The notes beneath the pieces are model-generated. The model had not been told where the DNA came from. It was given only the letters and a program-made list of their open reading frames with translations, and searched no databases. From Oxalobacteraceae bacterium CAVE-383 (lineage in GTDB: Bacteria; Pseudomonadota; Gammaproteobacteria; Burkholderiales; Burkholderiaceae_D), in contig REGP01000001.1 in the NCBI GenBank assembly GCA_004134995.1, positions 62,001 to 126,000 of the forward strand: 64,000 bases of DNA. Direction: 5' to 3'. Made by a program: the position numbers and the translations under genes. Of this stretch, positions 1 through 64,000 are shown piece by piece. Each line of letters starts with the position of its first letter. The stretch's first letter is position 1.

Positions 1-1265
1 CTTGCCACCGCCAGCCGGTCCTGCTCCGAGGAGGGCAGGGTATGCGTTTGCGCATCCTCCAGATATTGCAGCCGGTGTTCCAGATTGCGCAGGAAGGCAT
101 AGGCCTCCAGCAATTGCGCCACCACTTCCGGGTCCAGCAGGTTCTTTTCGGCCAGCGTGCGCAGCGTGCGGCGGGTGGAACGGTCGCGCAGCTCGGCATC
201 GCGGCCGCCGCGGATCAATTGGAACACTTGCGACAGGAATTCGATTTCACGGATGCCGCCGCGGCCCAGCTTGACGTTGTCGCTGCGGTCGGGATGACGG
301 GTTTCCTGGCGTTGCACTTCGGCGCGGATCTGGGCATGCATCAAGCGCAGCGCGTCGATCGAGCCGTAATCGAGGTAGCGCCGGAAAATGAATGGCTGCG
401 TAACGGCTTCCAGGGCGGCGATATCGTCCGCGTCCCCGGTTACGGCGCGCGCCTTGGTCCAGGCATAGCGCTCCCATTCGCGGCCCTGGCGTATCAGATA
501 GGTTTCGACCATGTTCAGGCTGGCCACCAGCGGGCCGGAATTGCCGTTCGGCCGCAGCGCCATGTCGACCCGGAAACTGAAGCCGTCTTCGGTGACTTCG
601 GACAAGGCCCCGATCAGCTTCTTGCCGAGGCGGGTGAAGAATTCCTGGTTCGACAGGCTGCGCTGATCGGGAGCCGCCGCCACGGTCTCGCCGTCCTCCG
701 GATACACGAAAATCAGATCCACATCCGACGACACATTCAATTCCTCGCCGCCCAGCTTGCCCATGCCCAGCACGATCAACTGCTGCGGCGCGCCCGAAAT
801 GGCGCCGATCGGCGTGCCGTGCAGGGCGGTCAGCTCGGCGTTCAAGGCGTCCAGATGCGTCCGGATCGCGAAATCGGCAAAGGTGCTGATGGTGCGCACC
901 ACTTCGTCCATGTCCGCGCGGCCGGAAAGATCCCGTTCGATCAGCGTGCAGACGGTCAGATTGCGCAAACGCCGCATGGCGGCGCGCAAATCCTTGCCGG
1001 ATGCCATGTCGCGCTGCAGCAAATCGGCCATTTGCGCGCGATCCAGCGTCGATTTCGCCAATTCCGCGACAGCGCCGGCGCGGCCGGCTTCGGCGCCGCA
1101 CCAGCGCTGGAAAAATCTTGAAAGGCGGGTCAATTGACCTGGATGGGCGGCGGGAGCATTCGCCGGAGGGGCGCTGTCATGGTTGGCTGCGGGAAGATTC
1201 ACTGGATGGACGCCGTTTTTTGATTGCAATGGCCTAAGTATGCCAGCGCCTCGGGGTGAATGCAT
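1..1265 (-). CDS. glnE: Glutamate-ammonia-ligase adenylyltransferase (5' part; runs off the window)
   Basis: Bifunctional enzyme that adenylylates and deadenylylates glutamine synthetase in response to PII and so controls nitrogen assimilation in the cytoplasm. Only the N-terminal deadenylylating half (about 421 residues) is in the window. It shows the nucleotidyltransferase signature GMGKLGGEELNVSSDVDLIF near residues 165-185 and the conserved GGIREIEFLSQVFQLIRGG stretch further on. The in-frame ATG at 1265 gives a roughly 50-residue Pro/Ala-rich extension before the family-like start (LSRFFQRW); an internal TTG or GTG could be the true start. It is divergent from yhdP. The identification is firm, the start is not. 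Confidence 0.9.
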   Translation of the reverse strand, partial: MHSPRGAGILRPLQSKNGVHPVNLPAANHDSAPPANAPAAHPGQLTRLSRFFQRWCGAEAGRAGAVAELAKSTLDRAQMADLLQRDMASGKDLRAAMRRLRNLTVCTLIERDLSGRADMDEVVRTISTFADFAIRTHLDALNAELTALHGTPIGAISGAPQQLIVLGMGKLGGEELNVSSDVDLIFVYPEDGETVAAAPDQRSLSNQEFFTRLGKKLIGALSEVTEDGFSFRVDMALRPNGNSGPLVASLNMVETYLIRQGREWERYAWTKARAVTGDADDIAALEAVTQPFIFRRYLDYGSIDALRLMHAQIRAEVQRQETRHPDRSDNVKLGRGGIREIEFLSQVFQLIRGGRDAELRDRSTRRTLRTLAEKNLLDPEVVAQLLEAYAFLRNLEHRLQYLEDAQTHTLPSSEQDRLAVA

Positions 1266-1398
1266 CCTGAACAGGCCCGCCGATAAAAAGACAGGAAAAA
1301 GACAGAAAAATCTGGCGCTCCCAGGCCGTGCTTTTGAAAAAAAACTGGTATTTCGTGCGACTATGCATGATTGGTGGTTTATCAGCTCTAAGTTTTTA

Positions 1399-4300
1399 AT
1401 GTCCGCAGATCCAAATCACGCATTCAAACATCGTTTAGTCGTCTGTGGACGTGCCATCGGCACGGGCTATCGTCACGCCAATACGCTGGGTTTCCGGGTA
1501 TTCCGCGTACTGTGCAAACTGCTGTTGCTGGCGTATTTCATCTTTTGCGCGTTGTTCCTGACCTTGCGCTACGTCGTTCTGCCTCATATCGACGAATACA
1601 AGGGGACGATCGAACGCGTGGCCAGCAGCGCCATCGGCAATCCGGTGACGATCGCCACCGTCGGCGCATCCTGGGACGGCTTCCGGCCGCGCCTGTCGCT
1701 GAAGGACGTGGTCATTCACGACCGCAGTGGCGCCAGCGCGCTGACCCTGCCTGAAGTCTCGGCCAGCATTTCCTGGCAAACCGTGCTGGTCGGCGATCTG
1801 CGCTTTCACACCCTGACGATTACCCAACCCGATTTGTCCATCCTGCGCGATACGGATGGCCGCCTGTTCGTCGCCGGCATTCCCATTGCCGAAACCAGCA
1901 AGAACAACAACGCCATGGCCTGGGTGCTGTCGCAGCGCGAAATCGTGATCCGCAAGGGCCGGATACGCTGGGAGGACCGGCAGCGCATGCCAAGCCCGGC
2001 CGAACTGCGCCTGGACGACGTGGACCTGGTGCTGCGCAATAACTGGCTGCGCCACCGCCTGGCCCTGAAAGCCGTGCCGCCCGCGACTTTGGCGGCGCCG
2101 CTGGACGTGCGCGCCGATTTCATGCATTCGGTCTTCGCCAGCGATATCGCCGACATACGGCAGTGGAGCGGCGTGCTGTACGCGGATCTGCGCAATACCG
2201 ATCTGGCGCTGTGGAAATCCTATGTCGATTTCCCGTTCGCACTGGAACGCGGAACCGGATCGGTGCGCGCCTGGCTGACGCTGGACCGCTCCCGCGTGGC
2301 CGACTTTACCGCCGATCTGCGCCTGAGCGATGTCTCGGCCCAGCTTGGGCGCGGCTTGCAGCCCTTGCAGCTGGCCGCCGTCAGCGGCCGCGTGGTCGGC
2401 ACCGAGCCGACCGCCATCCTGGCGGAAAACAAGCCCGGCACGCCGACTTTCGGCGCCAACGGCCATAGCGTTTCCCTGCAGGATTTCTCGCTGCGAACCA
2501 GCGACGGCCTCGATCTGCCGCCAACCACCATCAGCGAAACCTTCACCCCGGCGCAGCGCAATCAATCCGAAAAATTCAGCATCTCCGCCCAATTGCTGGA
2601 CTTGCAGATACTCGGGGATCTCGCCGGACGCCTGCCGCTGACCGGACCGCAGCGGCAATTGCTCAGCGATCTGTCGCCGCGCGGCCGGCTGCAATCGTTT
2701 TCCGCGCAGTGGCAGGGGACTTATCCCGAAATCGAAACCTACCGCCTGAAAGGCGCCTTCCAGGGACTGGGCCTGCGGGGGCAGCCGCCGCACCTGGCCC
2801 GGCCGAAAACCGCCACTTCCCCCGCACAGGCCGCGGTGCCCGGCATCCCCGGTTTCGACAACCTCAGCGGCCAGGTCGACCTGACCGAGAAGGGCGGCAA
2901 CCTGCGGCTGGCTTCGCAGCAGCTGACATTCCAGTTGCCGGGCTACTTCGCCGATCCGGCGCTGCCGTTCGATCAGCTCGATCTGCAGGCCAGTTGGTCG
3001 TTCGAGAAGCAGGATACGCTGGCGCTGCGCATCGATCACATGGACTTCGCCCGTCCCGGCCTGGTCGGCAGCATTGCCGGCAGCCATCTCTGGCCGATGC
3101 GCGGCGACCGGCCCGGAATTGCCGACCTGCATGGCAAGCTGGTCGAATTCGATATCAATACCATCGGCCAATATTTGCCGCTGCAAACGCCGGAACAGCT
3201 GCAGCACTGGCTCACCGGCGCGCTGCTGGAGGGCAAAGTCACCGACGCCGACCTGCGCCTGCAGGGCGACCTTTCGCATTTCCCGTTCGAAAAAGCCGGA
3301 ACCGGCCAATTCAACGTCAGCGGCAAGTTCGACGGCCTGAAAATGAATTACACGCCGGTACATTCGGCCATCGAAGGCAAGCCGGAATGGCCGTTGCTGG
3401 AGCAAGGCAAAGGCACGATCGTATTCGACCGCGGCGCACTGGCGATCCATGCCGACTCGGCCCGCACCAATGGGGTCGGGCTGTCCGACGTCAGCGCGAC
3501 GGTGAGCGACCTGTATAACCAGAAAGCCCTGCTGGCAATCACCGGCAACGCGGCCGGCCCGATGCAGGACATGGTGGCCTACGTCAACAACAGCCATGTG
3601 AGCGACTGGATCGATCACTTCACCGAAGAGACCGCGGCCACCGGCGACGGCCGCTTGCAGCTGAAGCTGGAATTGCCGCTGAATCACATCATTGACGCCA
3701 AGGTCAACGGGACGCTGCAGTTCCTCAATAACGATGTCGTATTGCAAAACATCATCCCGGCGATTTCCCGCGCCAACGGCAAACTCTCGTTCGACGAAAC
3801 CGGTTTCAGCCTGAGCAATCTGAAAGGCCAGTTTCTGGGCGAAGCGGTGACGGTCGGCGGCGGCACCCAGCCCGACAAGAGTACGCTGGTGAACATCGAA
3901 GGCGGCGTTTCCGCCGACGGATTGCGGCGCGCCTATCCGATGCCCGAGGTCAAGCCGGTGCTCGACCGCATCGCCGGCAGCACGCGTTTCAAGTCGGCGG
4001 TCCAGATCAAGAACCATGCCCTGAAAATCACGGTCGATTCGAATCTGCAGGGCATCGGCATGACCTTGCCGGCGCCGCTGATCAAGGATTCGGCCGAGCC
4101 GCTGCCGTTGCGGTTCGAGATGACCGCCTTGGCGTCGGACCAGCCCGGCATCGCGCGCGACGAACTCAAGCTCAGCGCGGGCGAATTGCTGGACGCGCGT
4201 TATCTGCGCGAACGATCGACCGCGCGCCATGCGCTGTCGCGCATCGTCAGCGGCGGCATCGGCATCAACCGGCCGGCTGCCATGCCCGACAGCGGCCTGT

Positions 4301-5550
4301 TGATGGCGATCAATGCCAAGTCGCTGAATCTGGACGACTGGAGCCGGCTGATCAATAACGTCAGCGATATCAGCGCGCGGACGCCGGCGCCGGCGTCCGC
4401 GCCCCATGGCGGACTGATCGACTACATCCAGCCCAATGCCATCTCCGCCCGCACCGACGAACTGCAGGCCCTGGGGCGCAAGCTGGATCATGTCGTGTTC
4501 GGCGCCACCCGCAGCGGCAACGCCTGGCAGCTCAATCTGGATTCCTCGCAGGCCTCGGGCTACATTACCTGGAGCGAAGCACAGGCCGGCCATGCGCTGG
4601 GCAAGGTCACGGCGCGCTTGGCCAAACTGTCGATCCAGGAATCGACGGCCAGCGGCGTCGGCGAATTGCTGGGCAGCGAAGACGCGGGAACGCAGATTCC
4701 GGCGCTGGACATCAGCGCCGACGATTTCCACCTGTTCGGCAAGTCGCTGGGCCGGCTGGAATTGCAGGCCGACAACGTCCCGGCCGGCGCCGGGGCCGGC
4801 GCGGGCCGGGAATGGCGCATCGGCAAACTGTCGCTGGCCAACCCCGATGCGCAGTTGAAGGCGTCCGGCAACTGGATCGCCAAGGGCAAGGACAATACCT
4901 CGCACCTGACTTATGCGCTGGATATCCACAACGCCGGCAAACTGCTGGACCGTTTCGGTTTCACAGGCACCATGCGCGGCGGCGCCGGCCAGCTGGACGG
5001 CGATGTGACCTGGGCCGGCCTGCCGTTCGCGCTGGACGTTCCCTCGCTGAGCGGGCAGGTGCATCTGGACCTGGCCTCGGGGCAATTCCTGAAAGTCGAT
5101 CCGGGCGCGGCCAAGCTGCTCGGCGTGCTGAACCTGCAGGCCTTGCCGCGCCGGCTGACGCTGGACTTCCGCGACGTCTTTTCCGAGGGCTTCGCCTTTG
5201 ACCGGCTGTTCGGCAGCGCCGACATCGCCAAGGGCATCGCCAGCACCGACAATCTCAAAATGACCAGCGTTGCCGCCACCGTTTTGATGAGCGGTTCGGC
5301 CGACGTCGAGCGGGAAACGCAGAAATTGCATGTGGTGGTGATTCCCGAGGTCAATCTGGGCACGGCCTCGCTGGTGGCGCTGGCGATCAATCCGGTGGTC
5401 GGCGTCGGCACCTTCCTGGCCCAGCTGTTCCTGCGCGATCCGCTGATGCGGCAACTGACCTTTGAATACAACATCGACGGCTCCTGGGCCGATCCGCAGG
5501 TCACCAAGCTGGCCAAGCGCAACCTGGAGGATAATAAAGGGAATGATTAA
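1399..5550 (+). CDS. yhdP: YhdP-family AsmA-like inner-membrane protein
   Basis: A very large (about 1383 aa) AsmA-like protein of the YhdP/TIGR02099 type. It has an N-terminal membrane anchor (LCKLLLLAYFIFCALFLTL, about residues 38-57) followed by a long periplasmic region of beta-rich repeats. In E. coli, YhdP works with TamB and YdbH in moving phospholipids to the outer membrane; the same role is inferred here. The C-terminal block (LNLQALPRRLTLDFRDVFSEG) is typical of the family. ATGs at 1183 and 1363 are in frame, but 1183 would overlap the start of glnE and encodes a non-conserved leader, so 1399 is preferred. The nitrilase-family gene follows 27 bases downstream, the usual order in Betaproteobacteria. 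Confidence 0.88.
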   Translation: MSADPNHAFKHRLVVCGRAIGTGYRHANTLGFRVFRVLCKLLLLAYFIFCALFLTLRYVVLPHIDEYKGTIERVASSAIGNPVTIATVGASWDGFRPRLSLKDVVIHDRSGASALTLPEVSASISWQTVLVGDLRFHTLTITQPDLSILRDTDGRLFVAGIPIAETSKNNNAMAWVLSQREIVIRKGRIRWEDRQRMPSPAELRLDDVDLVLRNNWLRHRLALKAVPPATLAAPLDVRADFMHSVFASDIADIRQWSGVLYADLRNTDLALWKSYVDFPFALERGTGSVRAWLTLDRSRVADFTADLRLSDVSAQLGRGLQPLQLAAVSGRVVGTEPTAILAENKPGTPTFGANGHSVSLQDFSLRTSDGLDLPPTTISETFTPAQRNQSEKFSISAQLLDLQILGDLAGRLPLTGPQRQLLSDLSPRGRLQSFSAQWQGTYPEIETYRLKGAFQGLGLRGQPPHLARPKTATSPAQAAVPGIPGFDNLSGQVDLTEKGGNLRLASQQLTFQLPGYFADPALPFDQLDLQASWSFEKQDTLALRIDHMDFARPGLVGSIAGSHLWPMRGDRPGIADLHGKLVEFDINTIGQYLPLQTPEQLQHWLTGALLEGKVTDADLRLQGDLSHFPFEKAGTGQFNVSGKFDGLKMNYTPVHSAIEGKPEWPLLEQGKGTIVFDRGALAIHADSARTNGVGLSDVSATVSDLYNQKALLAITGNAAGPMQDMVAYVNNSHVSDWIDHFTEETAATGDGRLQLKLELPLNHIIDAKVNGTLQFLNNDVVLQNIIPAISRANGKLSFDETGFSLSNLKGQFLGEAVTVGGGTQPDKSTLVNIEGGVSADGLRRAYPMPEVKPVLDRIAGSTRFKSAVQIKNHALKITVDSNLQGIGMTLPAPLIKDSAEPLPLRFEMTALASDQPGIARDELKLSAGELLDARYLRERSTARHALSRIVSGGIGINRPAAMPDSGLLMAINAKSLNLDDWSRLINNVSDISARTPAPASAPHGGLIDYIQPNAISARTDELQALGRKLDHVVFGATRSGNAWQLNLDSSQASGYITWSEAQAGHALGKVTARLAKLSIQESTASGVGELLGSEDAGTQIPALDISADDFHLFGKSLGRLELQADNVPAGAGAGAGREWRIGKLSLANPDAQLKASGNWIAKGKDNTSHLTYALDIHNAGKLLDRFGFTGTMRGGAGQLDGDVTWAGLPFALDVPSLSGQVHLDLASGQFLKVDPGAAKLLGVLNLQALPRRLTLDFRDVFSEGFAFDRLFGSADIAKGIASTDNLKMTSVAATVLMSGSADVERETQKLHVVVIPEVNLGTASLVALAINPVVGVGTFLAQLFLRDPLMRQLTFEYNIDGSWADPQVTKLAKRNLEDNKGND

Positions 5551-5577
5551 AGGCGCTGATTAATTGCAGGAGGCAAT

Positions 5578-6402
5578 ATGGCCGATATAAATGCAGGCGG
5601 GAGCGAGCCGTTCCGCGTTGCCGCGATCCAGATGGTGTCCACGCCGCAGCCGGCGCAAAACTATGCGGCGGCGCAGCGGCTGGTGCGGCAGGCCGCCGGG
5701 CAGGGCGCCAGGCTGGCGCTGCTGCCGGAATACTGGCCGATCATGGGTTTGAAGGACACCGACAAATTGGCGCTGGCCGAAAAGGACGGCGGCGAAATCC
5801 AGGCGCAGATGGCGGCCATGGCCAAGGACAACGGCATCTGGCTGATCGGCGGCACGCTGCCGCTGGCCACCGACGACGCCGGCAAAGTGCTCAACACCAC
5901 GCTGGTGTACGACCCGCAAGGCAAGCCGGTGGCGCGTTACGACAAAATCCACTTGTTCAGCTTTTCCAAGGGCGAGGAGAATTTCGACGAAGCGCGCACT
6001 ATCCGGCATGGCGCCGCGGTCTCGACCTTCGAGGCGCCGTTCGGCAAGGTCGGCCTGTCGGTCTGCTACGACCTGCGTTTCCCGGAACTGTACCGGGCCA
6101 TGGGCCATTGCGCGCTGATGGTGGTGCCGTCGGCATTCACCTATACCACCGGCAAGGCGCACTGGGAGTTGCTGCTGCGCGCCCGCGCGGTTGAAAACCA
6201 GTGCTACGTGCTGGCCGCCGGACAGGGCGGCACGCATGCGAATGGCCGCCGCACCTGGGGCCATTCGATGCTGATCGATCCCTGGGGCGAGGTTATTTCG
6301 GTGTTTGCGGAGGGCGAAGGCCTTGCGATCGGCGACATCGACCCCCATCGTCTACAATACGTCAGAGAAATTTTACCGGCATTGCAGCACAGGAAACTTT
6401 AA
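5578..6402 (+). CDS. Carbon-nitrogen hydrolase (Nit/omega-amidase type)
   Basis: Cytoplasmic nitrilase-superfamily amidase of 274 aa. The catalytic triad is visible: Glu51 in LLPEYWP, Lys123 in YDKIHLF and Cys163 in [12 protein letters not shown]. It resembles the Nit1/deaminated-glutathione amidase branch, whose members repair glutathione that has lost its amino group; the precise substrate cannot be read from the sequence. A Shine-Dalgarno site (caggaggc) precedes the ATG. Its TAA shares one base with the ATG of tldD, so the two are translationally coupled, and yhdP lies just upstream, suggesting one operon. A TACAAT hexamer near 6353 inside the 3' end could be an internal -10 for tldD. Confidence 0.9.
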
Positions 6403-7862
6403 TGAAACCATTCGAACCCAATATGAGCGCGCTCGGCGCGGCCCGCGATATCCTGCTGACGCCGTTCGGGCTGGATGAGTCGACGCTGGTCAAGACCCTC
6501 GGCAGCATGTTCAGCCACAAGGTGGATTACGCGGACTTGTATTTCCAGTTCACCAAGAGCGAAGGCTGGAGCCTGGAAGAAGGCATCGTCAAGACCGGCA
6601 GTTTTTCGATCGACCAGGGCGTCGGCGTGCGCGCTATCTCGGGCGACAAGACCGCTTTTTCCTATTCCGATGAAATTTCCGAGCGCGCATTGCTGGAAGC
6701 CGCCGCGGCCACGCGCACCATCGCGCGCCAGGGCAACGGCAAGGTCAAGGTCGCCGGCGGCATGCAGCAAAGCGGCGGCCGTTCACTGTATCTGCCGCAC
6801 GATCCGCTGGTGTCGCTGGACGCCACCGAAAAGGTCAAACTGCTGGAGCGCGTCGAAAAAATCGCCCGCGCCAAGGATCCGCGCGTGGTGCAGGTGATGG
6901 CAGGCCTGGCCGGCGAATACGATGTGGTGCTGGTGGCGCGCAGCGACGGCGTGATCGCCGCCGACATCCGCCCGCTGGTGCGGGTATCGGTCACCGTGAT
7001 CGCCGAACAGAACGGCCGGCGCGAGATGGGCAGCAGCGGCGGCGGCGGGCGTTACAGCTACGCTTACTTCACCGACGCGCTGCTGGAAAAATACGCATCC
7101 GAAGCGGTCGCTTCGGCGCTGGTCAACCTGGAAGCGCGGCCCGCGCCGGCCGGTCCGATGACGGTGGTATTGGGTTCGGGCTGGCCCGGCATCCTGCTGC
7201 ATGAAGCCATCGGCCATGGCCTGGAAGGCGATTTCAACCGCAAGGGTTCCAGTACGTTTGCCGGCCGCATCGGCCAGCGCGTCGCCGCCAAGGGCGTCAC
7301 CGTGGTCGACGACGGCACCATCGCCGATCGCCGCGGTTCGCTCAACATCGACGACGAAGGCAATCCAACCCAGTGCACCACGCTGATCGAGGACGGCATC
7401 CTGAAAGGCTATATCCAGGACACCATGAATGCGCGCCTGATGAAGATGCCGGTGACCGGCAACGCGCGGCGCGAATCGTTCGCGCATCTGCCGATGCCGC
7501 GCATGACCAATACCTATATGCTCAACGGCGATCGCGATCCGGCCGAAATCATCGCGTCGGTCAAGAACGGTTTGTACGCGGTCAATTTCGGCGGCGGCCA
7601 GGTCGACATTACCAACGGCAAGTTCGTGTTTTCGGCCAGCGAAGCCTATATGATCGAGGACGGCAAGGTCACTTATCCGGTCAAGGGCGCCACGCTGATC
7701 GGCAACGGGCCGGATGTGCTGAACCGGGTGTCGATGATCGGCAACGACATGAAACTCGATCCGGGCGTCGGCGTTTGCGGCAAGGAAGGCCAGAGCGTGC
7801 CGGTCGGGGTCGGCCAGCCTACGCTGCGCATCGACGGCGTGACCGTCGGCGGCACGGCATAG
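6402..7862 (+). CDS. tldD: Metalloprotease TldD
   Basis: Zinc metalloprotease subunit of the TldD/TldE (PmbA) complex, which degrades unfolded peptides and matures microcin-type peptides or the CcdA antitoxin in enterobacteria. It has 486 aa, the usual length. The metal-binding HExxxH motif is HEAIGH at residues 267-272, within the conserved [19 protein letters not shown] segment. The ATG overlaps the nitrilase stop (TAATG) and is preceded by AGGA. No tldE/pmbA partner gene lies in this window. Identification is very secure. Confidence 0.95.
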
Positions 7863-7874
7863 GCGGATGCGGCG

Positions 7875-7891
7875 GCGGAATCGCATTCCGC
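7875..7891 (+). terminator. Weak hairpin after tldD
   Basis: A 7-bp stem with a 3-base loop (GCGGAAT-CGC-ATTCCGC) stands 12 bases after the tldD stop. A T-run follows only about 9 bases later, so it is a weak intrinsic terminator at best. It immediately abuts the proposed aroG leader promoter. Confidence 0.35.
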
Positions 7892-7920
7892 TTGCCAAAT
7901 TTTTCTATTTGAGGCAATAT
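7892..7920 (+). promoter_or_regulatory. Putative sigma-70 promoter of the aroG leader
   Basis: TTGCCA at 7892-7897 (5 of 6 to the -35 consensus), a 17-base spacer, and CAATAT at 7915-7920 (3 of 6 to the -10). Predicted start of transcription is near 7927, about 24 bases before the leader peptide ATG. The -10 is poor, so this is only a reasonable candidate. Confidence 0.45.
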
Positions 7921-7950
7921 TCCCCATCCTTTAAGGGTTATTAACGAATT

Positions 7951-8034
7951 ATGTCCTTCGCAAACGCTTACTTTTTCTTTTTTTACTTTAGCTATTCCAG
8001 CCCCAAGGCGGTGAAAAGCGGTAAGCGTTCGTAA
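7951..8034 (+). CDS. Phe/Tyr-rich leader peptide of aroG
   Basis: A 27-codon reading frame (ATG 7951, TAA 8032-8034) with six Phe and three Tyr. Residues 7-15 read YFFFFYFSY, eight aromatics in nine codons. An AAGGG precedes the ATG by 13 bases, slightly long for a ribosome binding site. It lies between the proposed promoter and a strong terminator just upstream of the gene for DAHP synthase, the first enzyme of aromatic amino acid synthesis. Codon content and position are those of attenuator leader peptides such as PheL. The peptide itself would have no function; its translation senses charged tRNA-Phe and tRNA-Tyr. Too short for ordinary gene finders. Confidence 0.85.
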   Translation: MSFANAYFFFFYFSYSSPKAVKSGKRS

Positions 8035-8069
8035 GCAGAATTCGAAACCAAATTTTCAAAGAAACCGCC
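7963..8069 (+). promoter_or_regulatory. Attenuator: pause hairpin and antiterminator arms of the aroG leader
   Basis: Two alternative pairings overlap the leader peptide. Segment 1 (AACGCTTAC, 7963-7971) is exactly complementary over 9 bases to segment 2 (GTAAGCGTT, 8021-8029); segment 1 contains the first Tyr codon. GGCGGT at 8007-8012, just past the Phe/Tyr codons, is complementary to ACCGCC at 8064-8069, the 5' arm of the terminator; GCGGT at 8018-8022 could pair there too. Inferred mechanism: a ribosome stalled on Phe/Tyr codons covers segment 1 and leaves the GGCGGT arm free to sequester the terminator arm, allowing aroG transcription. With ample charged tRNA the ribosome proceeds to the stop and the terminator forms. 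Confidence 0.7.
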
Positions 8070-8088
8070 AGTGATGGCGGTTTTTTTT
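8063..8088 (+). terminator. Intrinsic terminator (attenuator) before aroG
   Basis: Perfect 8-bp stem AACCGCCA/TGGCGGTT (8063-8070 with 8075-8082), GTGA loop, followed by an unbroken run of T to 8088. It sits after the leader peptide stop and only 22 bases before the aroG ATG, so it must be read through for aroG expression. It could also end tldD transcripts. Confidence 0.88.
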
Positions 8089-8110
8089 ATTCCAATCCAG
8101 GAGAACAACA

Positions 8111-9181
8111 ATGCCGCGCACCGATGACCTTCGCATAAAAGAAATGAAAGAACTGACGCCCCCATCGCATTTGATCCGCGAATTCGAAGTCTCCGAAGCG
8201 GTGGAGAACACCACCGTGGCGTGCCGCACCGCGCTGCACCGCATCCTGCACGGCCAGGACGACCGCCTGATGGTGGTGATCGGCCCATGCTCGATCCACG
8301 ACCCGAAAGCCGCGATGGAATATGCGCGCAAGCTGCTGGTCGAGCGCGAACGCCTGAAGGACGATCTGGAAATCGTGATGCGCGTATATTTCGAAAAGCC
8401 GCGCACCACGGTGGGCTGGAAGGGCCTGATCAACGATCCGTACATGGACAACAGTTTCCGCATCAACGACGGCCTGCGCCTGGCGCGCGAACTGCTGCTC
8501 AACATCAACCAGCTGGGCCTGCCCGCCGGCACCGAATTCCTGGACGTGATCAGCCCGCAGTACATCGCCGACCTGATCAGCTGGGGCGCGATCGGCGCCC
8601 GCACCACCGAATCGCAGATCCATCGCGAACTGGCGTCCGGCCTGTCGTGCCCGGTCGGCTTCAAGAACGGCACCGACGGCAATGTCCGCATCGCGGTCGA
8701 CGCCATCAAGGCCGCATCGCAGCCGCATCACTTCCTGTCGGTGACCAAGGGCGGCCATTCGGCGATCGTATCGACCAACGGCAACGAAGACTGCCATATC
8801 ATCCTGCGCGGCGGCAGCAAGGCGCCGAACTTCGACGCCGCCAGCGTGGAAGCCGCATGCAAGGACATCGCCGGCGCCGGCCTGGCCTCGCGTTTGATGA
8901 TCGACGCGTCGCATGCCAACAGCTCGAAGAATCCGGCCAACCAGATTCCGGTCTGCGCCGATATCGCCGGCCAGGTCGCGGGCGGCGACGACCGCATCAT
9001 CGGCGTCATGGTGGAATCGCATCTGGTGGCCGGCCGCCAGGATCTGGTGCCGGGCAAGGAACTGGTCTACGGCCAGTCGGTGACCGATGGCTGCATCAGC
9101 TGGGATGAGAGCCTGGGTGTATTGCAGGGATTGGCCGATGCGGTCAAGCAGCGGCGTCTGGCTGCCGCACGCAACGCATAA
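8111..9181 (+). CDS. aroG: 3-deoxy-7-phosphoheptulonate (DAHP) synthase, class I
   Basis: Condenses phosphoenolpyruvate and erythrose 4-phosphate, the committed step of the shikimate pathway, in the cytoplasm. The 356-aa protein matches the AroF/AroG/AroH class in length and carries IGPCSIHDPKAAMEYA, KPRTTVGWKGLINDP and the C-terminal IMVESHL signature. The ATG follows AGGAG by 8 bases. Whether it is the Phe- or Tyr-sensitive isoenzyme is not decided by eye, but the upstream leader peptide contains both Phe and Tyr codons, which suggests control by both amino acids at the level of transcription termination. Confidence 0.95.
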   Translation: MPRTDDLRIKEMKELTPPSHLIREFEVSEAVENTTVACRTALHRILHGQDDRLMVVIGPCSIHDPKAAMEYARKLLVERERLKDDLEIVMRVYFEKPRTTVGWKGLINDPYMDNSFRINDGLRLARELLLNINQLGLPAGTEFLDVISPQYIADLISWGAIGARTTESQIHRELASGLSCPVGFKNGTDGNVRIAVDAIKAASQPHHFLSVTKGGHSAIVSTNGNEDCHIILRGGSKAPNFDAASVEAACKDIAGAGLASRLMIDASHANSSKNPANQIPVCADIAGQVAGGDDRIIGVMVESHLVAGRQDLVPGKELVYGQSVTDGCISWDESLGVLQGLADAVKQRRLAAARNA

Positions 9182-9209
9182 AGGCACTGCCCCGCGCGAA
9201 CCGAAGTAG

Positions 9210-9317
9210 TCAGTCGGGGCGAGGCCGGGTGTTGTGCGCAGTGAGGTAAAGGGGGAGCCGGCCGCAGGCCGGCGGAGGACACGAACGGAGTACAACGCCC
9301 GGCCTCGCCCCGACTGA
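9210..9317. repeat. Long inverted repeat with nested hairpin (REP/BIME-like element)
   Basis: Two 26-base arms (9210-9235 and 9292-9317) are complementary at all but one position, and that one would be a G-U wobble in RNA. Between them, a second perfect hairpin (GCCGGCC-GCA-GGCCGGC, 9257-9273) gives a three-branched fold. It lies between aroG and the convergent yajQ. There is no T-run, so it is not a simple terminator. It resembles extragenic palindromic elements, but no second copy is visible in this window. Confidence 0.7.
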
Positions 9318-9338
9318 CGGCACCGGCGCGGACGGGTT

Positions 9339-9368
9339 GTTCAACAGGTACTTGTTCAGCAGGTACTT
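9339..9368. repeat. 15-bp tandem duplication
   Basis: GTTCAACAGGTACTT at 9339-9353 is followed directly by GTTCAGCAGGTACTT at 9354-9368, one mismatch. It lies between the large inverted repeat and the end of yajQ. No function is apparent. Confidence 0.8.
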
Positions 9369-9379
9369 GGCGGATTGTA

Positions 9380-9865
9380 TTAATCCCGAAAATTATTGAA
9401 TTCCAGCGGCAGGTCTTCGACCTTGCTGCGCAGCATGGCCATGGCGGCCTGCAGATCGTCGCGCTTGGCGCCGGTCACGCGCACGGCGTCGCCCTGGATG
9501 CTGGCTTGCACTTTCATCTTGCTGTCCTTGATGACGCGCACAATCTTCTTGGCGTCTTCGGTCTCGATGCCGTTCTTGACCTTGATCACCTGCTTGACCT
9601 TGTCGCCGCCGATTTTCTCGATCTTGCCGATATCCAGGAAGCGCACGTCCACATTGCGCTTGACCATTTTTCCGGTCAGCACGTCCCGCACCTGGCCGAG
9701 CTGGAATTCGGAATCGGCATAGGCGGTCAGCTCGCGCTCCTTCTGCTCGACGCGCGCGTCGCTGCCCTTGAAATCGAAACGGGTGGTGATTTCCTTGTTG
9801 GCCTGGTCGACTGCATTCTTGACTTCGACGATATTGGCTTCGGAGACGGTATCGAATGATGGCAT
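9380..9865 (-). CDS. yajQ: YajQ-family nucleotide-binding protein
   Basis: A 161-aa UPF0234/DUF520 protein, the family's normal length. Xanthomonas members bind cyclic di-GMP and act as regulators; E. coli YajQ binds nucleotides, so signalling is possible but not proven here. The sequence begins [21 protein letters not shown] and ends with [10 protein letters not shown], both characteristic. An in-frame ATG seven codons earlier (9886) is rejected because AAGGAAA sits 7 bases before the 9865 ATG. It is divergent from murB and convergent with aroG across the repeat element. Confidence 0.92.
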
Positions 9866-9918
9866 GCTGATTTCCTTTGACTGCAAAAGCGTTATTTTAT
9901 GTCATTTCCTGACGAATG

Positions 9919-9946
9919 CAGACAAGCGGCCCGACCGGACTATAAT
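9919..9946 (+). promoter_or_regulatory. Putative murB promoter giving a nearly leaderless mRNA
   Basis: A perfect TATAAT at 9941-9946 preceded at 16 bases by CAGACA (9919-9924, 4 of 6 to the -35). Transcription would begin about 9953, only some 3 bases before the murB ATG at 9956, and no Shine-Dalgarno sequence is present. Confidence 0.55.
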
Positions 9947-9955
9947 TCTGCGCTT

Positions 9956-11002
9956 ATGCCCACGTTCCCACTCCCCCTGCAGCGCGACTTTCCTCTGCGC
10001 AATCTGAATACCTTCGGCGTCGATGCCGCGGCTTACGCCTATCTGCCTATCGTCGACGTCGATCTGCTGCGCGCCGTGCGCAACGACGCGATGCTGGCGG
10101 CGCTGCCGCGGCTGATCCTGGGCGGCGGCAGCAATCTGCTGCTCACGCGCGATTTTCCTGGCTTGGTGCTGCATATGCGCAATACCGGTATTGCCATCGT
10201 CGACAGCGCGGATGGCGATACGGACGACGGCGTCACCTACGTGCGCGCGGCCGCCGGCGAAAACTGGCACCGGCTGGTGCTGTGGACGCTGCAACAGGGT
10301 TTGGGCGGCCTGGAAAACCTGTCGCTGATTCCAGGCAGCGTCGGCGCCTCGCCGATCCAGAACATCGGCGCCTACGGGGTCGAGATCAAGGACATGCTGC
10401 ACAGCCTGACCATCTACGACTTCGCCGACGACAAAATATCGACGCTGCGCAATGCCGATTGCGCTTTTGCCTACCGCGACAGCATTTTCAAACATGCGCT
10501 GCGCCACCGGGCGGCGGTGCTGGACGTGACGTTCGCGCTGCCGAAGCAGTGGCGGCCGCGCATCGACTATGCAGAACTGGCGAAAGCGCTGGCCGCGCGC
10601 GGCATCGGCGCACCGACGCCGGCGCAGATCAGCGACGCCGTGATCGCTATCCGCAGCGTAAAGCTGCCGGATCCGGCGGTCATCGGCAATGCCGGCAGCT
10701 TCTTCAAGAATCCGATCGTCACCGCGCGGCAGCGCGACGACTTGCTGCAACGTTTTCCCGAGCTGGTCAGTTATCCGCAGGCCGACGGCAGTTACAAGCT
10801 CGCGGCCGGCTGGCTGATCGATCGCTGCGGCTGGAAGGGTAAAACGATGGGCGCAGCCGGCGTTTATCCGCGGCAGGCATTGGTGCTGGTCAACAACGGC
10901 GGCGCTTCAGGCAAGGATATCGTGGCCCTGGCGCGCACCATACAGGCGGATGTGCAAACGGGCTTCGGGGTTCTTTTGGAACCCGAGCCCGTCTTTGTTT
11001 GA
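9956..11002 (+). CDS. murB: UDP-N-acetylenolpyruvoylglucosamine reductase
   Basis: FAD-dependent reductase that forms UDP-MurNAc, the second committed step of peptidoglycan precursor synthesis, in the cytoplasm. The 348-aa protein is the E. coli-like type I form. It shows the FAD-binding [11 protein letters not shown], the core [25 protein letters not shown] region, and [10 protein letters not shown] containing the catalytic Ser; the C-terminal EPEPVFV holds the conserved Glu. The 9956 ATG fits the family's N terminus; the longer frame from 9899 crosses the promoter and is rejected. A TATAAT hexamer ends 9 bases before the ATG, suggesting a leaderless transcript. Confidence 0.95.
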
Positions 11003-11013
11003 TAATCCTTGTT

Positions 11014-11328
11014 TTAACCGAAATGGCAGACGTAGTGCGTTGTTTCAACAGCCTCGATATCGAAGCTTGAATTCGCGCCGATTTCGAAGCGCTGGCCGGC
11101 TTCGTAATTGCGCCACAAAGTCTGGTCCTTCAGCCGCACACGGCATTTTCCCCCGACGATTTCCATGATTTCCGGCGCGCCGGTGTTGAACGTCAGAGTC
11201 GACGGCAAAATCACGCCTACCGATTTCTTGGTGCCGTCCGCGAAAATAATATTGTGGGAAACGCACTTGCCGTCAAAGTAGACGTTGGCTTTTTTGACGA
11301 CGGAAACGTGATCGAATTGAGTGGTCAT
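11014..11328 (-). CDS. ppnP: Pyrimidine/purine nucleoside phosphorylase
   Basis: A 104-aa protein of the PpnP (YaiE/DUF1255) family, small cupin-fold enzymes that phosphorolyse several nucleosides to base plus ribose 1-phosphate. The family hallmark segments FDGKCVSHNIIFADGTKKSVGV and the C-terminal THYVCHFG-like ending are present. It lies 32 bases after the end of argG on the same strand, so it may be cotranscribed with argF-argG, and it ends 11 bases from the end of convergent murB. Confidence 0.92.
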   Translation of the reverse strand: MTTQFDHVSVVKKANVYFDGKCVSHNIIFADGTKKSVGVILPSTLTFNTGAPEIMEIVGGKCRVRLKDQTLWRNYEAGQRFEIGANSSFDIEAVETTHYVCHFG

Positions 11329-11360
11329 GTTATGTGATCTGTTATTTGATTTTGGTCGGG

Positions 11361-13665
<2,305 letters not shown>

Positions 13666-13706
13666 TGCATCGGACCCGGTGGTGCATTCTGTTTTGTATG
13701 TCATAA

Positions 13707-13735
13707 ATAAAAACGGCGGCCTGTATCTGCCGCCG
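13707..13735 (-). terminator. Intrinsic terminator downstream of rsgA
   Basis: On the minus strand, CGGCGGC (13735-13729) pairs with GCCGCCG (13720-13714) around an 8-base loop and is followed by TTTTTA. It stands between the end of rsgA and the start of argF, so it separates the phhB-rsgA unit from the argF-argG unit. Confidence 0.75.
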
Positions 13736-13808
13736 ATGATTTGTAACCGGTTCAATTATAAGGGATTTTGCCCCAAAAATGGCATCCGGGACGCTGTCGC
13801 CCCGATGC

Positions 13809-14753
13809 TCAATACAGGGTTTGCGATGCTTCGTGCAGCAATTGCTTGTATAAAGCGTGCCGCATAGGGGCGATTTTGCCTTCTTCCAGCGCTTCCAGCA
13901 CCGCGCACGACGGTTCGCTCAAGTGGTGGCAATTGTAAAATTTGCATTTTCCGAGGTAAGGCCGGAATTCGCGAAACGCGCGTTCCAGCATGCCTTCCGT
14001 CAATTGATACAGGCCGAATTCCTGGAAACCGGGCGAATCGATGATCGAGGTGTCGGCCCCGACCGGATACAGGCGGGTAAAGGTAGTGGTGTGCTTGCCG
14101 GTGTCGAGCGCGGCGGAAATTTCGCGCACGGCAATCTCGGCGTCCGGCACGATCAGGTTGATGATGGAGGATTTCCCCATGCCCGACTGGCCGATCAGGA
14201 TGGTCGATTGCCCCGCCAGCAGCGGCATGAAGGTATCGCGCGTGGCGTCCGGGGCGGCGCGCGCGGAGACCTGGTGAATCGGGTAGCCGAGCGCGGCATA
14301 GGGCGCCAGCCGCTGCAGCGTCTTCGGCAGGGACGCCTCGATATCGATCTTGTTCAGCACGAGATGGGCATCCACGCCGGCCGATTCGGCGGCAATCAGC
14401 GCGCGCGAAATCAGGTCGTCGGTAAAGCCCGGTTCGGTCGCCACCACGATGAACAATTGCGTGACGTTTGCCGCCAGCAGCTTGGATTTGTACTGGTCCG
14501 AACGGTAAAGCAGGCTTTTGCGCTCGGCGATGCTGTCGATGACGCCCTGGTTGGGCGAGGTGCGCTGGAACTGCAGGATATCGCCGACCGCGACGTCGCC
14601 TTTCTTGCCGCGCGTCACGCATTGCAGTTTTTCTCCGGTGGCCTTGGCCTGCACCAGATAATGCCGGCCGTGCGCGGCGATGACAATGCCGGTTTCGGTC
14701 GCGGGCGCCGCGGTTTTTGCTGTTTTCGCGTTCTTTGCGGCGATTGGACGCAT
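13809..14753 (-). CDS. rsgA: Ribosome small-subunit biogenesis GTPase
   Basis: Circularly permuted GTPase that helps mature the 30S subunit. In the 314-aa sequence the G motifs appear in permuted order: NKID (G4), then GQSGMGKSS (G1, about residue 187), then DSPG (G3). An N-terminal OB-fold region and a C-terminal zinc knuckle ([14 protein letters not shown]) complete the family layout. The Lys/Thr/Ala-rich first 20 residues are probably flexible. Its ATG overlaps the phhB stop as TGATG, so the two are translationally coupled. Confidence 0.95.
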
Positions 14754-15100
14754 CAGGAAAACGATTGCTGGAAAATCGCGTTGACCTTGGCCGCGCAGAT
14801 GAAGTCGTTGATCGACAGGCCGCCCTTGCCGTTGTTCACGCTATGCGTATCGAAGCGCACCACGCAGCGGTTGTAGGTTACCGTCAGTTCGGGATGATGG
14901 TCTTCGGCGTGAATGACATAGGCGATGGCATTGATGAACGCCAGCGTCTCATAGTAGTCGCCGAAGGCGAACCGGCGCGTGAGCTTGCCGTTGTCCAGCG
15001 TCCAGTCCGGCAATTCCGCCAGGCGCCGTTCGACCTCTGCGGCCGACAGCGCCTGTGTTTGGTGGGTGCATTTCATTTCGATCAGATCGGGGGAGCTCAT
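14753..15100 (-). CDS. phhB: 4a-hydroxytetrahydrobiopterin dehydratase (PCD/DCoH)
   Basis: Recycles the pterin cofactor of phenylalanine hydroxylase; some members also act in other pterin reactions. The 115-aa sequence carries the family's active-site signature [14 protein letters not shown] and the closing segment [22 protein letters not shown] precedes the ATG by 6 bases. No phenylalanine hydroxylase gene is in the window. It is sandwiched between the M48 protease gene and rsgA on the same strand, with a TGATG overlap into rsgA. Confidence 0.9.
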
Positions 15101-15118
15101 GGCGTTCTCCAGGGCGGT

Positions 15119-16381
15119 TCAGGCGCTTGCCAGCAGGCGGTCGATGCGCACCGTGGCCGGCGGATGCGAATCGTAGAACGCCGAATGCAGCGGATCCGGC
15201 GTCAGGGTGGCGGCATTGTCTTCATAGAGCTTGACCAGCGCCGAGACCAGATCCGGGGCGTTGGTGTGCTTGACGGCGAATGCGTCGGCTTCGAATTCGT
15301 GTTTGCGCGAGGTCAGGGACGACAGCGGCGACAGCAGGAAGGTAAAGATCGGCAATGCCAGCATGAACAGGATCAGCGCCATCGCATCGTTGCTGCCGAA
15401 GGGCAGGGGCGTGACGCCGAGGCCGGTATAGAACCAGATCCGGCTTTTCAGGTAGCCGAGCAAGGCCAGGAACGCCAGCGATACCGCGAAGATCACACTG
15501 ATGCGCTTGACGATGTGCTTCAGCTTGAAATGGCCCAGTTCATGCGCCAGCACCGCTTCGACTTCGGGCGGCGTCAGGCGCGCCAGGAGGGTGTCGAAAA
15601 ACACGATGCGCTTGGCGCCGCCGAAACCGGAAAAATAGGCGTTGCCGTGCGCGCTGCGCCTGGAGCCGTCCATGACGAACAGGCCCTTGGAGGCGAAGCC
15701 GACGCGCTGCATCAGCGCTTCGATGCGGCTGCGCAGGGCATCGTCGGTCAGCGGCGTGAATTTGTTGAAGAGGGGCGCGATGACGGTCGGAAACAGCACC
15801 AGCATCAGCAATTGGAACCCGCACCAGACGATCCAGGCGTAAATCCACCAGAGATCGCCGGCGCCGTTCATCAGCGTCAGGATCACCCACAGCAGCGGCA
15901 GGCCGATGACCGCGCCCAGCAGCGTGTTCTTGACCAGATCGGCAAAGAACAGCCGGCGCGTCATTTTATTGAAGCCGAAGCGCTCTTCCAGCACGAACTG
16001 GCGGTAATAGTCGAAGGGCAGATCGATGGCGGCCGAAATGACGGCGAATCCGGCGATCAGCAGCAGCTGGTAGACCATGCCGGGCGAACCCAGCCATTGC
16101 AGCAAGGCAATAGACAATGACTGCAGGCCGCCCAGGAAAGTGAAGCCGACCAGCACCGCGGCGTTGACCAGCAGGGACAGCAGCGCGAATTTGGTCTTGG
16201 CGACGGTGTAATCGGCGGCCTTGCGGTGGGCTTCCTGGGGAATTTTCTCGGCAAAGCGCGGCGGCACCTGGTTGCGATGCGCCAGCACATGGCGAATCTG
16301 GCGCGAGCCGAGCCAGAAGCGCACCGCCAGGCTCAGAAACAGAAAAGCCACAAACAAAACCGAAAACGTAAGTGAATACAT
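15119..16381 (-). CDS. M48-family membrane metalloendopeptidase (Ste24-like)
   Basis: A 420-aa integral-membrane zinc protease related to CAAX prenyl protease Ste24. The motif HELGH is at residues 280-284 within AVLAHELGHFKLKH, and a downstream EFEADAFA provides the third zinc ligand (Glu). Several hydrophobic segments precede and follow it, beginning with the N-terminal MYSLTFSVLFVAFLFLSLAV. The ATG at 16381 is favoured over 16414 by an upstream AGGGTAAC. Bacterial substrates are unknown; turnover of membrane proteins is the usual inference. It is divergent from orn and is followed by phhB. Confidence 0.88.
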   Translation of the reverse strand: MYSLTFSVLFVAFLFLSLAVRFWLGSRQIRHVLAHRNQVPPRFAEKIPQEAHRKAADYTVAKTKFALLSLLVNAAVLVGFTFLGGLQSLSIALLQWLGSPGMVYQLLLIAGFAVISAAIDLPFDYYRQFVLEERFGFNKMTRRLFFADLVKNTLLGAVIGLPLLWVILTLMNGAGDLWWIYAWIVWCGFQLLMLVLFPTVIAPLFNKFTPLTDDALRSRIEALMQRVGFASKGLFVMDGSRRSAHGNAYFSGFGGAKRIVFFDTLLARLTPPEVEAVLAHELGHFKLKHIVKRISVIFAVSLAFLALLGYLKSRIWFYTGLGVTPLPFGSNDAMALILFMLALPIFTFLLSPLSSLTSRKHEFEADAFAVKHTNAPDLVSALVKLYEDNAATLTPDPLHSAFYDSHPPATVRIDRLLASA

Positions 16382-16426
16382 TGTTACCCTGTGAGAAAAT
16401 GCGTGGTCAATCAATAAGGAACAATT

Positions 16427-17011
16427 ATGTCACAAGCCACCGAAGCCGCCGCGCTGTCTATTCCGGCACGCCCGAATGAATTCAATCTGGTCTGGGTCGA
16501 TATGGAAATGACCGGCCTGGATCCCGACACGGATCGCATCATCGAAGTCGCCGTGGTGGTAACCGACTCCGAACTGAACATCCTGGCCGAAGGCCCGGTA
16601 TATGTGATCCACCAGTCCGATGAAATCATGGACGGCATGGACGCCTGGAACAAGGGCACCCACGGCCGTTCCGGCCTGATCGAGCGGGTCAAGAATTCGA
16701 CTGTCACCGAAGCCGAAGCCGAAACGGCGCTGGTCGAGTTTCTGAAACAATACGTGCCGGCCGGCAAATCGCCGATGTCGGGCAATACCATCTGCCAGGA
16801 CCGCCGCTTCATGGCGCGCGGCATGCCGAAGCTGGAGGCATTCTTCCATTACCGCAATCTGGATGTTTCGACGCTGAAGGAATTGTGCCGCCGCTGGAAG
16901 CCGGAGCTGGTGGCCGGTTTCAAGAAGAAGCAGGCGCATACCGCGCTGGCCGATATTCTCGAGTCGGTGGAAGAGCTCAAGTACTATCGCGAACATTTCA
17001 TCAAGCTGTAA
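16427..17011 (+). CDS. orn: Oligoribonuclease
   Basis: Degrades 2-5-nt RNAs and pGpG, the last step of mRNA and cyclic-di-GMP breakdown. The 194-aa DEDDh exonuclease shows [16 protein letters not shown] (first Asp/Glu), the SGLIERV segment, and the late HTALADI with catalytic His and Asp. AAGGA lies 7 bases before the ATG. The gene is divergent from the M48 protease with 45 bases between starts. The strong hairpin at 17030-17062 follows. Confidence 0.96.
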
Positions 17012-17029
17012 CCATCAAGCGTTAACGCG

Positions 17030-17062
17030 CGTGGCAGCCCTTCAAATCGAAGGACTGCCACG
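17030..17062. terminator. Hairpin between convergent orn and the UPF0149 gene
   Basis: CGTGGCAG/CTGCCACG outer stem, one C-A mismatch, CCTTC/GAAGG inner stem and a 5-base loop. There is no T-tract on either side, but the position between two convergent genes fits a bidirectional terminator or mRNA 3'-end stabiliser. Confidence 0.6.
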
Positions 17063-17077
17063 ATTCGTCAGGTTCCG

Positions 17078-17770
17078 TCAGGCGCTTTCCGCGCCGCAGC
17101 ACTTCTTGTATTTCTTTCCGCTGCCGCAAGGGCAATCGTCGTTGCGGCCGGGTTTGGGCGTTTCATTGCGCACCTGCACCACGGCCGATTTGCGGTTCGG
17201 CAGCCAGTATTGGTAGATGTGCGGAATCGCCGATTCCATTTCGACCGTCAGCTTGTGGGTCTTGATGGGCGTATCGACCAATACCAGCTCTTCCTCTTCC
17301 AGTTCGTCGGAGCCGAGCAGATAAATCGGGCGCAGCATATCGGCCAGTTTCGAATGCCAGATCGGTTCCCATTGCTGCCTGCGCAATCCCATGCCCTCCC
17401 AGAATCCCCAGGCCCAGGCTTCGCCGTCCAGCAGCGATTTGCCTTCCCATTCGCGTTCGCAAAACAGCGGCTCGTATTCCTTCGGCGCGACTTCCAGCGT
17501 GATCGCGATTTCGTTCATGAAGCGCGCGATCAGGCCGGTGATGCGCTCCGCTTCCTTGGGATTCTTGAACGCCGGCGCATCCTTGGCCTGCGGCCCCCAA
17601 ACGCCGTGCAGCCATTCTTCCATCAGCACTTCCTGCGGGCCGATCGCCAGCGCGGTCAGATAGCCGTGCAGGGTATCCATCGTCATGGCGTCTTCCGCGC
17701 AGCGGTCGGACAACAAAAAGTCGTCCAGTTCTTCAAATTCTTCGTCGGAAAGGGGCTGATCGAGTCGCAT
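17078..17770 (-). CDS. UPF0149 (YecA-like) protein with SEC-C zinc motif
   Basis: A 230-aa cytoplasmic protein. The N-terminal two-thirds is the UPF0149/YecA helical domain ([31 protein letters not shown]). The C terminus is a SEC-C metal-binding tail ([17 protein letters not shown]), like the SecA tail that binds SecB and ribosomes. E. coli YecA associates with ribosomes through its SEC-C motif, so a role near translation or secretion is plausible but inferred. It converges on orn and is divergent from srkA. Confidence 0.85.
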
Positions 17771-17841
17771 GGGTCATCTTCTAAAACGGTAAAGACAGGC
17801 AGTGTAACGTGTTGGGCAATGCTGTCCAGTACAATGCGGCG

Positions 17842-18831
17842 ATGATTGCAGAACCGACTTCCTTTGCCGGCCTTTCGCCAGACACCGTGCTCGATGCGCT
17901 CGACAGCGCCGGCTATCACGGCGACGGCCGCCTGCTGGCGCTCAACAGTTACGAGAACCGCGTCTATCAGATCGGCATGGAGCAGGGGCCGCCGCTGGTG
18001 GCCAAATTCTATCGGCCGCAGCGCTGGAGCGATGCGGCGATCCTGGAAGAGCACGCGTTCGTGGCCGAACTGATCGAACGCGAAATACCGGTGGTCGGCG
18101 CGCTGGCCGATGCCGGCGGCGCGACGCTGCGCACATTCAACGGTTTCCGTTTCGCGGTGTTCCCGCGGCATGGCGGACGCGCGCCGGAACTCGATGCGCC
18201 CGGTACGCTGGAGTGGCTGGGCCGCTTCATCGGCCGCATTCACGCCGTCGGCGCGCTGCGCCCATTTGCGCAGCGGCCCGCGCTGGACATCGCCAGTTTC
18301 GGCGAGCAGCCGCGCGACTTCCTGCTCGAACACGGATTCATTCCCGACGACCTGCGCGCCTCCTACACCGGCACCGTCAACCAGGCGCTGGATGAAGCGC
18401 GGCGCGCCTTCGATCGCGCCGGCGACAGCGTTGCGCCGCTGCGGCTGCACGGCGACTGCCATTGCGGCAATGTATTGTGGACCGACGCCGGTCCGCATTT
18501 TGTCGATTTCGACGACAGCCGCAGCGGCCCGGCCATCCAGGATCTGTGGATGCTGCTCTCAGGAGAGCGCGGCGCCATGACGCGCCAATTGTGCGACCTG
18601 CTGGCCGGCTACGAAGATTTCCACGAGTTCGATCCGCGCCAGTTGCATCTGATCGAAGCGCTGCGCACGCTGCGGCTGATTCACTATGCCGCATGGCTGG
18701 CGCGGCGCTGGGACGATCCGGCTTTCACGGCGGCGTTTCCCTGGTTCAATACGCAACGCTACTGGCAGGACAGGATTCTTGAACTGCGCGAGCAAATCGC
18801 TCTCATGCAGGAAGCGCCTCTCGTTATTTGA
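17842..18831 (+). CDS. srkA: Stress response serine/threonine kinase (YihE type)
   Basis: A 329-aa aminoglycoside phosphotransferase-fold kinase like E. coli SrkA/YihE, which counters stress-induced cell death. Visible are LNSYENRVYQIGM (nucleotide loop), a conserved ATP-side Lys in LVAKFYRP, the catalytic LHGDCHCGNVLW (Brenner-type HGDxHxxN) and the metal-binding VDFDDSRSGP. The start at 17842 matches E. coli length (328 aa). No Shine-Dalgarno is seen; TACAAT at 17830-17835 ends 6 bases before the ATG, suggesting leaderless transcription. A dsbA partner, common in enterobacteria, is absent. Confidence 0.9.
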   Translation: MIAEPTSFAGLSPDTVLDALDSAGYHGDGRLLALNSYENRVYQIGMEQGPPLVAKFYRPQRWSDAAILEEHAFVAELIEREIPVVGALADAGGATLRTFNGFRFAVFPRHGGRAPELDAPGTLEWLGRFIGRIHAVGALRPFAQRPALDIASFGEQPRDFLLEHGFIPDDLRASYTGTVNQALDEARRAFDRAGDSVAPLRLHGDCHCGNVLWTDAGPHFVDFDDSRSGPAIQDLWMLLSGERGAMTRQLCDLLAGYEDFHEFDPRQLHLIEALRTLRLIHYAAWLARRWDDPAFTAAFPWFNTQRYWQDRILELREQIALMQEAPLVI

Positions 18832-18832
18832 A

Positions 18833-18922
18833 GCATGGCTGTATCCGCATGCACGCCACCTGTCGCTGCGGGTGCGCACCTTTGTCAATTTTTTAACCGA
18901 AAAGCTGAGTCCGCATAGTTGA
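18833..18922 (+). pseudogene. Remnant of a LysR-type regulator (C-terminal tail only)
   Basis: Directly after the srkA stop, one frame reads AWLYPHARHLSLRVRTFV, then NFLTEKL, to a TGA at 18920-18922. This is the characteristic end of many proteobacterial LysR regulators (typical form: LYPxxRHLSxKVRxFVDFLAER). Only about 29 codons survive; no helix-turn-helix or effector domain lies upstream because that space is occupied by srkA. Best read as debris of a deleted LysR gene. The stretch is short, so chance similarity is possible, though unlikely in view of the match length. Confidence 0.6.
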
Positions 18923-18953
18923 TCGCGCACTACGCACTGTTACGCCTTGCGCA

Positions 18954-19286
18954 TTACAGATCGTAGAATTTGCTCACGACACTGGAAATCATGGTTTCGC
19001 CGACTTCATTCTGATAGCGCGCCAGCAGTGTTTCGAGCAGGCGGCCATGATAATAGGCGGACAACCCCCGCGTCATCTTCGGCTCGCTGGCCGGAATGAT
19101 CGCGAAAACCAGTTTGCCGCTTTTCGGATAAGGCCGAAACCATGCCTTGCTGCGGTATTCGGGGTGGCTCAGCGTGATATCGCCGTCGGCGTCCCAAACC
19201 CATTCGTCGGTTCGTTGCGCGGTGATATCAGCCTTGAATTGTTGCAGGAATTCCAGAGGATCGTTAATCGGTATAGTGATTGCCAT
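18954..19286 (-). CDS. Small conserved-looking protein of unknown function
   Basis: A 110-aa acidic, soluble-looking protein without signal peptide or membrane segment. It begins MAITIPINDPLEFLQQFKAD and contains WVWDADGDITLSHPEY, alternating polar and aromatic residues that suggest a beta-sheet fold, and a helical C terminus. I do not recognise a domain. Coding character (GC-rich third positions, no competing frame) supports it as real. The ATG lacks a strong ribosome binding site. The LysR remnant lies beyond its 3' end and a bidirectional terminator beyond its 5' side. Confidence 0.65.
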   Translation of the reverse strand: MAITIPINDPLEFLQQFKADITAQRTDEWVWDADGDITLSHPEYRSKAWFRPYPKSGKLVFAIIPASEPKMTRGLSAYYHGRLLETLLARYQNEVGETMISSVVSKFYDL

Positions 19287-19387
19287 TTTTTACTTGCAGC
19301 CTGCCGAAGCATTCAATGATGCTGAAAGTTGTCAATTCTATAACATATTTATTTCATGCGTATGACCTGCCCCATTTTGCGGCGGGC

Positions 19388-19419
19388 AAAAAAAAAGACC
19401 GCCGCAGCGGTCTTTTTTT
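19388..19419. terminator. Bidirectional intrinsic terminator
   Basis: Stem AGACCGC/GCGGTCT with a CGCA loop (19396-19413), flanked by a run of A before and a run of T after, so it works on either strand. On the minus strand it ends the Gln/Asn-rich gene just 10 bases after its stop. Confidence 0.9.
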
Positions 19420-19429
19420 ATCGCCGGCA

Positions 19430-19693
19430 TTACTTCTGATTCGGACGATTCGAAGATGGGTTTTGCTGACCCTGTTGCGATGCTGTGTTGCGATCGCCAG
19501 ATCCAGGCGCATTGCCGGATTTATTGCCGGCATTTTGCTGATTCTGACGATCCGATTCCATTTGTTGCTGCGAACTTTGGCCTGGTCGATTGCTTGGTTG
19601 ACCGCCTTGCTGAGGTTGTCCCTGGCCGCCTTGATTGGCTTGATTTGCTTGATTTGACTTGTTGGTGTTCTGATCCTGATTTTGCTTGTTCAT
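19430..19693 (-). CDS. Gln/Asn-rich, intrinsically disordered small protein
   Basis: An 87-aa protein made of 23 Gln, 16 Asn and 11 Gly plus Ser, Pro, Ala, Arg, Lys and a few acidic residues. It has no Leu, Ile, Val, Phe, Tyr, Trp, Cys or His, so it cannot form a globular core. AGGAAG lies 7 bases before the ATG (MNKQNQDQNTNKSNQANQ) and a strong terminator follows, which argues for a genuine monocistronic gene. Its composition recalls hydrophilin or stress-associated proteins, but no family can be named. The frame extends upstream to 19801 without plausible start signals. Confidence 0.75.
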   Translation of the reverse strand: MNKQNQDQNTNKSNQANQANQGGQGQPQQGGQPSNRPGQSSQQQMESDRQNQQNAGNKSGNAPGSGDRNTASQQGQQNPSSNRPNQK

Positions 19694-19927
19694 AATGACT
19701 TCCTCACGTTTGAAGTAGAAGTAAATAGCCTCGCAAGAGGACACACCCCCGCCATGAAATGCTTGCAAATAATGCCTGCAAAATGGCGACGACGAAATCA
19801 TCTTAGGCCGCTACATTCCCGCCAACCATACGACCATGGCTGAAACGGGCGTAAGAGGAAATTGTCGGACCTGTCAGAGAAATCTTACAGAAAGGGAAGG
19901 CGGATGTTTATTTTAATAGCGCCGTAT

Positions 19928-22432
19928 TTATTTTGAAGTTTCGTTTTTCAGAGCCTGCGAGAGTGCTGCGATGCTGTCGGCGATCTTGCCGAAATTGGCC
20001 GATGATCCCTTTAATTCCTCCTCGATCGTCGCCGAATGCGTGCCGATCTCCTGCCATTTGCATATTAAGGCTGCCCCGCGCATGCGATGCGCAATGCGCG
20101 CCGCGCGCTCCCGGTCCTGTTGCCGGGTGGCTTGTTGGAGATCGGCGAAGTCGTCCTGCATGGTTTGCAGGAATACAGCGGCAAGGTCGGCAGGCGTAGC
20201 GGCGGCATCTTCGCTGTCAGTTGTTTCAGGTAGTAAAGTTTTGGCCGCCACGGGCGATTGAGGCGGTTGCCCAGGGCCGCACCAGCCTTTCAGAAGGTTT
20301 TCCAGCGCGGCCAGACGCAGCGGCTTGCGCAGGGTGCCATCCATGCCGCTGCGCATGCAGGCATCCATATGTTCCTGATCGACCGCGGCCGAAATGGCGA
20401 TGATCGGCAAATGGCTGCCGCCGTGCGGACCGGTCTGGCTCGCTTCGCGCGCGCGCTGCCGGCTGGCGACCGCATAGCCGTCAATGTCGGGCAGATAGCA
20501 ATCGAGCAGCATCAGCGCAAACGAGCGGTTGGCCGTTTGCGCCAGGGCGCTGAGTCCGTCCTCGACCATCGTGAAGCGGTAACCCAGTTGCGTCAGCTGC
20601 TGGCGCAATACCATGCGGTTGCCGGGGTGATCTTCCACCACCAGAATGTGCGGCGCCAGGCCGCTGCTGTCTTCGGCCTGATCCTTGCCGCCGCCGTCAT
20701 TGGCGCCGCCATCTTCGCTTTCTTCGGGCACAACCGTTTTGGCGGGCGCCAGCTCGACCGGAATACGGCAGGTGACCGTGCTGCCGGCGCCGGGCCTGCT
20801 CTCGAATTGAATTTCGCCCTGCATCAATTCGCACAGTTCGCGGCAGATCGCCAATCCCAATCCGGTGCCGCCGAATCGCCGCGTACTGGTGCGATGGGCC
20901 TGGTGATAGGGCCGGAACAAATCCTTCTGCCGTTCGGCCGGCACGCCGATGCCGGTGTCGCTGACCGTCATCAGCAGCGTAGCCGTGCGGGGATCCCCGG
21001 CAGTTTCGGCGCCGTTTGATGCCGAGGCCGATTCCAGCGCGATGCGGACCGTGATCCGGCCGCGTTCGGTGAATTTCACGGCGTTCGAGGTCAGATTGAC
21101 CAGGATCTGGCGGATGCGCGCCGGGTCCAGCAACAGGTCGGTCGCGGGCGGCAGATCGGACTGCAATACGATGTCGAGTTTTTTGGCGCGCGCCTGCAAG
21201 GCGGCGATGTCGACCACGCTGCGCGCCAGTTGGGTCAGGTCGGTGGGCGCTTTGGCCAGCGTCAGGCGGCGCGCTTCGAGCTTCGATAAATCCAGCACAT
21301 CGTCCAGCAGTTCCAGCAGCGCTTCGGAGGCCGTGCCGGCGAGGTCGCTCAATTGCCGCTGCTGCGCGGTCAGTTTGCTGCGCGCCAGCAATTCGATCGA
21401 GGACAGGATGGCATTCATCGGCGTGCGAATTTCGTGGCTCATCACCGCCAGGAAGCGCGCCTTGGCCTGTTCGCTTTCTTCGGCCAGGCGGCGTGCGCGG
21501 CGCGAGTGCTGCGCCGCCAGTATCAGCGCCAGCAATGCGGCCGCTATCAGGCAGGCTTCAAACCAGCGATGGCGCAGGATTTGGGCCCAGCTCGGCGGAC
21601 CGTAATTGTCGCGGGAGGTCCAGCGGCGGTCGATGCTGTCGGTTTGCCCGGCGGTCAGGGCGCCCAGCGATTTTTCCATGATCGAGGCCAGCTCGGGCAA
21701 TTGCCGGCGCGTGCCGATCGAGAACACCGGCGGCGCTTCGGCCAGCGTGCCGGATACGTTCAGTTCATTTCGATATCGCTCGCTGAGGATCGGCAGCAGG
21801 ATCGCGTCCATCCCGATGACCGCGTCGGCCTTGCCGCTTGCCAGCGCGGCCAAGGCCAGCGCCGGCGTTTCCACGGTATAGGGGTGAATGGTTGGAAAGG
21901 TATGGCGCAGCATGTTCTCGTAGGCGCCGTTGCTTTTGACCGCGACGGTTTTGCCGTCCAGCTTGCGCGGATCGAAAATGATCTGGCCGTTGCTGCGCGT
22001 GACAATGATGGTGCTTCCCACGAAATAGGGCGTGCTGATGATCAGATTCTTGCGCAGGTCGAATTCGGTATAGCCGGGCGATACCGCCGGCAGCACATCG
22101 ATGTCGCCCTTTTCCAGCGCGCCGGCGATCCGGTCGTTGGCGATCTGAACCAGTTCGAAGCGCAGTCCGCTGATCTGGCCGATAGCGGCCATATAGTCGG
22201 CGGTCAGGCCCTTATAGCGACCGGCCTCAATGAATTCGAGCGGCCGCAGATAGGGATCGACAGCGATCCGGACCACCGGATGCGCCGTGATCCAGGCGGT
22301 TTCCGCGGCGTTGAACAAACCGGGCGGGGCGTCCGCCGTGGCCGGCGCGCGGATGAACAGCAGAACCAGCGCCAGCAGCGCCGCCATGAATGCCGGCCCG
22401 GGCCATCGGGCGCGGCCGTGCGGGCGCATCAC
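19928..22432 (-). CDS. BvgS/EvgS-like hybrid sensor histidine kinase
   Basis: An 834-aa unorthodox kinase. Order: N-terminal membrane/signal segment (AALLALVLLFI), one periplasmic solute-binding (SBP_bac_3, Venus-flytrap) domain at about 45-275, a transmembrane segment (CLIAAALLALILAA, about 288-302), HisKA with phospho-acceptor His333 (VMSHEIRTPMN), HATPase (NAVKFTE; DTGIGVP; GGTGLGLAI), a receiver with Asp644 (LLLDCYLPDIDGY), and an Hpt domain with His782 (IAHRMRG). BvgS normally has two flytrap domains and a PAS; this one has a single flytrap and no clear PAS. Its ATG overlaps the stop of the response-regulator gene by four bases. Confidence 0.92.
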   Translation of the reverse strand: MMRPHGRARWPGPAFMAALLALVLLFIRAPATADAPPGLFNAAETAWITAHPVVRIAVDPYLRPLEFIEAGRYKGLTADYMAAIGQISGLRFELVQIANDRIAGALEKGDIDVLPAVSPGYTEFDLRKNLIISTPYFVGSTIIVTRSNGQIIFDPRKLDGKTVAVKSNGAYENMLRHTFPTIHPYTVETPALALAALASGKADAVIGMDAILLPILSERYRNELNVSGTLAEAPPVFSIGTRRQLPELASIMEKSLGALTAGQTDSIDRRWTSRDNYGPPSWAQILRHRWFEACLIAAALLALILAAQHSRRARRLAEESEQAKARFLAVMSHEIRTPMNAILSSIELLARSKLTAQQRQLSDLAGTASEALLELLDDVLDLSKLEARRLTLAKAPTDLTQLARSVVDIAALQARAKKLDIVLQSDLPPATDLLLDPARIRQILVNLTSNAVKFTERGRITVRIALESASASNGAETAGDPRTATLLMTVSDTGIGVPAERQKDLFRPYHQAHRTSTRRFGGTGLGLAICRELCELMQGEIQFESRPGAGSTVTCRIPVELAPAKTVVPEESEDGGANDGGGKDQAEDSSGLAPHILVVEDHPGNRMVLRQQLTQLGYRFTMVEDGLSALAQTANRSFALMLLDCYLPDIDGYAVASRQRAREASQTGPHGGSHLPIIAISAAVDQEHMDACMRSGMDGTLRKPLRLAALENLLKGWCGPGQPPQSPVAAKTLLPETTDSEDAAATPADLAAVFLQTMQDDFADLQQATRQQDRERAARIAHRMRGAALICKWQEIGTHSATIEEELKGSSANFGKIADSIAALSQALKNETSK

Positions 22433-23142
22433 CTGCCGTCCAGCTGATGATGTATCTGGAAGAATTCGGCATCGCTGCGGATGCCGAGTTTGCGATAGCC
22501 GGCCTGTTTTTGCGTGCTGATGGTCTTGTTGCTGCGCGAGAATTTCTCGGCGATCTGCGCCACCGACATGCCGCTCAGGAAGCAGCGCAGCACTTCGCGC
22601 TCGCGCGGCGTCAGTTCGGCATTGCCCTGCAGGATGCTGGCGTCGCCGGCTTCGGCGCCGAGGCCGTCCGGCGAAGCCGGCTGCGGCACTTGCTGCTGGG
22701 CGCCGCGGCTGTCGAGTTCGGCCGCGACTTCGGGCGGCAGATAGGTGTCGCCCCTGGCCACGGTCCGGATTGCGGTCACCAGGTCGTCCAGATCCTGGCC
22801 CTTGCCGACAAAACCGCTGGCGCCGGCCTGGATCGCCAGCGTCACCGTGGCCTGATTGTCATGCGCCGAGGTGACGATGATCCTGGCCTTCGGAAAGCGG
22901 ATTCTGAGCAGGCGGATCAGGTTATGGCCGTCGATGTCGTTATGGCCGAGCGCGTAGTCGATCAGCAGAAAATCGGCCGGCGCGCTCTGCAGCGCGCTGA
23001 TCATTTCCTGGCTGCCGCTGAAGGCGCCGACGATGTCGATATCGCGTTCCTGGGCCAGCCGCGCCGCCAGCCCGTGCAGGATCGCCGCGTGATCGTCCAA
23101 AAGTGCAACGCGCAGGCGCTGGTTCAGGGATGGTGGCAGCAT
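22429..23142 (-). CDS. BvgA/EvgA-like LuxR-family response regulator
   Basis: A 237-aa DNA-binding regulator and partner of the overlapping hybrid kinase. Receiver domain at 10-130 with acidic pair DDH and phospho-acceptor Asp62 (LLIDYALG), followed by a linker rich in Gln/Pro and a C-terminal LuxR-type helix-turn-helix (LTPREREVLRCFLSGMSVAQIAEKF). AGAAAGGGG precedes the ATG. It starts 16 bases after the end of ggt on the same strand, so ggt, regulator and kinase probably form one transcript. Targets are unknown. Confidence 0.92.
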   Translation of the reverse strand: MLPPSLNQRLRVALLDDHAAILHGLAARLAQERDIDIVGAFSGSQEMISALQSAPADFLLIDYALGHNDIDGHNLIRLLRIRFPKARIIVTSAHDNQATVTLAIQAGASGFVGKGQDLDDLVTAIRTVARGDTYLPPEVAAELDSRGAQQQVPQPASPDGLGAEAGDASILQGNAELTPREREVLRCFLSGMSVAQIAEKFSRSNKTISTQKQAGYRKLGIRSDAEFFQIHHQLDGR

Positions 23143-23158
23143 GAGGCCCCTTTCTGGG

Positions 23159-24970
23159 TTAATAGCCGAGCGCGGCGCCGTCGGGATCCCGGGTATCGGA
23201 AAACCCGTCGAAACCGTCGGGCGTCAGCTGGATGGTTTGGGTGCGGCCCATCGGCGCTTCCAGCGCCAGGACGTAGCCTTTTTGTTCCAGCAGACGTAGT
23301 GTATCGCGACTCAGGCCTTTTTCAATGCGCAGGCGGTCCGGCATCCATTGATGGTGAATCCGCGGTGCCATGGCGGCTTCGGCGATATTCATTTGATGGT
23401 CGATCACGTTCAGAATGGTTTGCAGCACGGTCGTGATGATGCGGCTGCCGCCGGGGCTGCCGGTGACCAGGAACGGCTTGCCGTCCTTGAGCACGATGGT
23501 GGGCGACATCGAACTGAGCGGGCGTTTGCCGGCGCCGACGGCGTTGGCGTCGCCGCCGGTCAGGCCGAAGGCATTGGCCACGCCGGCCTTGACCGAAAAA
23601 TCGTCCATTTCGTTATTCAGCGTGATGCCGGTGCCGTCGGCCACGATGCCGCTGCCGAAATTCAGGTTCAGGGTATAGGTGGCCGACACCACATTGCCGT
23701 ACTTGTCCGCGACCGAAAACTGCGTGGTCTGGTCGCTTTCGTAGGCTTGCGGCCGGCCGGCCTTGATGGCGCTGGACGGGGTGGCGCGTTCGGTATCGAT
23801 GCGGGCGGCCTGCTTGTCGGCATAGGCATGCGAAATCAGGCCTTGCAGCGGGACCTTGATGAAATCGGGATCGCCCAGGTGTTCGGCGCGGTCGGCATAG
23901 GCCAGCTTCATGGCTTCGGCCATCAGATGGATGGTCTGGGCGCTGTCGGCGCCGTAGTCGCGCAGGGGATAGCGTTCCAGGATGTTGAGCATTTCGATGA
24001 TGTGCACGCCGCCGGAACTTGGCGGCGGCATCGCCACCACGCGATAGCCGCGATAGTCGCCCATGATCGGCTGGCGCTCGACGACGCGGTAGTTTTTCAG
24101 GTCGGCGGCACTGATGGCGCCGCCGTGGCGCGCCATTTCCGCGACGATCTTGCGTGCGATCGACCCTTCATAAAATGCGGCGGGACCGTCGCGCGCGATC
24201 AACTGCATGGAATGCGCCAGATCGGTCTGCACCAGTTTCTCGCCGCTTTGCAGCGGCCGTCCGTCCTTGAAGAAAATGGCGCGGCTGGCCGGCCACTGCC
24301 CCATATGGTCGCGTTCGCCGGCCAGCGCCTCGCCCAGCGTATCGCTCACGATAAAGCCGTTGCGGGCCAGCCGGATGGCCGGCGCGATCACGTCGGCCAG
24401 CGGCATCGTGCCGTATTTTTTCAGCGCCAGGGAAAGGCCCGCGACCGTGCCGGGCACGCCCACGGCCAGGTGCGTATAAGTGGAACCGCCCGGAACCGGA
24501 TTGCCTTGCGCGTCCAGGAACATGTCGCGCTTCGCCGCCAGCGGCGCCACTTCGCGGAAATCGAGCGCGGTGTCCTTGCCGCTCTTCGCGTCGTGGATCA
24601 GCATGAAGCCGCCGCCGCCGATGTTGCCCGCGTTCGGCAATACCACCGCCAGGGCGAAGCCGACCGCCGCCGCGGCGTCAACCGCATTGCCGCCGCGTCT
24701 AAGTATGTCGAGGCCGACTTGCGTGGCCAGGCGCTGTTCGCTGACCACCATGCCGTGCCGCGCGTGGGCCGGCGTAATGATGGCCTGGCCGGTGTCGTAG
24801 CGGATGACGGTATTGGGATTGACGGCGCCGGCTTGCGGGGGCGCCGCTGTCTGCGCCTGCGCCGGCAGGAACGCGGCCAGGCTCGACACCACGAGAGTGG
24901 CGATCGCATGTTTCAATATTGCATGCGTCAATAATAAGAACGGCTTCTTGCGTGCATGGAGAATACTCAT
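23159..24970 (-). CDS. ggt: Gamma-glutamyltransferase (periplasmic, self-cleaving)
   Basis: Cleaves glutathione and other gamma-glutamyl compounds. The 603-aa precursor has a signal peptide (Lys-rich start, ATLVVSSLAAFLPAQAQ) for export. Autocleavage is predicted between Gln414 and Thr415 in ESDQTTQFSV; the new N-terminal Thr is the nucleophile, as Thr391 in E. coli. Conserved GGNAVDAAAA, GNIGGGGFML and the late GSPGGSRIITTVLQ support the assignment. It lies immediately upstream of a two-component system on the same strand, an unusual association. A 14-bp palindrome (25001-25014) stands 30 bases upstream of its ATG. Confidence 0.95.
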   Translation of the reverse strand: MSILHARKKPFLLLTHAILKHAIATLVVSSLAAFLPAQAQTAAPPQAGAVNPNTVIRYDTGQAIITPAHARHGMVVSEQRLATQVGLDILRRGGNAVDAAAAVGFALAVVLPNAGNIGGGGFMLIHDAKSGKDTALDFREVAPLAAKRDMFLDAQGNPVPGGSTYTHLAVGVPGTVAGLSLALKKYGTMPLADVIAPAIRLARNGFIVSDTLGEALAGERDHMGQWPASRAIFFKDGRPLQSGEKLVQTDLAHSMQLIARDGPAAFYEGSIARKIVAEMARHGGAISAADLKNYRVVERQPIMGDYRGYRVVAMPPPSSGGVHIIEMLNILERYPLRDYGADSAQTIHLMAEAMKLAYADRAEHLGDPDFIKVPLQGLISHAYADKQAARIDTERATPSSAIKAGRPQAYESDQTTQFSVADKYGNVVSATYTLNLNFGSGIVADGTGITLNNEMDDFSVKAGVANAFGLTGGDANAVGAGKRPLSSMSPTIVLKDGKPFLVTGSPGGSRIITTVLQTILNVIDHQMNIAEAAMAPRIHHQWMPDRLRIEKGLSRDTLRLLEQKGYVLALEAPMGRTQTIQLTPDGFDGFSDTRDPDGAALGY

Positions 24971-25000
24971 CAGCGGCTTCCGGTGAAGGGTTAATCGAGA

Positions 25001-25014
25001 TGCACTGCAGTGCA
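25001..25014. promoter_or_regulatory. Perfect 14-bp palindrome upstream of ggt
   Basis: TGCACTGCAGTGCA reads the same on both strands and lies 30 bases before the ggt start, where an operator would be expected. No regulator can be assigned from sequence alone. Confidence 0.35.
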
Positions 25015-25085
25015 GGCTCGATTGTAGCCGCGCTATTTTGAATAAGGGCGTGAATAAGAGGGATGATGCAAGAGTTGGCGGGATA

Positions 25086-25107
25086 GGCCGGTTTTTGCGA
25101 ACCGGCC
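25086..25107. terminator. Hairpin downstream of the GGDEF-EAL gene
   Basis: GGCCGGTT/AACCGGCC 8-bp stem with a 6-base loop, in the gap between the 3' end of the GGDEF-EAL gene and the 5' side of ggt. No strong T-run follows on the minus strand, so terminator activity is uncertain. Confidence 0.45.
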
Positions 25108-25165
25108 CTATTTCATTACCAAAAAAATAATAAACACAAAAAGATTAAAACGCGCCGCCGCCTGT

Positions 25166-27460
25166 TTATTTTGCAAGCAGCAATGCCACCTCTTCCGATG
25201 GCATCGGCCGGCCGCACAGAAAGCCCTGCATCGAATCGCATTGTCGTTCGCGCAGGAATTCGAGCTGTTCGGCCGTCTCGACGCCTTCCGCGACCACTGT
25301 CAGCTTCATGCTGTGCGCCAGCGCAATGACGGCGGTGGCGATGGCGGCGTCATTGCTGTTGGCCGGAATATCGCAGACGAACGAGCGGTCGATCTTGAGC
25401 GAATGAATCGGGAAACGCTTCAGATAGCTCAGGCTGGAATAGCCGGTGCCGAAATCGTCGATCGACAAATGCACGCCCATGTCGGTCAGCAACTGCAGCG
25501 TCGCGGCGGCGGCTTCGGGATCGTCCATGACCACGCTTTCGGTAATTTCCAGGTCGAGCTGATCCGCGGCGCACTGTGTATCGGTCAGGACGTTGGCCAC
25601 CATCTGATGCAGATCCTGCTGCTTGAACTGGCGCGCCGACAGGTTGACGGCCATGCTGATATTGCGCAGGCCGGCGTTTTTCCATGCCACCTGCTGGGCG
25701 CAGGCAGTGCGCAGCACCCATTCGCCGATCGGCACGATCAGGCCGGTTTCCTCGGCAATCGGGATGAAGTCGCCCGGATGCACCATGGCGCGGCCGGGCG
25801 GCTGCCAGCGCAGCAGGGCTTCGGCGCCGACGATGGCGCCGGACGGAATATCGATCTGCGGCTGGTAGTGCAGCACGAATTCGTTGCGCTCCAATGCCCG
25901 GCGCAGGCCGGCTTCCAGCTTCAGGCGGTCCAGCGCGCGCGTGTTCATGCACGGCTGATAGAACTGGAAATTGCCGCAGCCCATTTCCTTGACGCGGTAC
26001 ATCGCCGCATCGGCGTTGGCCAGCAGGGTGGCGGCAGTGTCGCCGTCGCGCGGAAAGACCGCCACGCCGATACTGCCGACCGGCGACAGTTCCTGGCCGT
26101 CCATATCCATCGGCGCGAACAGGGCATCGAGCATTTTGCGCGCGATGGCGGCGATTTCGCTTTCATGCGCGATATCGGCCAGCACCACCACGAACTCGTC
26201 GCCGCCGAGCCGCGCCACGGTATCGCCGTCGCGCACGTTGGCGTTGAGCCGGCGCGCCACTTCGACGATCACCCGGTCGCCGGCATCATGGCCGAGGCTG
26301 TCGTTGATGTTCTTGAAACGGTCCAGATCGATGAACAGCACCGCCACATGGCGTTCGGCCCGGGTGGCGTAGGTTACCGCCTGCGACAGCCGGTCGTTCA
26401 GCAAGGCGCGATTGAACAGCCCGGTCAGCGGATCGTGATTGGCCAGATGCAGCAGCTTTTCCTCGGCCAGCTTGCGTTGGGAAATATCCTCGATGATCAG
26501 CGCGAGATACATCTCGCCGTCGCCGATGCGCCGCGGCGCCACCGTGATATGCACCCAGACGAAGTGGCCGTCCTTGTGGCGATAGCGTTTTTCGCGGGTA
26601 TAGCTGGGGATCTCGCCGGCGATCAGGCGCGTGCGCAGTTGATTGTCGAGCGGCAGGTCTTCCGGCGCGGTCATGTCCTGGAAGCGCAATTCGAGCAGCG
26701 ATTGCTCGGTATGGCCGAGAATGCCAAGGAAGCGGCGATTCACGCGCAGCCAGCGTCCGTCCAGCGCCACATGCGCCAGGCCGACCACGGCATGTTCGAA
26801 CGCCTGCCGCGAACGCGCTTCGCTTTCGCGCAGTTCGGCTTCCGCCAGCAGCGCGGCGGTGACGTTTTCGGCGATCACCAGCACCTGGCCCTGGCCGTCC
26901 AGTATTTCGTGCGAAACGGTGCATCTGAGCGTGCAGCAGATGCTGCGCCGGTCGCTGCCGACGCAGGGCACGCGGATCAGCATCAGGTTGCGGTAGCGGG
27001 GATTGACGAGCGCCGCTTCGATGCTGTCGACCAGGTCGCGGTCCGAAATCAGCGTCGCAACCATTTCCCCTTCGAGCTGGCATTTGGTCGACAGGCCCAG
27101 CAATTCCTTGGCGGACCGGCTAACGGTCTGGATGGTGCCGTCCAGTGCGATGGCGATCAGGCCGGAAGGCATGCAATCGATCAGGCGCATCGTAAAGCGC
27201 TGGCGCTGGCGCGCGTTGACGGCCTGTTCCAGCCATTCCGGCGCCCAGGCCGGATCGGAAATCAGCGGCAGCGGATTGCCGCCGGCGCAGTAGCGGTCGT
27301 TTTCGGCGATGCGTCCCGGTTCCTGGACGACGCACGGGCCCGCGTGGCCCTCCGCGCGGTCATTACAGTCATTGCAGTCATCGTCCCGGCAGTCGTCTTT
27401 TTTGCAGCTTGAGTCGGCTTCTTTCATGATGGGTTCGCTTATGTTGGGCTTACGTTGCAT
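25166..27460 (-). CDS. PAS-GGDEF-EAL cyclic-di-GMP turnover protein
   Basis: A 764-aa protein without obvious membrane segments. After a Cys-rich, acidic N terminus come two PAS-like sensor regions (about 90-205 and 210-330, the latter with a PAC-type [18 protein letters not shown]), then GGDEF ([11 protein letters not shown], about 415) and EAL (GAEALLRW, about 543; [38 protein letters not shown]). Both catalytic signatures look intact, so it could make or degrade c-di-GMP. The first ATG overlaps the end of the chemoreceptor gene by 11 bases; an alternative ATG is at 27427. Translation is probably coupled to the receptor gene. Confidence 0.9.
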
Positions 27461-29015
27461 GCGTTGCGCTTCGATCGAGCCGGAACACGCTGACCACTTG
27501 CGTCAACCCGTCGGCCTGTTGCCGCAATGCACCCGCGGCGGCGGCGGCCTGCTCCACCAGGGCGGCGTTTTGCTGCGTGACGCTGTCCATTTCGGAAATT
27601 GCCTGATTGATTTGTCCGATTCCGGTTTCCTGTTCCGCGCTGGCCGAGGCGATTTCGCCCATGATGTCGGTCACGCGCTGCACGCTGGCAACGATCTCGT
27701 TCATGGTGGCGCCGGCTTGCGACACCAGCTGGCTGCCGGAATCCACTTTATTGACCGAATCGTCGATCAGTACCTTGATTTCCTTGGCGGCGGCGGCCGA
27801 ACGTTGCGCCAGGTTGCGCACCTCCGACGCCACCACGGCGAAGCCGCGTCCCTGTTCGCCGGCGCGCGCGGCTTCCACCGCGGCATTCAGCGCCAGAATA
27901 TTGGTTTGGAAGGCGATGCCGTCGATGACCGCGATGATGTCGGCGATCTTCAACGCGGAGCTGTTGATTTCCTGCATCGTATCGACCACTTGCGAGACCA
28001 CCGCGCCGCCCTTGCCGGCGACGTTCGATGCCGACAGCGCCAGTTGGTTGGCCTGGCGCGCATTGTCGGCGCTTTGCCGGACGGTGGAGGTCAGCTGTTC
28101 CATGGCGGCGGCGGTTTGCTGCAGCGAACTGGCCTGCTGTTCGGTGCGCGACGACAGATCGAGATTGCCGCTGGCGATCTGGCTGGAGGCGGTGGCGATG
28201 GTGTCGGAGCTTTGCCGCACCTCGCCGACCAGCGTCACCAGGCTGCCGTTCATGTCTTTCAGTTCGCGCAGCAACTGGCCGGTTTCGCAAGTCGAAACGA
28301 CTTCGATGCGGCTGGTCAGATCGCCCGCGGCGACAGTGCGCGCAATACCCACCGCCGTGCGCAGCGGCCGCGTAATGCTGCGCGTGACCAAGTACGCCAA
28401 TGCGCAGGCCAGCACGATAGCCGCTCCCGCCAGCGACAGCATGTAAGCGGCGCCGCTGCTGTATTGGGCCGCCGCCGCGCGCGTCGCATCCTGCATGAAC
28501 GCTTCACCCAGATCGATGATCCCCTTCACCTTGGCGAAATAGACTGTCTGGTCTTTTGCGATTGCGCTTGCCAGCAGGCGCTGGGCTTCGGCTTTCCTGC
28601 CTTCTTCCAGCAGTTTCAGAAATGCCGCCTGGTCGGCGCGGTAAGCCAGGCGGGCCTGCAGCATTTCGGCATAGCGCTGGCGCCCCCGATCGGTCTGCAT
28701 CTGCCGATTGAGTTGTTCAAAGCGTGCCGTGACGTCGGTTCTGATGACATCCATGTCGGCCAGCAATTGCCTGGTTTGTTCGGGATCTTCGATAATCAGC
28801 AATTGGTGCAGGATCACCGAAGTCTTGGTGAGGCCGTCCTGGATGCGATACGCATTGGCGACGCGCGGATAGCGGTCGTTGGCGATGGCGTCGGTGGCCT
28901 GGTACAGATTGTCGAGGCGCCAGACGCCGAGCGCGGTGATGCTTGCGAGTAATAACACCAGGACGCCGAAACCGGCGGCCAGGCGCGTGCCGACCTTCAA
29001 ATTTGCCAATGACAT
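27450..29015 (-). CDS. Methyl-accepting chemotaxis protein (Tsr/Tar-like topology)
   Basis: A 521-aa inner-membrane chemoreceptor. Transmembrane segment 1 at about 10-30 ([21 protein letters not shown]), a periplasmic four-helix-bundle sensor domain, transmembrane segment 2 at about 190-210 ([18 protein letters not shown]), a HAMP domain, and the cytoplasmic signalling hairpin ([34 protein letters not shown]). No C-terminal CheR-binding pentapeptide is seen. On the minus strand a GCCGATTC with TAAA 17 bases upstream (29211-29183) resembles a sigma-28 promoter, though the spacing is 2 bases long. It overlaps the GGDEF-EAL gene. Confidence 0.93.
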
Positions 29016-29266
29016 TGTTATGCTCTTCTATTCTCTTGAAGCAACAAATACACCGCAAAAAAGGCGGCGCGCAGGTTTTGGAATGAACTTCCGATGCCGC
29101 TTGGAAACGATCGGTCCGGCGTCGTTGCCGAACCTGTCCAATACTGTTGAAGAAACAGCTTTTACGGTCGGGTTTGAGTATAGAATCGGCAAAAATGCGC
29201 AGCATGATTTAAATGCCGGTCAACCAGTCGTATTTCGCATGTTCCGATATAAGCGCTTCTAAAAAA

Positions 29267-30205
29267 ATGGATATCCGTTCGCTTCGTTACTTTGTTGAAA
29301 CTGTCCGCCTCAACAGCTTTACCCAGGCTGCGGAAACCCTGCACGTCACGCAATCGACGGTCAGCAAGATGGTGCACAATCTCGAACACGAAGCCGGCGG
29401 CCAATTGCTTGTGCGCGACGGCCGCAACCTGGTGCTGACCGATACCGGCCGGGTGATGTACGCGCGCGGCCAGGCGATACTGGCCTCGCTCAGCGATCTG
29501 AAGCGCGAGATCAGCGATACGCAATATCTGCGCGCCGGCAGCCTGACGGTCGGCATGCCGCCGATGATCAATCTGCTGTTCACGCCGGTGCTGAAGGCGT
29601 TCCGCGAGAAGTATCCGGAAGTGGCGCTGACGCTGCGCGAAGAACCCGGCCTGGCCATCGAACGGCTGGTGGCGGCCGGCGATCTGGAAGTCGGCATCAC
29701 GATCATGCCCTGCGATCCGGGGCTGGATTTCATCGCCATCGAAGTGGCGCGTTATCCGATGTGGGCGCTGGCCAAGGCCGGCACCTTTCTCGACAACCGC
29801 ACCGCGATCAAGCTCGAACAACTGCGAGACATGCAATTGGTGCTGCTCAACGATGATTTCGCCTCAAGCAATCTGTTGAACAGGAAATTCCAGGAAGCCG
29901 GCTTCACGCCGAAGATCGCGGCGCAGACCGGCCATTGGGACTGGCTGGTGGAAATGGCGTCGGCCGGCATCGGCGTGGCGATCCTGCCGGAACTGTTGAT
30001 CAACCGGCTCACGGGCAAAAAACTGCAGATGGTGCGCATCGTCGAGCCGGAGATACAGTGGAAGATCGCGCAAATCTGGAACAGCCGCTATCTGTCGTGC
30101 GCGGCACGCGCCTGGCTGGAGGTTTGCCAGAGCGTGTTCAGCGGCGTCGATGCGGAATGGCCCGCGCTGTGCGAACCGCCGGGGCGGACGCTGCCGGTTT
30201 TGTAG
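29267..30205 (+). CDS. LysR-family transcriptional regulator
   Basis: A 312-aa regulator with the N-terminal winged helix-turn-helix (MDIRSLRYFVETVRLNSFTQAAETLHVTQSTVSKMV) and a C-terminal effector-binding domain of the LysR type 2 periplasmic-binding fold. The start at 29267 is chosen because LysR proteins begin directly with this DIRxLRYF motif; 18 extra upstream codons are not conserved. It is divergent from the chemoreceptor gene with about 250 bases between. Target genes are unknown. A three-copy 9-bp repeat and a terminator follow. Confidence 0.92.
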   Translation: MDIRSLRYFVETVRLNSFTQAAETLHVTQSTVSKMVHNLEHEAGGQLLVRDGRNLVLTDTGRVMYARGQAILASLSDLKREISDTQYLRAGSLTVGMPPMINLLFTPVLKAFREKYPEVALTLREEPGLAIERLVAAGDLEVGITIMPCDPGLDFIAIEVARYPMWALAKAGTFLDNRTAIKLEQLRDMQLVLLNDDFASSNLLNRKFQEAGFTPKIAAQTGHWDWLVEMASAGIGVAILPELLINRLTGKKLQMVRIVEPEIQWKIAQIWNSRYLSCAARAWLEVCQSVFSGVDAEWPALCEPPGRTLPVL

Positions 30206-30215
30206 GCTGATGGCG

Positions 30216-30240
30216 ATATCGTCAATATCGTCAATATCGT
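30216..30240. repeat. Short tandem repeat (9 bp, nearly three copies)
   Basis: ATATCGTCA twice, then ATATCGT, directly after the LysR stop and just before the terminator. Probably slippage; no function seen. Confidence 0.8.
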
Positions 30241-30246
30241 AAACAC

Positions 30247-30272
30247 AAAACGGCGGCATTTGCCGCCGTTTT
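30247..30272. terminator. Bidirectional intrinsic terminator
   Basis: An 11-bp perfect stem (AAAACGGCGGC/GCCGCCGTTTT) with a 4-base loop; A-run before and T-run after. It lies between the convergent LysR and chemoreceptor genes and can serve both. Confidence 0.9.
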
Positions 30273-30288
30273 GCCGTCACGAAAAAAT

Positions 30289-31989
30289 TCAGCCGTGGCG
30301 CAGACGCGGCTGGCCGGCCTGATTCGATGTCCGTGCCGGTTGCACTGCTTTCTTGACCAGTTTCAGCGAAGGCGCGGATGCGGCTGCGGCGGCCGGACGG
30401 GGCAGGGCGGCGGCAGGCGTTGCCGTTGCATCTTTCAGCTTGAACACGCTGACCACGCCGGCCAGATTGGCGGTCTGGGTCTGCATCGACGCGGCAGCGG
30501 CGGCGGCTTCCTCGACCAGCGATGCGTTCTGCTGGGTGACCTGGTCCATCTGCGCGATGTTGCGGTTGATCTGTTCGATGCCGACGGTCTGTTCGCGGCT
30601 GGCGACCGAAATCTCGCCCATGATGCCGGTGACGCGTTTGACGCTGGCCAGAATTTCATCCATGGTGGCGCCGGCTTCGTCGACCAGCGTCGCGCCGGCA
30701 TCGGCCTTCTGCACCGAGTCGTCGATCAATGTCTTGATTTCCTTGGCGGCGGCCGCCGAGCGCTGCGCCAGGCTGCGCACTTCCGAAGCCACCACCGCGA
30801 AGCCGCGGCCCTGTTCGCCGGCGCGCGCCGCTTCCACCGCCGCGTTCAGCGCCAGGATATTGGTCTGGAACGCGATGCCGTCGATGACGCTGATGATATC
30901 GGCCACTTTGCGCGACGATGTGTTGATGGAGGTCATGGTGTCGACTACCCGCGCCACCACCGAGCCGCCCTTGATGGCGACCGCGGAAGCGGATTCCGCC
31001 AGTTCATTGGCCTGCCGTGCATTCTCGGCATTCTGCTTGACGGTCGAGGTCAGCTGTTCCATGGCCGAGGCGGTTTCCTGCAAGGCGCCGGACTGCTGTT
31101 CGGTGCGCACCGACAGATCGCGGTTGCCGGCGGCGATTTCGCCGGAAGCGTTGGCGATGGAGTCGGTGCCTTGGCGCACGTCGCCGACGATGTTCAGCAG
31201 ATTCTGATTCATGTCTTTCAGCGCCAGCATCAACTGGCCCACTTCATCCTTGCTGTCGACGCGGATCTCGCTGCTCAAGTCGCCGGCGCTGACGTTCTGC
31301 GCCACCGTGACGGCTTGCTTCAGCGGCCGCGAAATCGAACGCGTCAGCCACCAGGCGATCGCCGAACCGAGCAGCAGCGAAAATGCGCTGAGCAGGGCCA
31401 TGGTCCATTTCGCGACGGCGTAGGCCGATGCCGCGGCTTCCACGTTGACGGCGGAATCGGTGTGCAGCAAGGTATTGAATGCGGAAATATGCGCGACCAC
31501 CTGTTTCAGCAGCGGCATGCAGTCGCGCACCAGTGCGTCTTTGGCTGTGTCGGTCTGCTGCGTCGTGGCCAGTCCGACGATGTTCTTGGCGATCGGCAGA
31601 TAGGCGGCTTCCAGAGTGCGCAATTGATTCAGCATGCGGCGTTCTTCGGCATTGGCCGCACTGTCGTCCGATTTGTCGATCATGGCGCCCAGTTGCGCCA
31701 TGCCCTTGTCGATGTCCTTCTGGGCCGATGCGACCAGTTCGATATCGCCTTTCTGCGCTGCCGGATCGGTAAGCAACACCAGGTTGCGTGCGGCAATGGC
31801 GCGCAGCCCGATGGCGAACTGCACTTTGCTCAGGGCCAGCATTTTTCCTTCATCTACCGCGGTGATGACTTCAATGCGTTGATTCAGCGCCGCAACCTGC
31901 CGCAGGCCGAAGCCGGCGCCGGCGACCAGCAGCACCAGTACGATGCCGAATCCCAAACCGAGGCGTTGGCCGATTTTCCAGTTTTTCAT
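30289..31989 (-). CDS. Methyl-accepting chemotaxis protein
   Basis: A 566-aa chemoreceptor. Transmembrane segment 1 ([20 protein letters not shown], about 8-27), a periplasmic four-helix-bundle domain, transmembrane segment 2 near 190-210 ([19 protein letters not shown]), HAMP, and the signalling hairpin [20 protein letters not shown]. Its signalling domain is nearly the same as that of the receptor ending at 27450, and both have an MxxVTQQNA stretch, but the sensor domains differ. The C-terminal tail is extended and rich in Ala/Pro/Lys. GGAGAT 7 bases before 31989 fixes the start; upstream in-frame codons are rejected. Divergent from the aldolase cluster. Confidence 0.93.
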
Positions 31990-32235
31990 TTTTATCTCCG
32001 AGAAGTGGGTGAAATGATTTTCTGGCAAACGGCCGGTAGCCACTATCAGGCAATTCCTGAGATTTTCTTGTTGTTTTTGCAATTAAGTTGTTGATATAAA
32101 AGACTTTTTTCCGTACGGAAATACATCGATGCAATGCCCCTCATTCAAGAATGGGATCGGAATCTACTAGTATCTGGCCGGCCCGCCAAGGCTTAACATG
32201 GCCGACGTTTTTTACCGGACAGGAAAGTGGAAGGC

Positions 32236-33264
32236 ATGATCGATCTTAGAAGCGACACCCTGACCAAGCTGACGCGCCGGGACGTCGCGGATCTGGACTA
32301 CGAGAAAATCGGCGACGACTGCTATGGCGAAGATCGCTACGTGCGCGAACTGGAGGCGGCGTGCTGCCGCCTGTTCGGCAAGGAGGCGGCGCTTTTCATG
32401 CCCTCCGGCACGATGAGCAATCAGATCGGCTTGCGCTGCCTGGCCGCGCGCGGCAGGGAAGTCATCACCGAAACCGGTTATCACGTCAACTTCTTCGAAT
32501 CTTCGCAGGTGAGCGCCCTCAGCGGCATCGTCCTGCATCCGTTTCATAGCCAGGACGGTGTTTTGCGCGCGGCCGACATCCGCGCCGCGATCGCTTCCAA
32601 GGCGCGCGGCTCGGCGCTGTATTCGCTGCCGGACGCCGTGTCCCTGGAAAGCAGCATCAACACCTATGGCGGGCTGGTGTATCCGCATGGCGAAATGGTG
32701 CGGGTGCGCGGGCTGTGCGACGAAACCGGCATGGCGCTGTATATGGACGGCGCGCGCATTCTGAATTCCTGCGTCAGCGCCGGTATCGACCCCGACCGCT
32801 ACGCGGCGCCGGCGGATATGCTCAACTTCTGTTTTTCAAAGGGGCTGGGCGCTCCGTTCGGTTCGATGCTGATGGGAAGCCGCGGGCACATCGAGCAAGC
32901 CCGGATATTTCGCAAATGGTATGGCGGCTGCCTGCATCAATCCGGTTTGATGGCGGGCATTGCGCTGCATCGGCTGCGCAACTGGCGCGCCGCCGTCCAG
33001 GCCGACAACGAACTCGCCGGCCTGCTGGGCGCTAAATTGCAGGAGGCGGTGCCGCTCCTGCATCCGGTCCAGACGAATATGGTCTACATCCGCGTGCCGG
33101 ATGCGGCGCGCTTTGTCGATCTGCTGCTGGCCGAAGGCGTGCGCTGCACGGCATGGACCGGCGATACCGTGCGTTTCGTCACCAGCAATCTGCATGGCCG
33201 CGCCGACATCCTGCGCGCCGCCGAGGCGGTTTGCAGGGCAACCGCAGCGGAGGGCGTGCAATGA
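32236..33264 (+). CDS. Threonine aldolase-like PLP enzyme
   Basis: A 342-aa fold-type I PLP enzyme of the low-specificity L-threonine aldolase/beta-eliminating lyase family. It begins with the family signature MIDLRSDTLTKLT, has SGTMSNQIGL, a YMDGARI strand and the PLP-binding Lys202 in NFCFSKGLGAPFGS. Such enzymes split beta-hydroxy amino acids to glycine plus aldehyde or run the reverse reaction. ATG 32236 is preferred over GTG 32227 because AGGAA is 10 bases upstream. Its stop overlaps the ATP-grasp ATG (ATGA), so it is probably part of a small biosynthetic unit rather than plain threonine breakdown. Confidence 0.87.
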   Translation: MIDLRSDTLTKLTRRDVADLDYEKIGDDCYGEDRYVRELEAACCRLFGKEAALFMPSGTMSNQIGLRCLAARGREVITETGYHVNFFESSQVSALSGIVLHPFHSQDGVLRAADIRAAIASKARGSALYSLPDAVSLESSINTYGGLVYPHGEMVRVRGLCDETGMALYMDGARILNSCVSAGIDPDRYAAPADMLNFCFSKGLGAPFGSMLMGSRGHIEQARIFRKWYGGCLHQSGLMAGIALHRLRNWRAAVQADNELAGLLGAKLQEAVPLLHPVQTNMVYIRVPDAARFVDLLLAEGVRCTAWTGDTVRFVTSNLHGRADILRAAEAVCRATAAEGVQ

Positions 33265-34496
33265 GCGGCAACCATGTGGCATTCCTCGAATGCAATGCAT
33301 CCGGCACCGGCGTGGAGGCCATGAAGCGGGTCCGCCGGCGCGGCATGCACGTCATCCTGCTGACCCGGGAACGCGAATTCTATGCCGGCCTGGAAAGCAA
33401 TCCGCTGGATGAAGCGGATATCGTGATCGATGTCTGCACCAATTGCGTGGGATCCATTCTCAATTGCCTGCAGGATTATTCCTTGTCCGGCGTGCTGGCC
33501 TTCGATGACTATCGCCTGATCACCGCGGCCATGGTGGCGCGGCACCTGGGTTTGCCGGCGCCGGATATCGAGGGCCTGTTGAATTGCCGCTTTAAAAACC
33601 GGACCCGCCGCGCCGTGCGCAGCGGCGGCGTCGCCAGCCGGACTTTCAACCTTTCCGCGCCGCCAGAAATGTGGCGGATGCATTTTCCCTGCGTGGTCAA
33701 GCCGTGCGACGACAGCGGCAGCGCCGGCGTCCGGATCTGCCGCGATGCCGCTGATTTCGAGGCGGCGGTCGATTATCTTCGCCGGCATCGCACCAACGTC
33801 CGGGGTTATCGCCTATCCGAAGAATTCCTGGTCGAGGAATTCATCGCCGGCGACGAATTCAGCGCCGAACTGGTCTGGTCGCGGGATCGCGCCGCATGGG
33901 ATTTATTGGGCGTGACGCGCAAGACCGTGACTTCCGGCGAATACCCCATTGAAACCGGCCATGATTTTCCCGTTCTTCTGGCCGCGCATGAAGCCGTTGC
34001 CGCCCAGATCCGGACATGGCTGCGCGAAGCCGCATTGAGCGGCACCGTGGCGCATGTCGAATTCAAGCTGTGCGGCGGCAGGGCCCGCTTGATCGAAATC
34101 AATCCCCGGCCCGGCGGCGACATGATTCATCATCTGTGCAAGACCGTGACCGGCATCGATCTGGTGGACGCTTATCTGTCTTTGCTGATCGACGACTATC
34201 CTTCCGCTTGCCTGCCGGCAGCGGGCGCATCGCGCGCCGCCGCGGCCTCCATCCGCTTTCTGATGCCGGAAGCGCCCGGCAGGCTGATCGATATTCAAAT
34301 GCCGCCAATCGAAAATCCCGGTATTCTGTTGTGCAAAATCAAAAAGGGACCCCTTCTTGTTGAAAGTATCTCAAGCAGTTATGCCCGATTGGGCTTTGTC
34401 GTCGCCGCGGGCGCCGATATCGATGACGCCGCGCGCCAGGCGGAGGCATGCATCGAAGGGATGCAGATAATGTACGCAAATAATGTACGCAAATAA
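33261..34496 (+). CDS. ATP-grasp ligase (amino acid/carboxylate ligase type)
   Basis: A 411-aa ATP-grasp enzyme that would join a carboxylate to an amine via an acyl phosphate. Visible are the Rossmann-like start (HVAFLECNASGTGVEAMKR), the ATP-binding strand FPCVVKPCDDSGSAGVRI, the acidic EEFLVEEFIAGDEFSAEL, and the Mg-binding HVEFKL...EINPRPGGDMI. It resembles L-amino acid ligases and carnosine synthase-like proteins; the substrate is unknown. Start and upstream stop overlap as ATGA. The last codons and stop lie inside a three-copy 13-bp repeat, which alters the junction with the exporter gene. Confidence 0.85.
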   Translation: MSGNHVAFLECNASGTGVEAMKRVRRRGMHVILLTREREFYAGLESNPLDEADIVIDVCTNCVGSILNCLQDYSLSGVLAFDDYRLITAAMVARHLGLPAPDIEGLLNCRFKNRTRRAVRSGGVASRTFNLSAPPEMWRMHFPCVVKPCDDSGSAGVRICRDAADFEAAVDYLRRHRTNVRGYRLSEEFLVEEFIAGDEFSAELVWSRDRAAWDLLGVTRKTVTSGEYPIETGHDFPVLLAAHEAVAAQIRTWLREAALSGTVAHVEFKLCGGRARLIEINPRPGGDMIHHLCKTVTGIDLVDAYLSLLIDDYPSACLPAAGASRAAAASIRFLMPEAPGRLIDIQMPPIENPGILLCKIKKGPLLVESISSSYARLGFVVAAGADIDDAARQAEACIEGMQIMYANNVRK

Positions 34497-34505
34497 TGTA
34501 CGAAA
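34467..34505 (+). repeat. 13-bp tandem repeat (three copies) across the ATP-grasp stop codon
   Basis: ATAATGTACGCAA at 34467 and 34480, then ATAATGTACGAAA at 34493. The ATP-grasp stop (TAA, 34494-34496) lies in the third copy. Since 13 is not a multiple of 3, gain or loss of a copy changes the C terminus. With only two copies the frame would run to a TGA that overlaps the exporter ATG as ATGA. Confidence 0.9.
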
Positions 34506-34511
34506 ACAAGT

Positions 34512-35399
34512 ATGAATAGTTCGATCCAATCCTTATGGATGCTGGTGGCCTGCTTCCTGTTCGCCGTCATGAGCGTGGGCATCAAGCTGGTAGCCGATTT
34601 TTACTCGGTCGGCGAGATACTGATGGCGCGCGGCGTGGCGGGCGCGGCCGTGACGCTTTTGTATATCGCTTTCAACGGCGGCACCCTGAAAACGCGCCTG
34701 GTGCGCCCGCATGTCTGGCGCAGCGTCATCGGCAGTTTTGCGGTGTGGCTGTGGGTGGCGTCGTTCAGCCTGCTGCCGATTGCGATGGCCGTCACGCTCA
34801 ACTACACCTCTTCGGTCTGGCTTGCGGTCATTCTGTTTATCGCCGCCTGGTGGCGCGGGAAGGAAAAGCGCGAATGGGGATTCGGGCTGACCATTTTATT
34901 GAGTTTTCTCGGCATCACCCTGCTGTTGCGGCCGACCATGGGCGAGTCGCAAGTGCTTGGCGGCCTGCTGGCATTGAGTTCCGGCCTGGTGTCCGCGCTG
35001 GCGTATCTGCAGGTGCGCCAACTCGGCAAGGCCGGCGAACCGGAATACCGCATCGTGTTTTATTTCTCCCTGACCTGCTTTGCGGCGGGGCTGGCGGGCA
35101 ATGCTTTCCAGCGTGGCGAAATCTTTCCTTTCCACGCCGCGCAAGGATGGCGGGAGATGATCTGGCTTGCCATGATCGGCACTTCCGCGGCGTTGGCTCA
35201 ATTGGCGTTGACGCGCGCCTACCATCTCGGCAATGCCTTCCTGAGCGCAAATCTGCAATACATGGGCATCGTGTTTTCCAGCTTCCTGGGCGTTCTGATC
35301 TGGAATGACAAGCTCGACTGGCTGGCCTGGTGTGGCATCGCCATTATTCTTGTCGGCGGCATCCTGGCGACGTATTACAACCAGCGCGGCGCCCGCTAG
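34512..35399 (+). CDS. EamA/DMT-family transporter
   Basis: A 295-aa inner-membrane protein with about ten hydrophobic segments in two EamA repeats, starting LWMLVACFLFAVMSVGIKL and ending WCGIAIILVGGILATYY. The family exports amino acids and related metabolites. Adjacent to the aldolase-like and ATP-grasp genes on the same strand, it is the likely exporter of their product. It lacks a good Shine-Dalgarno site, which would suit translational coupling to the upstream gene, yet the upstream stop is now 15 bases away because of the 13-bp repeat. Confidence 0.88.
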   Translation: MNSSIQSLWMLVACFLFAVMSVGIKLVADFYSVGEILMARGVAGAAVTLLYIAFNGGTLKTRLVRPHVWRSVIGSFAVWLWVASFSLLPIAMAVTLNYTSSVWLAVILFIAAWWRGKEKREWGFGLTILLSFLGITLLLRPTMGESQVLGGLLALSSGLVSALAYLQVRQLGKAGEPEYRIVFYFSLTCFAAGLAGNAFQRGEIFPFHAAQGWREMIWLAMIGTSAALAQLALTRAYHLGNAFLSANLQYMGIVFSSFLGVLIWNDKLDWLAWCGIAIILVGGILATYYNQRGAR

Positions 35400-35477
35400 G
35401 ACGGATTTGGCCGGCGGGCAACGAAGATTCTTGCCGATGTTAAGATGCCGGATCACTTTTGTCCTGAAAGCAAAACA

Positions 35478-36398
35478 GTGCAAGCAATTATTTCGATCAA
35501 GAATCTCACCAAAACCTATGCAACGGGTTTTCATGCGCTCAAGAACGTCAATCTGGACATCCGCCGCGGCGAAATCTTCGCCTTGCTTGGGCCGAACGGC
35601 GCCGGCAAGACGACCCTGATCAATATCATCTGCGGCGTCGTCAACCTGAGCGAGGGGACGGTATCGGCCGATGGCCATGACGTTGTCGGCGATTACCGCG
35701 CGGCCCGTTCGCGCATCGGCCTGGTGCCGCAGGAATTGTCGACCGATGCGTTCGAGAGCGTCTGGGCCACCGTCAGTTTCAGCCGGGGCCTGTTCGGCAA
35801 GCCGGCCAATCCGGCGCTGATCGAAAAGATTCTCAAGGACCTTTCCCTGTGGGACAAGAAAGACGCCAAGATCCGCACGCTGTCCGGCGGCATGAAGCGC
35901 CGCGTCATGATCGCCAAGGCGTTGTCGCACGAACCGCAGATCCTGTTTCTCGACGAACCCACCGCGGGCGTCGACGTGGAATTGCGCCGCGACATGTGGA
36001 ATATGGTGCGCGGCCTGCGGGAAAGCGGCGTCACCATTATTCTCACCACGCATTACATCGAAGAGGCCGAGGAAATGGCCGACCGCATCGGCGTGATCCG
36101 CAAGGGCGAAATCATTCTGGTTGAAGAAAAGACGGTGCTGATGGAAAAACTCGGCAAGAAACAATTGACGCTGTATCTGCAGCATCCGCTGGCCAGCATT
36201 CCGGCGGGCTTGGCGAATGAGCCGCTTGAGCTCAGCGAAGACGGCAACGTACTGGTCTACACCTTCGATGCGCAAAGCCAGGAAACCGGCATCGCCGATC
36301 TGCTGCGCCGCCTGAGCGAGCACGGCGTCGACTTCAAGGACCTGCAGTCCAGCCAAAGTTCGCTTGAAGAAATTTTCGTCAGTCTGGTGGAAGCATAA
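35478..36398 (+). CDS. ABC-2 type exporter, ATP-binding subunit (YadG-like)
   Basis: A 306-aa ATPase with Walker [11 protein letters not shown]-loop VPQE, signature LSGGMKRR, Walker [11 protein letters not shown] and the H-loop [14 protein letters not shown], in the order of DrrA/NodI/YadG exporters. The likely start is GTG 35478 (giving [14 protein letters not shown]); an ATG at 35445 adds 11 non-conserved residues. The permease gene begins 3 bases after the stop. The gap of 78 bases after the EamA gene leaves open whether the pair belongs to the same transcript. Its cargo is unknown. Confidence 0.93.
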
Positions 36399-36400
36399 TC

Positions 36401-37162
36401 ATGAACATTCATTCAATCCTCGCAATCTACATGTTCGAAATGGCGCGCACCGGACGCACCCTGATGCAGAGCATCGCCTCGCCGGTCATTTCGACCGCCC
36501 TGTACTTTGTCGTGTTCGGTTCGGCCATCGGCGGCCATATGGTCAATATCGACGGCGTCAGCTACGGCGCCTATATCATCCCCGGCCTGATCATCATGTC
36601 GCTGATGACGCAAAGCACCGCCAATGCCTCTTTCGGCATTTACATGCCGAAGTTCTCCGGCACGATCTACGAAGTTCTCTCGGCGCCCATTTCCAGCATG
36701 GAAATCGTGGCCGGCTACGTTGGCGCGGCCGCGACCAAGTCGATTATCCTGGGCCTGCTGATATTGGCGACTGCGCGCGTATTCATCACCTTCGACATCG
36801 CCCATCCGTTCTGGATGCTTGCCTTCCTGTTCCTGATTTCCTTCACCTTCAGCCTGTTCGGATTCATCATCGGCATCTGGGCCGACGGTTTTGAAAAAAT
36901 CCAGGTCATCCCATTGATGGTGGTTACGCCCCTGGCGTTTCTGGGCGGCAGTTTCTATTCGATCAGCATGCTGCCGCCGTTCTGGCAGAAGGTGGCGTTC
37001 TTTAATCCGGTGGTGTATCTGATCAGCGGCTTCCGCTGGAGCTTTTACGGCGTCTCCGACGTCAGCCTGGGGATCAGCATTACCATGGCGCTGGCGTTTC
37101 TGGCGCTGTGCATCGCGGTGGTGGGCTGGATTTTCAAAACCGGGTATCGGCTGCGGAGCTGA
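36401..37162 (+). CDS. ABC-2 type exporter, permease subunit (YadH-like)
   Basis: A 253-aa membrane protein with six predicted hydrophobic segments, including [33 protein letters not shown] and [16 protein letters not shown]. The [20 protein letters not shown] segment is typical of the NodJ/YadH ABC-2 family. It pairs with the ATPase encoded just upstream and ends 5 bases from the convergent NTF2-like gene. Confidence 0.92.
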
Positions 37163-37167
37163 CGCAA

Positions 37168-37731
37168 TCAGCCGGCATGCGAGCCTGGATGCGCAGCCGC
37201 GGGCGCAGGCGGCACCGGAAGAATGATTTCCGAAGCAATTTTCCAGTCGCCGGCTACTTTCACCCATTCAAGAATCATCAGGAATGGACGCGGCGCCGGA
37301 TCCTGGCCGCCATAGGATACGGCGATATTCATCGGTATATAGGTTTCGGCGACATCCGCAGTGAGGCCGACCGCCTTCATTTTTGTGTAATCCGGATAAA
37401 GCTGGACCGGGCCGCCATCGGCGATGTCCTGGATTTTCTTGCTTACCGCGTCAATTCCCCAGAATCCGGCCCAATTGCCTTCGGCCGGATCGACGCTTTT
37501 CGCCACGATCAGCGCGGAAGGCGAATTCCAGAACATCTGCCTGATGGCAGGCACGTCATGTTTGTTCGCCAGCGTCAGGAGTTGCCGGGAGAGGTCTTTG
37601 ACCTCGTCCAGCGAGTGCGCGCTCAACGGCGCTTCGGCGCCCGCCGCGCGTTCGGCATCGGCCGCACGGACCGCCTGGCTCGCTGAAAAAACCAGCGCGA
37701 GCGTGGCAACTGCGAGAAATATCTTTTTCAT
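37168..37731 (-). CDS. Secreted SnoaL/NTF2-like protein
   Basis: A 187-aa protein with a clear signal peptide (MKKIFLAVATLALVFSASQAVRA). The mature part has the alpha+beta pattern of an NTF2/SnoaL-like fold (helix LDEVKDLSRQLLTLANKHDVPAIRQMFW, strands VAETYIPMNIAVSYGG and FLMILEWVKVAGDWKIASE). Such proteins are small-molecule binders or enzymes; no catalytic role can be read. The gene is divergent from tetR across a short gap with a palindromic operator candidate, so it is the probable TetR target. An ATG six codons upstream (37749) is possible. Confidence 0.72.
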   Translation of the reverse strand: MKKIFLAVATLALVFSASQAVRAADAERAAGAEAPLSAHSLDEVKDLSRQLLTLANKHDVPAIRQMFWNSPSALIVAKSVDPAEGNWAGFWGIDAVSKKIQDIADGGPVQLYPDYTKMKAVGLTADVAETYIPMNIAVSYGGQDPAPRPFLMILEWVKVAGDWKIASEIILPVPPAPAAAHPGSHAG

Positions 37732-37778
37732 GGTTTCAGTGTCTTTCAATGTTTTGATCGGTTAATTACATTATTGCT

Positions 37779-37796
37779 GACATGTATTTTCATGTC
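37779..37796. promoter_or_regulatory. Candidate TetR operator between divergent genes
   Basis: GACATG, six bases, CATGTC forms an 18-bp palindrome in the 103-base gap between the NTF2-like gene and the TetR gene. A further CATGTAAGTC follows at 37804, a possible second half-site. The location covers both predicted promoters. Confidence 0.55.
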
Positions 37797-37834
37797 GGTT
37801 ATCATGTAAGTCAAGCTTATTTGGAGAATAGTAA

Positions 37835-38422
37835 ATGGGACGATCCTCAAGGGAAGTAGCCGACCAGAAGCGCGAAGAAGTGATTGCAGGCGCGTCGCAG
37901 TTATTTCGGGAGCAGGGCGTGGACAGGGGCGGCATCGCCGAAATCATGCGCGCGGCGGGCATGACGCATGGCGCGTTCTATAGCCATTTCACCTCCAAGG
38001 AAGCCCTGGCGGCGGAGGCCTGCGAATATGCTTTCAGCGTGGCGACGGCAAAATGGCATGGATTGCTGAACGCAGAGGGCGCGGATGCCGCCGGCGTTCG
38101 CGAAGGCGTGCTGGCCAAATACCTGTCCGCATCGCATCGGGACGATCCCGCCACCGGATGCCCGGGCGCGGCGTTGGCTTCGGATGCCGCCAGGGACGCT
38201 CCCGACGGCTTGCTGCGCAAGGCTTATGTCGCGGGATTGAAAGGCATGTCCGGCGCGGTCGAACGCATGATGCCGGCCAGCCTGTCCGCGAAAATGCGGC
38301 GCAAGCGCGCCCTGCGCACCATTGCCACCGCGTTGGGCGCGATTACGATTGCGCGCGCAGTCAAGGGGGATCCGCTTGCGGATGAAATATTGGAGGCGGT
38401 GCGGGAGGAGATGCTGCGTTGA
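37835..38422 (+). CDS. TetR-family transcriptional repressor
   Basis: A 195-aa regulator with an N-terminal TetR helix-turn-helix (REEVIAGASQLFREQGVDRGGIAEIMRAAGMTHGAFYSHFTSKEALAAEA), the GAFYSHF form being typical. The C-terminal ligand domain has ATGCPGAALASDAAR, as in many AcrR/NemR-like members that sense electrophiles; the Cys here might do so, which is inference. It probably represses itself and the divergent secreted protein gene through the palindrome at 37779-37796. Confidence 0.92.
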   Translation: MGRSSREVADQKREEVIAGASQLFREQGVDRGGIAEIMRAAGMTHGAFYSHFTSKEALAAEACEYAFSVATAKWHGLLNAEGADAAGVREGVLAKYLSASHRDDPATGCPGAALASDAARDAPDGLLRKAYVAGLKGMSGAVERMMPASLSAKMRRKRALRTIATALGAITIARAVKGDPLADEILEAVREEMLR

Positions 38423-38434
38423 GGGACGTGACCT

Positions 38435-39349
38435 TCAAGGCTTTGTCTGCTCTTTGCAGATATCCGTACAAAAATTCAAAAATGCCTCAATCGCAGCCGG
38501 TGGCAATCGCCGCGAGGGTCTGATGGCATACAGAGGAAATTTCTCGTCGGACTGATCGGGAAACAGTTCGATCAAAGCTCCGCTTTCAATATGATGGGTA
38601 ACGCCGAGCGCAAGCATTTGCGCGATGCCAGCACCCGCAAGGCAGGCATTGAGCATTGTGTCGACGTCCGTCATTGTTAATTGTCCACTGGTAGCGATCG
38701 GAAGCACCTTTTTTCCAGCGTGGAACTCCCAGGCAAACGGCTTGCCGCGCTGAGGATCAATATACTGAATACAGTTGTGTTCGCTTAATGCCGCCGGTGT
38801 CTGCGGACGCCCATATTTTTTTATATAAGTCGGCGCCGCAACAGTAATGACACGCGTTACCAGGAGCAGGCGGGACGACATGCTTGAAGGAGGCTGCGGG
38901 CCGAAGCGGATCGCCGCGTCCATCCCTTCCGCAACCAAATCTCCCGAATCGGGCATTTGTGTAATCGTCAGATGGAGGTCCGGATAGCGCGCTGTGAATT
39001 CCGAGAGCCGTGGCGCCAGCACATAACGTGAAAATAAGGAATTCAAATTCACTCGTAGCGTGCCGCGTACCGAGACCGCGGCACCCGAAACGGTGTTGGC
39101 TGCATCCTCAACACCCGCAAGGTGCGGAGCCACAAGCTCATAAAGCCTGACGCCTTCTCCCGTCAAATGGAGCGCACGTGTTGTACGCTCCAGCAGCCGA
39201 ATACCGAGCCGCTCTTCCAGACGCGATATGGAACGGCTTACGCCCGACGCCGACAGCCCCAGCACCTCGCCCGCCCGCGTAAAGCTGCCGGTCTCGACCA
39301 CTGCGGCTAACACGCTCATTCCCGAAAGCAATCTTCCGTCGAATCCCAT
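38435..39349 (-). CDS. LysR-family transcriptional regulator
   Basis: A 304-aa regulator with a typical LysR DNA-binding domain (LAAVVETGSFTRAGEVLGLSASGVSRSISRLEERLGIRLLERTTR) and effector domain. The start at 39349 is set by AAAGGTGAC 5 bases upstream; eight further upstream codons exist. It is divergent from the amidohydrolase-MFS-SDR operon, the classical arrangement for a LysR regulator and its target. It shares the lower third-position GC of that block, suggesting they were acquired together. Confidence 0.93.
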   Translation of the reverse strand: MGFDGRLLSGMSVLAAVVETGSFTRAGEVLGLSASGVSRSISRLEERLGIRLLERTTRALHLTGEGVRLYELVAPHLAGVEDAANTVSGAAVSVRGTLRVNLNSLFSRYVLAPRLSEFTARYPDLHLTITQMPDSGDLVAEGMDAAIRFGPQPPSSMSSRLLLVTRVITVAAPTYIKKYGRPQTPAALSEHNCIQYIDPQRGKPFAWEFHAGKKVLPIATSGQLTMTDVDTMLNACLAGAGIAQMLALGVTHHIESGALIELFPDQSDEKFPLYAIRPSRRLPPAAIEAFLNFCTDICKEQTKP

Positions 39350-39489
39350 ACTGTCACCTTTGATTTTTTGCACAAATGATATGCGTGACTATACCTTAAT
39401 CAAAAGTGTCGTGCGCTGTATCGTGGCAACACCGGCTGAGAAATGTCGCCACTAAGTCCATTACCGAATCAACAAAAGGAGAGTTCATC

Positions 39490-40806
39490 ATGTCTCACAC
39501 AGCACGCAAAATTCTGTTCAAGGGCGGCACCATCATCACAATGGATGCTGCTATTCCCAATCTGGAAATCGGCGATGTTCTAGTTGAAGACGATCGCATT
39601 GCCGCTGTCGGCCCGTATATCGAGAGCGAAGGCGCAGAAGTCATCGACGCGACAGATAACATTGTTCTGCCTGGTCTAATCGATGCGCATCATCATGCCT
39701 GGCTGGGCGTCATGCGCCGATTGATACCGGATGTGGACGATCTGTTCGCCTATATCGATGTGGTGGCGGAAAAACTCGGCGCGCATTACCGTCCGCTGGA
39801 TATGTACCTCAGCACCAAGCTGACGGCGGTGGCATCCCTGGACGCCGGTATCACCACCATCATCGATGCCTGCCACAGTTCACGTAGTCCCGAGCATACC
39901 GATGCGGCATTGGATGCCTTAAATTTTTCCGGCATCCGTGCATTGCACATGGTTGGCGCGGCCATGGACAAGAAAGCCTCCAGCGCACATTTGCCGCAGG
40001 ATTTGAGGCGCTTGGCGCTCGACTGGAACCGCGATGGCAGTCTGGTCCAGGTCGGTATGTTCGGCCAGTTCAGACTTGATTGGTGGAAAGCGGCCCGTAG
40101 GCTCAATATGCGCATCCTGACTGAATTCATTGGCGATCTCGCCAAGCTTGGCCCTGAATTCGCGGAACCAGGCGTGCTGGGTTCTGACAATATTTTCAAT
40201 CACTGCACGCGTTTGCCGGAAGCGACCTGGAAGCTGTTCGCGGAGGCGGGTGTCAACGTTACCGTCAATCCGCGTTCAGATGCCTTGTTCGGCTTTGACG
40301 ACGAGAACTTTGCCTATCAGCAGGCAATCGACCACGGATTGACGCCGGCGCTTGGGATCGATCTCGACACCGCATTCGGCAGCGACATGTTCGGTGAAAT
40401 GCACGCGCTGTTCGGTCATCAGCGCGCCGCCATGCGCTATCGCCGCTTCCGAGGCGAGTCGGATGCGCCGGCTCCGATTTCGGTGGAGGCAGTATTGCAG
40501 GCGGCGACAGTCAACGGCGCTCGCGCAGCCGGCCTTGAAAAATCGATTGGTACGCTCACGCCTGGAAAACAGGCCGACATCATCATGGTACGAACCAACG
40601 GCGCTGCGGTCTTCCCTGTCACCAGTGCCATCGGCGCCGTCGTTCAGGCAGTTGAGCGCTCGGATGTGGACGCAGTCATGGTCGCAGGCCAGTTCCGCAA
40701 GCGCGCAGGTAAGTTGATCGGCGTCGATCTTGGAAAGCTTCAACGCGAAACGACCGCTTCCCGCGACTATTTACTCAAAGCGAGCGGTTATATCCCTAAT
40801 TTTTGA
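39490..40806 (+). CDS. Amidohydrolase-superfamily protein (ATZ/TRZ-like)
   Basis: A 438-aa metal-dependent hydrolase related to cytosine deaminase/AtzA-type enzymes. The first metal motif is intact (His67 and His69 in LIDAHHHAWLG), as are NIFNHCTRLPEA, TVNPRSD and the Asp-bearing ALGIDLDTAFGSDMF. The His normally found on strand 5 (HxxE) is not seen; that segment reads RILTEFIGD, so metal binding may differ. AAGGAGAG precedes the ATG. It leads an operon with an MFS transporter and an SDR enzyme, divergent from a LysR gene, suggesting uptake and breakdown of an N-containing compound. Confidence 0.85.
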   Translation: MSHTARKILFKGGTIITMDAAIPNLEIGDVLVEDDRIAAVGPYIESEGAEVIDATDNIVLPGLIDAHHHAWLGVMRRLIPDVDDLFAYIDVVAEKLGAHYRPLDMYLSTKLTAVASLDAGITTIIDACHSSRSPEHTDAALDALNFSGIRALHMVGAAMDKKASSAHLPQDLRRLALDWNRDGSLVQVGMFGQFRLDWWKAARRLNMRILTEFIGDLAKLGPEFAEPGVLGSDNIFNHCTRLPEATWKLFAEAGVNVTVNPRSDALFGFDDENFAYQQAIDHGLTPALGIDLDTAFGSDMFGEMHALFGHQRAAMRYRRFRGESDAPAPISVEAVLQAATVNGARAAGLEKSIGTLTPGKQADIIMVRTNGAAVFPVTSAIGAVVQAVERSDVDAVMVAGQFRKRAGKLIGVDLGKLQRETTASRDYLLKASGYIPNF

Positions 40807-40817
40807 TTGGAATTCTC

Positions 40818-42017
40818 ATGTCAACCATTTCCATAAAAACGGCAGGTTTGGGCGGTGCGCCATCGACCCATCTTGCTCGGCCAGCCCTCGCAGTCATTGC
40901 GGCACTGTTTTGCGGCTATCTTGCCGTAGGCGTTCCGCTTCCGGTGATTCCGCTCTTTGTCCATGACAAGCTCGGTTTTAGCAATGTGATAGTCGGATTC
41001 GTGATCGGTATCCAGTTCTTGGCCACCGTGGCGACCAGGGGCTATGCGGGCCGCGTCACGGATCAACAGGGCGGTAAAAAGGCCGCCCTGCAAGGCGCTG
41101 CGTTTTCCGCGCTGGGAGGGTTGCTGTATTGGGCAGCGGCTTCCCCAAGTCTGTCGCCTGCTTTCGGCCTTGCGCTCATCGTCGTGGGTCGGCTTGCGAC
41201 CGGCCTTGGCGAAAGCCAGTTTGTCACGGGTTGTGTATCTTGGTCGATCGCGTCGGTTGGTTCGCAGCGCGCCGGCATGTCGATGTCTTGGACCGGCATC
41301 GCGATGTTCGCCGCGCTGGCGATCGGTGCCCCTGTCGGCATGTCGCTATACCAGAATTTTGGCATCACATTCGCGATAAGCGCATGTATCGCGGCGCCAT
41401 TGCTTGCGATGCTTATCGCATCGGGCGCGACTTCGTATGCATCTCCGGCCGGCGCTCGGCTTCCTTTTTATCGTGTCATCGGCCAGATCTGGCGGGAAGG
41501 GATGGGCTTGATGCTGCAAGGCGTCGGTCTGTCCGGTCTCACCGCATTCGCTACGCTATATTTTTCCGCACGCGGCTGGGGTCATGCGGGCCTGGTCATG
41601 ACTGCCTTCGGAATAGGTTATATCTTCGTCCGTGTGACGCTCGGAAGTTTGCCCGACAGAATTGGTGGTTACCGCGTTGCCTTGTGGTCTTTTGCGGTCG
41701 AAGCTATCGGTCAGGCGATGCTTTGGGGCGCGCAGCATGAAGTGATGGCATTGAGCGGGGCTCTGGTGTCCGGGTTGGGATGCGCACTGATATTTCCCGC
41801 GCTCGGCGTTGAAGCGCTCAAGCGCGTGCTTCCGGCCAATCGCGGTAGTGCAATGGGCGCCTTTGTTGCCTTCCTCGACATTGCATATGGAATCGCCGGT
41901 CCGGCCGCCGGATTTGCGGCGGGACATTTCGGGTATGCCTCTGTGTATCTGCTGGGAGCTACGGCGGCGGTGCTGGGTGCACTTCTGATATTGCTCAGGC
42001 ATAGCGCATCGAACTGA
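40818..42017 (+). CDS. MFS transporter (YhhS-like)
   Basis: A 399-aa inner-membrane transporter with about twelve hydrophobic segments. The first (LAVIAALFCGYLAVGVPLPVIPLFV) and the loop motif ATRGYAGRVTDQQGGKKA (MFS motif A) are evident. It follows the amidohydrolase stop by 11 bases and is probably cotranscribed. A role in importing the substrate or exporting the product of the neighbouring enzymes is inferred from position only. Confidence 0.9.
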   Translation: MSTISIKTAGLGGAPSTHLARPALAVIAALFCGYLAVGVPLPVIPLFVHDKLGFSNVIVGFVIGIQFLATVATRGYAGRVTDQQGGKKAALQGAAFSALGGLLYWAAASPSLSPAFGLALIVVGRLATGLGESQFVTGCVSWSIASVGSQRAGMSMSWTGIAMFAALAIGAPVGMSLYQNFGITFAISACIAAPLLAMLIASGATSYASPAGARLPFYRVIGQIWREGMGLMLQGVGLSGLTAFATLYFSARGWGHAGLVMTAFGIGYIFVRVTLGSLPDRIGGYRVALWSFAVEAIGQAMLWGAQHEVMALSGALVSGLGCALIFPALGVEALKRVLPANRGSAMGAFVAFLDIAYGIAGPAAGFAAGHFGYASVYLLGATAAVLGALLILLRHSASN

Positions 42018-42056
42018 TCTTTGTACGTCCATTCAATTATTCATCAAGGAAAAATC

Positions 42057-42827
42057 ATGTCACGCATATTCATTTCTGGATCATCCACTGGCCTTGGTCT
42101 CATGGCGGCGGAGCTGTTGCTCGAACAAGGTCATCAGATTGTTCTGCATGCACGCAACTCGGCGCGCGCCAAAGATATCTTCAAGGCTTTGCCCGCAGTT
42201 GAGGCGGTTGTCGAAGGTGATCTTGAGACGATTGCCGGTGCAAAAAAAGTCGCGCAGAGCGTCAATAACCTGGGCCGTTTCGATGCGGTGATTCACAATG
42301 CAGCGGTCGGTTATCGCGAAAACCATCGGCTCACTGCGGACGGACTGCCTCACGTCTTTGCAATCAATACACTATCTGCCTACATTCTGACGGCACTGAT
42401 CGAAAAGCCGCAGCGTCTGGTTTATCTGAGTTCGGGAATGCATCACGATGCAGAAGCCAATCTGGACGACATCTGCTGGAAAAAACGGCGTTGGAACGGT
42501 TCTGTCGCTTATGCCGAAAGTAAGTTGCACGACGCCATGCTGGCCTTTGCCGTGGCGCGCCGTAGGCCGACGGTTTTATCCAATTCGCTGGAGCCGGGTT
42601 GGGTGCCTACGCGCATGGGAGGACGTGGCGCTCCGGACGATATGGACCAGGCGCATCGAACCCAGGCATGGCTGGCAGCGGGCGAGGATCCTAAAAGTCT
42701 TGTGAGTGGACAGTATTTCTATCACAAGAGGCCGCTTCATCCGAATCCGCAAGCATTGGATGTGGCTCTTCAAAACAGACTGATCGCATGTTGCGAAGAA
42801 CTTTCCGGTGTCAGCTTACCGGTATAG
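42057..42827 (+). CDS. Short-chain dehydrogenase/reductase
   Basis: A 256-aa NAD(P)-dependent SDR. The glycine-rich cofactor motif is GSSTGLG near residue 10; the NAAVG motif follows; the active site has Ser in LSSGMHH and Tyr/Lys in YAESK. AAGGAAA stands 7 bases before the ATG. It is the last gene of the LysR-controlled block; the substrate is unknown. Confidence 0.92.
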   Translation: MSRIFISGSSTGLGLMAAELLLEQGHQIVLHARNSARAKDIFKALPAVEAVVEGDLETIAGAKKVAQSVNNLGRFDAVIHNAAVGYRENHRLTADGLPHVFAINTLSAYILTALIEKPQRLVYLSSGMHHDAEANLDDICWKKRRWNGSVAYAESKLHDAMLAFAVARRRPTVLSNSLEPGWVPTRMGGRGAPDDMDQAHRTQAWLAAGEDPKSLVSGQYFYHKRPLHPNPQALDVALQNRLIACCEELSGVSLPV

Positions 42828-42833
42828 TGAAGC

Positions 42834-42855
42834 AAGCCGACAAATTTGTCGGCTT
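42834..42855. terminator. Perfect 22-bp palindrome between convergent genes
   Basis: AAGCCGACAAA/TTTGTCGGCTT, six bases after the SDR stop and 40 bases before the end of convergent ribE. As RNA it makes an 8-bp stem with an AAATTT loop on either strand. No T-run follows, so termination may be inefficient. Confidence 0.6.
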
Positions 42856-42894
42856 AAATAAGGGGGCGGCCTGGATTACAAGGAAATTTATAAT

Positions 42895-43509
42895 TTACTT
42901 GGAAATGCTCAGCATTCTTTCAACATACCGCGCAATCAAATCAATCTCCAGATTCACCTTGCTGCCGGCCTTGAGATAGCGCAGGGTCGTCACTTCGATG
43001 GTGTGCGGAATCAGATTGATCGAGAAGCGGCAACCGTCGGCGGCGTCATCAATGGTATTGACGGTCAGCGATACGCCGTTGACGACCACCGAGCCTTTAT
43101 ATGCGAGATACTTGGCCAGATCCTTGGGGGCCAGCACCACCAGTTGCCACGATTCGCCGATCGGTTCGAATCTCTGCACCACGCCGAGGCCGTCCACATG
43201 GCCCGAAACCAGGTGGCCGCCGAGGCGCTCGGCCAGGGTCAGCGCTTTTTCCAGATTGACCGGGCCGACGGCATCCAGTCCGGCGGTGTGATTCAGGCTT
43301 TCGCGCGAGACGTCGACGGTAAAACCGGTGGCGGTCTTGGCGACCACGGTCATGCATGCGCCGTTCAGGGTGATTGAATCGCCCAGTGCGACGTCCTCCA
43401 GCGGCAGGCCGCCCGCGTCGATCGTCAATTGCACGCCGGCGTCTTCGGAAGCGCCCAGCGGATTGACGGAGGTGATATTGCCGACTGCTGCGACGATGCC
43501 TGTAAACAT
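42895..43509 (-). CDS. ribE: Riboflavin synthase, alpha chain
   Basis: Dismutates two 6,7-dimethyl-8-ribityllumazines into riboflavin and its precursor. The 204-aa protein has the two tandem lumazine-binding barrels: MFTGIVAAVG...LNGACMTV and LGGHLVSGHVDG...VNGVSLTVN, with the family's exact start MFTGIV. It follows ribD by 33 bases on the same strand, forming a small riboflavin unit. No FMN riboswitch-like sequence is seen upstream of either gene. Confidence 0.96.
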   Translation of the reverse strand: MFTGIVAAVGNITSVNPLGASEDAGVQLTIDAGGLPLEDVALGDSITLNGACMTVVAKTATGFTVDVSRESLNHTAGLDAVGPVNLEKALTLAERLGGHLVSGHVDGLGVVQRFEPIGESWQLVVLAPKDLAKYLAYKGSVVVNGVSLTVNTIDDAADGCRFSINLIPHTIEVTTLRYLKAGSKVNLEIDLIARYVERMLSISK

Positions 43510-43542
43510 AAATAACCTTAAAAAATGAGAAACGTTTGCTTC

Positions 43543-44685
43543 TTAAAACCTTGCCAGTATGCGCAGATCGGGACCGATCTGCCGCACGTCGTGGAATTTT
43601 AGCCTGATCTGCCGTTCCAGGGAGGGCAGCGCCGGCAAGGCGAACATGTCGCGCGCGTCGCCGATCAGGCTTGGCGCCAGGTAGAGCAGCAATTCGTCCA
43701 CGCAGCCCTCGGCAATCAGCGAAGCGTTCAGTTTGGCGCCGGCTTCGACGTGGACTTCGTTGATCTGCCGCTTGCCGAGTTCGGCGATGACCGCCGGCAG
43801 ATCGACCTTGCCGTCGCGGTTGGGCAAGACAATGACCTCGTTGCCCTCGGCTTCAAGCACTTGCCGCTTGGACGGAATATCGATGGCGGTAAAGATCCAG
43901 CTGCCGCCTCCCGCCATGATTTTGGCCTGGGGGGTAATGCTCAAGTGGCTGTCGATGATAATGCGCCGCGGCTGGCGCGGGGTGGCGACGGCGCGCACAT
44001 TGAGCTGCGGATCGTCCTGCAATACGGTGCCGATGCCGGTCAATATTGCACAGGCGCGCGCGCGCCATGCATGGCCGTCATCGCGCGCTTCTTGCGAAGT
44101 GATCCATTGGCTGGCGCCGCTGTGCAAGGCGGTCTTGCCGTCCAGGCTGGCCGCGGTTTTCATGCGGATCCAGGGTTTGCCGTGCCGCATGCGCGAGAAA
44201 AAGCCGATATTGATTTCGTGCGCGGCATCTTCCATCAGGCCCGATTCGACCGCAATGCCGGCCGCGGCCAGGCGCGCCATGCCCTGGCCGGCGACCAGCG
44301 GATTCGGGTCGCCGATGGCGGCGACCACGCGGCCGACGCCGGCCTTGATCAGCGCGTCGGCGCAGGGCGGGGTGCGTCCGAAATGGCTGCATGGCTCCAA
44401 GGTGACGTAGACCGTGGCGCCGCGCACATCATGCCCCTGCGCGGCGGCGTCGCGCATGGCTTCGATTTCGGCATGGTTGCCGCCCGGCGGCTGCGTATGG
44501 CCGCGGCCGATGATGCGCCCATCCTTGACGATGACGCAGCCGACACGCGGATTCGGCGCCGTGATGTACATGGACAGCTCGGCCTGCCCTAGCGCCAGCG
44601 TCATCGCGGCGGCATCGGTGATACCGGTTCCGGCGTGCGCGCCGGTGTTCGTATTGGTGTCGGACGAATTGTCTTGTGTCGTCAT
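43543..44685 (-). CDS. ribD: Riboflavin biosynthesis protein RibD (deaminase/reductase)
   Basis: Bifunctional enzyme for the second and third steps of riboflavin synthesis. In the 380-aa sequence the N-terminal deaminase has the zinc motif HAEIEAM and PCSHFGRTPPC; the C-terminal NADPH-dependent reductase follows (KTAASLDGKTALHSGASQWIT). The first 25 residues are a Thr/Asn-rich extension, so a start at the internal Met near residue 28 is possible. It begins 17 bases after the end of fimT, so read-through from the pilin operon cannot be excluded. Confidence 0.95.
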   Translation of the reverse strand: MTTQDNSSDTNTNTGAHAGTGITDAAAMTLALGQAELSMYITAPNPRVGCVIVKDGRIIGRGHTQPPGGNHAEIEAMRDAAAQGHDVRGATVYVTLEPCSHFGRTPPCADALIKAGVGRVVAAIGDPNPLVAGQGMARLAAAGIAVESGLMEDAAHEINIGFFSRMRHGKPWIRMKTAASLDGKTALHSGASQWITSQEARDDGHAWRARACAILTGIGTVLQDDPQLNVRAVATPRQPRRIIIDSHLSITPQAKIMAGGGSWIFTAIDIPSKRQVLEAEGNEVIVLPNRDGKVDLPAVIAELGKRQINEVHVEAGAKLNASLIAEGCVDELLLYLAPSLIGDARDMFALPALPSLERQIRLKFHDVRQIGPDLRILARF

Positions 44686-44702
44686 GTGTTCTTATAACTA
44701 TA

Positions 44703-45239
44703 TTATCGGGACTCGCATTTGCCGCGATCCCGTGCCGGATCGCAGATGCGGGCGCGCCCCTGGAAATTGATGGCGATAATGCGGGTTTCCTGTTTCAAAC
44801 GCAGATGCCAACTGCCCGACAGCCGCATGCGGCTGCGGCGCACGCTGCGGCCTTCGCCATTGTAGGCGATCTGGATATCCGAAGGGGAGGCGGTATGGCT
44901 CTCCACCTGAATGCCTGCCGGCAGCGCCGCCCGTTGCAGGATAAGCCGATCTCCCGCGCGGTAAGGGCCGTTTCCGCCGGCGCTGGCGTAGATGCGCCAG
45001 CCACCGGCCCAGTCGGCGTCGTCCAGCGGGGCCAGCTGGACCGTGCGATTGCGCCGCAGCGCTTCGGAACGCGTCAGATGGATGGCGTGCAGCATGTCGA
45101 CGGCGGCGGCGTTCAGTTGCCGGCGATCGATCATTCCCTGGAAGCCCGGCAGCGCCAGGGCCAGCGCCAGTCCGGCAATCGCCAGCACGATCATCAATTC
45201 AATCAGCGTAAAGCCGCCGGCTTTCGATGGACGCTTCAC
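44703..45239 (-). CDS. fimT: Type IV pilus minor pseudopilin (FimT/GspH)
   Basis: A 178-aa prepilin-like protein with the class III leader and cleavage site KAGG|FTLIELMIVLAIAGLALALALPGFQ and a GspH-like C-terminal domain ending with a Cys-containing tail. The likely start is GTG 45239, which overlaps the pilE stop as GTGA; an ATG at 45302 lies within pilE and is less plausible. It is the last gene of the minor-pilin operon; minor pilins prime pilus assembly in the inner membrane. Confidence 0.85.
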   Translation of the reverse strand: MKRPSKAGGFTLIELMIVLAIAGLALALALPGFQGMIDRRQLNAAAVDMLHAIHLTRSEALRRNRTVQLAPLDDADWAGGWRIYASAGGNGPYRAGDRLILQRAALPAGIQVESHTASPSDIQIAYNGEGRSVRRSRMRLSGSWHLRLKQETRIIAINFQGRARICDPARDRGKCESR

Positions 45240-45736
45240 CGGCAGGCCTCGCCGCCGGACGCGCCCTGCCTGCCGGCGCTGTCCAGTGTGAGGATATCGC
45301 AAGCGGGATCGGCCAGGCCGTTGGCCGGGACGGCCCGCAGCAACAGGCAGTCCGATGCCTCCGATGCATCCGATACATCCGATTCGCAGGCCCGCGCTTC
45401 CAGTCGGTAGGCGCTGGCGGCGTCATTGGCGCCGGAAAAACGGTGAAACAGCGCATCGTCGCCATTGCTGCCGCTTCCGTCATCTTCGCCATCGCCCGCC
45501 GCGAAATGCCGATAGCGATGATGCCCGGTGTAATAGCGCTCCTGCTGCTGCATCAGGCGCATCAACGCGGCCCGGCCTTCGGCGCGCGCGCTTTTCAATT
45601 TGGCCTGCCGGTACGAGGGGTAGGCGAATGTGCTCAGGACGGCAATGATCAGGAGCACGGTCATCATTTCGATCAGCGTGAAGGCCGATTGGCGCGAGGG
45701 CCGGGTGGCGTGCGTGGCGTGCGTGGCGTGCGTCAT
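45236..45736 (-). CDS. pilE: Type IV pilin-like protein (PilE)
   Basis: A 166-aa type IVa prepilin. After a leader with a THATHATHAT repeat comes SA|FTLIEMMTVLLIIAVLSTFAYPSY; the residue before the cleavage site is Ala rather than the usual Gly, while Glu5 is present. The C-terminal region has Cys pairs (ACESD, SDCLLL, DPACD) expected for a disulphide D-region, and a DVSDASEASD stretch encoded by four 9-bp repeats. Its ATG overlaps the pilX stop by four bases. The operon position matches PilE of Neisseria/Pseudomonas minor pilin loci. Confidence 0.88.
   Translation of the reverse strand: MTHATHATHATRPSRQSAFTLIEMMTVLLIIAVLSTFAYPSYRQAKLKSARAEGRAALMRLMQQQERYYTGHHRYRHFAAGDGEDDGSGSNGDDALFHRFSGANDAASAYRLEARACESDVSDASEASDCLLLRAVPANGLADPACDILTLDSAGRQGASGGEACR
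45351..45386. repeat. Four 9-bp in-frame repeats in the pilE C-terminal region
   Basis: TCCGATGCC, TCCGATGCA, TCCGATACA, TCCGATTCG in direct succession. On the minus strand they encode the Ser/Asp/Glu/Ala-rich loop of the pilin. Copy-number change would insert or remove three residues without frameshift. Confidence 0.85.
45706..45732. repeat. Three perfect 9-bp repeats in the pilE leader
   Basis: TGGCGTGCG three times in succession; on the minus strand they encode the Thr-His-Ala triplets of the prepilin leader. The array reaches to within four bases of the pilE start codon and abuts the overlap with pilX. Confidence 0.88.
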
Positions 45737-46410
45737 TCGGTGTCCGGGATGGCAAGTTCGCGCCAGCCGATGCGCATCGATGGGGCATCGGGCGCGGCCC
45801 CGGCCGGGTTTGCGGAAGCGGGCTGGCGGCGATAGATGCTCTGCAGCATGACCCTGGTATCCGGATCAGGCCCGAAACCGAGCGCGCTGATGCGATAGCG
45901 TCTGCTCCGGTCGTTTGCCGGCTGATTGCGCAGGCGCGGCAGTATTTCGAGCAGATACCGTGGCGCGCGCGCCGGGAGTGCGCCGATGCCGGTCTGCATG
46001 GTGCGCGCGGTGAAGCGGCCGTAGTCCAGACCTGAAGCATCATGATCCGATGTCAGGCGCCGCCAGCGCGGCGCTTGCGGATCGGCGGCGGGGAAATACA
46101 GGCCGGGCAGGATTGGCGCATTTTGATTGCCGCCGCTTGCCGCCGGGATGGATGGCATGTTGTCGAACAGCGCATGGCGCGGCGAATGCGGATTGCCGAT
46201 ATCGTATTCGGCATCCAGCAATGCGGCCTCGGCGGCCTGCCAGGCAATTTGCCGGTCGCGCCAATTGCGGCTTATCCGCTCGCTTTGCAGTCCGATGTGC
46301 ACGGCGGCGATGCCGAGCATCAGCAGCACGACCAGCATCAGCAAGGCAATCAGCAGCGCAGCGCCATGCTGGGATTTGCTGCGCGATTGAATGGCGGGTA
46401 TTTCGCGCAT
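45733..46410 (-). CDS. pilX: Type IV pilus assembly protein PilX
   Basis: A 225-aa minor pilin of the PilX type. It has the N-terminal PilX motif GAALLIALLMLVVLLMLGIAAVHIG, where the hydrophobic helix follows QHGAALL rather than a GFTLIE sequence, and a conserved RNWRDRQIAWQAAEAALLDAE. It starts 2 bases after the pilW stop and overlaps pilE by 4 bases. PilX helps the priming complex in pilus biogenesis. Confidence 0.88.
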   Translation of the reverse strand: MREIPAIQSRSKSQHGAALLIALLMLVVLLMLGIAAVHIGLQSERISRNWRDRQIAWQAAEAALLDAEYDIGNPHSPRHALFDNMPSIPAASGGNQNAPILPGLYFPAADPQAPRWRRLTSDHDASGLDYGRFTARTMQTGIGALPARAPRYLLEILPRLRNQPANDRSRRYRISALGFGPDPDTRVMLQSIYRRQPASANPAGAAPDAPSMRIGWRELAIPDTE

Positions 46411-46412
46411 TG

Positions 46413-47387
46413 TCAGCCTCCTCGTCGCAGGCCGCCGCCGTTGCGCAGCATTACGATGCCGCGCACGATCCGCCTCGGCCGATTGCGTTCATCGGGCTTG
46501 AAGCCGGCGAGGTCGAGGCTGACGCCGGGATCGCCGGCGGCGTGTTGCGCGCTGTACGCCGCGCCGAACAGGTGGCGGATGCCGGCTGCAGCCTGCGAAG
46601 CCGCGGACGATGGAGACCAGGGCGAGGACGACGCCGCGCCGCGTATCGACAGCGCAATGCTGACTGCCGTAACCTTTTTCCAATCTGAATCCTCAATGGC
46701 CGCCGCCTGCAAAAAGGTTTCGGGAAGGCCGTCGCCGTTGCGGTCGATCCCGTATAAAAATTGCATCGCCTCGACGCCGTGCGCAATAGCGTCGGCGCGA
46801 AAGGCGCCCTTGTCGTCGACATATTTGCAAAACAGTTCGGGCTCGTGGCCGGCCTCGCTGCGCTTGATGTAAAAAACGCTCCAGCCGTATACGCCATCGC
46901 CATCTCCCGCCGGCCGCTTCTTGAGCGCCGTGCCGGCGCAGTTTTGCATGGTGCGATCCGGTTTTCCGGTACTGTCGGTAGCCATGAAGCGCGTCACCAG
47001 AACGTCGCTGCCGTTGACGGGTTTAGGCAAGGAGGAGGAGGGAGGCCCGAATGGATCGTTCTGCGCGTTCGATGCGGTATTGTCGAAACCGAACAGCGCA
47101 TTGAACGGCGGCTGCAGCGGGGCCGTCAAGCCGCCATGATCCGCGTAAGCCGCCTGCCGGATCGACGCGCCGAGCGCGGCCAGCGCCGTGGCGCCAGCCT
47201 CATCGATGCGCGCATTGTCGTCAATGACGGAATAAGTTTGCTGCGCCGTCACAAGCAGCGCCGTGGCGGCGGCGATGACCAGCATGCCCAGGGTCAGTGC
47301 GATCATGCATTCGATCAGCGTGAATCCACATTGCGCGGGCATGGCGGATGTGGCGGATGCGGCTGATCTGGCGCGCGAGCCGCTCAT
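46413..47387 (-). CDS. pilW: Type IV pilus assembly protein PilW
   Basis: A 324-aa minor pilin. Cleavage site and helix: QCG|FTLIECMIALTLGMLVIAAATALLV. The PilW-type middle region contains a long globular part with Cys pairs. The ATG at 47387 overlaps the pilV stop (ATGA), which decides against a much longer upstream frame. The leader contains ARSAASATSA, encoded by degenerate 9-base repeats similar in style to those in pilE. Confidence 0.88.
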   Translation of the reverse strand: MSGSRARSAASATSAMPAQCGFTLIECMIALTLGMLVIAAATALLVTAQQTYSVIDDNARIDEAGATALAALGASIRQAAYADHGGLTAPLQPPFNALFGFDNTASNAQNDPFGPPSSSLPKPVNGSDVLVTRFMATDSTGKPDRTMQNCAGTALKKRPAGDGDGVYGWSVFYIKRSEAGHEPELFCKYVDDKGAFRADAIAHGVEAMQFLYGIDRNGDGLPETFLQAAAIEDSDWKKVTAVSIALSIRGAASSSPWSPSSAASQAAAGIRHLFGAAYSAQHAAGDPGVSLDLAGFKPDERNRPRRIVRGIVMLRNGGGLRRGG

Positions 47388-47965
47388 GATGACGGCTCGC
47401 CGATGTTCAGCACCAGCCGCGGTCCCGCTTCGGACGGCGATGCGGACGCGCCGCCGTTGCCGTTTTCCGCGCGCCAGCCCAGCTTGATAACGATGCCCGC
47501 ATTGCCGCCGCTGCATGTCCATTGGAATGCGCCTGCCGGACTCCATGGCGCGGCGTCGCGGCAGATGCTGACGCGCGCCATCGGCAGGGCGGCCTGTACA
47601 TTCTCCAGCCATTGGGCGATGCCGAAGCGGCGCAGCGCGGCCGGATCGCAGCTTGCGCCGCCCAGGCAATCGGAGGTGGCCGGCATTGCGTTGCCGGCGC
47701 GGTGTTCAAACAGGAAGGGATCGGGATCGCCCGCGGCGGGCGTGTCCCAGGCGCGGATCATTTCGGCCATGTCGCCGGCCAGCCCGATCGCGGCGGTCTG
47801 GTAACTGCTTTGCCGCTGGGCGCGCATTGCCGCCAGATGCAGATGCATCATGCCGGTCAGGGCGACCGCGAGCACAAACACGGCCATCAATACTTCGATC
47901 AGGGTGAATCCGCGATGACAGCGATGTGTGAGAAAACGATGTGGTGAACCAGTGAAGCTGCGCAT
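47384..47965 (-). CDS. pilV: Type IV pilus modification/assembly protein PilV
   Basis: A 193-aa minor pilin; cleavage site RG|FTLIEVLMAVFVLAVALTGMM. Cys residues (SDCLGGASCDP, ICRDA, TCSGG) suggest disulphides in the periplasmic domain. It is the first gene of the operon pilV-pilW-pilX-pilE-fimT, each joined by short overlaps or gaps. The putative tip adhesin gene pilY1, normally between pilX and pilE, is not present. Confidence 0.88.
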   Translation of the reverse strand: MRSFTGSPHRFLTHRCHRGFTLIEVLMAVFVLAVALTGMMHLHLAAMRAQRQSSYQTAAIGLAGDMAEMIRAWDTPAAGDPDPFLFEHRAGNAMPATSDCLGGASCDPAALRRFGIAQWLENVQAALPMARVSICRDAAPWSPAGAFQWTCSGGNAGIVIKLGWRAENGNGGASASPSEAGPRLVLNIGEPSS

Positions 47966-48108
47966 ATTCCGCCAGTTCCGGCCGGGGCCGGTTTGTCATC
48001 TGGCGGGCTTGATTGCTGGCGGTAAGGCTGAATCGTCGGTCATTGCGCCGGCCGGGTCAACCACTTGGCCGGCAGGGAGATGAAAGGAATGCGCGATCGC
48101 GGCGGCGG

Positions 48109-49017
48109 TCAGCGTTCGGCGGCATTCTGGCGCTGGAACTCGGCGCGCTTCGTGTCCAGATAGGCGCCGCGCTCCAGTTCGTGCAGTTGCTGCGGATAGC
48201 GTTCGGTATTGCTGAACCAGGTCTGAATACGTTTTTCGAATTGTTCCGATGGCGCGGCGCTCATTGCACTCAAATACGCATCGATGGCCAGGTAATAGCG
48301 CATCGTGTTGCGTTCGACCACGCCGCGCACGCCGCTGACATAGCCGGATTTCCCCTCGCCCGCGCCGATGCGCGTGAAACCGATCTTGCCGCTGCCGGTG
48401 GTGGCCAGATAGGCCTTCATCGCCATTTTTCCGGCGAAGCCATAGTCGTAGGAATAGGTCAGATGCAGAAAGCTGTGCGAGGCGTCGATCGCGACCGCTT
48501 CCAGGTGAATGCGGTAATTGCTGGTGTTCAGCGGTCCCGATGCGGCGCCGAGAACGATGGAAAAATAATCCGCGGTGCTGGTTTCGTTGCGGTATTTGAA
48601 ATCGACATGGTAGGTGTCCTTCAATTCCTGCGGGTCTTTCTTGCCCAGATTGACCGAGAGCACCGGCGCGCTTGCATCGCCGAGCGCCTTGCAGTATTTG
48701 ATGTTGAGATGCAGGATCAGCACGTCGCACCAATGGGCCGGATTGTTCAGTGCGGTATTGACGGCCGCGAACGGATAGTCGATCACGGCATAGACGTCGC
48801 CCTTCAGGTTGTTCGGCGATTCGGCGGATTCCAGCACGAGCGGGCGGTGGAAGGAATTGTTCTTCAGCTGTTCGCCGAGCGCGGCATATTTGGCGCGCAG
48901 ATTATCGGGCGTCCCCTGGGCCGAGGCGTCCGCGGCGCAGGCGAAGGCCGCCATGGCGAGCAAAGCGCACAGCAGGCGGACAAGGCGGGCGGCGGTGGCG
49001 GGCATTTGCCGAAGCAT
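48109..49017 (-). CDS. Exported protein of unknown function
   Basis: A 302-aa protein with a signal peptide (MLRQMPATAARLVRLLCALLAMAAFACAADASA). The mature part contains GDVYAVIDYPFAAVNTALNN and a conserved-looking HWCDVLILHLNIKYCK with two Cys, plus several beta-strand-like segments (SFLHLTYSYDYGF). I do not recognise a family with certainty; a START/SRPBCC-like lipid-binding fold is only a guess. GGAGG 7 bases before 49017 selects this start over 49023. It lies 23 bases after the end of the phospholipase D-like gene and is probably cotranscribed with it. Confidence 0.75.
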   Translation of the reverse strand: MLRQMPATAARLVRLLCALLAMAAFACAADASAQGTPDNLRAKYAALGEQLKNNSFHRPLVLESAESPNNLKGDVYAVIDYPFAAVNTALNNPAHWCDVLILHLNIKYCKALGDASAPVLSVNLGKKDPQELKDTYHVDFKYRNETSTADYFSIVLGAASGPLNTSNYRIHLEAVAIDASHSFLHLTYSYDYGFAGKMAMKAYLATTGSGKIGFTRIGAGEGKSGYVSGVRGVVERNTMRYYLAIDAYLSAMSAAPSEQFEKRIQTWFSNTERYPQQLHELERGAYLDTKRAEFQRQNAAER

Positions 49018-49040
49018 GGGCATTCCTCCGATACGGTCGG

Positions 49041-50471
49041 TTAAAGCAGGCGCGACCACAGCCGCGATCCGAATTCCTTGATGCGGCTGCCGATCGAACG
49101 GGCGCGCCATGTTTCCAGCGTATACAGCCGGGAGGCTTTCAGATCTTCGTTGAACATTCTCTGCATCTGCGCGCCGAAGTCTGGGCTCAGCACGACGGCG
49201 TTGATTTCCTGATTGGTGACGAAGCTGCGCCAGTCGAGATTGGTGGAGCCGACGGTTGACCAGACGCCGTCGATCACGGCGGTCTTGGCGTGCAGCAGGG
49301 CATCCTGGCGTTCGTAGATTTTAACGCCGGCCTCCAGCAATTCGTCATAGTACGAACGCGAGGCGTAGAACACCAGCGCCGAATCGCTCTTGCCGGGCAG
49401 CAGCAGCCGTACGTCGACGCCGCGCGCAACCGCGTCTTTCAGCGCCGCCAGCATCTGCGGATCGGGCACGAAATAGGCGTTGGTCAGCCATATCTGGCTT
49501 TGCGCGCTGTTGATCGCGGACATCAGGGTGACGTAGATCACGCTGTACGGCTGGTCCGGCGTGCTGCCGATCACACGCACCACTTCGCCGCCGGCCGGCT
49601 TCAGATTGGGAAAATAATTCCGTTCGGCCAGCGGATCGCCCTTTTGCTGTTTCCAGGTGTCCATGAAGAGCGTCTGGAAACCGGCGACGACCGGGCCCTC
49701 GATACGGATGTGCGTGTCGCGCCACGGCTGGTCGCCCGGCTTATGCGGTTTGGCGTGGCGTTTCAGAGAGGCGCTGGAACTGCTCGAATACACACTGCTG
49801 ATATTGATGCCCCCGACAAAGGCGATGCGGCCGTCCACCACCAGCAGTTTGCGGTGGTCGCGGCGGTTCACGTCCCAGCCTTTGCGCAAGGCCAGCGGAT
49901 TGACGGGATTGAATTCGAGTACATTGATGCCGGCGTCGCGCATGCGCTGGAAAAATTCGCGCGGGGTGCCGAGCGAACCCACGCTGTCGTAGATGAAATT
50001 GACCTGCACGCCGGCCTGCTGTTTGGCGATCAGGGCATCGGCAAAGCGGCGGCCTTCCTCATCGTCTTCGACGATATAGCTTTCCATGTCGATATTGTCC
50101 TTGGCCTGCGCGATGGCGGCGAACATCGCGTCATAGGTGCTGGGACCGTCCACCAGCAGCGTGGCCTTGTTGCCCACGACCAGGGAAGTGCCGAGGATTT
50201 CCTGCTCCAGCGCCAGATGCTGCTCGAAAATGCCGGTCGGCTTGCCGCTGGCGGCCAGGCGGTCGAGGATGGCTTTGCTCTGCTGCTGCGTCAACGGGCC
50301 GCGCGCGCCTTCCAGCCGTACCGGGGCCTTGCTGGCCGACATTTCGGGGGTGAGCACCGGCAGCGACGAGCAGGCGCTCAATCCGCCCAGCGTCAGGGAC
50401 AGCGCGAGGAAAGCGCGAAACGCGGCGCGGAACAGAAAAGTTCCGGCAAAATTCCCGGCGGGCGGCTTCAT
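49041..50471 (-). CDS. Phospholipase D-like lipoprotein (ClsC-type cardiolipin synthase family)
   Basis: A 476-aa protein with a lipoprotein signal (LTLGGLSACSS) and two HKD motifs: HRKLLVVDGRIAFVGG (about 209) and HAKTAVIDGVWSTVGSTN (about 395). This is the organisation of ClsC/YmdC-like phosphatidyl transferases, though those are not always lipoproteins. A Ser-rich loop (SSVYSSSSSASLKR) follows the first HKD. Likely located in the periplasm, acting on phospholipids. It is followed by an exported protein of unknown function. Confidence 0.87.
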   Translation of the reverse strand: MKPPAGNFAGTFLFRAAFRAFLALSLTLGGLSACSSLPVLTPEMSASKAPVRLEGARGPLTQQQSKAILDRLAASGKPTGIFEQHLALEQEILGTSLVVGNKATLLVDGPSTYDAMFAAIAQAKDNIDMESYIVEDDEEGRRFADALIAKQQAGVQVNFIYDSVGSLGTPREFFQRMRDAGINVLEFNPVNPLALRKGWDVNRRDHRKLLVVDGRIAFVGGINISSVYSSSSSASLKRHAKPHKPGDQPWRDTHIRIEGPVVAGFQTLFMDTWKQQKGDPLAERNYFPNLKPAGGEVVRVIGSTPDQPYSVIYVTLMSAINSAQSQIWLTNAYFVPDPQMLAALKDAVARGVDVRLLLPGKSDSALVFYASRSYYDELLEAGVKIYERQDALLHAKTAVIDGVWSTVGSTNLDWRSFVTNQEINAVVLSPDFGAQMQRMFNEDLKASRLYTLETWRARSIGSRIKEFGSRLWSRLL

Positions 50472-50487
50472 GGCGAGCGGCGGGGGA

Positions 50488-50709
50488 TCATGTGGCCGCT
50501 TTCACGCGGATGACAACATCGCCCACCGAGACGGTCTGGCCGGGGGTGATCTTGCAGGTTTTGCGCAGCTCCGCACGGCCGTCGACCTTGACGTTGCCGG
50601 CCGCGACCATGACCTTGCCTGCGCCGCCGCTGTCGCATAGGCCAACCAGTTTCAGCAACTGGTTCAGTTCGACATAAGGACCGTTTACTTCGAATTCGCA
50701 TTTTTGCAT
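50488..50709 (-). CDS. ybcJ: S4-domain RNA-binding protein (YbcJ-like)
   Basis: A 73-aa protein consisting of one S4 RNA-binding domain (YVELNQLLKLVGLCDSGGAGKVMVAAGNVKVDGRAELRKTCKITPGQTV). The YbcJ family is of this size; the function in ribosome-related RNA binding is inferred. The purine-rich AAAGAAAAGA precedes the ATG. It starts the minus-strand run into the phospholipase D-like gene (16-base gap). Confidence 0.87.
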   Translation of the reverse strand: MQKCEFEVNGPYVELNQLLKLVGLCDSGGAGKVMVAAGNVKVDGRAELRKTCKITPGQTVSVGDVVIRVKAAT

Positions 50710-50750
50710 TTGGTCTTTTCTTTCTTTATTTACAGGTAATAGAGTGGCCT

Positions 50751-50778
50751 CGCCCGGATTCGTTCTCGCGACCGGGCG
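50751..50778. terminator. Hairpin in the gap between sbcB and ybcJ
   Basis: CGCCCGG/CCGGGCG 7-bp stem with a 14-base loop; lies downstream of sbcB on the minus strand. There is no strong T-run, so this is a weak candidate. Confidence 0.4.
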
Positions 50779-50871
50779 GATTTTCGTGTCGGCTATGGAT
50801 GACCAAACGGCTGGCGGCCATGCCCGGCCGGGAAAGCCGGCAGCGCATTGGCCGTTATTGCGGTGCAGCGA

Positions 50872-52305
50872 TCAAACGCGTTGCGGAACGATCATTTCGG
50901 CGTAATCGTAAAGCTTGCCCAGGATTTCCTCGCCCCGTTCATCGGCGGTTTCGGACAAGGCGTCGATCTCCGCGAACAGGATATCGATATTGCGGAAATC
51001 GCCTTCGCCTTCGAACAGCCGGGCCACGCGGTGCTCTTCCCAGCGCGCCTGTTCCGCTTCGGACAGCGTCGCCGGGAAGTTGCGGGCGCGATAGCGGAAC
51101 ACCAGTTCCTCCAGGCGCCGGTCGTCGAACCCGGGATGGGCGCCGGCCAGTTGCTGCGGCGTCATGGCGCGCAAGGCCGTCAGCTGGCGGCGATCGGCAT
51201 TGCCGATGAAGCCGCCATAGAGGTCTTCATCGACATCCGGCGTCGGCCCGGCCTCGCGCTGGTAAACTTGTTGCCAGATCGCGCTCATGTCAGGCGCTTC
51301 GGCAGCATGCGCCGCATGCTGCAACGCAAGATCGAGATCGAACTGCCATTGCTGCGCCATCTCGGGCGACAGCGTCTTCAGATTATTGATCACCATCGGC
51401 GATTTGTTCAGATGGATCGACTTTACCGGCAGGCGGGTCATGCCTTCCGGCAACGCATCGCGCTTGGAGAACATGCGGGTGCGGATGGTGGCGGCGTCCA
51501 GCGTCCACAGTTCGCGCGGATCGTGCGCCAGATCCCAGGCGATCAGTTCGTTCTTGTTGGTCGGGTGCACGCCCAGCGGCCACATCAGCGCGATACAGCC
51601 GCGGTCGGCCGGAAACATGCCCGAAATATGCAGGAAAGGGCGCGCCACCGGCCAGCCGATTTCGGTCGAAACGCGGTCTTTCTTGTGCAGCGAAAGGCAG
51701 AAATCGAACAGGCGCGGATTGGCGTCGCGGATCAGGCGCGCCAGGCCGATGGTGGCGCGCACGTCGGACAGGGCATCGTGCGCGGCTTCGTGCAGCAGGC
51801 CGTTGGCCTTGCTCAGGTGTTCCAGCCTGAAGCTGGGACTGCCGTCTTCCTTGCGCGGCCAGATCACGCCTTCCGGCCGCAGCGCATAGGCAGTGCGCAC
51901 CACGTCCAGCAGATCCCAGCGGCCGCAATTGTTTTGCCATTCGCGCGCATAAGGATCGATCAGATTGCGCCAGAACATGAAGCGCGTGATTTCATCGTCG
52001 AAGCGAATGGTGTTGTAGCCGACGCCGATGGTGCCGGGTTCGGAAAACGCGCGTTCGATGGTGGCCGCGAACTGGTGTTCCGGCACGCCGCGCGCAAGGC
52101 AATCCTGGGGCGTGATGCCGGTGATCAGGCAGGATTGCGGATCCGGCAGGAAGTCCGGCGCCGGCTGGCAGTACAGCATGATCGGCTCGCCGATCTCATT
52201 GAGTTCGGCGTCGGTGCGGATCGCGGCGAATTGCGCCGGACGATCGCGCCGCACGTTGGCGCCGAAGGTTTCGTAATCGTGCCAGAGGAAAGTATGTGAA
52301 GTCAT
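50872..52305 (-). CDS. sbcB: Exodeoxyribonuclease I
   Basis: Processive 3'-5' single-strand DNA exonuclease used in mismatch repair and recombination. The 477-aa protein begins with the DEDDh exonuclease motif FLWHDYETFGAN, has VGYNTIRFDDEITR and the HDALSDVRATIGLARLI block with catalytic His/Asp, then the SH3-like and helical C-terminal parts of ExoI. It is 7 bases downstream of a lipoprotein gene on the same strand. Confidence 0.95.
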   Translation of the reverse strand: MTSHTFLWHDYETFGANVRRDRPAQFAAIRTDAELNEIGEPIMLYCQPAPDFLPDPQSCLITGITPQDCLARGVPEHQFAATIERAFSEPGTIGVGYNTIRFDDEITRFMFWRNLIDPYAREWQNNCGRWDLLDVVRTAYALRPEGVIWPRKEDGSPSFRLEHLSKANGLLHEAAHDALSDVRATIGLARLIRDANPRLFDFCLSLHKKDRVSTEIGWPVARPFLHISGMFPADRGCIALMWPLGVHPTNKNELIAWDLAHDPRELWTLDAATIRTRMFSKRDALPEGMTRLPVKSIHLNKSPMVINNLKTLSPEMAQQWQFDLDLALQHAAHAAEAPDMSAIWQQVYQREAGPTPDVDEDLYGGFIGNADRRQLTALRAMTPQQLAGAHPGFDDRRLEELVFRYRARNFPATLSEAEQARWEEHRVARLFEGEGDFRNIDILFAEIDALSETADERGEEILGKLYDYAEMIVPQRV

Positions 52306-52312
52306 TATTGAA

Positions 52313-52891
52313 TCAGTCGCTGCTTTCGATGACGGTGGTTTCGGAAACGCCGCGCGCCATGCCGGCCTGCAGCAGGGCGCTCAGGCGGCCCTGGCGCAAC
52401 GGCGGACTGTTGTGGCCGAAATCGACGTCGTCGATGACCCAGCCGTGTTCCTCGTGCACCAGGAACAGGCGTTCCTTCCAGCGGATAACGCCGGCCGGCC
52501 CGGCCGCGTTCAGATCGATATTGCAATACGCGTGGTCTTCGTTGACCGTGCAATCGAACACGCGCGCCGCGGAAAAGCCCTGCGGACGGGCGGTAAACAA
52601 TTCGCCCTCAAACAGCGGCGGCAGCATGTCGCCGTTTTTCTCGAAATGGGCTTCTTCCGCAACCGAGGCATCCTTGAGTTTTTCGAACAGCGCCACCGAC
52701 AGCAGCGGCCGGAAGCGTATCAGCTCCGACAGCGACAGCGCGCCCGTGGGCGGCGCCGATTCGTGCAGCCGGTAAAACGCGGCGATTTGCTGTTTGATGA
52801 CCTGGTCGGCATCTTCTTTCGGCGCACAGGCCGTACAGATCAGCACCGCCAGCAACAGGAGCCGGCGGAGCGGATTGGTCGTGCACGCCAT
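52313..52891 (-). CDS. Predicted lipoprotein (DUF3828-like)
   Basis: A 192-aa protein with a lipoprotein signal (LRRLLLLAVLICTAC, Cys about 22). The mature part contains RFRPLLSVALFEKLKDA, a Cys pair (VFDCTVNEDHAYCNIDL), and a terminal GWVIDDVDFGHN, features shared with YbjP/DUF3828-type proteins as far as can be judged by eye. Function unknown. It is one base from the ABM gene upstream and 7 bases from sbcB downstream, so probably cotranscribed. Confidence 0.72.
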   Translation of the reverse strand: MACTTNPLRRLLLLAVLICTACAPKEDADQVIKQQIAAFYRLHESAPPTGALSLSELIRFRPLLSVALFEKLKDASVAEEAHFEKNGDMLPPLFEGELFTARPQGFSAARVFDCTVNEDHAYCNIDLNAAGPAGVIRWKERLFLVHEEHGWVIDDVDFGHNSPPLRQGRLSALLQAGMARGVSETTVIESSD

Positions 52892-52892
52892 A

Positions 52893-53195
52893 TTATTTCG
52901 ATTCCGTCAGCAAGGAAAAATGCTCGACCGTCGGCGGCACGGCGAAAAACGGACCGACGATGCCGCGCCACTCGGTAAAGGCAGGCGATCCGCGAAAATC
53001 CGCAGTGTGATTTTCCAGGGTATTCCAGCGCACCGTCAAGATGTAGCGCTCCGGCGATTCGACGCCCTTGTGAACCTGGTGGCCCAGATAGCCGGCCGCC
53101 TTGGCGATGGTCAGGCCGATGGCGCGTTCGATGGCGGCGTCGAAATCCGCCTGGGTGCCGGGTTGGATGCGGATATCCGCCAGTTCGAGAATCAT
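52893..53195 (-). CDS. Antibiotic biosynthesis monooxygenase (ABM) fold protein
   Basis: A 100-aa dimeric alpha+beta-barrel protein of the ABM type (ILELADIRIQPGTQADFDAAI, YLGHQVHKGVESPERYILTVRW, HTADFRGSPAFTEWRG). Family members include quinol monooxygenases, haem-degrading enzymes and proteins of unknown role; none can be singled out. The ATG has a weak ribosome binding site. It is followed immediately by the lipoprotein gene. Confidence 0.82.
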   Translation of the reverse strand: MILELADIRIQPGTQADFDAAIERAIGLTIAKAAGYLGHQVHKGVESPERYILTVRWNTLENHTADFRGSPAFTEWRGIVGPFFAVPPTVEHFSLLTESK

Positions 53196-53232
53196 GCTGT
53201 TCCTTTTTATATTTGTTAAATGATTAAATGAT

Positions 53233-54015
53233 TTACTGCATGAACCAGCCGTGGCTGACGACCACCGATTGGCCGGTCAGCGCATTGGTTGGAAATGCCG
53301 CCAGGAAAATCGCGGTCTGGGCCACGTCCTGGGTGGTGGTGAATTCGCCGTCGACGGTGTCCTTGAGCATGACTTTCTTGACCACATCTTCCTCGCTGAT
53401 GCCGAGTTCCTTCGATTGCTCCGGAATCTGCTTTTCGACCAGCGGGGTGCGCACGAAGCCGGGGCAGATCACATTCGAGCGGATCCTGTCCTTGGCGCCT
53501 TCCTTGGCCACCACTTTGGCCAGGCCGAGCAGGCCGTGCTTGGCCGTGACGTACGGGGCTTTCAGCGGCGAGGCTTCGTGCGAATGCACCGAGCCCATAT
53601 AGATAATGCTGCCGCCCTTGCCGCCCGCGATCATGGCGCGCATGGCCGCGCGGGTGGTCAGGAAGGCGCCGTCCAGATGAATCGCCAGCATTTTTTTCCA
53701 GTTTTCCAGGGTGCTGTCGACCAGCGGCGCAATGATCTGGATGCCGGCATTGCTGATCAGCACATCGATGCCGCCATAGGCCTTGACCGCGTCGGCCACG
53801 CCCTGGTCGACCTGCGCTTCATCGGTGACGTTCATCGCCACGGCCATCGCGGTGCCGCCTGCCTTGTTGATTTCGTCGGCTGCCGCCTGCGCCGCCGCCA
53901 GCGCCAGATCGGCGATGACGATTTTCGCGCCCTGTTTTGCGTATTCGATGGCGATTTCCTTGCCGATGCCGCTGGCGGCACCGGTGATCAACGCGACTTT
54001 ATCTTTCAGCAGCAT
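53233..54015 (-). CDS. bdhA: 3-hydroxybutyrate dehydrogenase
   Basis: NAD-dependent SDR enzyme that oxidises 3-hydroxybutyrate to acetoacetate during use of polyhydroxybutyrate. The 260-aa sequence has the cofactor motif [17 protein letters not shown], the Tyr/Lys pair in YVTAKHG, and the distinctive [13 protein letters not shown] and [21 protein letters not shown] segments of this enzyme. AAGGAAAA precedes the ATG. Betaproteobacteria commonly store polyhydroxybutyrate, which agrees. Confidence 0.93.
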
Positions 54016-54219
54016 GGTTTTTTCCTTTATCTGGAGGGCAAATTTGGGTCGAATCCCGGCGAATCGAGGGGGAAGTCCGCGATGAACGAATAATTGTACG
54101 CTTTGTCTGTTCCAACTGTTGTCATACAGAGAAAACGTGCAAATCTGTCCAAAACTGTCATTTTGTTGACATATTTCATGGTTAGTCTCTGTCCCGTCAT
54201 CTCCGAGAAAGGACCACGC

Positions 54220-55017
54220 ATGAGACTGCTGACCAAAGAAGCCGATGCCAATTCAAGCGCTTCCAGACTAACGCTTAGCCTTGCCACGACAACGCAGGAA
54301 GTGCGCGAAGTACAGCGTCTGCGCTACCGCGTGTTTATCGAAACGATGAATTTGTCCGCGTTGGTCAATGCGGAAGGCCTGGATCAGGATGAGTTCGACG
54401 ATTACTGCGATCACCTGATTGTACGCGACACCAAGACCCTGGAAGTGGTCGGCACGTATCGTGTGATGAGTCCGCACGGCGCGCGCCGCATGGGCAAGTT
54501 CTACTCTGAACAGGAATTCGATCTGAGCCGCCTGCAAAACCTGCGCGGCAGCATCGCCGAAGCGGGCCGCGCCTGCATTCATCCGGACTATCGCAGCGGC
54601 GGCGTGATCATGATGCTGTGGGCCGGCCTGGCCGAGTACATGCGCAAGGAGCGCTGCGAATACCTGATGGGCTGCGCCAGCGTGAGCCTGGCCGATGGCG
54701 GCCATAACGCCGCCGCGCTGTATCACGCCTTTGCCGAAACCAATATGGCGCCGCCGGATTACCGCGTCGCGCCGCATCTGCCTTTCCCGATCGCCGAGCG
54801 CGAAGCCGGCCATTCGCCGCAAGTGCCGCCGTTGTTGAAGGGCTATCTGCGCAGCGGCGCCTGGGTTTGCGGCGAACCGGCCTGGGATCCTGATTTCCAT
54901 TCGGCGGACTTTTTCCTGCTGCTGCCGCTGGCCAAACTGGACAAGCGCTACGCCCGCCACTATTTAAAAGAAGAAGCAAAAGAAGAAAAAGAACAAAAAG
55001 AAATGGCGGAAGCTTGA
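54220..55017 (+). CDS. OlsB-like GNAT N-acyltransferase
   Basis: A 265-aa acyltransferase similar to OlsB, which adds a 3-hydroxyacyl chain to ornithine in the first step of ornithine-lipid synthesis. Typical segments are [51 protein letters not shown] and [24 protein letters not shown] 6 bases before ATG 54220 selects this start from a longer frame. The C-terminal tail ([13 protein letters not shown]) is highly charged. No olsA gene is adjacent; the neighbours are a phosphoesterase and a glycosyltransferase. Several CTGTC repeats lie upstream (54103-54172). Confidence 0.82.
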
Positions 55018-55051
55018 ACAGATGCAGTCTTAATCCACTGAGGGGAATCCG

Positions 55052-55921
55052 ATGAAATCTCGCGACCAGTTTCTTGACGACGCCAACCTGGCGCCGCCGC
55101 ATGAGCCCCACGAAGGCAAACGCAATGTCGTACGATTTCGGACGATCTGGATTTCGGATGTGCATCTCGGCACCACCGGCTGCCAGGCCAAGAAACTGCT
55201 GCAGTTCCTGCGCACCACGGAATCCGAAACCTTGTACCTGGTCGGCGACATCATCGACGGCTGGCAGCTCAAGCGCCGCTGGTACTGGGATCAGGTGCAC
55301 AACAACGTGGTGCAGACAGTATTGAAGAAAGCCCGCAAAGGCACCAACGTGGTGTTCGTGCCGGGCAATCACGACGAATCGGTGCGCCAGTTCATCGGCC
55401 TCGATTTCGGCGGCATCAAGATTCGCGACGAACTGGTGCATACAACCGCCGACGGCAAGCGCATGCTGGTCCTGCACGGCGACCGCTTCGACGGCGTCAT
55501 CGCCTGCGCCAAGTGGCTGGCCTATCTGGGCGACAGCATGTACACGATGATCCTGAAATTCAATCAGTGGTTCAATACCTGGCGCGCCCGGGTCGGCCTG
55601 CCGTACTGGTCGCTGTCGCAATATCTGAAGCTGAAGGTCAAGAACGCCGTCAGCTACATTACTTCGTTTGAAGACGCGCTGGCGTCCGAGGCCTCCAAAA
55701 AGGGCCTGGACGGCGTGATCTGCGGCCATATCCACAAGCCGGAAATCCGCGACATCGGCGGCATCAAATACTGCAACGACGGCGACTGGGTGGAGAGCCT
55801 GACGGCATTGGTGGAAGAGCCATCCGGCGAATTGCGCCTGGTGACATGGCAGGAAATCATGCAGCGCAAAGCGGCGCTGCAAACCCGGGAGTTCGATAAT
55901 TTATGCGTATCGCCATCATAA
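55052..55921 (+). CDS. Metallophosphoesterase (LpxH/UDP-diacylglucosamine diphosphatase-like)
   Basis: A 289-aa calcineurin-type phosphoesterase. The metal-binding motifs are in order: ISDVHLGT, VGDIIDGW, PGNHDE, LHGDRFD and CGHIHKPE. It is longer than LpxH (about 240 aa) and has a different middle, so it is probably a related phospholipid or sugar-lipid phosphatase rather than the essential LpxH. It overlaps the GT4 gene by 19 bases and follows the OlsB-like gene by 34, suggesting a membrane-lipid unit. Confidence 0.85.
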   Translation: MKSRDQFLDDANLAPPHEPHEGKRNVVRFRTIWISDVHLGTTGCQAKKLLQFLRTTESETLYLVGDIIDGWQLKRRWYWDQVHNNVVQTVLKKARKGTNVVFVPGNHDESVRQFIGLDFGGIKIRDELVHTTADGKRMLVLHGDRFDGVIACAKWLAYLGDSMYTMILKFNQWFNTWRARVGLPYWSLSQYLKLKVKNAVSYITSFEDALASEASKKGLDGVICGHIHKPEIRDIGGIKYCNDGDWVESLTALVEEPSGELRLVTWQEIMQRKAALQTREFDNLCVSPS

Positions 55922-56952
55922 GCGACGCCGGCGCGCCGCAAGTCAACGGCGTCGTCAATACCCTCAACGCCACGCAGCGCACGCTGCAGCAGGCCGGCCA
56001 TGCGGTGCTGATGGTCACGCCCGCCAGTTTCAAAACCTTCGCCTGCCCGACCTATCCGGAGATCCGGCTGGCCTACAAGCCTTACGCAAAGATCGCCGCG
56101 GCCTTGCGCAATTTCAGCCCGGATTGCATCCACATCTCGACCGAAGGGCCGATGGGGCTGGCGGCGCGGCGCTACTGCATCAAGAATAATCTGGCCTTCA
56201 CAACGGCCTATCACACGCGTTTCCCGGAATACCTGGCGGCGCGCAGAATCCTGCCGAAGGCGCTTACGTACCGCCTGCTGCGCTGGTTTCACGGCCCTTC
56301 GAAAGTGGTGATGGTGCCGACCATCGGCATCAAGCAGGCGCTGGAAGAAAACGGTTTCGACAACGTGGCCTTGTGGGGCCGCGGCGTCGATACCGAGTAT
56401 TTCCGCCCGCGCGAACCGGACCATGCCTGTATCAAGCGGCCGCTGTTCCTGTATGTGGGCCGGGTTGCGGTGGAAAAAAACATCGATGCCTTCCTGCAGC
56501 TCGATCTGCCCGGCACGAAATGGGTGATCGGCGACGGCCCGCTGCGCGAGGACTTGGAGCGTCGCTATCCCGATGTGCGTTTCCTGGGCGGCAAGGCACA
56601 CTCGGAATTGGCCGCGTATTACAACTGCGCCGACGTATTCGTGTTTCCGAGCCGCACAGACACCTTTGGCCTGGTGCTGGCCGAAGCGATGGCCTGCGGC
56701 GTGCCGGTGGCGGCCTATCCGGTCGAAGGCCCGGTCGATGTGGTGGCCAACGGCCGTTCCGGCATGCTCAGCGAGGATCTTGGGCAGGCCTGCCGCGATG
56801 CGCTGACGCTGGACCGCAAGCAAGTGCGGGAACATGCGCTGGCGTATTCGTGGGAAACCGCGACGCAGCAGTTTCTGCAGCATCTGCACCTGGCGCGGCG
56901 GCATGACGCGGCTGCCGCCAAGGCGCGCGCGGTGCGACCGGAGTCGGTGTAA
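55903..56952 (+). CDS. GT4-family glycosyltransferase
   Basis: A 349-aa GT-B glycosyltransferase. N-terminal acceptor domain (MRIAIISDAGAPQVNGVVNTL), C-terminal nucleotide-sugar domain with LWGRGVDTEYF, LFLYVGRVAVEKNIDAF and the EX7E-type motif FGLVLAEAMACGVPV. Related proteins transfer mannose or glucose to lipids (e.g. MgtA-like). The 19-base overlap with the phosphoesterase gene points to coupled functions, perhaps making a glycolipid. Acceptor and sugar are unknown. Confidence 0.9.
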   Translation: MRIAIISDAGAPQVNGVVNTLNATQRTLQQAGHAVLMVTPASFKTFACPTYPEIRLAYKPYAKIAAALRNFSPDCIHISTEGPMGLAARRYCIKNNLAFTTAYHTRFPEYLAARRILPKALTYRLLRWFHGPSKVVMVPTIGIKQALEENGFDNVALWGRGVDTEYFRPREPDHACIKRPLFLYVGRVAVEKNIDAFLQLDLPGTKWVIGDGPLREDLERRYPDVRFLGGKAHSELAAYYNCADVFVFPSRTDTFGLVLAEAMACGVPVAAYPVEGPVDVVANGRSGMLSEDLGQACRDALTLDRKQVREHALAYSWETATQQFLQHLHLARRHDAAAAKARAVRPESV

Positions 56953-57029
56953 TTGTCCAATACCGCATGCCCCCCATCCGGCGGGCCATGCGTATCCTGA
57001 TTGAAATAATCAGAAATCTCCTTGAAGAA

Positions 57030-57059
57030 GTTGCGAGCAGGCCGATTTACGCTCGCAAC
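57030..57059. repeat. Inverted repeat upstream of the effector gene
   Basis: GTTGCGAGC (57030-57038) and GCTCGCAAC (57051-57059) separated by 12 bases, 51 bases before the effector ATG. No T-run; could terminate upstream transcription or serve as an operator. Confidence 0.55.
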
Positions 57060-57109
57060 GGGCTTCCCTATGCTTGGCGTAATTATTTGCCATTGCATTG
57101 AGAGAGTTC

Positions 57110-59314
57110 ATGTTTTCAGTAGCGTCCACTAATGGTTTGATTGTGTCGGGTTGTTATGTGCCTGCGTCCACCTTTCACAGATCCAACTCCTTGTTATCGC
57201 TGGCCTCGCCGGTAAATGATGCTGGCAAAGACATCGACAGGATGTCGGCCGCGGTTTCGGGAATGAGCCGCGATGTGAAGGCAAAGACGGCGGCGCTGGT
57301 CCGGCAACTGATCGCAACCAGATATTTGTTCACCGCAAATGCCAGGGGAGGTGTTCAACCCCGTTCCTTCAATTGGAAAGAGCCGATCAAAAACTTCCAG
57401 GTCAGCCACAGGGGAATGACCCGGCTTTTAAAAGAGATTTCTCCGCGCATGGCGGAGGATGAGCGCCGGGTCGTCTTCCTCAAAAATTTCGTCAATGGAA
57501 GCGATTCCACAAAATGTGAAAAAAAAGGCCTGCGGGATTTGCTCATCACGCAAGCGATGGCGCGTCAGGCCCCGAGCGATTGGCCGCGTGAGGCGGGCAA
57601 GGCTCTGATGGATGTTCTTCGGATCGGCCAATGGGATTACGTCGATCTGAGCGGCGCCAGTTTGAGGAATACCGATTTCGAAGGAGTGCAGTGGCCCTGC
57701 AGCATCATGCAGAGGACCAATCTGACCGGGTGCAATTTTCGCCACAGCGATCTGAGCGAGACATGCATGGAGAATGCCATAGCGGACGGCGCCGATTTCA
57801 GGCATGCCGATTTGACCGGGCTGGAAGCGCGCGGGGCGTTTTTTATCAAAACGGAATTTTTTGACGCCATCACGCGGAATGCCGATTTCACTGAAGCACA
57901 CCTGGAATATGCAACCGGCTTGCGGTTCGAGCAAGGCGCCAGGTTTACCGACGCCAGGCTGCATGATGTGGAAGCCGGCTGGGATTTATGCAAAAATCCG
58001 CTGTTGGCTGAACAGACCGGGACCGTTGCGTCCCAATTGCAGACTTTGTCATCGATTCCTCGGCGGCATGACCACTTGCATAACCGGATCGTCTGGCGCC
58101 TGCTCGACAAGATAAATCGGGACAGTCATGAAGTGGATAAATTTCCCGTCCTGACGGATTTCCTGTTAAAGCAAGCGCGTTGTTGGCCGCATGAACAGAT
58201 CGCAGGCTTTATCAACAATGTCATATTGCCGCATTTGCTCACCCGCTGGAACGTCAATCGCGTAGACGATAAGCCGATGCTCGAACAAGTGATGCAGTAC
58301 CTGACCAAAGCCAGGCCGGCGCTTGACTGGCCGAAGTATTGCGGCGCGGTCAGCCAATTGCAGGGGGAAGCCGAACATGCGGGGCGGAATCTTCATCGCG
58401 ATGCATTGAGTTCCCTGTTGAAAGCGCATCCCGGCATCGCGCCGCTGGCAACTGCGATGGAAGAGGCGGGCACCGAGCCATTCGAGGAATGCAGCATTTT
58501 CATGGCGCCGGACCTGGATCGCGCCATCGTGTATTCCAATAGCCGCTTGCGCGATATGGCCGAGGGAAAAGATTCACCCTATAACGGCTATTACTTCGTC
58601 CGCACGAGGGGAAATACGTTTGTCAGCGATGTCCTGAGCGATCTCGATACGATCGAAATCTGCAAGGTCCCCATGGAACTGTATAACGTCGACCCGCCTT
58701 CCGTTCCTGCCGTCAATCTGCTTGCCTATATTTTCGAGGGCAGCGCTTTCAAGGACGAGTTTATCGATGCGCTGACGCGTAAAACAATGTCCGGCGAAAT
58801 AAAAGGCGCCGCCGCGGTGAAGCAACTGCTGAGCCGGGATATGCAGTTGAATAGGCACCTGAATAAATTTCTGGGCCTGAGAGGCGGCGCTCACATCAAT
58901 GAGTTGCAATGCCAGCGCCTATGGGCAGTATTTTGCGGCGCCACACCGGATGTATCGAAGCTCGTGAGCGAAGATAACGACGCCAATATCGCCAGAATGC
59001 TGGTTTGCCTGGGAACCTTGTTTGCGCGCTATTCTTCTTCGGCGCTGTTCGGATCCGAATTGGAGTCCTTAAATAGCCTGCGAAATTTTGCCGCGGCCTT
59101 CATGTATTCTTCTTATATGTACGATGCGTCGCTACTTGGCAAGGAACAAACCGCTTCCATAGTCGATACCCTGGACGGCAAACAGAACCATCTGCAATGC
59201 ACCGATACCTTGACAGGAAAGTTATTGGGATTAATCCGCGCCAGGATTGCGAACCAGGCGGACCCCGCGCTTGCGATCTGCTTCAAGGCAATCTATCCGC
59301 AGGCGGGCCTGTAA
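57110..59314 (+). CDS. Pentapeptide-repeat, SopA/NleL-like HECT-type E3 ubiquitin ligase (candidate type III effector)
   Basis: A 734-aa protein. Residues 1-60 are Ser-rich without a Sec signal, as for type III secretion. Residues about 177-290 form pentapeptide repeats (VDLSGASLRNTDFEG, DFRHADLTGLEARGA). A helical central region (about 295-450) and a C-terminal region (about 460-734) follow in the order seen in Salmonella SopA and E. coli NleL. Cys697 in HLQCTDTLTGKL, 38 residues from the end, is the candidate catalytic Cys (SopA/NleL Cys753 of 782). GAGAGAG precedes ATG 57110. Base composition is less GC-rich than its neighbours, suggesting transfer. No secretion genes or chaperone are nearby. 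Confidence 0.72.
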   Translation: MFSVASTNGLIVSGCYVPASTFHRSNSLLSLASPVNDAGKDIDRMSAAVSGMSRDVKAKTAALVRQLIATRYLFTANARGGVQPRSFNWKEPIKNFQVSHRGMTRLLKEISPRMAEDERRVVFLKNFVNGSDSTKCEKKGLRDLLITQAMARQAPSDWPREAGKALMDVLRIGQWDYVDLSGASLRNTDFEGVQWPCSIMQRTNLTGCNFRHSDLSETCMENAIADGADFRHADLTGLEARGAFFIKTEFFDAITRNADFTEAHLEYATGLRFEQGARFTDARLHDVEAGWDLCKNPLLAEQTGTVASQLQTLSSIPRRHDHLHNRIVWRLLDKINRDSHEVDKFPVLTDFLLKQARCWPHEQIAGFINNVILPHLLTRWNVNRVDDKPMLEQVMQYLTKARPALDWPKYCGAVSQLQGEAEHAGRNLHRDALSSLLKAHPGIAPLATAMEEAGTEPFEECSIFMAPDLDRAIVYSNSRLRDMAEGKDSPYNGYYFVRTRGNTFVSDVLSDLDTIEICKVPMELYNVDPPSVPAVNLLAYIFEGSAFKDEFIDALTRKTMSGEIKGAAAVKQLLSRDMQLNRHLNKFLGLRGGAHINELQCQRLWAVFCGATPDVSKLVSEDNDANIARMLVCLGTLFARYSSSALFGSELESLNSLRNFAAAFMYSSYMYDASLLGKEQTASIVDTLDGKQNHLQCTDTLTGKLLGLIRARIANQADPALAICFKAIYPQAGL

Positions 59315-59317
59315 TAT

Positions 59318-59776
59318 CTACTTCGTCAACAAATCCGGCGCAATCACCGCCCGCAGATACGTACCGACGACATTATTGCGCTCGCGTTGCGCGAACCACC
59401 AGACATTCGCCTTGCGCAACGACCATTCCTGTTTTTCGAAGCCCATCAGCATCGCCGCGATCTGTCCCAGCGCCGGCTGATGGCCGACGATCAGGACCGA
59501 TTCACGGTTGTCGGGCCAGTGCGCGGCGGCCAGGATCTGTTCGGCAGTTGCTTCCGGCGCCAGATCCGGGTGGATCTTGAATTTGCGTCCCAGCGCTTCG
59601 GCCGTCTGCACCGTGCGCGTGGCGGGGCTGACCAGGATGCGGCAACTGCCGGGCAGGTTGCGGTCCAGCCAGTCGGCCACTTTCCAGGCCTGCTTGTGCC
59701 CTTTGCCGGTCAATACCCGGCCTTCATCAGGTTCGCCAGGTTCCGCTTCCGCGTGCCGCCAAAGGATCAGTTCCAT
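59318..59776 (-). CDS. sixA: Phosphohistidine phosphatase SixA
   Basis: A 152-aa histidine-phosphatase-superfamily enzyme; the catalytic RHAEAEPG begins at residue 7 and the second His is in LIVGHQPALGQ. SixA removes phosphate from His residues of Hpt domains or of the nitrogen phosphotransferase system. It starts 8 bases after the ppk stop, so is cotranscribed with polyphosphate kinase and presumably under the same Pho control. The start at 59776 is preferred to 59788. Confidence 0.9.
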   Translation of the reverse strand: MELILWRHAEAEPGEPDEGRVLTGKGHKQAWKVADWLDRNLPGSCRILVSPATRTVQTAEALGRKFKIHPDLAPEATAEQILAAAHWPDNRESVLIVGHQPALGQIAAMLMGFEKQEWSLRKANVWWFAQRERNNVVGTYLRAVIAPDLLTK

Positions 59777-59784
59777 ATCAGGCC

Positions 59785-61899
59785 TCAATTTTCCGGTTCG
59801 ACCGACTGCGCGCCAAGCGTGCTGGCCAGATAGTCTTGTGCGCTATAGGGAATCTGCCTGGCGCGCGATTTGCGTTTGATGTAACTGCCATTCTGCTCCA
59901 GATGCCAGGCGTGCGTATTGTCTTTCAGATAGGGATTCAGACCTTCGTTGATGATCCGTTTCTTCAGCTGCGGGTCAAGTACGGGGAATGCAACTTCGAT
60001 GCGCCGGAACAGATTCCGGTTCATCCAGTCGGCGCTGGCCAGCCGCACGTCGTGCGCCAGGTCGTTGCGGAAATAATAGATGCGGGTATGTTCGAGGAAG
60101 CGGCCGATGATGGAGCGCACCTTGATGTTGTCGGACAGGCCCGGCACGCCCGGGCGCAAGGCGCAGGCGCCGCGCACGATCAGATCGATCTTGACGCCTT
60201 CGGCCGAGGCGGCGTACAGCTCGCGGATGACCGATTCGTCCAGCAGGGCGTTCATCTTGGCGATGATGCGGCCGGGACGCCCCTGGCGTGCGATCGCGGC
60301 TTCGTTGCGGATCGCGCGGGTGATTTCCTTTTGCAGCGCGAACGGCGCCAGCCACAGGTATTCCAGTTTCTTGGGCTTGGTCAGGCTGGTGAGATGAATG
60401 AACACCTCGTTGACTTCCGCGGTCAACTGCGGGTGCGCGGTCAGCAGGCCGAAATCAGTATAGAAGCGGGTGGTGGTGGGGTGGTAATTGCCGGTGCCCA
60501 AATGCGCGTAGCAGCGCAGTTCGCCGGCTTCGCGGCGGATCACCAGCGCCAGCTTGGCGTGCGTTTTCAGGCCGACCACGCCGTAGACCACTTGCGCCCC
60601 GGCGCGTTCGAGCTTGTCGGCCCAGTTGATGTTGGCCTCTTCATCGAAGCGCGCCATCAGTTCCACGATCACGGTCACTTCCTTGCCGTGCTGCGCCGCA
60701 TAAATCAGCGCTTCCATCAAATCCGAGTTCATGCCGGTGCGGTAGATGGTCTGCTTGATCGCGACCACGTCCGGATCGTGCGCCGCGGTGCGGACGAAAT
60801 CGACCACCGGCTGGAACGACTCGAACGGATGGTGCAGCAGCATGTCGCGCATGCGCAGCAGGTCGAAAATGTCTTCACCGCCGAATTGCGACGGCATGCT
60901 CTGGTAGAACGGCGGAAAGCGCAGCGCCGGCTGATGCACGTGATCGACGATTTCGGACAGGCGCACCATATTCACCGGACCATCCACCGCATACAGGCGG
61001 TTGCGGTCGATCGAAAACTGGTTGAGCAGGAAGTCGGCCAGGTGCGCGGGGCAGCGATTGCTGACTTCCAGGCGCACCGCGACCCCGAACTGGCGGCTGT
61101 GCAACTCGCTTTGCAGCGCCTGGCGCAGGTTCTTGACTTCTTCTTCGTCCACCCACAGGTCGCTGTTGCGGGTCACCCGGAACTGGGAATAGGAGATCAC
61201 TTCGCGGCCGGTGAACAATTCATCCATATGCGCATGGATCACCGAGGACAACAGGCAGAAACTGGTGCCGCCGTCGTCGGACAGCTCGTCCGGCAGCTTG
61301 ATCACGCGCGGCAGCACGCGCGGCGCCTTGACGATGGCGATGGCGGTGCCGCGGCCGAAAGCATCCTTGCCCGACAATTCGACGATGAAATTGAGGCTTT
61401 TATTCAGGACCTGGGGAAACGGGTGCGCCGGATCGAGCCCGATCGGCGTCAGCAGGGGCCTTACATATTGATCGAAATAATTCTTTACCCAGGCCGCCTG
61501 GCGTTCGTTGCGGTCGTCGTGGCGCAGCAGTTTGATGCCTTTGGCCGCCAGCTGCGGCAGGACTTCGGTATTCAGTACTTCATATTGGCGGGCCACGATC
61601 CGGTGGCACTCCGCATTGGTGCGCTCCAGCGCCGCCGCCAGGATCGGCGGATCGATATGTTCGCCTTCGATGCGGTTGGCCAGCAGGCTGGCGATCCGCA
61701 CCTCGAAGAATTCATCCAGATTGTTACTGACGATGCAAAGATACTTCAGCCGTTCCAGCGCCGGGATGCTGGTGTCTTCCGCCTGCGCCAGCACGCGCCG
61801 GTTGAATGCCAATTGCGATATTTCCCGATCCAGATAAATCGCGGATGGCCGGGGTTCGACGATCGAAACGATTTCTTCGGTTTTTGTTTTCTTAATCAT
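59785..61899 (-). CDS. ppk1: Polyphosphate kinase 1
   Basis: Membrane-associated enzyme that polymerises ATP gamma-phosphate into polyphosphate. The 704-aa protein has the PPK1 N-terminal (REISQLAFNRRVLAQAED), the catalytic-His segment HLGTGNYHPTTTRFYTD, and RRIEVAFPVLDPQLK in the C-terminal domain. The 16-residue Lys/Glu-rich start is typical. A Pho-box-like site stands about 50 bases upstream (61949-61966). It is divergent from pstS and followed by sixA. Confidence 0.96.
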   Translation of the reverse strand: MIKKTKTEEIVSIVEPRPSAIYLDREISQLAFNRRVLAQAEDTSIPALERLKYLCIVSNNLDEFFEVRIASLLANRIEGEHIDPPILAAALERTNAECHRIVARQYEVLNTEVLPQLAAKGIKLLRHDDRNERQAAWVKNYFDQYVRPLLTPIGLDPAHPFPQVLNKSLNFIVELSGKDAFGRGTAIAIVKAPRVLPRVIKLPDELSDDGGTSFCLLSSVIHAHMDELFTGREVISYSQFRVTRNSDLWVDEEEVKNLRQALQSELHSRQFGVAVRLEVSNRCPAHLADFLLNQFSIDRNRLYAVDGPVNMVRLSEIVDHVHQPALRFPPFYQSMPSQFGGEDIFDLLRMRDMLLHHPFESFQPVVDFVRTAAHDPDVVAIKQTIYRTGMNSDLMEALIYAAQHGKEVTVIVELMARFDEEANINWADKLERAGAQVVYGVVGLKTHAKLALVIRREAGELRCYAHLGTGNYHPTTTRFYTDFGLLTAHPQLTAEVNEVFIHLTSLTKPKKLEYLWLAPFALQKEITRAIRNEAAIARQGRPGRIIAKMNALLDESVIRELYAASAEGVKIDLIVRGACALRPGVPGLSDNIKVRSIIGRFLEHTRIYYFRNDLAHDVRLASADWMNRNLFRRIEVAFPVLDPQLKKRIINEGLNPYLKDNTHAWHLEQNGSYIKRKSRARQIPYSAQDYLASTLGAQSVEPEN

Positions 61900-61948
61900 T
61901 TGACAAGTTTAACGCAAGGGGCATTGGTTTTGAGTGTAGGGTCGCTGT

Positions 61949-61966
61949 ATGACAGCTTAATGACAA
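61949..61966 (-). promoter_or_regulatory. Pho box upstream of ppk1-sixA
   Basis: On the minus strand TTGTCATTAAGCTGTCAT matches the E. coli consensus CTGTCATAAAGCTGTCAC at 15 of 18 positions with both 7-bp half-sites in 11-bp phase. PhoB would activate polyphosphate kinase in phosphate starvation. Confidence 0.75.
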
Positions 61967-62058
61967 ATTCAATCGGTCGCCCTTATGAATATGCAGCTAA
62001 ATCGAGGATTTTTCTTGGTATTTTCCTGTCATTAACAACTAAATTTAGTGCTTCAGAA

Positions 62059-62076
62059 AAGTCATAAAGTCGTCAC
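62059..62076 (+). promoter_or_regulatory. Pho box upstream of pstS
   Basis: AAGTCATAAAGTCGTCAC matches the Pho-box consensus at 14 of 18 positions, 53 bases before the pstS ATG. A CTGTCAT half-site also lies at 62026-62032. Strongly suggests PhoB control of the pst operon. Confidence 0.72.
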
Positions 62077-62129
62077 ATTTGGCCGTTACAGTTCACCGCG
62101 TTACTTTTGTCAACCTAGGGAGCAGAACC

Positions 62130-63173
62130 ATGCGTTTGAACCAAATTATTACATCGACGGCTGTCGCAATTTGCAGCACGTTGGCATTTTCGGCACAAGC
62201 TGCCGATATTACCGGTGCAGGATCTTCTTTTGTTTACCCAGCCTATTCCAAATGGGCCGAGTCCTACAAGGCAGCAACAGGCAACAACCTGAACTATCAA
62301 TCGATCGGTTCCGGCGCCGGCATCAAGCAGATCATCGCCAAAACAGTCGATTTCGGCGCATCGGACCTGCCTTTGTCCCAAGCTGATCTGGACAAGGACG
62401 GCCTGACACAATTCCCGGCTATCGTCGGCGGCGTGACGATCGTTGTCAACCTGGACGGCGTCAAGCCAGGCCAGTTGAAGCTGACAGGCCAAGCCCTGGC
62501 GGACATCTATAACGCCAAAGTCACCAAGTGGAACGACAAGGAAATCGCCGATCTGAATCCTGGCGTGAAGCTGCCTGCAACCGACATCACCGCAGTGTAT
62601 CGTGCCGACTCCTCGGGCACTACATACATCGTTACCAGCTACATGTCGAAGGTCAGCCCGGAATTCAAGACTGCCATCGGTTCCGGCACAGCGGTCAAGT
62701 GGCCGGCAGGCATCGGCGGCAAGGGTAACGAAGGCGTCGCCGCCAACGTCCAAAAGATCAAGGGCGCGATCGGCTACGTAGAGTACGCGTATGTCAAGGA
62801 AAACAAAATGACCTACACGCAAATGAAGAACGCCGATGGCCAATTCGTTTCGCCTGACGAGAAGGCATTCGCTGCCGCTGCAACATCCGCTGAATGGGCG
62901 AAGACACCAGGTTTCGCTGTTGACTTCACCAATGCATCGGGCAAGACCAGCTGGCCTATCACTGCTGCTTCGTTCATCATCATGCACAAATCGCAAGAAG
63001 CCGACGGCGCCAAGGGCAAGGAAGTCCTGAAATTCTTCGACTGGGCTCTGAAGAGCGGCGCTGCCGATGCAGCCAAGCTGGATTACGTTCCATTGCCTGC
63101 TCCAGTCGTGAAGCTGGTTCAGGATTCGTGGAAAGCAAATCTGAAGGATGCTAGCGGCAAGGCAATCTGGTAA
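62130..63173 (+). CDS. pstS: Phosphate-binding periplasmic protein PstS
   Basis: Periplasmic receptor of the high-affinity phosphate ABC importer. The 347-aa precursor has a signal peptide (RLNQIITSTAVAICSTLAFSAQA). The mature N terminus ADITGAGSSFVYPAYSKW and the anion-binding RADSSGTTYIVTSY and YQSIGSGAGIKQI segments are typical PstS. AGGGAG precedes ATG 62130; an upstream TTG/ATG frame is non-conserved. Codon choice is distinctive for high expression. Pho box upstream; hairpin and pstC downstream. Confidence 0.97.
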   Translation: MRLNQIITSTAVAICSTLAFSAQAADITGAGSSFVYPAYSKWAESYKAATGNNLNYQSIGSGAGIKQIIAKTVDFGASDLPLSQADLDKDGLTQFPAIVGGVTIVVNLDGVKPGQLKLTGQALADIYNAKVTKWNDKEIADLNPGVKLPATDITAVYRADSSGTTYIVTSYMSKVSPEFKTAIGSGTAVKWPAGIGGKGNEGVAANVQKIKGAIGYVEYAYVKENKMTYTQMKNADGQFVSPDEKAFAAAATSAEWAKTPGFAVDFTNASGKTSWPITAASFIIMHKSQEADGAKGKEVLKFFDWALKSGAADAAKLDYVPLPAPVVKLVQDSWKANLKDASGKAIW

Positions 63174-63200
63174 GTTTGATAAGTAATACTGATGTTCCGG

Positions 63201-63236
63201 TTTGCCGCCGCGCTTGTATTGGAGCGCGGCGGCAAA
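63201..63236 (+). promoter_or_regulatory. Intercistronic hairpin between pstS and pstC
   Basis: A 14-bp perfect GC-rich stem (63201-63214 with 63223-63236) and 8-base loop, 27 bases after the pstS stop. There is no T-run. Such hairpins usually stabilise the upstream message and lower expression of the transporter subunits relative to the binding protein. Confidence 0.75.
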
Positions 63237-63261
63237 ACCTCATTGAAGAACGGTTCCCCTC

Positions 63262-64000
63262 ATGAGCGTACAAATGTCCACGCCAACTATGTCTAATGCC
63301 GGGTTGCAGGGTAAAGCGTCCGCCGCCAATGCGAGCGAAAGTTTTGACGCCGCTTTGATAGCGACGATGAAGACGCAACGCATCCAGGATTTCTTTTTTC
63401 ATAAAATCACGCTGTTGTTTGCATTGACCGTGCTGTTGATGCTCGGCGGGATTATCGTTTCTTTGTTTGTCGGCGCATGGCCGGCATTCCACGAGTTCGG
63501 CCCCGGTTTCATTACCCGCGTCGAATGGGATCCTGTCAATGATCAATACGGCGCCGCAATTGCCATTTTCGGCACGCTGGCGACTTCGGTCATTGCCTTG
63601 CTGATCGCATTCCCGGTGAGCTTCGGGGTTGCGCTGTTCCTGACGGAAATCTGCCCAAGCAGGCTGCGTCAGCCGCTGGGCACGGCCGTTGAGCTGCTGG
63701 CGGGCGTTCCAAGCATTATTTACGGCATGTGGGGCCTGTTCGTGTTCGCGCCGCTGTTCGCGGAATATGTGCAGCCCGTGCTGCAGGCGACGCTGGGCCA
63801 ACTGCCGGTGATTGGTGCATTGTTCAAGGGTCCGATGACGGGCATCGGCATTCTGACCGCCGGCCTGATCCTGTCCGTGATGATCATTCCGTTCATTGCC
63901 TCCGTGATGCGCGATGTGTTCGAAGTCGTTCCCGCGGTGCTGAAAGAGTCCGCATACGGGCTGGGCTGCACACGCTGGGAAGTGGTGCGCAAGGTGGTCC
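63262..64000 (+). CDS. pstC: Phosphate ABC transporter permease PstC (5' part; runs off the window)
   Basis: Inner-membrane subunit of the Pst phosphate importer; 246 codons are in the window. After about 50 polar residues come hydrophobic segments ([45 protein letters not shown]) and the ABC-permease region [17 protein letters not shown]; the cytoplasmic EAA-like loop [17 protein letters not shown] is at the window edge. The ATG at 63262 ([14 protein letters not shown]) lacks a strong ribosome binding site; internal Met codons at 5 and 10 are alternatives. Confidence 0.93.

Follow-up and report, generated by a model that had tools for sequence, protein, structure and literature searches.

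The aroG locus

The window is the whole 64,000 nt stretch that was analyzed (Oxalobacteraceae bacterium CAVE-383, contig REGP01000001.1, positions 62,001–126,000). In the window, tldD and aroG lie in the same orientation, with a small open reading frame and a terminator between them. The features are as follows, with the basis of each in parentheses.

6465–7862, + strand: tldD, the upstream gene, given as context (NF008006, 677.6 bits, scanned at 6465–7859)
7892–7921, + strand: candidate sigma-70 promoter, TTGCCA, 18 nt, AATATT (9 of 12 positions match the consensus)
7951–8034, + strand: putative leader peptide open reading frame, 27 codons, MSFANAYFFFFYFSYSSPKAVKSGKRS (sequence; relatives)
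7963–7971, + strand: 5′ arm of a predicted protector hairpin, partner 8021–8029, not kept family-wide (sequence, folding)
7969–7995, + strand: putative regulatory codon tract YFFFFYFSY, Phe or Tyr in eight of nine codons (sequence; codon columns of relatives)
8007–8012, + strand: GGCGGU, predicted 5′ arm of the antiterminator, inside the leader open reading frame, core GGCGG (folding, relatives)
8013–8017, + strand: GAAAA, predicted antiterminator extension, partner 8053–8057 (folding model)
8021–8029, + strand: 3′ arm of the predicted protector hairpin (sequence, folding)
8053–8057, + strand: UUUUC, predicted antiterminator extension arm (folding model)
8062–8088, + strand: predicted intrinsic terminator, stem 8062–8070/8075–8083, U-tract 8081–8088 (T8) (sequence, folding)
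8111–9181, + strand: aroG, DAHP synthase, 356 aa, the putative regulated gene (NCBIfam and PDB matches)

The aroG protein (P0001) passes the NCBIfam equivalog NF006723 (AroG) with 584.5 bits, where the cut-off is 568. In the PDB it best matches DAHP synthases, including one named phenylalanine-regulated (1gg1). An AGGAG sequence is located at 8099–8103, after the terminator and before aroG.

Downstream of aroG, positions 9191–9336 display an imperfect inverted repeat with 52 nt arms that are 77% complementary. The core of approximately 92 nt has at least 42 matches in the genome, two of which are its own inverted arms (40 of 109 candidates were scored). This is a dispersed REP-like element, where REP-like is a label given here.

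A first reading of the window from sequence only (the sequence-only reading) had claimed a 27-codon open reading frame with eight Phe/Tyr codons in nine before aroG, and this is present at 7951–8034. Codons 7969–7995 are TAC TTT TTC TTT TTT TAC TTT AGC TAT. It is the only open reading frame of 12–60 codons in the window with at least six Phe/Tyr in nine codons, and 100 windows simulated with a first-order Markov model contained no such frame of that size. As for the candidate promoter at 7892–7921, one promoter-like site was found where 0.7 are expected by chance. A loose −35/−10 pattern is seen upstream of the leader in 15 of 22 relatives, a count without a chance control.

Folding of the leader

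AACGCTTAC (7963–7971) is the exact reverse complement of GTAAGCGTT (8021–8029), and ACCGCC (8064–8069) is complementary to GGCGGT (8007–8012). Positions 8064–8069 are shared, i.e. the 5′ arm of the terminator is also the 3′ arm of the antiterminator. The terminator ends 22 nt before the aroG ATG (8111). A strong intrinsic terminator at this distance had been proposed from the sequence; folding does form it at 8062–8088, while a simple terminator scan did not list it. The 7930–8110 sequence folds better than all of 200 shuffles (z = −3.5).

In the ribosome-free model the 7963–7971:8021–8029 pairing (P 0.85 to 1.0) and the terminator both form. When the ribosome-free transcript ends in the terminator loop, the antiterminator has P 0.0. 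When the RNA of such a transcript is masked up to position 7995, the antiterminator 8007–8012:8064–8069 forms; five of its six core pairs have P 0.99 and the other has P 0.54. GGCGGUGAAAA (8007–8017) is then paired with ACCGCC (8064–8069) and with UUUUC (8053–8057), and there is an extra GGU:ACC pairing at 8020–8022:8047–8049. A stall modelled at each of the eight aromatic codons of the window gives the antiterminator with P of at least 0.98. Folding thus yields the alternation that the sequence-only reading expected, i.e. protector and terminator without the mask, antiterminator with it.

Inclusion of the terminator 3′ arm changes the outcome: the complete terminator then beats the antiterminator at equilibrium. 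Thus the switch must act during transcription, with the polymerase still in the leader. Known attenuators likewise take the decision at this stage.

Conservation in Oxalobacteraceae and Burkholderiaceae

The leader was compared at 110 aroG loci, which are the most similar and not a random sample: 30 loci (the window's own included) and the best 80 of at least 591 matches. The 80 loci are from Oxalobacteraceae (Herbaspirillum, Collimonas, Massilia, Janthinobacterium and others) and Burkholderiaceae (Paraburkholderia, Caballeronia and others), and some are from MAGs without a genus. Removal of four duplicates (L034, L035, L036 and L038) leaves 106 distinct loci, including that of the window (L001); near-duplicates were kept. 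Locus L018 was missed by the terminator pattern and was handled separately for modelling.

Among these most similar loci, 104 of 106, window included, display the aromatic tract, GGCGG and the terminator. The aromatic codons and the paired arms are therefore kept in relatives, which is where the sequence-only reading had suggested looking for them. The leader was not found at the other two of the 106 loci, L054 (an Oxalobacteraceae MAG) and L105 (Undibacterium sp. TS12). At L054, aroG starts a few tens of bases after a tldD-like end.

The leader peptides are of two types. Oxalobacteraceae-type peptides have the sequence ...FYFYFSYSSPxAVEKR, or terminate as AVE-stop, or, as in the window, have AVKSGKRS. 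Burkholderiaceae-type peptides are roughly MSAKFYFYFFW(H/Y)LxPLADREG; they are found at L073, L076–L081, L083–L085, L087–L100, L102, L103 and L106–L110. The proposed sensing of Phe and Tyr fits the codons of the window and of Oxalobacteraceae. It is incomplete for Burkholderiaceae, where 26 of 31 leaders have a Trp codon directed after the FYFYFF-type tract. The codon content suggests that Burkholderiaceae-type leaders sense all three aromatic amino acids.

In all 104 leaders GGCGG is located after the tract and 44–77 nt before the CCGCC-type arm. Alignments were made from these leaders (A1, 57 sequences; A2, 31; A3, 43). In the 57-sequence alignment GGCGG is invariant and the CCGCC of the terminator arm is nearly so.

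Codon and RNA constraint

Tract positions vary between TTT and TTC, between TAT and TAC, and among Phe, Tyr, Trp and His. The tract or the N-terminal region differs in length by whole codons at L001, L031, L042 and L077. By comparison with the same loci's aroG genes, codon usage is reversed: Phe is encoded by 368 TTT and 107 TTC in the leaders, and by 560 TTC and 110 TTT in aroG. Frameshifts of 1 or 2 nt in or after the tract change the C-terminus, and GGCGG is kept. These are seen in the KSGKRS clade (one base lost relative to AVEKR), in L037 and L065 (1–2 nt changes just before GGCGG) and in L076 and L096 (a 1 nt change after five aromatic codons). The peptide of the Massilia type stops after AVE, and here too GGCGG stays. 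Judged by these patterns of change, the tract is constrained as codons, and downstream of it the constraint changes to RNA.

Among the 102 leaders with an ATG-start open reading frame, 68 have no Shine-Dalgarno match of at least 3 nt. The title of a paper by Morbach et al. from 2000 reportedly concerns C. glutamicum ilvBNC and a leader peptide that is formed although a ribosome binding site is missing; going by that title, a missing Shine-Dalgarno sequence need not exclude translation of a leader.

Pairings were counted over alignment A1 (57 sequences). In the terminator 97.4% of cells are paired, and 3 of 11 pairs show changes on both sides. The inner protector helices, nearer GGCGG, have 92.0% and 88.8% of their cells paired. 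The 7963–7971:8021–8029 pairing was rejected as a general protector, with 60.6% of cells paired across the 57 sequences. The two alternative pairings of the sequence-only reading are thus both exact in the window and both formed in the models, but the first is not a family-wide protector.

The antiterminator is paired in 99.7% of A1 cells, through invariance rather than covariation. RNAalifold on the GGCGG-to-CCGCC stretch gave the nearly invariant core helix only, and here covariation speaks neither for nor against the antiterminator. At the order level (see below) the bases just outside the core, 5′ of GGCGG and 3′ of CCGCC, form the combinations T/A 12, C/G 6, T/G 1, C/A 2, A/G 2 and C/T 1 (n = 24). 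The bases that flank the core tend to change together (Fisher p = 0.003 on 21 T/C by A/G cases, uncorrected for relatedness). The 21 cases are from 26 order-level leaders; L125 and L182, which are without GGCGG, and three leaders with other letters were omitted.

Geometry and switching models

The stall models place the ribosome edge, by assumption, 13 nt downstream of the first nucleotide in the A-site codon, and where a leader has more than one GGCGG they use the first. In all 104 leaders the last aromatic codon begins 14–24 nt before GGCGG, and in 51 of them exactly 14 nt before it. Thus a ribosome with the last aromatic codon in its A site would end about where GGCGG begins. With the stall modelled at that codon, P for the antiterminator is greater than 0.8 in 104 of 104 leaders. 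Without the mask it is less than 0.2 in 74 of them. When all aromatic codons are taken, 656 of 716 give P above 0.8, and in 84 leaders this is true of every codon. The remaining 60 codons are earlier aromatic codons of 20 leaders, many of the Massilia/Janthinobacterium type.

The two leader types differ in the unmasked model. The 73 Oxalobacteraceae-type leaders have a mean antiterminator P of 0.09 in the native sequence and 0.44 with the 5′ part shuffled, and the native value is lower in 71. The means for the 31 Burkholderiaceae-type leaders are 0.52 native and 0.31 shuffled, and the native value is lower in 11. A protector that sequesters the antiterminator has support from folding in the window and in the Oxalobacteraceae type, and none from these values in the Burkholderiaceae type. 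Under the assumed footprint, a ribosome at the stop codon would cover GGCGG in 56 of 104 leaders, the window not among them (25 nt away). In the Burkholderiaceae type, according to this model, the stop-codon ribosome may instead be what covers GGCGG.

Distribution in the family and order

A covariance model (R1) gave 89 matches in 86 of 97 genomes of the window's family. These include 84 matches located 17–118 nt upstream of a listed DAHP synthase and two further matches that precede an aroG cut by a contig end, thus 86 of 89 are before aroG. The remaining three (29–34 bits) are without an aromatic peptide in the stretch examined, and the presence of the same leader before other genes was rejected.

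Nine listed DAHP synthase places have no R1 match upstream. Two of these (G036 and G029) nonetheless have clear leaders, and three (G043, G074 and G050) have weaker aromatic peptides, with 4, 4 and 5 aromatic codons of 9, together with a terminator. One (G035) is cut by the contig and its terminator sequence is visible. Another (G034:C18) is a more distant copy in a genome whose C55 copy has the leader. In G009 and G013 no leader was found upstream of DAHP synthase.

Across the order, 120 genomes were sampled and 93 of them have a DAHP synthase match. The upstream regions analyzed were 88 from 78 genomes (28 returned and 60 fetched), and this sample includes a minority of the weaker matches, those with an identity of about 50%. 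The criterion was an ATG open reading frame with at least four Phe/Tyr/Trp in nine codons, together with a CCG(C/T)C...GGCGG-T terminator. An aromatic leader and CCGCC-type terminator are found by it at 26 of the 88 loci, in 13 of 33 families; at the other 62 it found no leader. In 25 of the 26 leaders there are at least five Phe/Tyr/Trp in nine codons.

Regulatory genes and catalogued families

A protein search of the window's genome, which is 98.97% complete, found one DAHP synthase, and no type II DAHP synthase was found in it. Searches of this genome for TrpR (PF01371) and for the TyrR-type HTH (TIGR04381) gave no matches, with the E. coli control positive.

In the same genome trpE (L212, reverse strand, G000:C5) is preceded by a 28-codon open reading frame, MFLDKKQAVQPSAAPGAWLWRRWQTWLN, with four Trp in nine codons. 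This is probably a Trp attenuator. The pheA gene (L214) was considered as a second target of the aroG kind and rejected; no small open reading frame with at least five Phe/Tyr/Trp in nine codons was found upstream of it. With a Phe/Tyr-rich frame before aroG and none before pheA, Phe/Tyr sensing appears, by its sequence, to sit at the common first step of the pathway.

In Rfam no family reaches its gathering score at 7000–9500 of the window. There are weak matches over most of the leader to RF00512 Leu_leader (31.8 bits, gathering 50) and RF01859 Phe_leader (23.2 bits, E 0.74, gathering 55). The seven matches listed for 15 relatives (E up to 1) are all below gathering, and neither Phe_leader nor Leu_leader is among them. 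NCBIfam lists nothing for four leader peptides.

Proposed mechanism and alternatives

The element before aroG is very probably a ribosome-mediated transcription attenuator of the trp/phe type. This logic had been proposed from the sequence and is backed by the conservation of codons and pairings, the geometry, the switching in silico and the association with aroG. We infer the transcription start, translation of the leader, stalling, the premature 3′ end and the response to amino acids as follows. RNA polymerase would start upstream of 7951 and a ribosome would begin the leader peptide. With charged Phe-tRNA and Tyr-tRNA available, the ribosome would pass the tract and leave. The protector hairpin (7963–7971:8021–8029 and the inner stem) would then sequester GGCGGU, the terminator at 8062–8088 would form and aroG would not be transcribed. 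With Phe or Tyr scarce, the ribosome would stall on one of the eight codons with its leading edge short of 8007. This would disrupt the protector and allow GGCGGU to pair with the ACCGCC of the terminator 5′ arm; the terminator could not form and aroG would be expressed. The leader most likely lets the bacterium switch on its first aromatic-synthesis enzyme when Phe or Tyr is short.

The same RNA switch could also follow from nascent-peptide arrest of the TnaC kind, where an aromatic peptide stalls the ribosome on free Phe or Tyr. The tract is hydrophobic and conserved, and in the model stalling by either route frees GGCGG. However, arrest peptides usually depend on particular residues close to the P site, and here the leaders differ in how many F, Y, W and H residues they have and in which order, while the C-terminus is lineage-dependent and frameshifted in several leaders. 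Peptide arrest is thus quite improbable. A switch that answers another signal (a riboswitch ligand or a protein), with the open reading frame untranslated, would accord with the 68 leaders that display no Shine-Dalgarno match. It would leave the codon-wise conservation and the whole-codon length changes of the tract unaccounted for, and neither a TrpR nor a TyrR-type HTH was found in the genome nor any Rfam family at gathering in the window region or among the matches listed for the 15 relatives. This explanation is less probable again than peptide arrest.

The terminator might merely end tldD transcription, the aromatic open reading frame being incidental, as tldD is located upstream on the same strand. 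But the terminator is past the candidate promoter and so close to aroG that it would block aroG unless regulated. In addition, peptide and terminator are kept together at nearly all of the 106 loci and GGCGG does not vary in the 57-sequence alignment. Of the explanations considered this has the smallest chance of being correct. The attenuator of the trp/phe type remains the preferred reading for the window.

Through DAHP synthase carbon is committed to the synthesis of every aromatic amino acid, and in E. coli, according to textbooks, its transcription is controlled by TyrR and TrpR. On balance we lean, with some reserve, to the wider proposal that a single uncatalogued attenuator of DAHP synthase, inherited from an ancestor, is common to many Burkholderiales and takes the place of the enterobacterial TyrR/TrpR. 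As an OR gate, it would respond when any one aromatic aminoacyl-tRNA runs short: that for Phe or Tyr in Oxalobacteraceae, and also that for Trp in most Burkholderiaceae. The codon set and the protection of GGCGG, by a protector hairpin or by a stop-codon ribosome, would be tuned by lineage. A cis-acting RNA appears to do the job of TyrR/TrpR in many Burkholderiales families, so that regulation of their aromatic synthesis would be predictable from sequence and testable by one reporter. The leader family could enter Rfam and small open reading frame annotation. Its natural frameshifts and lineage-specific codon sets are a clean set for the study of attenuator evolution.

Relation to known systems

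The pheA and trp attenuators consist of a leader open reading frame, an antiterminator and a terminator. The window leader resembles those of E. coli pheA (pheL) and trp (trpL) in having end-product codons in the leader open reading frame, an antiterminator that shares the terminator 5′ arm, and a terminator before the gene. Unlike these, it would control the first common step (DAHP synthase) and not a terminal branch, and would read Phe and Tyr together, most Burkholderiaceae leaders also reading Trp. pheL and trpL are described in the available text of PMC11802643.

The open PMC literature gave no recognised report of a Burkholderiales aroG attenuator, which is weak evidence of absence as subscription papers mostly fall outside that scope. 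An aroR/aroF attenuator in C. glutamicum is reportedly the subject of Neshat et al. 2014. In the text available from PMC11802643, PMC7356990 and PMC4046766, AroR is a leader peptide with Phe-Tyr-Phe upstream of the DAHP synthase gene aroF, and there is read-through upon stalling under Phe limitation. By these descriptions, the likeness is that of an aromatic leader peptide before a DAHP synthase gene. The C. glutamicum system is from an actinobacterium and is described with a short FYF tract, whereas the present one is from Burkholderiales with eight aromatic codons in nine.

A second likeness is to the uORFC-13-1 motif upstream of aroF in Acholeplasma, a computational prediction in the accessible part of PMC8632094. 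As described there, a Phe-coding uORF adjoins a terminator upstream of DAHP synthase. It differs in its reported occurrence, which in the same text is limited to Acholeplasma and environmental sequences, and in its description as having one or more Phe codons.

The sequence-only reading had considered attenuation of aroG in this lineage a distinct solution. Attenuation itself is supported, but C. glutamicum aroR/aroF and the predicted Acholeplasma aroF motif are precedents. The Burkholderiales family, matched by neither Rfam nor NCBIfam, is of a kind already known from Corynebacterium aroR/aroF.
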